DNA from: Lachnospiraceae bacterium | Lineage (GTDB): Bacteria > Bacillota > Clostridia > Lachnospirales > Lachnospiraceae | Assembly (NCBI GenBank): GCA_017540355.1 | Contig: JAFYBE010000117.1 | Location: 1 to 40,257, forward strand | DNA length: 40,257 bases | Direction: 5' to 3' | In this document: positions 1 through 40,257 of the stretch, one piece after another | Layout: every line of letters starts with the position of its first letter | Numbering within the stretch: the first letter of the stretch is position 1 | The notes under the pieces: generated by a model | Told to the model about the DNA's origin: nothing | Databases searched by the model: none | What the model saw: the letters and a program-made list of their open reading frames with translations, nothing else | Program-made: the position numbers and the translations under genes

Positions 1-1
1 G

Positions 2-217
2 TTCCAACCCCTTGGACAAAAGTATCTTAAGGCGGAAAGTGCAGCGGTGCTCACGGTCGTTAATCCGCTTACGGCAAGTATTATGGGCATTCTTATCGCA
101 GGTGAGTCTCTTACAGTTTATAAATCTATCGGTTATGTGATCATACTGTCGGTTTTGATCTTCTATAATGTAAATACAGACGGATATGTATCCAAAGTAT
201 GTGGTAACCACGGATAA
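2..217 (+). CDS. EamA/DMT-family transporter, C-terminal part (5' truncated)
   Basis: An open frame enters from the left edge and runs 71 codons to a TAA at 215-217. It encodes a hydrophobic tail with the segments QKYLKAESAAVLTVVNPLTAS and GYVIILSVLIFYN, the pattern of the last two helices of EamA/drug-metabolite transporters (a conserved NP in the ninth helix, an E shortly after it, then the final helix). The start and most of the protein lie outside the window, so substrate and exact family cannot be read. A strong terminator follows about 60 bases later, so this gene is not cotranscribed with copA. Confidence 0.6.
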   Translation, partial: FQPLGQKYLKAESAAVLTVVNPLTASIMGILIAGESLTVYKSIGYVIILSVLIFYNVNTDGYVSKVCGNHG

Positions 218-276
218 AACACTCGCGACTGGTTCCAAAAAGGTACTATATAATTCATCATTATATGTAATAATAT

Positions 277-314
277 AAAATGTTCCCTGGATATCAAATT
301 CAGGGAACATTTTT
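277..314 (+). terminator. Rho-independent terminator after the EamA-type gene
   Basis: A perfect inverted repeat, AAAATGTTCCCTG (277-289) and CAGGGAACATTTT (301-313), encloses an 11-base loop and ends in a T run. It separates the transporter tail from the copper gene. Confidence 0.85.
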
Positions 315-354
315 ATATCTGAGTCTTGAAAAAACAGGGAAATAAATGGGATAA

Positions 355-384
355 TTGACAATATACTTCCTCGGGGTATATTAA
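355..384 (+). promoter_or_regulatory. Sigma-A type promoter of copA
   Basis: A consensus -35 TTGACA lies at 355-360. The -10 is either TATATT at 377-382 (16-base spacer) or TATTAA at 379-384 (18-base spacer). The copA start lies about 55 bases downstream with GGAG in front. The spacer holds the inverted repeat described as a separate feature, so repression by spacer binding is likely. Confidence 0.65.
360..382 (+). promoter_or_regulatory. Candidate CsoR-type copper operator in the copA promoter
   Basis: AATATAC (360-366) and GTATATT (376-382) form an inverted repeat around a C-rich then G-rich centre; the core ATACTTCCTCGGGGTAT (363-379) resembles the ATACCC...GGGTAT operators bound by the copper repressor CsoR in Bacillus and relatives. 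It fills the gap between -35 and -10 of the copA promoter. The left half has TTCC where the consensus has CCCC, so the match is imperfect. No csoR gene is in the window. CopY sites (TACAnnTGTA) do not fit. Confidence 0.5.
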
Positions 385-438
385 AAAGAGGGAAATTACT
401 GCAATACAGAAGATGATGAAGTGATTTAAGGAGACAGT

Positions 439-2991
439 ATGCAACAATATAAAGTGACAGGGATGAGTTGCGCAGCCTGCCAGACCAGAGTTGAGAAGGC
501 GGTAAGCGCTGTTGCCGGTGTTGAAAGCTGTGCGGTCAGCCTTCTGACTAACTCGATGGGAGTTGAGGGAAGCGCTCGTCCGGAAGATATAATTGCGGCC
601 GTTGAGGCAGCAGGATACGGAGCGGACATAAAGGGCGGAAGTGGGAACAGTTCTTCGCGTACATCGGGGGATGACCCTCTTAAGGATACGGAGACTCCTA
701 TAATGAAGAGGAGGCTTATTGCGTCGATAGCGGTTTTGATTCCGCTTATGTATGTGTCGATGGGACATATGTTATGGGACCTTCCGTTGCCGGGATTCAT
801 GGATGGTAATCATGTGGCAATGGGACTGTATCAGCTCCTGTTATCAGGCATTGTGCTGATAATCAATCAGAAGTTTTTTGTAAGCGGCTTTAAAGGTCTT
901 ATTCACAGATCACCCAACATGGATACCCTTGTGGCACTCGGAGCCGCGGCGTCCTACGGCTACAGTGTGGTTGCACTCTTTGCAATGACGAAAGCCGTGC
1001 AAAACGGTAACAAAGAACTGACAATGTACTACATGAACCAATTCTATTTTGAGGCGGCAGCCATGATTCTTACTCTTATAACAGTGGGTAAGATGTTGGA
1101 AGCAAGATCAAAGGGTAAGACAACGACTGCGCTCAAAGAACTGATGAATCTTTCGCCGAAGACTGCGGTGGTATTGCGCGAAGGGGCTGAAGTAATCGTT
1201 CCGATAGAAGAGGTAAAAGTCGGAGACGGATTTGTTGTAAGACCCGGTGACAGCATACCGGTGGACGGAATTGTCACAGAGGGTGAAAGCGCCGTTAATG
1301 AATCGGCACTTACAGGTGAAAGCGTTCCTGTGGAAAAGAGTGTAGGAGACACGGTCTCAGCCGCCACCATAAACACCTCGGGATATATGGTCTGCGAAGC
1401 CTTAAGAGTAGGTGAGGACACAACACTTTCGGCAATCATCAAGATGGTCAGTGATGCGGCGGCGACAAAGGCGCCGATTGCAAAAATTGCCGACAGGGTA
1501 TCGGGAGTGTTTGTACCTGCCGTAATAGGTATTTCGCTTATAACTTTTTTTGCATGGCTTATATCGGGACAGACTGTGGGATATGCAATGGCAAGAGCGG
1601 TATCGGTTCTTGTAATAAGCTGTCCGTGTGCGCTTGGACTGGCAACACCCGTAGCGATAATGGTAGGAAACGGAGTTGCAGCCAAGTCAGGAATACTTTT
1701 TAAAACTGCCGCTTCTTTGGAACAGGCCGGAAAGACACGGATTATCGCGCTTGATAAAACAGGAACAATTACCTCGGGTGAGATGAAGGTTACCGATATC
1801 TGCCCTGCAGACGAAATTACGGAGGATGAACTTCTTACTGTAGCATATGCTCTTGAATCAAAAAGTGAGCATCCTATCTCCAAAGCAGTTACGGACTATA
1901 CCGGAGGGAATAACGTTGCACTTAAAGAGACAACGGAGTTTGAAGTTCTTTCGGGAAACGGTCTTAAGGCAAAACTTGGCGGAGTGTCCGTAAGCGGAGG
2001 AAGTTACAAGTATATCAGCGGTATTTTAGGAGAGTTAAATGCAGAGACTGAAGATACGGTAAATCGTCTTGCAAAGGAAGGAAAGACTCCGGTTTTATTT
2101 ACAAAGAATGATAAGCTTCTCGGAATAATCGGAGTATCCGATGTAATCAAAGAGGATTCGTCTGAAGCAATTGAAGAATTAAAGAGGCTTGGAATACATA
2201 CGGTTATGCTTACGGGTGACAATGAGGTTACGGCAGAAGCAATTGCGGGACAGGCAGGAGTTGATGAAGTTGTATCTTCGGTAAAACCGGACGGTAAGGA
2301 AACTGTTATAAGAAAACTTATGGAACACGGCGTTGTGACCATGGTGGGAGACGGTATAAACGATGCCCCGGCATTAACAAGTGCCAATCTGGGAATAGCT
2401 ATCGGTGCGGGAACTGATGTTGCAATCGATGCGGCGGATGTGGTTCTTATGAAAAGCAGCATTAAAGACGTTGCAGCGGCTATAAGGATTTCAAGGAGTA
2501 CGTTAAGGAATATTCATGAGAATTTGTTCTGGGCATTTTTCTATAATGTACTCGGAATCCCCTTGGCAGCAGGCTGTTATGTCGCGGCATTCGGATGGGA
2601 ATTAAATCCGATGTTCGGAGCCGCGGCAATGGGACTGTCAAGTTTCTGTGTTGTGTCCAATGCTCTCAGACTTAATTTTATTAAGCCTTATGACAGCAAA
2701 AGAGATAAAATGATTAAAAACCCTGTCTCGGGAGATTTAATGACAGAACAGAAAATAAATGTTGAATCAATAAAGGAGAACAAAGAAATGAAGATCAGAG
2801 TAAACGGAATGATGTGCGGACATTGCGAAATGCATGTAAAGAAAGCCCTTGAGGCAATCGACGGAGTGGACAGCGTAACGGCATCTCATGAGGAGAATCT
2901 TGTTACAATTACCAATTCCAGGGATATTGATGAGGCTGCATTAAAGGCAGCTGTTGAAGAAGCCGGATACGAGTATGCCGGATTGGTATGA
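439..2991 (+). CDS. copA: Copper-translocating P1B-type ATPase with N- and C-terminal HMA domains
   Basis: Membrane pump expected to export Cu(I) using ATP. In order: N-terminal heavy-metal domain with GMSCAAC (metal Cys11 and Cys14), membrane helices from about residue 90, actuator TGES at 292-295, the transmembrane metal site CPC at 395-397, phosphorylation motif DKTGT with Asp439, the P1B-specific HP pair at 478-479, and hinge GDGIND at 637-642. After the last helices comes a polar linker (about 757-783) and a second, complete HMA domain with GMMCGHC (Cys793 and Cys796). A C-terminal HMA is unusual for CopA, where these domains normally sit at the N-terminus. The linker carries an internal ribosome site before Met784. 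GGAG lies 8 bases before the chosen ATG. The stop overlaps the next start (ATGA). Confidence 0.93.
2772..2778 (+). promoter_or_regulatory. Internal Shine-Dalgarno inside copA
   Basis: AAAGGAG sits within the copA coding sequence, 9 bases before an in-frame ATG at 2788. It falls in the region encoding the low-complexity linker rather than a conserved domain, so its ribosome-binding quality is not explained by protein constraint. Confidence 0.55.
2788..2991 (+). CDS. Possible internally initiated CopZ-like copper chaperone
   Basis: Starting from the in-frame ATG at 2788, the last 67 residues of the copA frame form a complete HMA domain: [13 protein letters not shown] at the start (both metal cysteines), a typical beta-alpha-beta-beta-alpha-beta length, and an ending [11 protein letters not shown]. 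Free CopZ chaperones are about 68-70 residues, so the internal product would be full size. A good Shine-Dalgarno (AAAGGAG, 9-base spacing) precedes the ATG. Separate translation is inferred, not shown; the same residues are also the C-terminus of the ATPase. Escherichia coli also makes a short chaperone from copA, but by frameshifting at the other end. An alternative is a recent copA-copZ fusion that kept the old ribosome site without using it. Confidence 0.45.
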
Positions 2992-4103
2992 AGATTGACG
3001 AATACTTTGAAATACTGAAAACTAAAGATATCATCTGCTGGGGCAATGGAAAACATTTTAGGAACATTACAACTCCCTTTCTGATTAAAAGCGGATTGAA
3101 AGATAATCTTAAGGGATTTGTGGGAACTTCAGATAAGGAAAAAGTCAGGGGTTCAGATAATTCTTATGACGTATTTATCAAAGAAGAACTGATTAAGATG
3201 GACAGCAATAAGACGGTTATTCTGATTGCCGTTACCGGATATGAGGAGATTCTTAACCAGCTTAAATCGGATGCACGTTTGTCTGAATTTGAAGCTATTC
3301 CTTCCATATATCTGGAATCTCTTTATGAGGATATGCTTTTATTATCTGCCCCCAAGCCGCCTGCTAACTATCGTAAGAATGACAGGCAGATGATTCCAAA
3401 GATCATCCATGCAATATGGTTTTCGGGCGATCCGATGCCGGAGTTGTATTTAAGATGTCTTGAATCCTGGAAGAAATATGCTCCCGATTATGAGATAAAG
3501 ATTTGGGATCTTAATACATACAACCCCGATGACTGTCTGTTCTTTAAGCAGGCAATAGAGCATAAGAACTGGTCTTTTGCATCGGATTATGCCAGAGCTG
3601 ATCTGCTGTATAAATACGGCGGAATATATATGGATCTGGATGTGGAGATGCTTCGTCCCATAGATGATCTGTTGTATAACGATGCCTATATGAGTTTTGA
3701 ATCATTGGATAGAATCGAGTGCGGATCGGGAATGGGAGCATGTCCCGGACATCCGATTCTTAGAGAGATTTGTGAAAGCTATAAAAGCAGGCCGTATCTT
3801 AAGGCTGACGGAACATGGGATAATTCCACCTGCCCTGTACGATACACTCGGGTTATAGAAAAGCATGGCCTTGTAGAAAACGGAGGCTTCCAGCAGGTTG
3901 AGGATATCACAGTTTATCCTTTCGAGGTATTAACCTGCAAAAGTTTTGAGACGGGAATAATCTATAACACAGAATACAGTTATACCGTGCATCATCACAA
4001 CGGAAGCTGGGTTCCGAATCATACCAGAGGAGCGATGATTAATCGATATGAGAATATCCGGGGATTTCTTGAATCAAGAGGAATAATCGGAGGTGATATA
4101 TAA
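2988..4103 (+). CDS. GT32-like glycosyltransferase with DXD motif
   Basis: A 371-residue enzyme in two parts. Residues 1-115 look like a small Rossmann-like domain ([13 protein letters not shown], then [12 protein letters not shown]) often found fused to surface-polysaccharide enzymes in this bacterial group. From about residue 132 it matches the Gly_transf_sug/OCH1-like family: [45 protein letters not shown] and the metal and nucleotide-sugar binding DLD at 216-218. No signal peptide or membrane helix is evident, so it should act on the cytoplasmic side. The sugar and acceptor cannot be read. Its ATG overlaps the copA stop by four bases, implying translational coupling, although no functional link to copper is obvious. 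Its last codons contain GGAGGTGAT, a near-perfect ribosome site for whatever once followed. Confidence 0.8.
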
Positions 4104-4107
4104 GGAA

Positions 4108-4221
4108 GTGCTGGTTAATGCAAACGATCTTTCTTTGCGATATGCCGGTGCGACAGAGGAATTGTTCACCGGATTGCGATTTCAGGAAAAAGTGGCTACG
4201 GATATCGTGAAAATATGCTAA
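4108..4221 (+). pseudogene. Short decayed gene remnant, possibly the N-terminus of an ABC-type ATPase
   Basis: GGAGGTGAT (4089-4097), a very strong ribosome site, is followed 10 bases later by GTG and a 37-codon frame reading (M)LVNANDLSLRYAGATEELF and onward to a TAA at 4219. The opening resembles the first beta strands of ABC ATPases (xNxLSLRY...LFxxLxF). In the next frame, from about 4179, ISGKSGYG is readable, like a Walker A GxxGxGK without its K-S/T end. The simplest reading is a frameshifted and deleted gene whose remainder is gone. It could equally be a genuine 37-residue peptide, or a chance reading. The resemblance is weak and only seen by eye. Confidence 0.3.
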
Positions 4222-4249
4222 TATTATTGCGGAGGAATTTTACAGAAGA

Positions 4250-6277
4250 ATGTCATATTCGGTTATAAGCATATTTGCATTAATACTTAACCTTATAATA
4301 AGCCATGAAGCTTTCAGAAATATCAGGATACGGTCTGACGAGCAGAAGAAAGAACGAAAGGCAGCGGTTCGATTCAGTTATTTTATTATTTCGGCTGATT
4401 GCTATTTTGTTGCGGATATAGCTTGGGGGCTTTTGTATGAGAATCACCATATAGATGCACTCTATCCGATCTTATATACAGACTGTATTCTGTATTTCTT
4501 TTTTATGTTCTTAACCATGTTAACATGGATGCGCTATATAGTTGCATATCTGGATAAAAGGGGACGTCGAAGCAAAATGCTGCTGTACGGTGTATGGTCT
4601 ATGTTCACATTGGGCCTTGTATATCTTATAATCAATTATTTTTATCCTTTTATCTTCTCGTTTAATGAAGCGCATGAATACGTTACGGAATCCGGCAGGC
4701 ATATCGCATTTATCTTACAGATACTTCTTTATATGGTGACGTCAACATATATGTTGCATATTTCTCGTAAATCAATCGGAGGAGAGAGGAACCGCTATAT
4801 TGAGGTCGGACTCACATGTCTTGTTATGGAATTATTCCTGATAATACAGATACTTGATCCTAAATACCCTTCATATGCTATGGGATTAATGATTGGAATA
4901 TGTGTAATCCATACCTTTGTTGAGGCCGGCGAGTTAAAGGAGAAGGAAATAGTCGATCACATTGCATTGGGACTTGCAGGAGATTACGAGGCAATGTATT
5001 ACATCGATATAGAATCGGGAGCATTCAGAGAATTCTCGACCAGTCAGGAATACGCGTCAATGAATGTTCCGGTGGCAGGCAAGGATTTCTATGCGGAAAC
5101 CATGAGTAATATTGATAGATACGTACATCCGGATGACCGGGAATTTGCCAGAAGTCTGTATTCAAAAGAGACTATGTTAAATAACCTTGAAGGCAGAAAC
5201 TCTTATTCTTATAAATACAGGATCATGGTGGGCGGATTTCCGAGGTATTTCAGATTCACACTGATGCGTGCCCATGATGACAGGCATTTTGTTCTGTGTG
5301 AAAAAGACATAGATGATGAAGTGGTCGCTGAGAATATCCGTTTGGAGAACCAAAAGAAGCATGTCACGTTTAGCAGGATTGCAGAGAGCCTGGCTACCAA
5401 TTATGACGTGATATACTACGTTGATGCACAGGATTCAAGCTTCGTTAGTTATGAATGTAACAATATATATGGCAAATTGAACATGCAGGAATCAGGGAAT
5501 GATTTCTTTGATGTAGCTCAAATAGATATTAGAAATGTTGTTCACAAAAACGATCAGGATGTCGCACTTGAATTCATTAACAGAGATCATTTTGCCAGTG
5601 CATTTAAGAGGCATAAGAGCTGCAGTATCGACTATCGCATAATGCAAGGAAGAAAGGTGCATTATGTCAGAATGACGGCACGAATGACCACTGACGGTAC
5701 ACACTATATCATCGGTATAGAGAATATAGATGATGAGATTAAGAAGGAGAAACAGCATCTTAAAGCACTTAATACCGAGAAAGAACTGGCCAGAAGAGAT
5801 GAACTTACCGGTGTAAGGAATAAGACTGCATATAAAGAACTTGAGAAATCTGTACAGGAGAATATTGACAACGGCATGGATTATCTGCCGTTTGCGCTTG
5901 TTGTATGTGATGCCAATAATCTTAAGAAGATTAATGATTCCGAAGGTCATGTGGCAGGAGATGAATATATCAAAGAGTCCGCAAAACTTTTGTGTGAGAT
6001 TTTTGATCACAGCCCGGTATTCAGAGTGGGCGGGGACGAATTCGTTGTGTTCCTGCGTGGCAGTGACTATTCAAACAGAGAAGAACTGATGCTGGGATTA
6101 CACAGTCAGGTTCTTGAAAATATGCAATCCGGCTCGGGACCGATACTGGCTTCCGGAATTGCGGAATACAATCCTGAGACAGACAGCTTTGTATCGGAGA
6201 TCTTCGATCGTGCCGACAGAGAGATGTATGATAATAAGCAGATGCTTAAGAAGGAAGCGCCAAGTTATAGAGGATAA
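4250..6277 (+). CDS. Membrane-bound GGDEF protein with two PAS-like modules
   Basis: 675 residues. Residues 1 to about 225 form six to eight membrane helices. Two related PAS-like modules follow, near 235-360 (AMYYIDIESGAFREF ... YVHPDDREFA) and 372-495 (VIYYVDAQDSSFVSYE). The C-terminal GGDEF domain starts at DELTGVRNK (about 515); the active-site loop is intact GGDEF at 594-598, with DANNLKKINDSEGH as the metal and substrate helix region. No RxxD inhibitory site lies five residues before GGDEF. It probably makes cyclic di-GMP in response to an input sensed by the membrane or PAS part. GGAGG lies 14 bases before the ATG, a longer spacing than usual. The N-terminal module is paralogous to the start of the protein at 13620-14954. 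The next gene starts 2 bases after its stop. Confidence 0.85.
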   Translation: MSYSVISIFALILNLIISHEAFRNIRIRSDEQKKERKAAVRFSYFIISADCYFVADIAWGLLYENHHIDALYPILYTDCILYFFFMFLTMLTWMRYIVAYLDKRGRRSKMLLYGVWSMFTLGLVYLIINYFYPFIFSFNEAHEYVTESGRHIAFILQILLYMVTSTYMLHISRKSIGGERNRYIEVGLTCLVMELFLIIQILDPKYPSYAMGLMIGICVIHTFVEAGELKEKEIVDHIALGLAGDYEAMYYIDIESGAFREFSTSQEYASMNVPVAGKDFYAETMSNIDRYVHPDDREFARSLYSKETMLNNLEGRNSYSYKYRIMVGGFPRYFRFTLMRAHDDRHFVLCEKDIDDEVVAENIRLENQKKHVTFSRIAESLATNYDVIYYVDAQDSSFVSYECNNIYGKLNMQESGNDFFDVAQIDIRNVVHKNDQDVALEFINRDHFASAFKRHKSCSIDYRIMQGRKVHYVRMTARMTTDGTHYIIGIENIDDEIKKEKQHLKALNTEKELARRDELTGVRNKTAYKELEKSVQENIDNGMDYLPFALVVCDANNLKKINDSEGHVAGDEYIKESAKLLCEIFDHSPVFRVGGDEFVVFLRGSDYSNREELMLGLHSQVLENMQSGSGPILASGIAEYNPETDSFVSEIFDRADREMYDNKQMLKKEAPSYRG

Positions 6278-6279
6278 CC

Positions 6280-7098
6280 ATGGAGACAACTGTTACAATC
6301 ATTGTGGATAATAAATCGGATAACGGTATGCAGGGGGAATGGGGACTGTCTATTCTGATTCAATATGCCGATAAGAAAATTCTTCTGGATGCCGGATCAT
6401 CGAAGCTTTTTCTTGAAAACATGAAGAAACTGGGAATCGATGTGACGGATATAGATTATGCCGTACTCAGCCATGCTCATTACGATCATGCGAACGGGCT
6501 CCCGACTTTTTTAAATATCAATGATAAGGCTAAGCTGTACATACAGGAGTGTACGGCAAATGATTGCTACGCAAAGAAAAAGATATTCAGAAAGTATATC
6601 GGAATCCCGCGTAAGATGATTGCAAGATACACGGACAGAATCATAAAGGTATCGGGCGATTATAAGATTACTGACGGAGTATGGCTTATACCTCATAAGA
6701 CGGAGGGACTTGAGCGCATAGGACAAAGAGAACTCATGTACAGGAAGACAAAAGACGGATGGATTCCGGATGATTTTGCTCATGAGCAGAGTCTTGTTAT
6801 TGACACCGATAAGGGATTGGTCATACTTAATTCATGCTCACATGGTGGTGCGGCCAATATAATAAACGAAGTGAAATCAACTTTTCCCGATAAGAACGTC
6901 TACGGTCTTATCGGCGGATTTCACCTGTTTAATAAATCTGAAGCAGAGATAAGAGAAGTTGCAGGCAAGATACGTGACACGGGTATAGAATATATCTGCA
7001 CAGGACACTGTACTAAGGACAGGGCCTATGGGATTCTTAAAGAAGAACTTGGAGATAAGGTGAATCAGATGTCGGTAGGCTACCGTATTGTGATCTGA
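6280..7098 (+). CDS. MBL-fold metallohydrolase (COG1237-like)
   Basis: A 272-residue cytoplasmic protein with the metallo-beta-lactamase metal motif HAHYDH (His65, His67, Asp69, His70) after DIDYAVLS, a second metal-ligand region LNSCSHGGAANI, and a final GHCTKDRA. The pattern EWGLSILIQYADKKILLDAGSS is typical of the COG1237 subgroup, which includes the archaeal dihydropterin ribofuranosyl-aminobenzene phosphate synthase and many clostridial proteins of unknown substrate. The substrate here is not known. It begins 2 bases after the upstream GGDEF gene and is probably translationally coupled to it, but nothing in the sequence ties it to cyclic di-GMP. Confidence 0.85.
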   Translation: METTVTIIVDNKSDNGMQGEWGLSILIQYADKKILLDAGSSKLFLENMKKLGIDVTDIDYAVLSHAHYDHANGLPTFLNINDKAKLYIQECTANDCYAKKKIFRKYIGIPRKMIARYTDRIIKVSGDYKITDGVWLIPHKTEGLERIGQRELMYRKTKDGWIPDDFAHEQSLVIDTDKGLVILNSCSHGGAANIINEVKSTFPDKNVYGLIGGFHLFNKSEAEIREVAGKIRDTGIEYICTGHCTKDRAYGILKEELGDKVNQMSVGYRIVI

Positions 7099-7117
7099 TA
7101 TAGGCCTGTTATATTAA

Positions 7118-7780
7118 ATGAGAAAAAGAGTTTTATCGGAATGGATTAAGATAATAGGTGGACTGATTGTATTTGCGCTTGGTGTGCATCTGACAATATA
7201 TGCCAATATCGGTTTAGCGCCCTGGGACTGTTTGGGAATGGGAATTGCGAAACACACGCCGTTTAATTACGGAATATCCATGACGATTATGGCGGTCACC
7301 ATTCTGGTAATTGACTTGCTGTTAAAAAAAAAAATTGGCTTCGGAACCATCATAGATGCTCTGTTAACAGGTAATTTCGTACAGGCATATAACAGTCTTA
7401 ATCCCTTTCCGGAGAATAAAAGCATCCTGCTTGGAATCTGCATAATGTTAGTCGGATTTGTATTCATGGCAATAGGCATGTGGATATATATGAGGGCTGA
7501 GCAGTGCTGCGGCCCGAGAGACTCTTTACTTGTCGGACTTGGCAAGAGGATGCCTAAGATACCGATAGGTATAGTTGAAGTGATACTCTGGGCAGTTGTT
7601 CTTCTGATAGGATTTCTTCTCGGAGGACCGGTCGGAATAGGCACACTTATAAGTACATTCGGAGCCGGTCTTGTTATGCAACTGGTGTATAACATCATTA
7701 AGTTTGAACCAAGAAAACTCATTCATCGCGATGTTCTGACGGTTATCAGGGAATTATCCGGAGAAATTAAGTCTGCATAG
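7118..7780 (+). CDS. YczE/YyaS/YitT-type integral membrane protein
   Basis: 220 residues with about five to six hydrophobic segments. It has the family hallmarks GVHLTIYANIGLAPWDCLGMGIA near the N-terminus, a central FMAIGMWIYMRAEQCCGPRDSLLVGL, and GGPVGIGTLISTFGAGLVMQLV near the end. The two halves look like an internal repeat (ANIGLAPWD and AEQCCGPRDSL). The family's function is unsettled; it is usually annotated as a putative transporter or membrane protein. It sits in the tight gene series running from the GGDEF protein to the pyrophosphatase, 19 bases after the MBL gene. An unusual A9 homopolymer at 7327-7335 encodes KKK, a possible slippery or phase-variable site. Confidence 0.8.
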   Translation: MRKRVLSEWIKIIGGLIVFALGVHLTIYANIGLAPWDCLGMGIAKHTPFNYGISMTIMAVTILVIDLLLKKKIGFGTIIDALLTGNFVQAYNSLNPFPENKSILLGICIMLVGFVFMAIGMWIYMRAEQCCGPRDSLLVGLGKRMPKIPIGIVEVILWAVVLLIGFLLGGPVGIGTLISTFGAGLVMQLVYNIIKFEPRKLIHRDVLTVIRELSGEIKSA

Positions 7781-7791
7781 AAGGGGACAGA

Positions 7792-8472
7792 ATGATAAAA
7801 GCAGTTGTTTTTGATATGTTTGAGACCCTGACTTCTTTATTTGAGGGGCGAACATATTTCAGCGAGCATATGGCAGCAGACCTTAATCTTTCCCCGGATG
7901 AATTCAGAGAAGCCTGGCATGAGACGGAGACCGGAAGAACCTGTGGTGAATATACCATAGAAGAAGGTATTTCCATGGCTCTTAAGTCTCTTGGCAGCTA
8001 CTGTGAGGAAAATGTTCGATTACTTGCCGATAAACGAGATGAGATGATCAGGGATTCCTTTGATTCAGTTCCAAAAGAGTCAATGATGCTCCTTAAGCAG
8101 CTTAAAGATGCCGGCATTAAGATCGGCCTTATCAGTAATTGTTATTCCGATGAGAGGGAATATATTAAGAACAGTCCCTTTTATCCTTATTTCGATGTTG
8201 CTTTACTTTCTTACGAACAGGGAGTAAGCAAGCCGGACCCTGAGATCTTCCACCGTATGACAGAGAGATTGGGGTTTAATCCGCCGGAATGTCTGTATGT
8301 GGGTGACGGCGGTTCCAACGAACTCTTTGCTGCTTCTGAGTTTGGCATGAAGGCCGTGCAGACACTGGTATTCCATGAGATGGCATACGAACCTCATGTG
8401 CCGTGCTACAGTCTCCCCGAATTTCCTCATGTATATAAGCAGGAAGAGATACTTAAGTATCTGAGTGATTAA
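7792..8472 (+). CDS. HAD-superfamily hydrolase
   Basis: 226 residues matching HAD subfamily IA. Motif I is VFDMFETL with nucleophile Asp8; the position two after it is Phe rather than Asp, as in 2-haloacid dehalogenase-like members (DxY/F), so phosphatase activity cannot be assumed. Motif II is LISNCYSDE, motif III contains KPDPEIF, and motif IV is YVGDGGSNEL. An alpha-helical cap lies between motifs I and II. AAGGGG lies a few bases before the ATG. It is a soluble enzyme with unknown substrate, in line with its housekeeping neighbours. Confidence 0.85.
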   Translation: MIKAVVFDMFETLTSLFEGRTYFSEHMAADLNLSPDEFREAWHETETGRTCGEYTIEEGISMALKSLGSYCEENVRLLADKRDEMIRDSFDSVPKESMMLLKQLKDAGIKIGLISNCYSDEREYIKNSPFYPYFDVALLSYEQGVSKPDPEIFHRMTERLGFNPPECLYVGDGGSNELFAASEFGMKAVQTLVFHEMAYEPHVPCYSLPEFPHVYKQEEILKYLSD

Positions 8473-8489
8473 TCTGACATAATTGGAAT

Positions 8490-9347
8490 GTGATTGATTA
8501 TATGAATCTTATAGAGATTGAAGATATAAATGTGCCCGAACTGGATGTATTCTCAAGACTCTCGGAAGTACAGTTATACAGATACAATGAACCGGATATA
8601 GGTATATTTCTTGCAGAGAGTGCTAATGTAATCATGCGTGCGTTGGAAGCCGGATACGAACCTCTTTCGATGCTTGTTGAGACACAGCGTATTGATATAG
8701 AAGCGCGCCCTGTATTTGATATGATAGAGAAATTATGGGGCAGGGATAAGCTTAATTCAATTCCCGTGTATACCGCGGGAAGCGATATTGTGACAGCTCT
8801 GACAGGTTATGAACTTGTACGCGGACTATGGATGACACTTCGCAGGAAGCCGGAGATTTCCCTTGAGGAATTCTGCAACGGAAAAAACAGGATATCTGTT
8901 TTATATGATATAGTCAATCCTACGAATATCGGGGCGATCATTCGATGCGCGGCGGCACTTGGTATGGATGGAGTGGTTCTTACATATGCTTCGGTAGATC
9001 CGCTTACAAGACGTTCATCAAGAGTCAGTATGGGGACGGTATTTCAGATTCCGTGGACCAAGGCAACAAAGGAAGAATCGGAAGGTATCAATCTGATTAA
9101 AAGTCTGCATTCATACGGATATAAGACGGTTGCAATGGCCTTGACGGATGATTCGACAAGCATAGATAATGATGATATACGGGCGAATGAAAAGCTCGCC
9201 GTAATTCTGGGTACCGAAGGAACGGGGCTTCCCCAAGATGTTATAGCTGCCTGTGACTATCGCGTCATGATTCCGATGTATCATGGTGTGGATTCGTTAA
9301 ATGTCGCGGCGGCAAGTGCCATAAGTTTCTGGGAACTGCTTAAATAA
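8490..9347 (+). CDS. SpoU/TrmH-family RNA 2'-O-methyltransferase
   Basis: 285 residues with a variable N-terminal part (about 1-125) and a SPOUT catalytic domain. Motif 1 is NPTNIGAIIRCAAALG (from Asn143), motif 2 is LGTEGTGLP (about 240), and motif 3 is MIPMYHGVDSLNVAAASAI near the C-terminus; together they form the trefoil knot that binds S-adenosylmethionine. It should methylate ribose 2'-OH in rRNA or tRNA; the target base cannot be told. The start is uncertain: GTG at 8490 or ATG at 8502, neither with a clear ribosome site. Confidence 0.88.
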   Translation: MIDYMNLIEIEDINVPELDVFSRLSEVQLYRYNEPDIGIFLAESANVIMRALEAGYEPLSMLVETQRIDIEARPVFDMIEKLWGRDKLNSIPVYTAGSDIVTALTGYELVRGLWMTLRRKPEISLEEFCNGKNRISVLYDIVNPTNIGAIIRCAAALGMDGVVLTYASVDPLTRRSSRVSMGTVFQIPWTKATKEESEGINLIKSLHSYGYKTVAMALTDDSTSIDNDDIRANEKLAVILGTEGTGLPQDVIAACDYRVMIPMYHGVDSLNVAAASAISFWELLK

Positions 9348-9368
9348 ATGTTATGAAAGGAAAAACAG

Positions 9369-10670
9369 ATGGGAACAATATATGTGACCGGTCACAGGAA
9401 TCCGGATCTTGACAGTGTATGCAGCGCATACGGATATGCGGGGCTTATGAATATGCAGGATATGGATAATACATATATCCCTGTAAGATGCGGACACCTG
9501 TCGGACAGTACAAGGAGTATCTTAGATCAGCTGGATATCGAGATACCCGTGTATAAAAGTGACGTATATCCGAGAGTCAAGGATGTGATGTTAAATACCG
9601 ATCATCTGATAAATGCCGACGATCCTTTAACGACCGTGGCAGCGATATATGAGAAGAACAATCCGAGTGCGATACCGGTCTATGACAAAGATGAGTTTTA
9701 CGGTCTGCTTACGGTTGATGATATCACCAACTGGACCATGAGAGAACTGTCTCAGAGTAACAAGATAACAGAGATACCTAAGGTTAAAGAGATAATGACG
9801 GCTCAGGAAGAGAAAGTAACCTCGGAGGAGCTTTTTGATGAGGCTAGGTCGATTTTGCAGAAGTCAAGCAAAAGAGGTCTTGCCGTATATGATGATGACA
9901 GGTATGTCGGTTTTATAACCAGAAGATGCTTCCTTAAAACCCCCGGATATGACGTGATACTCGTCGATCATAACGAACCGGGACAGAGTATCAGAGGAAT
10001 AGAGACAGCCAATATCGTAGGAATAATAGATCATCACAGACTGGATGCAATTAAGACAAGTCAGCCGATATTCATATGTTCCGAACCGCTTGGAAGCACA
10101 TGTACGATAGTTTATCAGCAGTTTATTAGGAATAACCGTACTCCCGACAGTGTGATGGCAAAGGTGCTTCTTACGGGAATACTGTCGGATACACTTATAT
10201 TAAAGAGCCCCACAACGACAGGAGAAGATACGGTTGCGGCACATGTGCTGGCTTCGATATGTAAGGTGGACCTTGAAGAGTACGGTCTGTCCATGTTCTC
10301 GAGGGTTGGAGGACTTAAAGACAGAGAACCCAGATCAGCTATATCTGCGGATTTCAAGACTTATTCCGAAAACGGCGTAAAGATTGGTATCGGTCAGTGT
10401 GAGGTTACAACACTTAATGACCTTAAGGATTATTCGGCAGAATATCTTGAGGCGCTTAATGAGATCAGAACACTTAAGGGATTGGATTGGGCAGTACTTA
10501 TGATTACCGATGTAATTCATGAGCACAGTGCGCTTATATGTACAGATCACAGAGCAAATAAGCACCTGCCATACAGTCCGTTTGATAAGAATATATATGA
10601 CATGCCGAATGTTATGAGTCGTAAGAAGCAGTTGCTTCCGGAGATAATCCATGCGGTAGGAGATAAATAA
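9369..10670 (+). CDS. Manganese-dependent inorganic pyrophosphatase with CBS pair
   Basis: 433 residues of the DHH family II pyrophosphatase type. N-terminal metal ligands are GHRNPDLDS (His9, Asp13, Asp15). Two CBS motifs are inserted at about residues 70-185 (VKDVMLNTDHLINADDPLTTVAAIYE and VKEIMTAQEEKVTSEEL). The DHH signature IIDHHRLD lies at about 221-223, and the DHHA2 end carries SRKKQLLPEI. It hydrolyses pyrophosphate in the cytoplasm. CBS insertions in this family bind adenine nucleotides and regulate activity. The insertion is the short form without the DRTGG domain found in longer clostridial members. AAAGGAAAAA lies just before the ATG. Confidence 0.9.
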   Translation: MGTIYVTGHRNPDLDSVCSAYGYAGLMNMQDMDNTYIPVRCGHLSDSTRSILDQLDIEIPVYKSDVYPRVKDVMLNTDHLINADDPLTTVAAIYEKNNPSAIPVYDKDEFYGLLTVDDITNWTMRELSQSNKITEIPKVKEIMTAQEEKVTSEELFDEARSILQKSSKRGLAVYDDDRYVGFITRRCFLKTPGYDVILVDHNEPGQSIRGIETANIVGIIDHHRLDAIKTSQPIFICSEPLGSTCTIVYQQFIRNNRTPDSVMAKVLLTGILSDTLILKSPTTTGEDTVAAHVLASICKVDLEEYGLSMFSRVGGLKDREPRSAISADFKTYSENGVKIGIGQCEVTTLNDLKDYSAEYLEALNEIRTLKGLDWAVLMITDVIHEHSALICTDHRANKHLPYSPFDKNIYDMPNVMSRKKQLLPEIIHAVGDK

Positions 10671-10671
10671 G

Positions 10672-12021
10672 ATGTTTATTAAACGCGCAGAGGGTATTTC
10701 TCATCGAAAAGTACATATTGTATTAATAATCATAATTGTTATCTTCTCAGGAACGGTGGTTTTCTCCACGGCGAAGTTGACAAGTACATTTATGCGCATA
10801 ACCTCTGCTTCCAAACAGAATTCGGAGTTAAGAAATGCTGCAAACGAATTGATGAGTGCATCTGATTATTTAACAGAGCAGGTTCAGCGATTTACCATAG
10901 ACGGTGAAGTGAAATATATGGAGGAGTATTTCACCGAAGCATTTGAGTCCCAAAGGCGTGAAGCAGCTATTGCCAAAATGGATGTTGATGATAGAACGGA
11001 TGCCGCATTGACACATCTTCAGACGGCAATGGCTGAGTCCGTGGACTTGATGGATAAGGAATACTATGCCATGCGCCTTGTTATAGCTGCCAAAGGCTAT
11101 GCGAATTATCCGGAATTGTTAAAGGGAGTAAAATTGAGTTTGGAAGACCTTGTACTTCCCTCCGATGAAAAGATGCGCCGGGCTACAGAACTTGTTTTAA
11201 GTGAGGAGTATTATGAGCAGAAGGATGCAATCAGAAGAGAGGTACAGGAAAGTCTTGTTGAAGTCAACAAGATATCCAAGAACATTGAAGAGAATGAACT
11301 TGAATCTTTAAGACATCAGATGCGTATTGTGCGTGCTGCAATTGTGATTCAGGCGGCGTTTATATTCTTTACTCTGTGGCTTACATCCCGACTTGCAATC
11401 AATCCGTTGTTTGATGCCGTTGACAGGATCAAGGAAGACAGCCCGATTTCAGAGAACGGTTCGAATGAATTCAATTACCTTGCCAGGGCTTATAATAAAA
11501 TGTATGAGAAGAATAAGTCAAGCTTTGAAAGGCTTAACTACAAGGCTTCTCATGATGAGCTCACGGGGGCGTATAACCGCGCAGGCTATGATTATCTGCT
11601 TGCCAATATTGATTTAAGTTCGACCTATATGATGCTCTTTGATGTTGATAACTTCAAGAGTATCAACGATACATACGGTCACGAGACAGGTGATAAAGTT
11701 CTTATTAAGATTGTTAATATCTTAAAGAGCATTTTTCGTGATGATGATTGTATATGCCGCATCGGAGGAGATGAATTCGTAATATTCATTATGCATTCAA
11801 GCAGTATGCAGCGCAGGCTTATAGAATCCAAGATATCACAGATCAATACTGAACTTGAGAATACGGATGACGGACTTCCGCCTGTCACCATAAGTATCGG
11901 TATAGTGAACGGCAAAGATGTAAAGGATACGGAGCACATCTTTGAGAAGACCGACGCCGCCATGTATGAATCCAAGAAAAGCGGCAAGAATACTTATACA
12001 TTCTACGAGAATCCGTCTTAA
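10672..12021 (+). CDS. Diguanylate cyclase with extracellular sensor region and intact I-site
   Basis: 449 residues. A membrane helix at about 13-35, an extracytoplasmic helical region (about 36-220) rich in acidic and coiled-coil-like sequence, a second helix at about 222-245, a short linker and a GGDEF domain from DELTGAYNRAGYD. The active loop GGDEF is at 365-369, DVDNFKSINDTYGHETGD is present, and the product-inhibition site RDDD (356-359) lies exactly five residues before GGDEF. Of the three GGDEF proteins here this is the one with every residue expected of a regulated diguanylate cyclase. The ATG follows the pyrophosphatase stop by one base, with TAGGAGA as ribosome site inside that gene's end. 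Confidence 0.9.
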   Translation: MFIKRAEGISHRKVHIVLIIIIVIFSGTVVFSTAKLTSTFMRITSASKQNSELRNAANELMSASDYLTEQVQRFTIDGEVKYMEEYFTEAFESQRREAAIAKMDVDDRTDAALTHLQTAMAESVDLMDKEYYAMRLVIAAKGYANYPELLKGVKLSLEDLVLPSDEKMRRATELVLSEEYYEQKDAIRREVQESLVEVNKISKNIEENELESLRHQMRIVRAAIVIQAAFIFFTLWLTSRLAINPLFDAVDRIKEDSPISENGSNEFNYLARAYNKMYEKNKSSFERLNYKASHDELTGAYNRAGYDYLLANIDLSSTYMMLFDVDNFKSINDTYGHETGDKVLIKIVNILKSIFRDDDCICRIGGDEFVIFIMHSSSMQRRLIESKISQINTELENTDDGLPPVTISIGIVNGKDVKDTEHIFEKTDAAMYESKKSGKNTYTFYENPS

Positions 12022-12062
12022 ATCGAAAATAAGGTGTAGTACGATCATTGGAGGGTATGTTT

Positions 12063-12692
12063 ATGGATGCAAACGTAATTAAGAGAAATGAATTGTTGGC
12101 GCAAAAGACCATCGAAGGACTTAAGTCGCGCAACATGGAAGGCTACTATGCCGCAAGCAGGGAAGAAGCATTAAAGATTGCACTGGATATGATTCCCGAG
12201 GGAAGTTCAATATCAATGGGCGGCGGTATGAGTGTGCATGAGATAGGCCTTTCCGATGCCCTGAAAAACGGTAACTATAACTTTATTGACAGGGATGAAT
12301 ACGAAGATAAGAGAAAAGCAATGCTTTTGGCTTATGATGCGGACTATTATCTTGCAAGCTGTAATGCGATGACGGATGACGGAGTGCTTGTCAATATCGA
12401 CGGCAATTCCAACAGAGTATCCGCAATAGCTCAGGGTCCGAAGCACGTTATCTTTATAGTCGGAATGAATAAGATATGCAATGATGTGGATTCTGCGATG
12501 AAGCGTGCCAGGAACGTGGCTGCACCCATCAATGTACAGCGTTTTGGTTTAAATACTCCTTGTTCGAAGAAGGGAACATGCTTTAACTGCAAGTCACCCG
12601 ATACAATATGCTGCCAGATACTTATCACACGTTTTTCAAGACATCCCGGAAGAATCAGTGTCATCCTGGTAAATGATAATCTTGGATTCTGA
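12063..12692 (+). CDS. LUD-domain protein (LutC/YkgG-like)
   Basis: About 209 residues. The sequence has the LUD (DUF162) features: an N-terminal helix MDANVIKRNELLAQKTIEGL, MIPEGSSISMGGGMSVHEIG, then DADYYLASCNAMTDDGVLVNIDG, and a Cys-rich end CSKKGTCFNCKSPDTICC. Proteins with this ending are common in clostridia. LutC is linked to lactate utilisation, but no LutA or LutB partner is here, so its role is open. The start chosen is ATG 12063, with GGAGGG at 12050-12055 seven bases upstream; a longer reading from TTG 12048 has no ribosome site. The Cys-rich tail could bind a metal or iron-sulfur cluster. A terminator follows. Confidence 0.82.
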   Translation: MDANVIKRNELLAQKTIEGLKSRNMEGYYAASREEALKIALDMIPEGSSISMGGGMSVHEIGLSDALKNGNYNFIDRDEYEDKRKAMLLAYDADYYLASCNAMTDDGVLVNIDGNSNRVSAIAQGPKHVIFIVGMNKICNDVDSAMKRARNVAAPINVQRFGLNTPCSKKGTCFNCKSPDTICCQILITRFSRHPGRISVILVNDNLGF

Positions 12693-12732
12693 TACAGGAA
12701 ATCGACAGGTCGTACGAAATATAATAAAAAGC

Positions 12733-12768
12733 TGAAAAACACCGAAATGCAGGTGTTCTTCTTTTTTT
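12733..12768 (+). terminator. Rho-independent terminator after the LUD gene
   Basis: GAAAAACACC (12733-12742) pairs with GGTGTTCTTC (12752-12761), with one mismatch, around a 9-base loop and is followed by a run of seven T. It isolates the glutathione peroxidase transcript from the genes upstream. Confidence 0.75.
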
Positions 12769-12779
12769 GAAAAAAGGTA

Positions 12780-12808
12780 TTGACAATTTATATTGCGCGC
12801 AATATAAT
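12780..12808 (+). promoter_or_regulatory. Consensus promoter of the glutathione peroxidase gene
   Basis: TTGACA at 12780-12785 and TATAAT at 12803-12808 match both consensus boxes exactly with the optimal 17-base spacer. Unrepressed, this should be very strong. A perfect palindrome covers the spacer and most of the -10 box. Confidence 0.9.
12788..12807 (+). promoter_or_regulatory. 20-bp perfect palindromic operator
   Basis: TTATATTGCGCGCAATATAA reads identically on both strands and overlaps the spacer and -10 box. The ATTGCGCGCAAT core resembles sites of MarR/OhrR-type peroxide-sensing repressors as I recall them; the exact regulator is not in the window. A repressor bound here would block RNA polymerase directly. 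Confidence 0.65.
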
Positions 12809-12894
12809 GTAGCAAAAGATAAAACCTGTAACAAGGATAAGTGACAGGCAATGAGTGCATATATATAAGTGTAGCAGAGATAGGAGGAATGATT

Positions 12895-13443
12895 ATGGCA
12901 TCGGTATATGATTTCAATGTAAAAGACAGAAGTGGCAATGAGGTCAGTCTTAAGGATTATGAGGGCAAGGTCCTTTTGATCGTCAATACGGCAACAGGCT
13001 GCGGATTCACACCGCATTATGAGCCTCTTGAAGCAATGTATAAGGATTTAAGAGACAAGGGATTTGAGATTCTGGATTTCCCATGCAATCAGTTTGCGGG
13101 CCAGGCTCCGGGTTCGGAGGATGAGATTCATGAGTTCTGTACCATGAAGTTCGGAACCGAATTCCCTCAGTTTGCCAAGATCAATGTGAACGGTGAAGAA
13201 GCGGATCCGCTTTTTGCATACCTTGCAGGTGAGAAGCCGTTTAAGGGCTTCGGTAAGGGAGTGAAGAATGCGGCACTTAAGAAGTTTACTGATATGAACA
13301 ACAAAGCATTTGGGGATAAAGCTTATATTAAATGGAATTTCACAAAGTTCCTTATCGACAGAAGCGGTAACGTGGTTGCACGTTTTGAGCCTACGGAAGA
13401 CATGAAGAATGTCAGAAAAGCAGTAGAGGAAATGTTGCGATAA
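12895..13443 (+). CDS. Glutathione peroxidase-family thiol peroxidase
   Basis: A 182-residue thioredoxin-fold peroxidase. The catalytic segment is LLIVNTATGCGFTPHYEPLE, with Cys rather than selenocysteine; the partner residues are visible in DFPCNQF (Gln) and KWNFTKFLID (Trp and Asn). Gpx proteins of this bacterial type usually take electrons from thioredoxin and reduce hydroperoxides in the cytoplasm. The start chosen is ATG 12895, with TAGGAGG (12881-12887) seven bases upstream; ATG 12889 is too close to that site, and the longer GTG reading from 12841 lacks one. The gene stands alone between two terminators and under a palindrome-bearing promoter, so it is probably stress-induced. Confidence 0.92.
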   Translation: MASVYDFNVKDRSGNEVSLKDYEGKVLLIVNTATGCGFTPHYEPLEAMYKDLRDKGFEILDFPCNQFAGQAPGSEDEIHEFCTMKFGTEFPQFAKINVNGEEADPLFAYLAGEKPFKGFGKGVKNAALKKFTDMNNKAFGDKAYIKWNFTKFLIDRSGNVVARFEPTEDMKNVRKAVEEMLR

Positions 13444-13472
13444 CTCTCCCCTATATCGGCATTTTGAATATA

Positions 13473-13511
13473 TTGGCGTATCACTTAAAGGTGATACGCC
13501 AAAATTTTTTT
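13473..13511 (+). terminator. Rho-independent terminator after glutathione peroxidase
   Basis: A perfect 12-bp stem, TTGGCGTATCAC (13473-13484) with GTGATACGCCAA (13491-13502), has a 6-base loop and is followed by AATTTTTTT. It makes the peroxidase gene a single-gene transcript. Confidence 0.92.
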
Positions 13512-13565
13512 GCAAAATGTTGCGTTGATCTTCCTGCAATAATAATAGATTGAAAAGATCAAATA

Positions 13566-13574
13566 TGTTATACT
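13566..13574 (+). promoter_or_regulatory. Possible extended -10 promoter of the PAS-GGDEF gene
   Basis: TGTTATACT has the TGn extension in front of a TATACT -10 box. No good -35 is seen at normal spacing (TTGAAA at 13550 is too near). It lies about 45 bases before the ATG in a gap that otherwise holds only the terminator. Confidence 0.35.
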
Positions 13575-13619
13575 GATAATACTTTCTCTGTAAATGCATA
13601 TTGGTAGGAGGGGTACCAT

Positions 13620-14954
13620 ATGAACATGGATCAGACAGTATTTAATCAGATAGCGACAACGTTGGCGGGACATTTTGACAGTGTCTTTTATGTTGATATA
13701 GAGACCGGAGCCTATACGGAATTTGTTCCGACCCGTTTTTTTTCATACTTAGACATTCCCAGGGAGGGTGAAGATTTCTTCGCCATGTCAAGGGAGAATG
13801 CCGTAGGACTGGTTCATCCCAATGATCTGGATCTTTTGCTGCGTACTCATGACAGAGAGACGATTCGTGACTATCTTTATAAGAACGGATCGTATTCGAT
13901 AAGCTGCAGACTCTCGGTTAACGGCAAGACCAAGCATATCAGACATATAGAGATGATGTGTGAGGATAAGAGACACGTCTTGTTCTGCATGGAGAATATA
14001 GACGAGGAAGTACGGGAAAAGGAAGAGCAGCTGCAGCATCTTAAGTCCGTTGAGCTCATGGCCAGAATCGACCGCCTCACCGGAATCAAGAATAACAATG
14101 CGTTCGTCGAGCGTGTTCAATCCATTGACAACAGAATTCATTCTGCAGACAGAGAGCTTGCTTTCGGTATCGTCATGTGCGACGTCAATGATCTTAAGCG
14201 TGTCAATGATACGAGAGGTCACAGATTCGGAGATGAGATGCTTCAGAGAGCGTGCCGTATGATATGCGACGTATACCGCAACAGCCAGGTCTACAGGACA
14301 GGCGGTGATGAGTTTGTGGTAGTTTTGATGGGCGAAGATTATGAGATCAGGGAAGAACTTCTTGAGAATTTAAGAAGCGAATCCAGTGCCAATAACCGTA
14401 TGCGTTCCGGTCCGGTTATAGCATGCGGAATGGCTGTTTTTGACCCGTCCGTTGATGCAAAGCTAACGGATGTTGAGAAGCGTGCGGATGCTGAGATGTA
14501 TGAGAATAAGACAATGCTTAAGTCAGACGGACCGGCAGCCAATTTTAGCAATGCCACAAAACTTGAAATACCGGTTCCGGATGAAAGAAAACGCAGGCTG
14601 GACAGTTTGTTCGATGCATTTTTTACTATGGCGGGAGACGGATATGTATTCTTAAACGATCTTAAGTATGATTACTCAAGATGGTCATTTTCGCTTGTTC
14701 TTGACTTCGGTATTGAATCCGAATATATGTATCATGCAGGCAAAATCTGGCAGGATTATATACATCCCGAGGATATTGAGGATTATAAACAGGTGGTGGA
14801 AGCGGTTGTTGCGGGCAATGAGGATCCGGAACCCTTACTTTACCGCGCGAGAAGATATGATGATAAGTTTGTGGAGATTAAGACCAAAGCCTTTGTCCTT
14901 AATGATTCCGACGGTAATCCGGAATATTTCGGAGGTATAATGATCCCGCAATAA
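13620..14954 (+). CDS. Cytoplasmic PAS-GGDEF-PAS protein
   Basis: 444 residues with no membrane helix. Residues 1-130 form a PAS-like module (SVFYVDIETGAYTEF, then LVHPNDLDLLLR), close to the modules of the protein at 4250-6277. The GGDEF domain follows from DRLTGIKNNN (about 150), with DVNDLKRVNDTRGHRFGDE and intact GGDEF at 228-232 but no RxxD I-site five residues before it. Residues about 318-444 are a second PAS-like domain (YVFLNDLKYDYSRWSFSLVL ... DYIHPEDIEDYKQVV ... DGNPEYFGGIMIP). A PAS placed after GGDEF is uncommon. GGAGGGG lies six bases before the ATG. It may be a cyclase or a sensor; both key loops are present, so activity is likely. Confidence 0.85.
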   Translation: MNMDQTVFNQIATTLAGHFDSVFYVDIETGAYTEFVPTRFFSYLDIPREGEDFFAMSRENAVGLVHPNDLDLLLRTHDRETIRDYLYKNGSYSISCRLSVNGKTKHIRHIEMMCEDKRHVLFCMENIDEEVREKEEQLQHLKSVELMARIDRLTGIKNNNAFVERVQSIDNRIHSADRELAFGIVMCDVNDLKRVNDTRGHRFGDEMLQRACRMICDVYRNSQVYRTGGDEFVVVLMGEDYEIREELLENLRSESSANNRMRSGPVIACGMAVFDPSVDAKLTDVEKRADAEMYENKTMLKSDGPAANFSNATKLEIPVPDERKRRLDSLFDAFFTMAGDGYVFLNDLKYDYSRWSFSLVLDFGIESEYMYHAGKIWQDYIHPEDIEDYKQVVEAVVAGNEDPEPLLYRARRYDDKFVEIKTKAFVLNDSDGNPEYFGGIMIPQ

Positions 14955-14966
14955 CGGAGAATAATA

Positions 14967-15401
14967 ATGAGAGCGGTTGTTACAAGAGTGCTTTCGGCAT
15001 CGGTGACGATAGACGGGGAGAAGGTATCCGAGATTGACGGCGGATTCCTTGTACTTTTGGGTGTTCACGTCGATGACACAGAGCAGAATGCAAAAAGGAT
15101 GGCCGATAAGATCTGCGGCCTCAGGATATTCGAAGATGAGAACGGCAAGATGAATATCAATCCCATGGATGCCGGCGCTGAGATTTTAATAGTCAGCCAG
15201 TTTACGCTGTATGCGGACTGTTCCAAAAGAAGACCCGGTTTTACGGATGCGGCAAGACCGGAGATATCTGAGCCTTTGTATGAACTTGTCGTATCCGAAT
15301 GCAGAAAAAGAGGCTTTAAAGTGGGAACGGGACGGTTCGGCGCGGATATGAAGGTTGAGTCGGTCAATGACGGTCCTGTTACCATAAATTTAGATGTATA
15401 G
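14967..15401 (+). CDS. dtd: D-aminoacyl-tRNA deacylase
   Basis: A 144-residue enzyme that removes D-amino acids from mischarged tRNA. The two family motifs are SQFTLYAD (about 77-84) and NDGPVTI near the C-terminus, and the start MRAVVTRVLSASVTIDGE is typical. Its length matches the usual 145-150. GGAG lies 8 bases before the ATG and it starts 12 bases after the PAS-GGDEF gene, so it probably shares that transcript; no mechanistic link is apparent. Elsewhere in the window a racemase and a Dlt-like set suggest D-amino acid use, for which Dtd would be protective. Confidence 0.95.
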   Translation: MRAVVTRVLSASVTIDGEKVSEIDGGFLVLLGVHVDDTEQNAKRMADKICGLRIFEDENGKMNINPMDAGAEILIVSQFTLYADCSKRRPGFTDAARPEISEPLYELVVSECRKRGFKVGTGRFGADMKVESVNDGPVTINLDV

Positions 15402-15411
15402 AGATGAAGGA

Positions 15412-15445
15412 ATGCGGGCTCGGAATTTACACGTTGAGTCCGCAT
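15412..15445 (+). terminator. Hairpin after dtd, possible weak terminator
   Basis: ATGCGGGCTC (15412-15421) pairs with GAGTCCGCAT (15436-15445), one G-T wobble, with a 14-base loop. The following AATAAGTTGAAGTTTTTG has a T run only after 10 bases, so termination may be partial or another role may apply. Confidence 0.4.
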
Positions 15446-15451
15446 AATAAG

Positions 15452-15480
15452 TTGAAGTTTTTGCCACTTTGTGGTAGCAT
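15452..15480 (+). promoter_or_regulatory. Possible promoter of the HD-GYP/histidine kinase operon
   Basis: TTGAAG (15452-15457) and TAGCAT (15475-15480) are spaced by 17 bases. Both boxes match the consensus in only four positions. It lies upstream of the first gene of a tightly packed eight-gene run and after a hairpin, which is where a promoter is expected. Confidence 0.4.
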
Positions 15481-15539
15481 CATATAGGTGGGAGTGTATG
15501 TTTTGATGTAGTGATTACGTTATGTTTCATGGAGGAAAT

Positions 15540-17699
15540 ATGGCGAACAGCAGACCACACAGATCTAATCGTGACAGCATACTGCGTGCCCTGTCGATAG
15601 CAATAGGCATAGCGGTTAACTTTCTGTGCGCCTTTGTGGTGTACAGAGTAGATCTTCCCATCTATATGGATTCGGTAGGAACAATCGCAATAGCGGCTTT
15701 GGGCGGCTCTTTTCCCGGTATAGCCGTAGCTGTGGCCACGAATATTGCGTGTACATTATTTAATCCCGAAGCTGTCTATTTCGGAATAGTCAATGCTCTT
15801 ATAGCTATCTTTACGGTATGGCATGTCAGGAGCAAGTCTTCACACAATGCTAAGAATATCACAGAGTATATTTTATCTGTCGGCATCATAAGCGGTGTAT
15901 TGAGTGCCATTATTCAGTGGTGGCTGCTCGGAGGTCCGCAGAATGAGTCTGTTGCGACTTTGATGGATTCTCTTGAGCTTTCTGTCGGGGTTACGGAATT
16001 CAGTGCATTTCTTACAATCAATATTCTTTTGAATATTTTCGATAAAGCTCTTTGTACGTTGGTGGCTTTGGGAATCTTAAAGATTATCCCACAGACCATC
16101 AGGACGGGTATAAGGAACAGCGGCTGGAAGCAAAGACCCTTAACCGACGCCGAAATTTCCGGTATGGGATTAAGGGCTCTGCACACAAGTCATTCGTTAA
16201 GGACACGTATGACTGTTATGTTAGTTGCAATTGCGGTTATTCTTTCGGCAATTATGACGTGGCTTGAAGTAAGACTTTATTTTACAAGTGAGATTCAGGA
16301 GAAGACCGGGAACGCGGAGAATGCGGCAAGGTTTGCGGCAAGCGTTGTGGATCCCGACCGTATTGATGATTATCTTAAGAACGGAGAAGAGGCGCCCGGA
16401 TATAAGGAGACGGAAGATCTTCTTTATAAGATACGTGCGAATGCTTCCGGAGTTGAATATCTGTATGTGCTTAAAGTCGGAGAAGAGGGATCTACTTTTA
16501 TCTTTGATCTTGATACGAAGGTAAGAGACGGCTTCTTTGAAGATGTGGACGGTTATGAGCCCGGAGATTTTGTTCCGCTTGAAGAAGAATTCAAGCCTTA
16601 CCTTGACGACCTTCTTTCGGGTAAGCTTATCGAGCCCATTGAGAGCAAAGGTGCATGGAACTGGGTCATTACTTCATATTATCCGATATACGATAAAAAG
16701 GGCCATTTCATCTGTTACGCCGGTGCGGATGCATCCGTTAATTTCGTATCTTTATCAATGCAGGATTTCATGTTAAGAATTGTTCTTATCATGGTCGGAA
16801 TCATTACGGTTATCCTTGCAGGCGGTCTGTTGATGACAAGATACTACATGGTATATCCGATTAACAGTATCGCGTTCTGCGTAGACAGATTTATTCGTGC
16901 CGGAGATGATCAGGCGCAGCTTGACGAGAGTGTAAGGAAGTTAAGGTCCATTGATGTAAGAACCGATGATGAGATAGAAGTATTGTATCATTCGGTATGT
17001 AACATGGCTGTGAACCAGACGGAGCAGATCAGAAGTATCAGACGTTTCTCGGATTCGACGGCCAAGATGCAGGACGGTCTTATCATAACGATGGCAGACC
17101 TTGTCGAGAACAGGGACTCAGATACCGGTGCCCATATTCAGAAGACTTCCGCTTATGTAAGAATCATAGTGGAAGGACTTAAGAAGAAGGGATATTATGT
17201 CGAGAAGATTACTCCAAAGTTCATATCAGACGTGGTAAGAAGTGCGCCGCTTCATGACGTGGGCAAGATCAACATACCGGATAATGTCCTTAATAAGCCG
17301 GGCAAACTTACACCTGAAGAATATGAGATTATCAAGACACATACCACAGCCGGCAAGCTTATCATGGAGAAAGCAATAAGTACGGTTAAGGGTGAGAACT
17401 ACCTTAAGGAAGCAAGGAATATGGCGGCATATCACCACGAGCGTTGGGACGGCAAGGGTTATCCCGAAGGTTTGCACGGGGAGGTCATTCCGCTTTCGGC
17501 TCGTATTATGGCAGTTGCTGATGTTTTTGATGCATTGACATCGCCCAGAGTATATAAGCCTGCTTTTGAACTAAGCAAGGCTTTGGAGATGATACAGGAG
17601 GGATCGGGAACACAGTTCGATCCCAAGTGCGTTGAAGTTTTGATGGATTCTCTTCCCGAAGTGAAAGCGATTCTTAACAAATACAATCAGATTGTATAG
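15540..17699 (+). CDS. HD-GYP phosphodiesterase with multi-helix membrane and Cache-like sensor
   Basis: About 719 residues. Residues 15-200 are a multi-helix membrane region ([26 protein letters not shown] ...) resembling ECF-transporter S-component-like sensor domains. A helix near 215-240 leads to an extracellular Cache-like domain (about 245-405, with [27 protein letters not shown]), another helix, a HAMP-like linker, and the HD-GYP domain: [25 protein letters not shown] (His572, Asp573), [13 protein letters not shown] (GYP 640-642) and DVFDALTS. All metal ligands are present, so cyclic di-GMP hydrolysis is expected. The start chosen is ATG 15540 with GGAGG at 15531, a short 4-base gap; ATG 15522 gives six more residues but has no ribosome site. 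The kinase gene begins 14 bases after its stop. Confidence 0.88.
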
Positions 17700-17713
17700 T
17701 CGGAGGTTGTCAC

Positions 17714-20700
17714 GTGTTGACGATTCGCAGTAAGAAAAAGTGCATAGCGGCATTAATGGCAACCGTATGTGTGCTGTCGGCAGGATTATACGGCATCAAA
17801 GCCGAAGCGGCTGAAAATGCTAAGCCGGCTGAAAAAGCAGATGTTTATGGCAAGCACGGAGGAGGCTATGCGGTTACCGGGCAACTTTCGGGAGCCGGAT
17901 ACATGGCCAAGCTTTATGATGCTTCGAACGGGTTGCCCACATCGGATGCCAATTATATCTTCTGTGCCAGCGACGGATATATATATGTCGGAGGATACAG
18001 TGGTATTCTGCGCTATGACGGAATAACCTTCGAAAGACTTGATTCTTCCGACGGACTTACAAGCGGAAGAGTTATTTATGAGGATGACCGTAACAGGCTT
18101 TGGGTCGGAACCAACGACAACGGCGTGGTCGTACTGGACGGGAACGAGAGGAAGAGATATACGGATGAGGACGGACTCCCTTCATCTTCCATCCGTACCT
18201 TTGTGCAGGGAAGCGACGGCAACATGTATATCGGTTCGACGAGCGGCATATCTTTTGTCAATGAAGAGGGAACGCTTTACAGACTGGATGACGAGAGGCT
18301 TAATAACGAGACGGTCCTTCGTCTTGTGGCGGATTCGCGCGGGGAGATATACGGCAACACCAATAACGGAGCAGTCTTTTCGATAAAGGACGGAGAGGTT
18401 ACGGCTTTTTATACAAGTGAAGAACTTGAGGTAGAGACGATATCCACAGTATATGCAGATCCCAATGAGCCCGGAAGGATATATATAGGTACCAATTCGG
18501 ATGTGTTGTATTACGGAAGGCTTGGAGATAAGAAAGACAGGTTAAAAAGAATAAATGTGTCTCCTGCCGATTCAATCTATTGGATCACTTCGGCCTGCGG
18601 AAGGATATGGATCTCGGCCGAGAACGTTACGGGATACATAGATGAGAGGGATTATTTCCAGGTTCTTGAAAATATCCCGATGAATAATTCAATAGATATG
18701 CTCACGTCGGATTACCAGGGCAATCTGTGGTTTGCTTCTTCAAGACAGGGTGTCATGAAGGTCGTGACGAGTAACTTCAGGGATATAACCGAAGGCGCCG
18801 GTCTTACTACCGGAACCGTCAATACGACATGTATAAGCAACGAACTGATATACATCGGTACGGATACGGGCCTTTATATACTGGACAGACACTTAAGACC
18901 GAATACCACTGAACTTACCGAATATCTTAAGGGTACAAGAATACGTTGTATCACGGAAGATGATTCGGGCAATCTGTGGTTCTCGACTTATACCAACGAT
19001 CTTGGTCTGGTCTGCCTGACATCCGAAGGAGAGATTGTTTCCTATACGAAAGAGACAGGCCTGCCCGATAACAGAGTCAGAGGAATGGTAACGGCCAAAG
19101 ACGGATCGATACTTGTCGGAACCAACGGAGGTCTGGCAGTTATTAAGGACGGTAAGATCACAAAGACGGTCGGAGCCTCGGATGTAATAAGCAATACGGT
19201 ATTTTTGACCATATGCGAAGGTGAGAACGGAGAAGTATATGCCGGCTCAGACGGAGACGGTATATATGAGATAGACGGAGATGATGCAAGAAAGATCGGC
19301 AAAAGGGACGGTCTTACAAGTGATGTCATCCTTAAGATGAAGTGGGATGAAGTCAGGGGTGTGTATTGGATCATTACCTCGAACTCAATAGAATATATGA
19401 AGAAAGGAAGGATTTATAATGTAGATTCCTTCCCTTATAACAATAACTTCGATATCTTCTGGGATAATGACGATAATCTGTGGATATTGTCTTCGATGGG
19501 TATATATTGTCTAAGTGCCGAAGATGCAATAAATAATAAGGTGGCCGATTACAGACTGTATACCATAGCCAACGGACTTCCGAGTGCACCTACGGCCAAT
19601 TCATTCAGTGATATGGATGACAAGGGCAATCTGTATGTATCGGGAAGGACAGGTGTGTGCGAGGTCAACATCAACAGATTCTTTGAGCAGGAATCGCAGA
19701 TAATAACGGGAATCAAGTCAGTCACATGCAATGAAGGATATATATATCCGGATAAAGACGGAGTGTATACCTTACCTGCGGATGCGGGTCGAATACAGAT
19801 TGCTTTATCCATTCTTGACTATACAATGACCAATCCTTTGGTTCATGCCTACCTCGAGGGTACCGATGAACCGGGTATCATAAGCGAGCAGAGTAATTTA
19901 ACACCTCTTGAATATACGAACTTAAAGTACGGTGATTATACACTTCATATTCGTGTGCTTGATAAGGCCACAAGGAATGTATATCAGGATGCCAAGTTCA
20001 GAATCAAGAAGACTCCGAAGATTATGGAACTGTTGATCATAAGGATACTTTTCCTTCTTATCCTGGCTCTTACGGCAGGCTTCATAGTATGGAGATTCAT
20101 GAGATCGACTGTCATCAGAAGGCAGTATGATGAGATACGTCAGGCCAAGGACGAGGCGGAGAGAGCCAACAGTGCCAAGTCAAGATTCCTGGCCAATATG
20201 TCTCATGAGATAAGAACTCCCATCAATACCATCATGGGTATGAATGAGATGGTATTACGAGAGGATGCGACGGGTGTTCCTAAGGGATACTTCATGTCCG
20301 TTATCAACTATGCTTTGGATATACGTAATGCATCTGAATCTCTCTTAAGCCTCATCAACGACCTTCTTGATATGTCAAAGATAGAATCGGGCAAGATGCA
20401 TCTTGTTGAACAGGAATATGATGTTCAGGATATGTTAAGACAGATCGTATCCATGATCAGAGTAAGAAGCAACGAAAAAGACCTGATGTTTGATGTGGTT
20501 GTGGATGAGATTATGCCCAAGCGTCTTTACGGAGATATGGGCAAGATCAAGCAGATCGTGCTTAACCTTCTTACAAATGCCGTTAAGTATACCGAAAAAG
20601 GCGGATTTGAACTCAATGTCTATATGGACTCAAGACATGATGATACATGTGAGCTTAAGTTCTCCGTTAAAGATACCGGAATAGGTGTTAAGGAAGAAGA

Positions 20701-21961
20701 CATGGAGAAACTCTTCACGGCCTATGAGAGACTGGATGAAGAGAAGAACAGCGGTATTCAGGGAACGGGACTCGGTCTTGACATTTCAAGGCGATTTGCG
20801 GAACTTATGGGCGGTACGTTGGTCTGTGAGAGTGTATACGGCGAAGGTTCCGAATTTATTCTTACCGTAACGCAGAAGATAGTGGATCCCACGCCTCTTG
20901 GTATATTTGTTGAACATGATGAGAATGCCGCTAAGGGGCCTTATGTTCCTAAGTTTATAGCACCCGATGCAGACGTATTGGTAGTCGATGATAATCCGAT
21001 GAACCTTAACGTGATTAAGGGACTGCTTAAATCGACCAAGGTTTATGTTACGACGGCTACAAGCGGAGAAGAGGCCCTTGATAAGATCAAGGAGACCAAT
21101 TTCAATATTGTACTCTTAGATCATATGATGCCCGGAATGGACGGCATAGAGACGGTGGCGGAGATAAGGAAGATAGATAAGGATCTCCCGGTATATGCCC
21201 TTACTGCCAACAGTACTGCGGGCGAGGATTTCTACATAGAGAAGGGATTCAACGGCTATCTTGCAAAGCCTGTTGAGAGTGAGACTTTGGAGAAGACCAT
21301 CATGCGTCATCTGCCGGAGGAGATGATGTTAAAGCCTGAGGCTGAGACCGAGACGGAAGAACTTGAAGAGATTCCGGATAACTTATCATGGCTTAATGAC
21401 ACCGAAGGAATCTCTGTCGAAGACGGCGTTAAGTATTCGGGAGGAATAAGCAATTTCTTATTCTCACTCAACCTATTTTACGATACGATTGATGAGACAG
21501 CCAAGGTCATTAAAGATGCTTATGACAGTGGCAATTTAAGACTTTATACTATAAAGGTTCATGCGCTTAAGAGTTCTGCACGTATTATAGGTGCGGCAGC
21601 ACTTTCATCGCTTGCCGAAAGTCTGGAAGATGCGGGTAATCGCTCCGATACGGCATTTATAGATGAGAATACCCCTAAGCTTCTTAAAGACTATGCGGCA
21701 TATAAGGAGAAGCTTGCCGGCATTAAGCAGGATGATCATGCCGATGATGACAAGGAGATGATATCTGAGGCAGACCTTAAGGATGCCTATTCGGCTCTTG
21801 CGGATGTAATACCTCAGATGGATTATGATTCGGTTGAGATGATAATCGAGCAGCTTGGAGAATATAAGCTGCCTGCCGAAGATAAAGAGAAAGTCGATAA
21901 ACTTGCATCAAAGCTTAAGAGCTTTGACTGGGACGGAATGGAAGAATTGTTAGGATTGTAA
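17714..21961 (+). CDS. Two-component propeller hybrid sensor histidine kinase (HisKA-HATPase-REC-HPt)
   Basis: 1415 residues. A signal sequence (about 1-33, ending [10 protein letters not shown]) leads to an extracellular region of many propeller repeats (about 55-660; recurring [27 protein letters not shown]), a Y_Y_Y domain (about 690-765), one helix (771-795), then HisKA with the phospho-acceptor His831 in [15 protein letters not shown], an ATPase domain ([11 protein letters not shown] near 949, DTGIG, GTGLGL near 1017), a receiver with Asp1136 in [11 protein letters not shown], and an HPt domain with His1283 in [12 protein letters not shown]. It carries a full phosphorelay in one chain. 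Such propeller sensors in gut and rumen bacteria often detect polysaccharide breakdown products; the ligand is not known. GTG start with GGAGG seven bases upstream. The response regulator follows after 19 bases. Confidence 0.93.
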
Positions 21962-21980
21962 AGAAGAGGAAGGAAAGATT

Positions 21981-22742
21981 ATGGTAAGCAGTCATATGAT
22001 CGTTACGGGTGAAAAGGAGTCATTCATCGTCAGGACGCTTATAAAGAAAGCACAGGATTCGGGAACTGAGTGTAAGTTCGTGCCTTGGACGGTTAATGAT
22101 ATCCACGCATCATTTGATGAAGCTGAACTTATTGTTCTTTTTATGGAAGATGACACTAAGCCAAAGGGAGAAGTTATACACTTCCTTTCAGACAATATGG
22201 AAGAGAAGGGTAAGATGCTCATACTTATCGGCGAGCAGAATGACATCAATTATGTTTGTGATAAGATGCCCGGAGACATAATATACAAGACCTTTACAAG
22301 ACCCGTTGACAATGCGGAATATTCGGCCGCTGTTAAGGAGTACTTTGAAAAGATGCACTCCGGCGAATTCAAAAAGAGCATACTTATCGTGGATGACGAT
22401 CCGAACTATTTATCCCTTGTAAGACAGTGGCTTAAGGGAACATATAAGGTTAACATGGTCAATTCCGGACTGCAGGCCATTAAGTTTTTGGGCAAGAATA
22501 AGGTAGATCTTATTCTGCTTGATCATGAGATGCCTGTCACGAGCGGACCTCAGGTACTTGAGATGTTAAGAAGCGATGAGGAGACCAAGTCAATCCCCGT
22601 AATGTTCCTTACCGGCAAGAGTGATAAGAACAGTGTAATGGAGGTTGTGGCGCTTAAGCCCGAAGGATACTTCCTTAAGACGATTGAAAAAGAAGAATTG
22701 CTTGAAAAACTGCAGGAGTTCTTTATTCTCCATAAGAAATGA
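21981..22742 (+). CDS. Pseudo-receiver plus receiver-domain response regulator without output domain
   Basis: 253 residues. The C-terminal half (about 127-250) is a complete receiver: ILIVDDDPNY, phospho-acceptor Asp181 in LILLDHEMPV, then MFLTGKSDK and GYFLKTIEKEEL. The N-terminal half (1-120) folds like a receiver by pattern (SHMIVTGEKESFIVRTLIKKA, AELIVLFMEDD, KMLILIGEQND, YKTFTRPVD) but lacks the acidic cluster and is probably a pseudo-receiver. No DNA-binding or enzymatic output is present. It is the natural acceptor of phosphoryl groups from the HPt domain of the kinase just upstream and may act by protein contact, for example on the adjacent HD-GYP-like proteins. AGAGGAAGGAAAG precedes the ATG. 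Confidence 0.85.
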   Translation: MVSSHMIVTGEKESFIVRTLIKKAQDSGTECKFVPWTVNDIHASFDEAELIVLFMEDDTKPKGEVIHFLSDNMEEKGKMLILIGEQNDINYVCDKMPGDIIYKTFTRPVDNAEYSAAVKEYFEKMHSGEFKKSILIVDDDPNYLSLVRQWLKGTYKVNMVNSGLQAIKFLGKNKVDLILLDHEMPVTSGPQVLEMLRSDEETKSIPVMFLTGKSDKNSVMEVVALKPEGYFLKTIEKEELLEKLQEFFILHKK

Positions 22743-22776
22743 TGATTAACCGATTATAAGATCCGGGAGTTTACAG

Positions 22777-25164
22777 ATGTTTGGATTTATCAGAGAGCAT
22801 CAAATGAATATAATGCTGGCACTGTGTGCAATCTGTGCATTTATGGGTGTTATGCTTGGCTTTACGCGATTCCTTCCAAAGAAGAGAAAGTGGATACTTA
22901 TCGGTATGGAAGTTATTGCGACCCTTCTGCTGGGCTTTGACCGTGCAGCATATACCTATTCGGGGGATGTAAGCCGTTTGGGATTTGTTATGGTCAGATT
23001 GTCCAACTTTATGGTGTTCTTCTTAACCTCTGCCATCGTATTGAACTTTAATCTGTATCTTATGGATTTGATTGCGAGTTCGGGTGAAAAAAGTGACTCG
23101 ATCAAGAGGCTGACTTTTGTAAGTGTCGGTGCGGTTTTGGGTATGCTGCTCGTAATCTTTTCTCAGTTTACGGGTTTGCTGTATTCATTTGATGCCCAGA
23201 ATCATTATCAAAGAGGTCCGGGATTTTTGCTTAACTATATTATTCCGGTCATCTGCCCGATCATTCAGTTTACCGTGATATGCAAGTATAAGAAATGCTT
23301 CAGTCGTCTTATATACGTATCGCTTCTTTTGTATATATTTGTTCCGATAATCGTCGGAATCGTACAGATATTCACATACGGCATATCGATAGTCAATATG
23401 GCCATGGTCCTGGTATCGGTAAGTCTTTATATCTTTACTTATCTTGATATTAATGATGAAGTTGAAAGAGCACACGAACTGGAGGTAAGGAATCTGCAGA
23501 GTGAACATGAGAGCATGAAGCGTCTGTTTGATCAGACCGCCACGGCTTTTGTGACTGCATCCGAGAAGAGGAATGAGTACCTTACCGGACACTCAAAAAG
23601 GGTTGCCGATGTTGCATATAAGATTGCAAAGGCAGCAGGCAAGAATGATGAAGAGTGTGATGAAGTGTATTATTCTGCGCTGCTTCATAATATCGGTGTC
23701 ATTGATCTTCCCGACAGTCTTATGAATAAACTGGAGACGATATCCGAAGAGGAATTTGAGAAGATTAAAGAAAAGCCTCTGTTTTCCAGTGAGATTGTAT
23801 CAGGCATATCGGAATACCCTTTCCTTGCTCAGAGTGTTAAGTACTGTTATGAAAAATATGACGGTTCCGGATATCCGGAGGGACTTAAGGGCAGGCTGAT
23901 TCCTGAGATTTCAAGAATAATCTCTGTTGCGGATGCATATGACATGATGACATCAAGAACAGAGAAAAGAAGTGCGATGCCGCCGGCTATCGTAAGAGAG
24001 GTATTTGTCAAGGAAGCGGGACAGCAGTATGATCCTGCATTTTCCGACATCATGGTTCAGCTAATTGATTCGGGAACGCTTAACAAAGTCGATGCCGAAG
24101 AAGCAAAACTTGAAAGCGAACTTGAATGTAATGAATACAGAGATGCGGTATCCGTGGGTATATGTGTGGAGCAGAATGTTTCAAAAGTAAGTTTTGACTG
24201 CAGGAAAGATAAAGGTGAAAATGTTGAATTCTCCGCACCTTCGATCATACTTTTTGATTCATATGATAAGCGGATGCACAGCGACGCCAACTCCATAGAG
24301 ACTTTCGGATATCTTGAATACGGAGAACTGTGGTTTGACGGACACCATGTATCCACGGCATCAAGGAACATGAAAGTCACGGTTAACGAAGTTAAACATG
24401 ACACAGGTGTTGGCAGATTGCTGCATGATAAGAATCTTGAACATTATGAGATTGTTGCCTCAAGATATGAGGATCATATGTCATTAAAGCTTATCGGACC
24501 GGAAAAAGAGACTGACATAATAGTTGCACTTCCTGACAGAAGTAAAGCGTCTTATATAGGCCTTACCGGAGAGCATTGCACATTGCTTAACATTAAGAAT
24601 GTTCAGACGGAAGAAAAGATTGGTGAAGGAGATATTGAGAGGATCTGCGATGCGGTAAGTTACATAGACAGGCTTGAGTCTGATTCACCGAATGTTCAGA
24701 TTGACCGTACGCGTTCGTTATCGACAGAAGCGGTGGAGGTTAAGAATGGACTGCGTATTGAATTCTATTCGATGAGTCTGCCTACATCCAATCTTGTATG
24801 GCATTGCCCTTATATCGTCTTATTCTATTCCGATGATAAAAAGGTCGGAGGAGATGGCTATAAGGAATATGCTCTTATCAAGCTAAACGGCGAAGTGTCC
24901 GGAGAAGAGGAATTTGCCCATAACAGCTTCTCTATGAAGAGAGGTGAGGAATTCGCCGGTTGGAGCGAATGGAAAGAGCTTAACAAAAAGGGAATAGAAT
25001 GCCGTGTAGACTTTACAAAGCATGGCGATAAGGTGACGGTAATCACCAAAAATCTCGGTATAGCGATAGAGAATACCACTACGATCATTGACGGCAACCA
25101 TAAAGTATATGTTGCGCTTACCGGTGATCAGGTAGCTCTTACGGATATAAGAATCAGAGAATAA
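22777..25164 (+). CDS. Degenerate HD-GYP membrane protein with duplicated C-terminal beta domain
   Basis: 795 residues. About seven membrane helices lie in 10-225, followed by a coiled-coil linker and an HD-GYP-like domain (about 250-430). The first His is kept (GHSKRV, His272), but the HD pair is His304-Asn305 with Val in place of the usual Lys (LLHNIGV), and the HH of the HHExxDGxGYP motif is Cys357-Tyr358; GYP itself (365-367) remains. With several metal ligands gone it is probably not a phosphodiesterase, but may still bind cyclic di-GMP or partners. The last 340 residues are two related segments, about 455-608 and 650-795, each ending in a matching motif (YIGLTGEHCTLLNIKN and YVALTGDQVALTDIRI), likely beta sandwiches. 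I do not recognise the family. It follows the response regulator by 34 bases. Confidence 0.8.
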   Translation: MFGFIREHQMNIMLALCAICAFMGVMLGFTRFLPKKRKWILIGMEVIATLLLGFDRAAYTYSGDVSRLGFVMVRLSNFMVFFLTSAIVLNFNLYLMDLIASSGEKSDSIKRLTFVSVGAVLGMLLVIFSQFTGLLYSFDAQNHYQRGPGFLLNYIIPVICPIIQFTVICKYKKCFSRLIYVSLLLYIFVPIIVGIVQIFTYGISIVNMAMVLVSVSLYIFTYLDINDEVERAHELEVRNLQSEHESMKRLFDQTATAFVTASEKRNEYLTGHSKRVADVAYKIAKAAGKNDEECDEVYYSALLHNIGVIDLPDSLMNKLETISEEEFEKIKEKPLFSSEIVSGISEYPFLAQSVKYCYEKYDGSGYPEGLKGRLIPEISRIISVADAYDMMTSRTEKRSAMPPAIVREVFVKEAGQQYDPAFSDIMVQLIDSGTLNKVDAEEAKLESELECNEYRDAVSVGICVEQNVSKVSFDCRKDKGENVEFSAPSIILFDSYDKRMHSDANSIETFGYLEYGELWFDGHHVSTASRNMKVTVNEVKHDTGVGRLLHDKNLEHYEIVASRYEDHMSLKLIGPEKETDIIVALPDRSKASYIGLTGEHCTLLNIKNVQTEEKIGEGDIERICDAVSYIDRLESDSPNVQIDRTRSLSTEAVEVKNGLRIEFYSMSLPTSNLVWHCPYIVLFYSDDKKVGGDGYKEYALIKLNGEVSGEEEFAHNSFSMKRGEEFAGWSEWKELNKKGIECRVDFTKHGDKVTVITKNLGIAIENTTTIIDGNHKVYVALTGDQVALTDIRIRE

Positions 25165-25186
25165 CAGGGAACAGTAACATACAAAA

Positions 25187-26542
25187 GTGAAAGATAGAAC
25201 CCAAAAGAGTAAAGATAATACAACAGATAATACCGTAAAAGTCAAAAAGCGCGGGCTTAAGCATGCTGACACGGACAGGGTGATTCGTTGGGACAGACTC
25301 GACAATACAGCCAATCTTTTCCCTGCGATTGCCGGCGAGAACATGACAAATGTGTACCGTATAAGCGTGACGCTTTTTGAAGATGTGGATCCCGTGCTTC
25401 TGCAGCAGGCACTTGATATTGTCCTTCCCAAAATAGACGGATTCAATGTCAGACTTCGCAAGGGCTTTTTTTGGTATTACTTTGAGGAGAACGGCAAGCC
25501 CGCCCCTACAGTTGAGAAAGAGCATACCTTCCCCTGCAGATATATAAGACCCAATCTTAATCACAGCTATCTGTTCAGGGTATCCTATTACGGTAAGAGG
25601 ATCAATCTTGAGGTCTTCCATGTCTTGACCGACGGCATGGGCGGCATCAATTTCTTAAGAGAACTTACATATCAGTATTTAAGGCTTAAGCATGATGAAC
25701 TTAAGACGGATAAGGACAGCCTTACATCCGATACTTCGCTTAATCTTGATGACAGCTTTGTAAGAAACTTTAAAAAGAGCAGACCCAGAGGTTTTGAAAG
25801 AAAGAGAGCGTATCTGATAAAAGGAGAGAAACTTCCTGACGGAGAGTTGGGTCTTATGCACGGATATATGCCGATAGATAAGCTTAAGGAAGTTGCTTCG
25901 GGATATGGAGTGTCCGTCAATACTTATCTTGTGGCATGTTTTGCATACAGTGTATACGTGACATGCCTTAAAAAGGGTCCTTCCGATAAAGCCATAAGAA
26001 TAGCGGTTCCGGTTAATTTAAGACCATACTACGACTCTATAACCACGAAGAATTTCTTTATGATGGTATCTGCGGAATTCCATCCGGATGAGAAAGAATA
26101 CGACTTTAAAGAGGTACTTGAAATAATTGATAAGAGCTTAAAAAGTCAGATCAACAAAGAGCATCTGGAGGATCTGTTCTCTTACGGGGTTGCGAATCAG
26201 CAGAATATCTGGTTAAGGATATTCCCGCTTCCGATTAAGAGTATTGCCATGAGGATAGTGTATAATCAGTCCGCTTTGGCCAATACAACGACCGTAACCA
26301 ATATCGGCAAGATAAAGGTTGATGATATATACGAGCCTTATATAGAGAGGTTCCATGCCAATATCGCGATGTCCAAGGGACAGTTCTTAAAGGGAACGAT
26401 ATGTGCATTCAGAGATGAATATGTATTCACGTTCAGTACGATCTTATCCGACACTTCGGTTGAGAGAGTATTCTTCAGGCATATAGCCGAAGAGGGCGTG
26501 GATGTTAAGATAGAGACTAACGGAGTATTTGTTAATCAATGA
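25187..26542 (+). CDS. Condensation-type acyltransferase (alcohol acetyltransferase-like)
   Basis: 451 residues of the CoA-dependent acyltransferase superfamily. The catalytic HxxxDG motif is FHVLTDGMGGINFL (about 139-152), and a second conserved stretch is AVPVNLRPYYDSITTKNFFMM. The opening RVIRWDRLDNTANLFPAI is the typical start of a group annotated in Lachnospiraceae as alcohol acetyltransferase or hypothetical. It should transfer an acyl group from CoA or a carrier to an alcohol or amine; substrates are unknown. GTG start 22 bases after the pseudo-HD-GYP gene, with only a weak ribosome site (AGGGAACAG). The first 25 residues are lysine-rich and polar. Its stop overlaps the next start by four bases, so the two products are probably made together. 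Confidence 0.75.
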   Translation: MKDRTQKSKDNTTDNTVKVKKRGLKHADTDRVIRWDRLDNTANLFPAIAGENMTNVYRISVTLFEDVDPVLLQQALDIVLPKIDGFNVRLRKGFFWYYFEENGKPAPTVEKEHTFPCRYIRPNLNHSYLFRVSYYGKRINLEVFHVLTDGMGGINFLRELTYQYLRLKHDELKTDKDSLTSDTSLNLDDSFVRNFKKSRPRGFERKRAYLIKGEKLPDGELGLMHGYMPIDKLKEVASGYGVSVNTYLVACFAYSVYVTCLKKGPSDKAIRIAVPVNLRPYYDSITTKNFFMMVSAEFHPDEKEYDFKEVLEIIDKSLKSQINKEHLEDLFSYGVANQQNIWLRIFPLPIKSIAMRIVYNQSALANTTTVTNIGKIKVDDIYEPYIERFHANIAMSKGQFLKGTICAFRDEYVFTFSTILSDTSVERVFFRHIAEEGVDVKIETNGVFVNQ

Positions 26543-27198
26543 GTAAGTGCGTTAAATGCGGAGTAGATATACTGGACGCTTCCTGTGAATGTCCGTTATG
26601 CCATTCCGTAATTGAGGAGAATGACAATAAAGATATATATCCGGATGTGGCCGTAAGTGCAAGGAAGTTACGCTTTATAGAAAGGCTGGTTCTTTTTATA
26701 TCATTCGTAACAATGATGGCTTTAATACTTGCCAATATCCTCGGACACCCTTTTGTGGTATGGACGGTCATAATAGGATTAATACTTGTGTATGTCAATA
26801 CCGCTCTTCGCATGGGAATAACCGGAAGAGTTGGATACCAGTCCAAGACATTGTGGCTTACGTTTATAGCGGTGGCAATCCTTATAGGTATTGATGCACT
26901 CACGGGCTTTATAGGGTGGTCGCTAAGCGTAATAGTACCGTCGTCGGTAATGTTACTCAGCCTAATCACTTTTTTATTAATGTTTATCAACATGCGGAAC
27001 TGGCAGAGTTATATACCGCTTGAGATATTCCTGGTGGTATTGTCGGTGTTTATGCTGATCCTCAGTCTGGTAGGTGTGGTCACTTACCCGAATATCATAT
27101 ATATTGCCCTGATGGTATCCGTACTTTTGTTATCGGGGACTCTGATTCTCGGAGGAGACAGGGCTAAGAGAGAGTTATACAGAAGGTTCCACATATAG
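26539..27198 (+). CDS. Zinc-ribbon membrane protein (DUF6320-like)
   Basis: 219 residues. An N-terminal zinc ribbon, CVKCGVDILDASCECPLCHS (four Cys in two CxxC pairs plus one), is followed after a short linker by six hydrophobic helices (about 50-210). This matches the DUF6320 type, found in clostridia next to condensation-type acyltransferases as I recall. Function is not established. Translational coupling to the acyltransferase through ATGA suggests that it anchors that enzyme at the membrane or moves its product. I am fairly sure of the architecture, less so of the family name. Confidence 0.72.
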   Translation: MSKCVKCGVDILDASCECPLCHSVIEENDNKDIYPDVAVSARKLRFIERLVLFISFVTMMALILANILGHPFVVWTVIIGLILVYVNTALRMGITGRVGYQSKTLWLTFIAVAILIGIDALTGFIGWSLSVIVPSSVMLLSLITFLLMFINMRNWQSYIPLEIFLVVLSVFMLILSLVGVVTYPNIIYIALMVSVLLLSGTLILGGDRAKRELYRRFHI

Positions 27199-27220
27199 AA
27201 AGAATAGGAGGTGTCATACC

Positions 27221-27433
27221 ATGGATATGAAATGTCAGGAAAAGATCAAAGAGTTGCGTATGCTTACCGGGATGAACAGAAGAGAGTTCTGTGATTTCTT
27301 CGGAATCTCATATCGTACCGTTACGGAATGGGAAAGAGACAACAGACATGCTCCTGAGTATGTATTAAGACTCCTTGAGTATTATATCAAGGCAGAGGGC
27401 CTTGATAAGAAGAAAGGTAAGAATGCAAGGTAA
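27221..27433 (+). CDS. Small helix-turn-helix protein
   Basis: 70 residues. The core is an XRE-like helix-turn-helix: KIKELRMLTGMNRREFCDFFGISYRTVTEWERDNRHAP (about 7-44), followed by a short helix and a basic tail KKKGKNAR. It probably binds DNA as a dimer; the target is unknown. A near-perfect ribosome site (AGGAGGTG, seven bases) precedes the ATG, so it should be well translated. Its last 11 bases overlap the start of ptsI, which suggests coupled expression with Enzyme I. Confidence 0.78.
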   Translation: MDMKCQEKIKELRMLTGMNRREFCDFFGISYRTVTEWERDNRHAPEYVLRLLEYYIKAEGLDKKKGKNAR

Positions 27434-29039
27434 AGCGGTATCCGAAGGTATAGCCATCGGAGTATTAACTGTATACAGAAAGCATATCAGGACCGGAAGC
27501 ATAACGGGACACCTTGGAAGCGTTGATGAGATAAGCAGATTCAATTCGGCCAGGGCTGAAGCCGTAAAGCAGTTGGAACAGTTAAGGGATACGGCAACGA
27601 AGGAAGGCAATAATGTGAATGTTGCCCTGCTTAATTCCTATCTTGTCATGGCACAGGATCCCGCCTATGTTGAGGCAGTTGAGAAGCGTATCAGGGAGAA
27701 TCCGCTCCCGGCCGAAGTCGCCGTTGAGAAGACAAGAGACAGTATCTGCAGGCTTTTTTCATCTATGGATGATGAATACATGCGTGCCAGGGCAGAGGAT
27801 ATCAGTGATATAAGTGACAGGGTGTTAAGAATCTTAATGGGTCAGAATCATCCTGTTGTCAGTGTGCCCGACGGTAAGGTAATATTGCTTGCGGATGACC
27901 TTACGCCGAGCGAGACGATGCAGCTTGATAAGGACAGTATCCTGGCCTTTGTTACAAGACGAGGCTCTAATCTGTCCCATACCGCCATCCTGGCGCGTTC
28001 GATGAATATACCGGCCATAGTGGCACTTGATTATCCGTCGGATTGTGACGGTAAGATGGCCATTGTCGATGCTTATTCGGGTACGCTTATTATTGATCCT
28101 ACAGAAGCCGAGCTTGATTCTTACCGTAAGAGAAAAGAAGAACTTGAGTTAAGAGAGAAGACTCTGGCGGCTCTTAAGTCTGAGGAGTGTATGACACTGG
28201 ACGGTAAACATATCGGACTTATGGCCAATGTCGGAAGTATAGAGGATATTAAGAAAGCCGTGGAATACGGGTGTGAAGGTATAGGTCTGTTCAGATCGGA
28301 ACTGTTTTATTTGGACAGGGATGATTATCCTTCGGAAGAAGAGCAGTTTAAGGCCTATGTTGAGGCCGTACACATGCTTGACGGCAAGGAACTCATAGTC
28401 AGAACAATAGATATAGGTGCTGACAAGCAGGAGCCTTATATGCAGTTTAAGCATGAGGATAATCCGGCCATGGGCATGAGAGCGGTCAGATATTGCCTCG
28501 GACATAAGAATGTGTTCAGTACACAGCTTAAGGCAATAATGAGAGCCGCGGTTTACGGACCGGTATCGATATTGATCCCTATGCTTATCTCAATAGAGGA
28601 AGTATGGCAGGTACGTTCAGTTATAGCCGAGGCCAAGACCGAGCTTGACAGAGAAGGTAAAGAATACAGGGAATGCAGACTGGGTGCGATGATAGAGACC
28701 CCGGCGGCTGCGGTGATATCGGATCTTATGGCCAAGGAAGTTGATTTCTTCTCAATAGGAACCAATGACCTGACTCAGTATACTCTTGCGGTAGACAGGC
28801 AGAATACCGCCCTTGAATTTATATGCGATTACCATCATCAGGCAATATTACGCCTGTTGAATACAATAATATCCAACGCTCATGATAACGGTAAAAAAGT
28901 TTGTGTCTGTGGAGAACTTGCCGCCGATACGACATTCACCGGCGATCTGCTTAGAATGGGTGTAGATGAATTATCCGTTGCCCCCGGCAGCTTACTTAAG
29001 GTTAAGCAGGCTGTAAGAGGCAGCAGAATAAAGGTTTAG
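27423..29039 (+). CDS. ptsI: PTS Enzyme I (phosphoenolpyruvate-protein phosphotransferase)
   Basis: 538 residues. It takes the phosphoryl group from phosphoenolpyruvate and passes it to HPr. The phosphorylated His186 lies in NLSHTAILARSMNIPAIV; the C-terminal PEP-binding barrel shows GLFRSELFYLDRD, RTIDIGADKQEPY, EDNPAMGMRAVRYCL, GAMIETPAAAV, FFSIGTNDLTQYTLAVDR and CVCGELAAD. The start is ATG 27423 (MQGKAVSEGIAIG, the standard opening), inside the end of the HTH gene; the longer frame from 27375 is overlap only. No HPr or Enzyme II gene is next to it. Length is slightly under the usual 570. Its stop codon overlaps that of the convergent VanW gene. Confidence 0.95.
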   Translation: MQGKAVSEGIAIGVLTVYRKHIRTGSITGHLGSVDEISRFNSARAEAVKQLEQLRDTATKEGNNVNVALLNSYLVMAQDPAYVEAVEKRIRENPLPAEVAVEKTRDSICRLFSSMDDEYMRARAEDISDISDRVLRILMGQNHPVVSVPDGKVILLADDLTPSETMQLDKDSILAFVTRRGSNLSHTAILARSMNIPAIVALDYPSDCDGKMAIVDAYSGTLIIDPTEAELDSYRKRKEELELREKTLAALKSEECMTLDGKHIGLMANVGSIEDIKKAVEYGCEGIGLFRSELFYLDRDDYPSEEEQFKAYVEAVHMLDGKELIVRTIDIGADKQEPYMQFKHEDNPAMGMRAVRYCLGHKNVFSTQLKAIMRAAVYGPVSILIPMLISIEEVWQVRSVIAEAKTELDREGKEYRECRLGAMIETPAAAVISDLMAKEVDFFSIGTNDLTQYTLAVDRQNTALEFICDYHHQAILRLLNTIISNAHDNGKKVCVCGELAADTTFTGDLLRMGVDELSVAPGSLLKVKQAVRGSRIKV

Positions 29040-29845
29040 TTCTTAAGCCATAACCCGACTGTGAGAACACCGTAGTTGGGTGTGGCTGTTATCATTAATG
29101 GCTTGTCGTAAGGATTTGCAAACTTAAAGTCAAGCCTTGTTCCGTCAATGGTTGCGTCCATACCTGCGGGAATGTAGGTAACGGGCAGCCCGTGTTCATG
29201 TCTTTCCAAAGCAGGAATACCTGCTGTCAGTGTACATGCGTACAGTGTCGAAGATACCTGGCATATTCCGCCGCCGATACCCTTTGAATGCTCTTTCTGA
29301 ACAAATATGGGGCCTGCCACGTAGCCGTTCTCTACGGTACGGGGAAGGATTGTATGGGTAAAGGAGAATACGTCTCCCTTATTAAGTACGACTCCGTTGA
29401 TTCTGTTGGCAGCGAGTGTAATGTTGTTGGCACGGGGCAGACTGTCGTCATATTTGGTTGAATATACGGCTAAAATCGTATATCCCGTGGTGTCCGGCAA
29501 AATCTCACCTCTTACCGGCTGAGGTATATAAGCGCCTGCTGCTATCAAAGCGGCTCTTTTCTGCATCTCAGCATCGGCAATTGCAGCCTGTTCGGCAGCA
29601 GCCTGCTTGGCAGCCGCAACTCTCTGCTCCTCAATCTTACGCTCCTCGGCTTCCTTCTGTGCTTTGATTACCTCGGAAGGTATATATCCAGAACCTGATG
29701 ATGCGGATGATACTGATGAAGAAGACGAAGATGAAGAACCTGTATTGGCCGCAAATACGGGAAGGGATGCCGATGAAACGGCACAGGTAAGTATAAGTGC
29801 CGTGGCAGTCGCTCTGTATAATGCGCTAAATCGTTCTTTCAACAT
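29036..29845 (-). CDS. VanW-family secreted protein
   Basis: 269 residues. Signal peptide at about 1-33 (ending SASLPVFAANT), a serine-rich stretch, an Ala/Glu/Lys-rich probable helix (about 55-105), then a VanW domain: AVYSTKYDDSLPRANNITLAA, INGVVLNKGDVFSF, GIGGGICQVSSTLYA (its key Cys), ERHEHGLPVTYIPAGMDAT. VanW domains are found on clostridial surface proteins and in vancomycin-resistance clusters, role unclear; a structural likeness to L,D-transpeptidase-type folds has been noted for the wider group. The G5 or peptidoglycan-binding domains often seen with VanW are absent. AGAGGAAA lies before the ATG. Likely last gene of the leftward operon. Confidence 0.85.
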   Translation of the reverse strand: MLKERFSALYRATATALILTCAVSSASLPVFAANTGSSSSSSSSVSSASSGSGYIPSEVIKAQKEAEERKIEEQRVAAAKQAAAEQAAIADAEMQKRAALIAAGAYIPQPVRGEILPDTTGYTILAVYSTKYDDSLPRANNITLAANRINGVVLNKGDVFSFTHTILPRTVENGYVAGPIFVQKEHSKGIGGGICQVSSTLYACTLTAGIPALERHEHGLPVTYIPAGMDATIDGTRLDFKFANPYDKPLMITATPNYGVLTVGLWLKN

Positions 29846-29882
29846 ATTAATTTCCTCTGACTCTTAAAAGAGAAAACAATCA

Positions 29883-30509
29883 TCAGTTACCGGCTACTGT
29901 GCCTAAAACCTTGGAAGCATAAGTGATGTAACTCACCTTGCTGTGTATAACCTGAATCTTAAGGCTCATATCGCCTGCCTTATATATATATTCGTTACCA
30001 TTCACTTCATAATCCGTTCCGTATATTGATTCCATATCTTCAAGAGATGAACCGATATAAAGTCCTTCGGGTGTTCCGGTAAGGTCATCCGTAAGATATA
30101 CGGCAGAAACCATGTCGCCGGCTTCGGAAGGATAAGTATCTATCTCGAAGTGTCCGTATGTATACATCTTATCAAGACCGTCGAAAGCACAGCTCTTGGC
30201 TTCGAAGTAACTGTCTGCTTCACCGAGTGATGCAAGTACTGTCTCCATCGGCATATCGACTGATACGTCAATTGCACCTGAGGATGTCTCGGCATGATAT
30301 ATATATCCGCCGTCTGTTGTTACAGGAGCAGCCTCTTTAACAGCTTCTGTGCTTTCCTCTGCAACTTCTTCAGTATCTGCAACTGCGGTATCTGTGGCTT
30401 CTTTCTCGATACGCTTGACATCATCCGAAGATGAACCGCATGCCGTGAGCATTGCCGCAAGTATTGCTGTAGCGGCTATAAGTGATAAAACTCTGCTAAA
30501 TTTTCTCAT
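29883..30509 (-). CDS. Putative lipoprotein with acidic linker
   Basis: 208 residues from ATG at 30509, which has TTGGAGGA in front; the longer frame starting at 30632 would overlap the racemase gene and has no ribosome site. The signal ends in a lipobox LTAC (about 20-23), followed by an acidic Thr/Glu/Ala-rich linker (about 30-65). The folded part (about 70-205) holds MPMETVLASLGEADSYFEAKSC and LYIGSSLEDMESIYGTDYEV, two related segments of the kind in BamE-like or DUF-type lipoproteins that begin with a glycine after a helix. It should be anchored to the outer face of the membrane. Function is unknown; I recognise no family with confidence. Confidence 0.75.
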   Translation of the reverse strand: MRKFSRVLSLIAATAILAAMLTACGSSSDDVKRIEKEATDTAVADTEEVAEESTEAVKEAAPVTTDGGYIYHAETSSGAIDVSVDMPMETVLASLGEADSYFEAKSCAFDGLDKMYTYGHFEIDTYPSEAGDMVSAVYLTDDLTGTPEGLYIGSSLEDMESIYGTDYEVNGNEYIYKAGDMSLKIQVIHSKVSYITYASKVLGTVAGN

Positions 30510-30522
30510 AATATCCTCCAAT

Positions 30523-30536
30523 CGGACCCATGTCCG
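30523..30536 (-). promoter_or_regulatory. Small hairpin next to the lipoprotein ribosome site
   Basis: On the minus strand CGGAC-ATGG-GTCCG is a perfect five-pair stem with a four-base loop, ending four bases before GGAGG of the lipoprotein gene. It might tune translation, or be an mRNA processing or stability element. A further weak pairing ACCGAA/TTCGGT lies just upstream. Confidence 0.3.
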
Positions 30537-30580
30537 TAACAACCGAAAACATAAATCTTCTTCGGTAGATTTACATTCTA

Positions 30581-31291
30581 TCACAATAATTCTCTGTATG
30601 CACCCTTCAATTTGCCGAAATCCATGACACATGCACGGGATAAAACAGATAAAACGTCCAAAAATCTGCCGTCAGGCAGCCATTCATCCGCGATTACCGA
30701 CAGTTCGGTACAGCCTAAGATAATGACTTCGGCGCCTTCTTCACGCAGCTCCACGGCAACGGCTCCGAATTTATCCTGCTCTATCGGCTTTCCGCCCTTG
30801 ACGTCATTATATATAAGATCCATTACATATTTCTGTGCCTTGGCTGAAGGGACAACGGCTGAAATTCCGTGCTCTGAAAGAGATTTGTTGAATATTCCGG
30901 ACTTTATCGTGCCATCGGTTGCCATTATTCCGACCCTGCTTACCCCTTTAGACTTAAGATAGTCTGCGCTAAGAAGCACACCGTCAAGTACAGGAATAGA
31001 GGTATTCTTTGCAATCTCATCCCTGAAAAAGTGCGCGGTAACACAGGGGATAGCTATCTCATCCACGCCGGCACCCTCAAGTATTCTGCACGCTTCAATT
31101 ATGGCAGGTGCAGGATTATCCTTGCTGTGGTCTAAGATATATGCGGTCCTGTCGGGTATCGTGGGGCAGTGTTCCACAACCATGTGGATGTGCTCCTGGT
31201 CGCAGGATGCATCCGTCATATCGATTATTCTTTTCATGAAGCTGACTGTGGCCATCGGGCCGAGTCCGCCGATTATTCCGAGTTTGTTCAT
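30581..31291 (-). CDS. Aspartate/glutamate racemase-family protein
   Basis: 236 residues. Opening KLGIIGGLGPMATVSFMKRI, first catalytic Cys in EIAIPCVTAHF, second in VIILGCTELSV; these are the two-cysteine signature of Asp/Glu racemases (the RacD/YgeA-type subgroup rather than MurI). It should interconvert L- and D-aspartate, or a related amino acid, without cofactor. The start chosen is ATG 31291 with AGGA eight bases upstream; the frame extends back to 31351 into the transglutaminase gene without a ribosome site. It lies in the Dlt-like operon, where D-amino acid supply would make sense. Confidence 0.88.
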   Translation of the reverse strand: MNKLGIIGGLGPMATVSFMKRIIDMTDASCDQEHIHMVVEHCPTIPDRTAYILDHSKDNPAPAIIEACRILEGAGVDEIAIPCVTAHFFRDEIAKNTSIPVLDGVLLSADYLKSKGVSRVGIMATDGTIKSGIFNKSLSEHGISAVVPSAKAQKYVMDLIYNDVKGGKPIEQDKFGAVAVELREEGAEVIILGCTELSVIADEWLPDGRFLDVLSVLSRACVMDFGKLKGAYRELL

Positions 31292-31301
31292 ACGTATATT
31301 C

Positions 31302-33236
31302 CTATTGGATTCCGGGGAATCTTCCGTGGTCATATATGTGTGAATTACCATGGGTGACTGAATATGCCGTTATTGTTGCATCATCCATGTATAAGAAATC
31401 ACCGCCGCCTATTCTGGGAGTCGTATCAAAATGTCTCCAGCCTTCGCCTAAATCCACGAGATTCCAGAAGTGTATGATTCTTAAAGGATAAGTATCTATG
31501 ATCATGTTCTTGATACCGAGCACATCAAACATTGCCTTACATGAGCAGCAGTATGAGTAGCAGTCGCCCTTGTGCAGCGCAAGCCCGTAGTATGCAGCCT
31601 TAAGCCAGTCGTCCTTATTGTCGGACTCGGTATAAGCCATATTCTTCTTAACGTACCAGTATATGGCCGAGATCTTCTCATAATCCGTCATAGTAGGATT
31701 TGTGATCCTTGCCACGGTCTGTGAAGCAAGCGCATATACGGTTGCCTCATCGTAATGTTCCTCTATGATTGTAAGTGAGACAGGTATCTCCGTGGTATTG
31801 CCCGCTCTGTCCGTGGCAGAGTAGACGATCGGATATGTTCCGAGTTCCTTGGGATTGACACTGTCTGCTTCTATTTTAAGTACGATATCCTCGTCGCAGT
31901 TATCCGTAACGGTTATTCCGTCCCTGTAACTTATGGGATAGTTCTGCATGATCGTGATATCCTTTGCACCGGTTATTACGGGAGCCTCCGTATCCTTTGC
32001 AAGCGTAAGTACCGATACGGCCTCGGCGGTATTGCCGCCCATATCCGTAGCAACGACTGTCACTTCATATGTTCCTTCATTATCAAAAGAAGGCTCTTCT
32101 TTGAAACTGTAAGTGAGTTCCGTTAAATCCTCAGCCGTCTCAATAAGACTTTCCGGAGTTATGTTCGAGGTCGTGAAGCCCTCAAAATTCTTTACCGTTA
32201 TTACGGGAGCAACTGTATCTTCTATCACAAGCTTTGATTCATATGTACCGCCTGCAAGCTTGATGCTTACGGGATATTCTCCGGGAATGAGCGTATCTAT
32301 GGAATCTGCTGATGTAAGAAGTACGGCACCGTTATTCTCTGCACCCATCTCATCAAGCAGATATGCATCCACCGAAGGGAATTCCTCGCCGGCCTCTATC
32401 GTCACGCTGCTGTGAACGGGGATTATTGTAAGTGAGCTTTCATATGTTGTCTGATTGCCTGACGTATCTGTCAAAAGAAGCGACACTTTGCTTTCGCCGC
32501 CCTTGGTGTAATCGGGTTCGTCAACGAACGCCGCGGTCACTTCGGTCACATCCGTAATATTAGTAAGGAAGTCTTCGGGTGAAGCGCTTGCCCCAAACTC
32601 AAGTGTAACGGGTACGGTTTCGGCTGTGGGAGCCGTTGTATCCTCTACGGTTAAAACGGAGTTATACGTATAGAAGCCGGATGCAAGAGCAACATTATAA
32701 TCTCCGGGCACCTTTGTATCTACTGAAGATATGTCAAAGCCATCCGCAAAGAATACTTCTTTATAAGGGTCTTTGGCGAAATCCGCAGGAGTGACTTCAA
32801 CATCACCCGCCTCTATAATGGCATGAGAATATACCCTTCCTGTATAATCCGTATACACAAAATATCCGCCGACACCAAGACCTGCGAGCAGCGTTATGAG
32901 TAATACCGCTACAAGTACGCCGTGTCCGCGTTTCTTTGCCTTGCCATGCTTTCCGTGTTTACCGTGCTTTTTATGCTTACGCTTTTTCTTATGTTCGCTT
33001 CGTGCAAGGAAATCATTTATATCATCATCTGATGACTCCGTAACAGGCTCACCGGAATCTTCCGCCTCATACGATTCATCCGAATCTTCGTCATTATATT
33101 CCTCTTCGGACGCTTCGTCTGCCTGATTGAAATCCTCCTCGTCCGCATCGTCAAAAACTTCTTCCTCTGCAGCATCCTCGGAGATTTCTTCGTTGTCCAG
33201 ATCGATTATCTCCATATCTTCATCAATCCTGCTCAT
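31302..33236 (-). CDS. Membrane-anchored Ig-domain transglutaminase-like protein
   Basis: 644 residues. The first 80 are extremely acidic (Asp/Glu runs), then a Lys/His-rich stretch (HKKKRKHKKHGKHGKHGKAK, about 81-100), one membrane helix (about 105-130), then about four Ig-like/HYR-type repeats with recurring APVIT...T...GT/YxVxxxATDxAGN (about 135-490), and a transglutaminase core with Cys559 in GDCYSYCC, and the His and Asp of IIHFWNLVDLGEGWRHFDTTP. The topology is cytoplasmic acidic tail, helix, extracellular repeats and enzyme. Bacterial members act as cysteine proteases or crosslinking enzymes; which applies here is not known. It follows asnB by 21 bases. Confidence 0.85.
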   Translation of the reverse strand: MSRIDEDMEIIDLDNEEISEDAAEEEVFDDADEEDFNQADEASEEEYNDEDSDESYEAEDSGEPVTESSDDDINDFLARSEHKKKRKHKKHGKHGKHGKAKKRGHGVLVAVLLITLLAGLGVGGYFVYTDYTGRVYSHAIIEAGDVEVTPADFAKDPYKEVFFADGFDISSVDTKVPGDYNVALASGFYTYNSVLTVEDTTAPTAETVPVTLEFGASASPEDFLTNITDVTEVTAAFVDEPDYTKGGESKVSLLLTDTSGNQTTYESSLTIIPVHSSVTIEAGEEFPSVDAYLLDEMGAENNGAVLLTSADSIDTLIPGEYPVSIKLAGGTYESKLVIEDTVAPVITVKNFEGFTTSNITPESLIETAEDLTELTYSFKEEPSFDNEGTYEVTVVATDMGGNTAEAVSVLTLAKDTEAPVITGAKDITIMQNYPISYRDGITVTDNCDEDIVLKIEADSVNPKELGTYPIVYSATDRAGNTTEIPVSLTIIEEHYDEATVYALASQTVARITNPTMTDYEKISAIYWYVKKNMAYTESDNKDDWLKAAYYGLALHKGDCYSYCCSCKAMFDVLGIKNMIIDTYPLRIIHFWNLVDLGEGWRHFDTTPRIGGGDFLYMDDATITAYSVTHGNSHIYDHGRFPGIQ

Positions 33237-33257
33237 TTTTCTCCCTTTGTGTTAAAT

Positions 33258-35096
33258 CTATACGCTTAAAGAAAACTCTTCGCATAACATGGTCACAGTC
33301 ATGACTATCATAAGATAATCAATTTCGTATGCACCCATGAGTTTGAAGTCTTCCTGTCTGTAATCCTGTCTCATTCTGCTGATAAAGTCGGGATTAAATA
33401 TTCCGTACTTCTTTATTTGAGAATCATCGATAAATTCCTCAATCTTTGTATTCTTTATAAGAGTTGACATGCCCTGTGCCTGGAAGGGGAACTTTACTCT
33501 CTTAAGAATCGGCTCTGGAACGATACCCGCACCGGCTTTTTTGAGTATATATTTCTCGTTCGTACCGTTGATCTTGTATTCATCCGGTATCTGTCTTACG
33601 AAATCCAAAAGTTTCGCATCAAGGAAGGGATGTCTGCCCTCTACCGAATGCGAGAAGAACATGTGGTCACCGTGCTCGATAAGCAGATGATCCGACAGAC
33701 GAAGCTTATAATCTATGTAAGATCTTCTCTTGGCATCGCTTAAGCCCTCGACCTTTTTGATATCAATAGGGCTTTCCTTAAGTGCCGAGAAGTTCTCAAG
33801 ATCGGCCGCAAACTCAGGTGCATAAACCTGCTTATGTACCTTACGGATATCCGAATGTATTCTTTCGTATCTGAAGTACTTATCGCCCCAAAGGTGTTCA
33901 TTGTACTTAAGCTCTTCCTCGGACATGCTGCCTCTCTGCATACCGCGGAACATATCAAGCATATATCCCACATAACCGCAGAAGAATTCATCCGAGCCCT
34001 GACCCGTAAGTACGGCCTTGGCGGGAGATCCCTGTACAAGTGAGCTTAAAAGGAATGCCGCAGCGTCATAGCTTTCCTTGACTGCGGATTCCGTGTGATG
34101 AATAACCTTCCTGAGATTCTCGTATATGCTTTCATCGGTTACGGGAACCGAATAGTGTGTAGACTTAACGCAGTCCTTGACCATCTTCTGGAACTTGCTC
34201 TCATCCAGTTCGTCGGTACCGATTTCTGCGGAAAAAGAGTAGTAGCTGTTAAGCAGGAACTTTCCGATGTAACATGCCACAAGCGAACTGTCCAGACCGC
34301 CGGATATATAGAATCCGATCGGAACATCGGCTTCGAGTCGTCTTGCAACGGCGTCCTTAAAAAGCGACTTAACGTTCTCGACGTAGTATTCCTCACCTTT
34401 ATCTTCTATGTCCTCAGAATAGATCATATCCCAGAACTCGATGTCCTTAAATTCATCTCCCTTGCCGAAACTTAAGATGTGTCCTGCCCTGAGTGCATGC
34501 ACACCTTCAAAGAATGTGGTGGGAGATACGATGCCCGGGAAGTTCATAAGCTGATCGACAGCTTTCATATTAAGCTTTCTGGGTACACCGGGATATTCAA
34601 GGATGGCCTTGATCTCGGAACCAAATATGACACGCCCGTCATATATTGTATAGTAAAGAGGGCAGATGCCCACCTGGTCTCTTATAAGGAATAAACGGTC
34701 AATCTTTGCATCATATAAGGCGATGGCAAACTGTCCGTTAAGATACTTGGGAAAATCAAGTCCGTACTCATCATACATATGAGGGATAACTTCAACATCG
34801 GTACGTGTTCTGAACACATAACCCTTGGCCATGAGTTCATCCCTTAATTCATTGTGGTTGAATATCTCTCCGTTGCAGACCATAACAACGCTCTTATCGC
34901 CGTTGTATAAAGGCTGCATTCCACCTTCAAGATCGATAAAGCTCAGTCTCTGAAAGCCCAATGCTACTTCTTTATCAATCACGCTTCCGCTCCCGTCGGG
35001 TCCTCTGTGAGCAATTGCTTTCATCATATTGCCAAGGACTTCTTCAGAGAAGGCATGAGTATTTTCTTTATTATATATTCCGCATATTCCGCACAT
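33258..35096 (-). CDS. asnB: Asparagine synthase (glutamine-hydrolysing) family amidotransferase
   Basis: 612 residues. N-terminal glutaminase with the nucleophile Cys2 (MCGICGIYNKE) and conserved AHRGPDGSGS; C-terminal ATP-pyrophosphatase SGGLDSSL (about 269-276) followed by TGQGSDEFFCGY and EGRHPFLDAKLLDF. It uses glutamine nitrogen and ATP to amidate a carboxyl group, classically aspartate to asparagine. Family members in Gram-positive bacteria (B. subtilis AsnB, L. lactis AsnH) amidate cell-wall precursors instead, and this position between a Dlt-like set and a transglutaminase and racemase makes that plausible here. CGGAGA precedes the ATG. Confidence 0.92.
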   Translation of the reverse strand: MCGICGIYNKENTHAFSEEVLGNMMKAIAHRGPDGSGSVIDKEVALGFQRLSFIDLEGGMQPLYNGDKSVVMVCNGEIFNHNELRDELMAKGYVFRTRTDVEVIPHMYDEYGLDFPKYLNGQFAIALYDAKIDRLFLIRDQVGICPLYYTIYDGRVIFGSEIKAILEYPGVPRKLNMKAVDQLMNFPGIVSPTTFFEGVHALRAGHILSFGKGDEFKDIEFWDMIYSEDIEDKGEEYYVENVKSLFKDAVARRLEADVPIGFYISGGLDSSLVACYIGKFLLNSYYSFSAEIGTDELDESKFQKMVKDCVKSTHYSVPVTDESIYENLRKVIHHTESAVKESYDAAAFLLSSLVQGSPAKAVLTGQGSDEFFCGYVGYMLDMFRGMQRGSMSEEELKYNEHLWGDKYFRYERIHSDIRKVHKQVYAPEFAADLENFSALKESPIDIKKVEGLSDAKRRSYIDYKLRLSDHLLIEHGDHMFFSHSVEGRHPFLDAKLLDFVRQIPDEYKINGTNEKYILKKAGAGIVPEPILKRVKFPFQAQGMSTLIKNTKIEEFIDDSQIKKYGIFNPDFISRMRQDYRQEDFKLMGAYEIDYLMIVMTVTMLCEEFSLSV

Positions 35097-35134
35097 CTTA
35101 TTCTCCGCCGGATGAAATAATCGTCCGGTTTAAC

Positions 35135-36184
35135 TTATTGTATATTGTAGAGTTTCTTCTGATACTCTATCTCGTCATTATAATCCTGTATCTTCTGATC
35201 CCATGAAGCCGACAGAGCAGCATCGCTTCTTCTGTCGGGAACATTAAACTCGTTTTGCAGTATGGGACCAATATAATCCGCACACTTTACGGCACCGCTT
35301 AAGTTCATATGAAGACCGCCGTCGTATGTGTCCGTGTTATAATCTATACCTATCTCATCTGCCACGTCAAGGAAATTAATGTATTTAATGCTATATTTGT
35401 CGGCATAGGCCTTAACCTGCTCATCCCATTCGGGATACCAGTAGGGGTAAAGGCTCGGTGCCTTGATAAATAAAAGCTGTATATTGTTCTCTTCACAGCA
35501 TGTTCTTATCTTGTCCAGATATTCCCATGCTTTGTCTCCGAAACTGTAGTCTCCCAAAGGCTTTGCAGGCGGAATGTTCTCGGCCGGAAGAGCATCGACT
35601 CTCATATAGTAGCCGTTGTGTGTAACCTTTTTGTGCTTAAACATATATTCAACATCGGTTGAAGTAAGCTCGTTCCATCTTGAATGGTATCTGAGTATCG
35701 GGAATACATATTCTATAAGATGCTCATCTCCGGTGTTCGAAGCCTTGATACAGCCGAGCTTATACTTTGACCATTTCATTCCGTCTATGGTCATTCGGTT
35801 ATATGCTTCGCTTCTTGACTCGTCAAACTGTAGTGACTGTATGTTAAATACAACCACATCGGGCTTGTTGTATCTTATCGTATCTTCAAGCAGATAATAA
35901 GACTGGAAGATATACTGCTCGGCACTTCCTCTTATATAACTGTTGATTCCGTAGTTCTCCCATAAGGTAACGGGAGAGAAGTTCTCATATACCTCGCAGT
36001 CCCCGATGAATATTACGTTAAAATCCTTTGACTTCTCATCATAATATTCCGATACCATACCGCCTTCCACGATATCGTCGACATATTTGGGCATAAGCAG
36101 TCTCTGTGCAAGGAAGAGAATGCCAAGCACTATGATTACCGATATGCATGCAATTGTAATGTTTTTAGCCTTATTGTTCTTCAT
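35135..36184 (-). CDS. SGNH-like surface acyl/aminoacyl transferase partner (DltD-like position)
   Basis: 349 residues. One N-terminal membrane helix (about 9-28), then an extracellular SGNH-type domain: block I reads FIGDCEVYENF with Cys63 where GDSL-type enzymes carry the nucleophilic Ser, and a late DGGLHMNLSG supplies the Asp-x-x-His-like pair. Other features are GSAEQYIFQSYYLLED and KAPSLYPYWYPEWD. It follows the MBOAT gene by 6 bases, as DltD or AlgX/PatB-type partners do, so it should work outside the membrane, passing the acyl group to the final acceptor. Similarity to classical DltD is in position and fold class rather than obvious sequence. I recall close relatives also having GDC, but cannot verify it. 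Confidence 0.75.
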   Translation of the reverse strand: MKNNKAKNITIACISVIIVLGILFLAQRLLMPKYVDDIVEGGMVSEYYDEKSKDFNVIFIGDCEVYENFSPVTLWENYGINSYIRGSAEQYIFQSYYLLEDTIRYNKPDVVVFNIQSLQFDESRSEAYNRMTIDGMKWSKYKLGCIKASNTGDEHLIEYVFPILRYHSRWNELTSTDVEYMFKHKKVTHNGYYMRVDALPAENIPPAKPLGDYSFGDKAWEYLDKIRTCCEENNIQLLFIKAPSLYPYWYPEWDEQVKAYADKYSIKYINFLDVADEIGIDYNTDTYDGGLHMNLSGAVKCADYIGPILQNEFNVPDRRSDAALSASWDQKIQDYNDEIEYQKKLYNIQ

Positions 36185-36190
36185 GGTTAT

Positions 36191-37735
36191 CTAGAACCTG
36201 TTATATATAAACTGTGATGAGTCATAGCCTATTCCGTATATTCCGAATATGAGCGTTGCCGTAAGCAAAAGCGTCCATACGATGAATCTTACGGGATAGG
36301 GATTCTTTCTTAATTTGTCTCTTACGCTGATATTATCTTTTTCTTCGGATGAACTCACAATGAATACGATGATTAATGCAACGCCCGCCACAATGTAGTC
36401 GGCAGCGGACAATCCGATATTTAAAAGCGCTCCCTTTTCCATTAAGGAGAAGCTTCCCTTCTTAAAGATTGAGATCAAAAGTCCAACCGTGTCCCTGACA
36501 TCGACAAAGCAGTCAAAAAGATTGAGCACGCATACCAAAATGAAGGTGCGGATTATCATAAATGCCTTGTATATTGGGCCGTCGGCGAACGCAAAACGCT
36601 CATGAAATTTCTTGTATGCGGGTGAAAGTTCCTCGGAAATCGTAAGCACAAGGAAGTTAAGCATTCCCCATACTATAAAGTTTATGGTTGTTCCGTGCCA
36701 TATGCCCGTGCAGAACCATACAACGAAGCTTGAAAGATATACGGGGAGTTTGCCGCCCGCGCTGTCGCTTATATGCTTCCTTGCCCATTTTGATAAACGT
36801 AAGCTTAATGAGCTTGTTGACATGGGATAGAAGACATAGTCGCGGAACCAGCTGCACATTGATATGTGCCATCTGCGCCAGTAATCGGCAAGCGATGTCG
36901 AGAAGTAAGGGCGGATGAAGTTCTCCTTCATGTTTATGCCCAAAGCTTCGGCTATACCTATAGTGATATCTATTCCTCCGGTGAAGTCCGCATATAATTC
37001 AAGCGTATAGAGGATCAGAGTCATAAGGACATAACCGCCTTTATAGGTCGACGGGTCGCTTATAAGTGTGCTTACACCCATAAGCAGTCTGTCGGCAATA
37101 ACAAGCTTTTTAAAATATCCCCAGAGTATACGTTCCATTCCTCTGCTAAAGACCGAGAAGTCGAAGTTATGCTCGGAAAGCAGTGAAGGAGCCAGGTCAT
37201 CATATCTGTTGATCGGGCCCTGAATAAGCTGGGGAAAAAAAGTGATAAAGAGAGCGTACCTCGGCAGACTGCGCTGCGCATCGATACTCTCTCTGTATAC
37301 GTCGATAAGGTATCCGACCGATTGGAAGGTATAGAAGGAAATTCCTAAGGGTATAAGTATACCGGTAAACTTAAGTCCGGCCAGCTTTACCGTGGCCAGT
37401 ATACCTAAGTTAAGCAGCAGTGTAAGGGTAAAAAAGATAACACTTTTCCTTGCACCGGCCTTCTTGTATGCCTTCTTTTCATCGACGGACATCTCGTTCT
37501 TATGCAGTTTTACATATTCTTTGATGGCTTTGTTGTTGTCTTCGATCTTTATCGCACCAAACCATACGGTTACAACACTCACGCCGATGAATATCAAAAA
37601 TCTTACATCGGCCATAGCGTAGTATGTAAGTGAGGTGATAAGCAGAAGCGGCATCTGCAGCTTCTTAGGCACTGTATAGTAGAGGATAAAGAGAATAATG
37701 AGCAATCCTATAAAGCCATAGGATGTGAAAAGCAT
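36191..37735 (-). CDS. MBOAT-family O-acyltransferase (DltB-like)
   Basis: 514 residues with about 11 membrane helices. It has the MBOAT core: PLGISFYTFQSVGYLIDVYR, FFPQLIQGPINRY, DYWRRWHISMCSWFRDYVFYP and the catalytic His347 in TGIWHGTTINFIVWG. Such proteins move an acyl or aminoacyl group from a cytoplasmic thioester carrier to the outer face of the membrane, as DltB does for D-alanine. The neighbours are the carrier protein (7 bases upstream), the adenylating enzyme and an SGNH partner, completing a Dlt-like pathway. The acceptor polymer is unknown. GGAGTGATC precedes the ATG. Confidence 0.92.
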   Translation of the reverse strand: MLFTSYGFIGLLIILFILYYTVPKKLQMPLLLITSLTYYAMADVRFLIFIGVSVVTVWFGAIKIEDNNKAIKEYVKLHKNEMSVDEKKAYKKAGARKSVIFFTLTLLLNLGILATVKLAGLKFTGILIPLGISFYTFQSVGYLIDVYRESIDAQRSLPRYALFITFFPQLIQGPINRYDDLAPSLLSEHNFDFSVFSRGMERILWGYFKKLVIADRLLMGVSTLISDPSTYKGGYVLMTLILYTLELYADFTGGIDITIGIAEALGINMKENFIRPYFSTSLADYWRRWHISMCSWFRDYVFYPMSTSSLSLRLSKWARKHISDSAGGKLPVYLSSFVVWFCTGIWHGTTINFIVWGMLNFLVLTISEELSPAYKKFHERFAFADGPIYKAFMIIRTFILVCVLNLFDCFVDVRDTVGLLISIFKKGSFSLMEKGALLNIGLSAADYIVAGVALIIVFIVSSSEEKDNISVRDKLRKNPYPVRFIVWTLLLTATLIFGIYGIGYDSSQFIYNRF

Positions 37736-37742
37736 TAAATGA

Positions 37743-37970
37743 TCACTCCTCGTTAATTCTGTCTATCAGCGCACTGATCGCAGCAGCCGAATTGAAATTG
37801 TCGGGGATGATATCCTTGGCCTTGATCTTGATGTCGAACTTATCGGTAAGCTCGGTTACAAGTCTTACTATATCCATGGAATCAAGAATCTTGTCGTCGA
37901 TAAGGTGCTGCTCGTTCTCAAAATCCACATCGGGATGAAGGGACTTAAGTATCTCCATTAATTCGTTCAT
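37743..37970 (-). CDS. Acyl/peptidyl carrier protein (DltC-like)
   Basis: 75 residues. The phosphopantetheine attachment site is Ser31 in LDSMDIVRLVTEL, with the four-helix pattern and length of a carrier protein. It should carry an activated acyl or aminoacyl group as thioester from the adenylating enzyme encoded upstream to the MBOAT protein encoded downstream. AAGGAGGA lies nine bases before the ATG, a strong site fitting a protein needed in quantity. Confidence 0.92.
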   Translation of the reverse strand: MNELMEILKSLHPDVDFENEQHLIDDKILDSMDIVRLVTELTDKFDIKIKAKDIIPDNFNSAAAISALIDRINEE

Positions 37971-38002
37971 TTTATAAATCCTCCTTGGAAGTCTGTTTTC
38001 TC

Positions 38003-39523
38003 TTAAGCTTCTCCGAGATACATCTTTTTAAGAGTAACTCTGTCTATCTTGCCGTTGCCTGTAAAAGGCATGCTCTCAAGCTTATATGTACGCCCCGGAA
38101 GCATGTATCTGGGAAGCTTCTCTTTAAGGCGTCCGTCAAGCTCTCTTGGCTCAATATCTCCTATATAATACAGGATGATCAGCTTTTTGTCATTGTCATA
38201 TATGCAGGCAGCCATCTTGATCACATCCATTGCATCCACGTCGGCCTCAATCTCACCGAGTTCGACTCTGTGGCCCATGTGCTTAATCTGGTAATCCTTG
38301 CGCGATATGTATATAAGCTCGCCTTTATCGTTATACTTACCGATATCACCGGTTCTGTAGATGATCTCGGGATAAGCCTTGTTAAGCGGATTCTGTGTAA
38401 ATACCGCAGCCGTACGCTCGGGATCGTTATAATATCCCAGTGTCACGGAAGTGGCCCTTATGCAGATCTCGCCTTCTTCGCCTTTGTCCGCAAGCGTATC
38501 GTCATCCTTGATAAGCAGAATCTCGCGATTGTCGAAAGGCTTTCCGATAGGAATCGGCTCATCATCCGCAAAGTCTCTGTTAACTCTGTAATAGCAGCAC
38601 ATTCCGGTTCCCTCGGTCGGACCGTAGAGGTTGGTGAATGTTGCATTCGGAAGGGTCTCTTTCCAAATCCTGAACTGTTTTATCGGGAAGACTTCGCTTC
38701 CGAAAGCTATGGTATGCAGATATTCGGGCTTGATATCGTCAAAGGTAGAGAATGCGCTCACCATTGTGAGTGCCGATACAACCCAGCATATCGTATTGAT
38801 CCTATGTTCGTTGAGATACTCAATAAGCTTATAAGGCATTGAGAAAAGCTGCTTGGGTATCAGATAATCCGTGGCACCGAACTTAAGCGTCGGATAAAGT
38901 TCCTTAAGGCAGGCGTCGAAGTAGAGAGGAGACTGATTGCCGAAAACGGTATCCTCGTTAAAATCAAGTATCTCCGATAGCTGCTCTATATAATCTATAA
39001 CCGAACGGTGACATGCCACAACACCTTTCGGAACTCCTGTCGAACCTGAAGTAAAGACAATATATATAGGATCTATATCGATCGCCTTGTCATGAATCTC
39101 TTTAAGCACGGCATCATCGCGCTTTGTATCGGCAACGATATTGTCATAGAGAATGACATCCGTGCCGCTTTGCTGCAAATCGGACGCCTTGCTTGCCGTG
39201 ACCCTGTCACAGATGATAAGAGGTGTGCGAACATTATCAAGTATAAGCTTGATCCTGTCTGCGGGCATCTCCTCATCGATCGGTACATAGAAGCATCCGG
39301 CCGATACAACTCCGAGGAAGGTTGCAACTTCCATCGGTGACTTGCTCATGAAGACTACGATGGGCTTTTTGTATATTCCTCTGTTGGCAATATACGTGCC
39401 TATGCTTCCCGACAGTTCATACACATCCGAAAAAGTAAGAGCAACCGTTCCGTCGCTGTATGCAGTCTTATCCGGTTTTATACGAACTATATTGTTAAGA
39501 TAATCTATCACATTGTTATGCAT
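38003..39523 (-). CDS. Amino acid adenylation enzyme (DltA-like)
   Basis: 506 residues of the ANL superfamily. Core motifs: IYIVFTSGSTGVPKGV (ATP loop, about 148-165), NLYGPTEGTGMCCYY (A5), YRTGDIGKYNDKGELIYISR (A7/A8), KHMGHRVELGEIE and the C-terminal lysine in FTGNGKIDR (A10). It activates a carboxylic or amino acid with ATP and loads the adjacent carrier protein. Overall length and layout match D-alanine-carrier ligases and free-standing adenylation domains; the substrate pocket cannot be decoded by eye, so D-alanine is likely but not certain. ATG 39523 is chosen because AGGTGAT lies four bases before it; GTG 39532 gives three more residues. Gene order here is A, C, B, D rather than the classical A, B, C, D. 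Confidence 0.88.
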   Translation of the reverse strand: MHNNVIDYLNNIVRIKPDKTAYSDGTVALTFSDVYELSGSIGTYIANRGIYKKPIVVFMSKSPMEVATFLGVVSAGCFYVPIDEEMPADRIKLILDNVRTPLIICDRVTASKASDLQQSGTDVILYDNIVADTKRDDAVLKEIHDKAIDIDPIYIVFTSGSTGVPKGVVACHRSVIDYIEQLSEILDFNEDTVFGNQSPLYFDACLKELYPTLKFGATDYLIPKQLFSMPYKLIEYLNEHRINTICWVVSALTMVSAFSTFDDIKPEYLHTIAFGSEVFPIKQFRIWKETLPNATFTNLYGPTEGTGMCCYYRVNRDFADDEPIPIGKPFDNREILLIKDDDTLADKGEEGEICIRATSVTLGYYNDPERTAAVFTQNPLNKAYPEIIYRTGDIGKYNDKGELIYISRKDYQIKHMGHRVELGEIEADVDAMDVIKMAACIYDNDKKLIILYYIGDIEPRELDGRLKEKLPRYMLPGRTYKLESMPFTGNGKIDRVTLKKMYLGEA

Positions 39524-39538
39524 CTTTATCACCTGTTT

Positions 39539-39973
39539 TTACTGCTTGCCCGTAGAACCGAAGCCGCCTCTGTCGTTACCCTCAAGGTGCTGTACTTCGT
39601 CAAACTCTATCTTGGGCTGATTCTCCATTATACGGAACTGGCAAACTCTGTCATTGACCGAGATATGTGTATCCCTTACGGCATATGCCGGCATAAACCA
39701 CTGATCGTTGTCTCCGCAGTATGAGCAGTCAACCACACCCTGATGGTTGGTCTGTATGATACCGAAGTTCTTGTATGTCGAACTTCTGGGAACGATGTGG
39801 GCTTCGTAACCCTTGGGAAGCTCCATGGCAACACCTAAAGGAATCAGCTTCCATTCACTGGCCTTCATATCTATATCTTCGGCACAACGTAAGTCGATCC
39901 AGTCGGACTTTCCGTCGATATAAGTGAGTTTTTCTATCTTATCCGTGAAATATTTGATCTTTATCTTTTCCAT
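39539..39973 (-). CDS. dut: dUTPase (deoxyuridine triphosphatase)
   Basis: A 144-residue trimeric-type dUTPase that converts dUTP to dUMP. The five motifs are visible in order: IDLRCAEDI (1), [12 protein letters not shown] (2), [14 protein letters not shown] (3), NDRVCQFRI (4) and [10 protein letters not shown] (5, one residue short of the classical RGxGGFGSTG). Motif 3 has Cys-Ser-Tyr-Cys where DSDYRG is usual, so the catalytic Asp is kept in VVD but its surroundings differ. It lies first in the leftward operon, 5-15 bases before the adenylation gene; a nucleotide-pool enzyme there may be incidental. AGGAAGGA lies eight bases before the ATG. Confidence 0.85.
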
Positions 39974-40005
39974 GACACCGGTCCTTCCTGATAAATCCGC
40001 TGTTT

Positions 40006-40042
40006 ATACGGCCTTTCGGGGTATTTGCCCTGCCTGCCGTAT
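40006..40042 (-). promoter_or_regulatory. Hairpin in the 5' leader of the dut operon
   Basis: On the minus strand ATACGGC (40042-40036) pairs with GCCGTAT (40012-40006). Inside, GGG and CCC pair around CAAATA, and an asymmetric internal loop AGGCA/CGAAAG remains. The element lies between the operon promoter and the dut ribosome site in a leader of roughly 75 bases. It is not followed by a T run, so it is not a simple terminator. No known riboswitch class is matched with confidence. Confidence 0.4.
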
Positions 40043-40053
40043 GACATTACATT

Positions 40054-40082
40054 ATTATAAGGAAAATACCGCAAATTATCAA
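40054..40082 (-). promoter_or_regulatory. Consensus promoter of the leftward dut/Dlt-like operon
   Basis: On the minus strand TTGATA (40082-40077) and TATAAT (40059-40054) are spaced by exactly 17 bases. The next promoter-like sequence further along the ten-gene run was not found, so this may drive genes down to 29036. Confidence 0.75.
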
Positions 40083-40089
40083 CAACAAT

Positions 40090-40112
40090 AAAGCCGCATT
40101 ATTGGCTTTTTT
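40090..40112 (+). terminator. Terminator-like hairpin in the divergent gap
   Basis: AAAGCC (40090-40095) pairs with GGCTTT (40104-40109) with an 8-base loop, followed by TTT. It faces rightward although no rightward gene ends here; it would stop stray rightward transcription arising in the gap, and partly overlaps the -35 of the next promoter. Confidence 0.4.
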
Positions 40113-40130
40113 GCAAAATAGGTGTAAAAT
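40102..40130 (+). promoter_or_regulatory. Possible promoter of the antiporter subunit gene
   Basis: TTGGCT (40102-40107) and TAAAAT (40125-40130) have a 17-base spacer. Transcription from here would begin near 40137, which favours the ATG at 40179 as start over the GTG at 40131. Confidence 0.4.
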
Positions 40131-40178
40131 GTGAATATTATATCAGAGAAGGCAATATTATATAGGAAGAAACAGTAT

Positions 40179-40257
40179 ATGTTTTTGTTTTTATTCTTTG
40201 TATGGATCATATTTAACGGAAGACTCACCGTGGAGACCGCACTCTTCGGTCTGGTGA
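40179..40257 (+). CDS. MrpE/MnhE-type Na+/H+ antiporter subunit, N-terminal fragment (3' truncated)
   Basis: The frame from ATG 40179 to the window edge reads MFLFLFFVWIIFNGRLTVETALFGLV, the opening of the subunit E family of multisubunit sodium/proton antiporters (first helix, then the conserved FNGRLTxE). AGGAAGA lies about 11 bases upstream. An in-frame GTG at 40131 with AGGTG in front would add 16 residues including a basic RKKQY before the helix, but would overlap the promoter proposed for this gene. Only 26 codons are visible, and the assignment rests on the opening motif. Other subunits would be expected just to the right. Confidence 0.6.
   Translation, partial: MFLFLFFVWIIFNGRLTVETALFGLV

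Follow-up and report, generated by a model that had tools for sequence, protein, structure and literature searches.

The closest described relatives of the locus analyzed here are the Dlt pathway for D-alanylation of teichoic acids, O-acetylation of peptidoglycan by PatA/PatB and the RacD/AslA/AsnH system for D-Asp cross-bridges. In Dlt, one operon encodes a stand-alone adenylating enzyme, a carrier, an MBOAT protein and an SGNH-fold partner, and the acyl shuttle resides on DltX. PatA/PatB couples an SGNH partner to an MBOAT that carries a Tyr shuttle, FXYXXF, at its own C-terminus, and the Tyr of this motif is described as bearing the acyl group in both PatA and DltX (PMC12148441). The same source describes the non-Dlt MBOAT-SGNH pathways as having no carrier or DltX, an acyl-CoA donor and the motif on the MBOAT. 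In RacD/AslA/AsnH an ATP-grasp ligase puts D-Asp on the peptidoglycan precursor inside the cell; as reported in PMC4155827, an aspartate racemase lies in the operon of the D-Asp ligase, and the asparagine-synthase-type enzyme AsnH of lactic acid bacteria amidates D-Asp after attachment.

The locus shares with Dlt the set of four proteins encoded in one putative operon. However, its shuttle is fused to the MBOAT, its adenylation pocket appears to be of an acidic type, the nucleophile position of the partner D is a Cys and no Pfam DltD is found; a racemase, a transglutaminase, a lipoprotein and an optional AsnB are added. Whereas PatA uses acetyl-CoA and works without a carrier, the present locus encodes one and has Cys as its SGNH nucleophile. 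Unlike RacD/AslA/AsnH, the locus would activate its cargo by adenylation and a carrier and transfer it by MBOAT and SGNH proteins. No prior description of such a module was recognised in the literature searched. We consider it reasonably probable that the locus is a self-contained Lachnospiraceae surface-aminoacylation module delivering an acidic amino acid, most likely D-Asp and next D-Glu.

Gene content of the locus

The window, that is, the whole stretch of DNA analyzed, is the 40,257-nt contig JAFYBE010000117.1. The locus spans positions 29036..39973 and consists of ten genes, all on the minus strand:

39539-39973, minus strand: dUTPase-like gene, the first of the span
38003..39532, minus strand: A, stand-alone amino-acid adenylating enzyme, DltA-like (Pfam AMP-binding, E 9.6e-60; pocket D-A-K-S-A-G-L-G-M-K)
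37743..37970, minus strand: C, carrier protein (PP-binding, 22.0 bits, cut-off 20.8)
36191..37735, minus strand: B, MBOAT with the C-terminal acyl-shuttle hexapeptide FIYNRF (MBOAT, E 4.5e-21)
35135..36184, minus strand: D, SGNH-fold protein anchored in the membrane, its nucleophile position occupied by Cys (GDCEV)
33258..35096, minus strand: AsnB-type glutamine-dependent amidotransferase, optional member (TIGR01536, 432.2 bits, cut-off 267.1)
31302..33236, minus strand: TG, membrane-anchored protein carrying a transglutaminase core domain (Transglut_core, E 5.7e-9) and Ig-like repeats (Bact_surface_Ig-like, E 3e-9)
30581..31288, minus strand: Rac, PLP-independent Asp/Glu-type racemase (PF01177, E 6.3e-42; TIGR00035, 208.9 bits, cut-off 93.1)
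29883..30509, minus strand: Lipo, lipoprotein with a CAP-associated/YjgB/BLIP-like fold, between Rac and VanW
29036..29845, minus strand: VanW-domain protein (PF04294, E 4.6e-45), rare in relatives

The intergenic gaps are 6, 32, 7, 6, 38, 21, 13, 71 and 37 bp, figures that depend on the ATG starts we chose for Rac and Lipo. The ORFs of the initial annotation, which had described a Dlt-like aminoacylation operon, were present with the families it named (AMP-binding, PP-binding, MBOAT, Asn_synthase plus GATase, Transglut_core, Asp/Glu racemase and VanW in Pfam/NCBIfam); as corrections, the span starts with the dUTPase-like gene, and the Lipo gene had been overlooked. A scores 315 bits with the AA-adenyl-dom model (cut-off 317.4). 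TG contains one hydrophobic segment and its Cys/His/Asp are conserved in 87 of 88 aligned proteins, the remaining row being gapped.

Beside the module, signalling genes lie on the plus strand between 4250 and 25164 of the window: two for GGDEF proteins, two for HD_5 proteins and one for a response regulator. A 451-aa protein without a Pfam match is encoded at 25187-26542, also on the plus strand, and adjoins a DUF6320 membrane protein. An HVLTDG motif was spotted in it by eye, which we take to resemble a motif of condensation enzymes or alcohol acetyltransferases.

Conservation and boundaries of the module

The MBOAT was searched against 200 genomes of the family and 40 regions were taken; D scored above 400 bits in 27 of the 39 new loci. 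A second search, with a D alignment against a species-level genome collection, found D relatives in at least 585 loci, and the best 80 were kept. They were mostly labelled Lachnospiraceae or other Clostridia, with one Gastranaerophilales. Agathobacter ruminis JK623, Pseudobutyrivibrio ruminis DSM 9787 and Mobilitalea sibirica DSM 26468 are named isolates among the relatives. Altogether 120 loci were annotated (119 relatives and the window), of which 108 had D above 400 bits, or 106 after dereplication. In a scan of 299 genomes of the phylum five matched D at 1e-30; those above 500 bits were the window's own genome and one other of its family, and the two matches outside the family reached 112 and 169 bits.

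Sixty-three dereplicated loci, selected for holding D and having at least 7 kb on each side of it, were treated as full. Besides D (63), they contained B in 63, C and TG in 61 each, A in 60, Lipo in 55 and Rac in 52, and all seven genes stood together in 45. Gene order was shuffled, the commonest arrangement being TG-Rac-A-C-B-D-Lipo (22 loci). Since this seven-gene core occurs in many genera despite the shuffling, the set is more than a chance assembly. AsnB was found in 18 of the 63 full loci and in 34 of the 106 dereplicated ones. VanW occurred in three full loci (L070, L115 and, more weakly, L109) and the dUTPase-like gene in two, too rarely for either to be accepted as a member of the module; the VanW gene is probably a local neighbour outside it.

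Unlabelled ORFs of at least 80 aa within 4 kb were also clustered at E 1e-12, a procedure that short or divergent genes would escape. No further neighbour recurred in more than seven loci at these settings and, among the 14 largest clusters, one member falls within a module; a further conserved gene was thus rejected. We thus define the module as A, C, B, D, TG, Rac and Lipo with an optional AsnB, in varying surroundings. The transglutaminase partner of the initial annotation is thereby borne out as a core gene, while the inclusion of the VanW protein is not, and the conserved set of ten genes it envisaged reduces to seven and AsnB.

Comparison with Dlt and the adenylation pocket

The window proteins score well below the Dlt models: A reaches 280.3 bits with DltA (TIGR01734, cut-off 559.85), C 21.9 bits with DltC (TIGR01688, cut-off 52.35) and the MBOAT 157.9 bits with DltB (TIGR04091, cut-off 375). 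Pfam DltD was over its cut-off in none of 25 module genomes, G080 coming below it with 20.1 of 22.7 bits; the Bacillus subtilis and Lactococcus lactis controls both match. Judged by the models for DltA, DltB, DltC and DltD, the locus does not qualify as a Dlt operon.

The pocket code was devised for NRPS domains, mostly with L-amino acids, which is a caution for the reading that follows. The ten pocket positions of the window A protein were anchored through an alignment with LgrA. Of 89 dereplicated A proteins, 68 read DAKSAGLGMK and 84 have Lys or Arg at position 239. In the same columns the A protein of a dlt-type operon, L150, which scores 544.7 bits and so lies just below the DltA cut-off, reads D-L-L-S-L-C-L-V-A-K, with Leu at 239; L150 also encodes a separate small protein ending in FIYNGF. 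The L150 protein has a Cys 72 residues past the pocket Asp, the spacing from Asp197 to Cys269 in BcDltA, and it is this equal spacing on which the equation of the two columns rests. There the window A protein has Gly, and Gly, Val or Ala occupies the column in all 86 A proteins above 780 bits. Cys269 is described as helping to set the D-Ala preference of BcDltA (PMC4176424). Lys/Arg239, together with Gly in place of this selectivity Cys, makes it likely that the side chain handled by A is acidic. The comparison with DltA that the initial annotation had proposed therefore finds no Cys269 equivalent in the window, and the contrast of Lys/Arg239 and Gly with the Leu and Cys of the dlt-type operon agrees with its suspicion of a cargo other than D-Ala.

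It would follow from an ordinary, divergent Dlt operon for D-alanine that the racemase and AsnB are incidental riders. The scores far below the cut-offs and the different pocket led us to reject plain Dlt, and the racemase is a core gene that tracks the pocket: 50 of the 56 full Lys/Arg239 loci contain Rac, and none of the four others do (Fisher p 4e-4, kinship uncorrected). We regard this explanation as improbable.

The identity of the acidic cargo is less uniform in its signals. The pocket of the first surfactin module, DAKDLGVV with Lys239, is predicted for Glu/Asp (PMC10548584), but the window pocket agrees with it at only four of the eight listed positions, and the Glu/Asp label is itself a prediction. 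Among the codes given in PMC12283262, DAQDLGVVDK stands for Glu/Gln and DLTKVGHVGK for Asp/Asn. Because the Asp code has its Lys at 278 and not at 239, the window pocket looks more Glu-like. Together with an Asp-like racemase this would be a mixed signal, against the D-Asp reading. D-glutamate, coming from Rac or MurI and following an otherwise identical pathway, is a possible cargo, although we doubt it, and the placement of Lys239 as in the surfactin domain speaks for it.

The five loci without Lys/Arg239 (four full, one partial) have neither racemase nor AsnB, and in three of the five Asp235 is also replaced, by V, S or N. Where Asp235 is lost, the cargo of this C-B-D-TG set may be an acyl group of a different kind. 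L053, L055, L059 and L060 hold TG-C-B-D(-Lipo) with no racemase and a different A pocket; such pockets suggest an exchange of cargo on one export machine, the membership of the L055 A gene being less sure since it lies on the opposite strand. L064, L065 and L069 contain other MBOAT cassettes, with the A pocket DVKSMSLCNK or DVKSLSLCNK and a distant D or none, and are a further Dlt-like type.

The racemase

The closest solved relative of Rac is 1jfl, the aspartate racemase of Pyrococcus horikoshii (155 bits). Both catalytic Cys are present in 72 of 72 aligned proteins and the equivalents of Arg48 and Lys164 in 71-72 of 72; we take the two Cys to be catalytic and the Arg48/Lys164 equivalents to be functional. 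With this relative and its presence in 52 of the 63 full loci, the racemase proves to belong to the set, as first proposed. Rac scores only 33.6 bits with the glutamate racemase model, against its 208.9 bits with the aspartate-type model, which argues against D-Glu. So does the presence of MurI (TIGR00067) in 12 of 17 tested genomes that carry Rac in the locus: where MurI supplies D-Glu, a dedicated racemase would be redundant.

Overall, 19 of the 25 genomes bearing D that were tested had MurI over its cut-off, so that Rac as a housekeeping glutamate racemase everywhere was rejected. Within these 25 it was missing above the cut-off from G135, G190, G153, G187, G197 and G111, and it was not found in the window's own genome (completeness about 80%). 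Five of the tested genomes with Rac lack MurI above the cut-off, a point in favour of D-Glu, and in these, as in the incomplete own genome, Rac might supply D-Glu. L051 has Lys239 and no Rac, and roughly 0.6 kb away from its module, on the opposite strand, stands MurI; this too would fit D-Glu.

Eleven Rac-less loci with Lys/Arg239 were tested for a racemase elsewhere in the genome: seven genomes had a Rac match at 1e-46 or better, two a weak one and two none. These seven matches are 38-51% identical and may not all be orthologs. No Rac match was found at E 1e-15 in the four tested genomes with other pockets.

Rac also passes the CuyB cysteate racemase model (NF052483, 210.3 bits, cut-off 190), which 20 of 20 scanned Rac relatives match at 1e-10 or better, and Lys239 would suit a sulfonate. 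The cargo could then be an L-acidic amino acid, a sulfonate such as cysteate or another anionic amino acid, with Rac otherwise occupied or making D-cysteate. Against this, no further gene was found to recur in the module among the clustered ORFs, and Rac scores about equally with the CuyB and aspartate-type models (210 and 209 bits); the CuyB name may therefore be over-wide. We judge such a cargo quite improbable and keep to an acidic D-amino acid, most likely D-Asp.

AsnB, carrier, MBOAT and the SGNH step

Cys1 and the PP-loop of AsnB are conserved in 32 of 32 aligned proteins. Thirty AsnB loci have an A protein with Lys/Arg239, none belongs to the five without it, and four have no readable A. 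This distribution, and the recurrence of AsnB in 34 of 106 loci, shows it to be more than a local neighbour, namely an optional member of the module; chance neighbourhood was rejected, and the link that had been drawn between the amidotransferase and the set is upheld in this form. DAKSAGLGMK was read in 24 of 30 loci with AsnB and in 45 of 61 without it, non-Lys loci included. As the pocket is alike in both, amidation fits after loading, in parallel with AsnH acting on attached D-Asp, and AsnB would probably amidate the free carboxylate at that stage. Besides the module copy, another TIGR01536 match was present in eight of nine tested AsnB-positive genomes, and the own genome has three beyond the module AsnB.

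The attachment-site Ser of C is present in 100 of 100 aligned relatives, and both the F-x-Y-x-x-F motif at the MBOAT C-terminus and the two MBOAT His, among them the expected catalytic His, in 104 of 104. The window module thus combines a carrier with a shuttle motif fused to the MBOAT.

The SGNH partner had been assigned earlier as part of the Dlt-type quartet. The AlphaFold model of D does have an SGNH fold; Pfam gives no DltD match (PF04914, E 0.01) and GDSL matches below threshold only. The nucleophile position is Cys in 107 of 108 aligned D proteins, with Ser only in the divergent L061, and in 26 of the 27 from the MBOAT search. Since aminolysis would be favoured by a Cys thioester, D could form an amide on an amine acceptor. 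The GSCFA name denotes a motif containing Cys. GSCFA proteins are described as an SGNH family without known activity (PMC9487903).

A Cys of Lipo, in an SCAF motif, is conserved in 87 of 87 proteins; the lipobox Cys is missing in the aligned Lipo of L053, L055 and L060. Natural fusions of D and Lipo in two loci (L043:501-2036 and L131:1795-3336) tie the lipoprotein to the SGNH step.

Proposed pathway

From the genes, their conservation, their catalytic and pocket residues and the module boundaries we infer a substrate, its stereochemistry, an order of steps and a polymer as acceptor. Rac would convert L-Asp or L-Glu to the D-isomer. A would adenylate the D-amino acid, Asp235 holding its amino group and Lys239 its side-chain carboxylate, and pass it to the Ser-linked phosphopantetheine of C. 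From C, the MBOAT would transfer the aminoacyl group to the outer face, onto the Tyr in the FIYNRF shuttle at its C-terminus, and D would take it up there as a thioester on Cys63 and hand it to a surface polymer, with the lipoprotein aiding. Where AsnB is present, the carboxylate would be amidated intracellularly, probably after loading, and a net-neutral group would become cationic. TG would work outside, on the modified polymer or on a partner. The polymer should not be assumed to be a poly(glycerol phosphate) wall teichoic acid, since the CDP-glycerol polymerase family PF04464 exceeded its cut-off in 13 of the 25 module genomes examined, of which four gave partial weak matches only; a search of the own genome, about 80% complete, gave none.

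In a bolder version, which we think unlikely to hold as a whole, carrier-based export of acidic D-amino acids would use the D thioester to make an amide rather than an ester, on an amine of a surface polymer, AsnB would amidate the carrier-bound group and so set the surface charge, and A would be a replaceable cartridge setting the cargo while the rest of the export machine stays constant. The overall interpretation of the initial annotation stands in part: the carrier-to-surface route, racemase, AsnB and TG are kept, while VanW and the ten-gene set fall away.

Dlt is known for D-alanine, and a module for an acidic D-amino acid, optionally amidated, would, if true, give this route a second cargo. 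The module is common in gut and rumen Lachnospiraceae and would let its hosts tune envelope charge where Pfam DltD is not found; it would also make these bacteria a predicted gut source of surface-bound D-Asp or D-Glu. Its Cys nucleophile and its design of a carrier plus a fused shuttle probe the generality of the MBOAT-SGNH mechanism.
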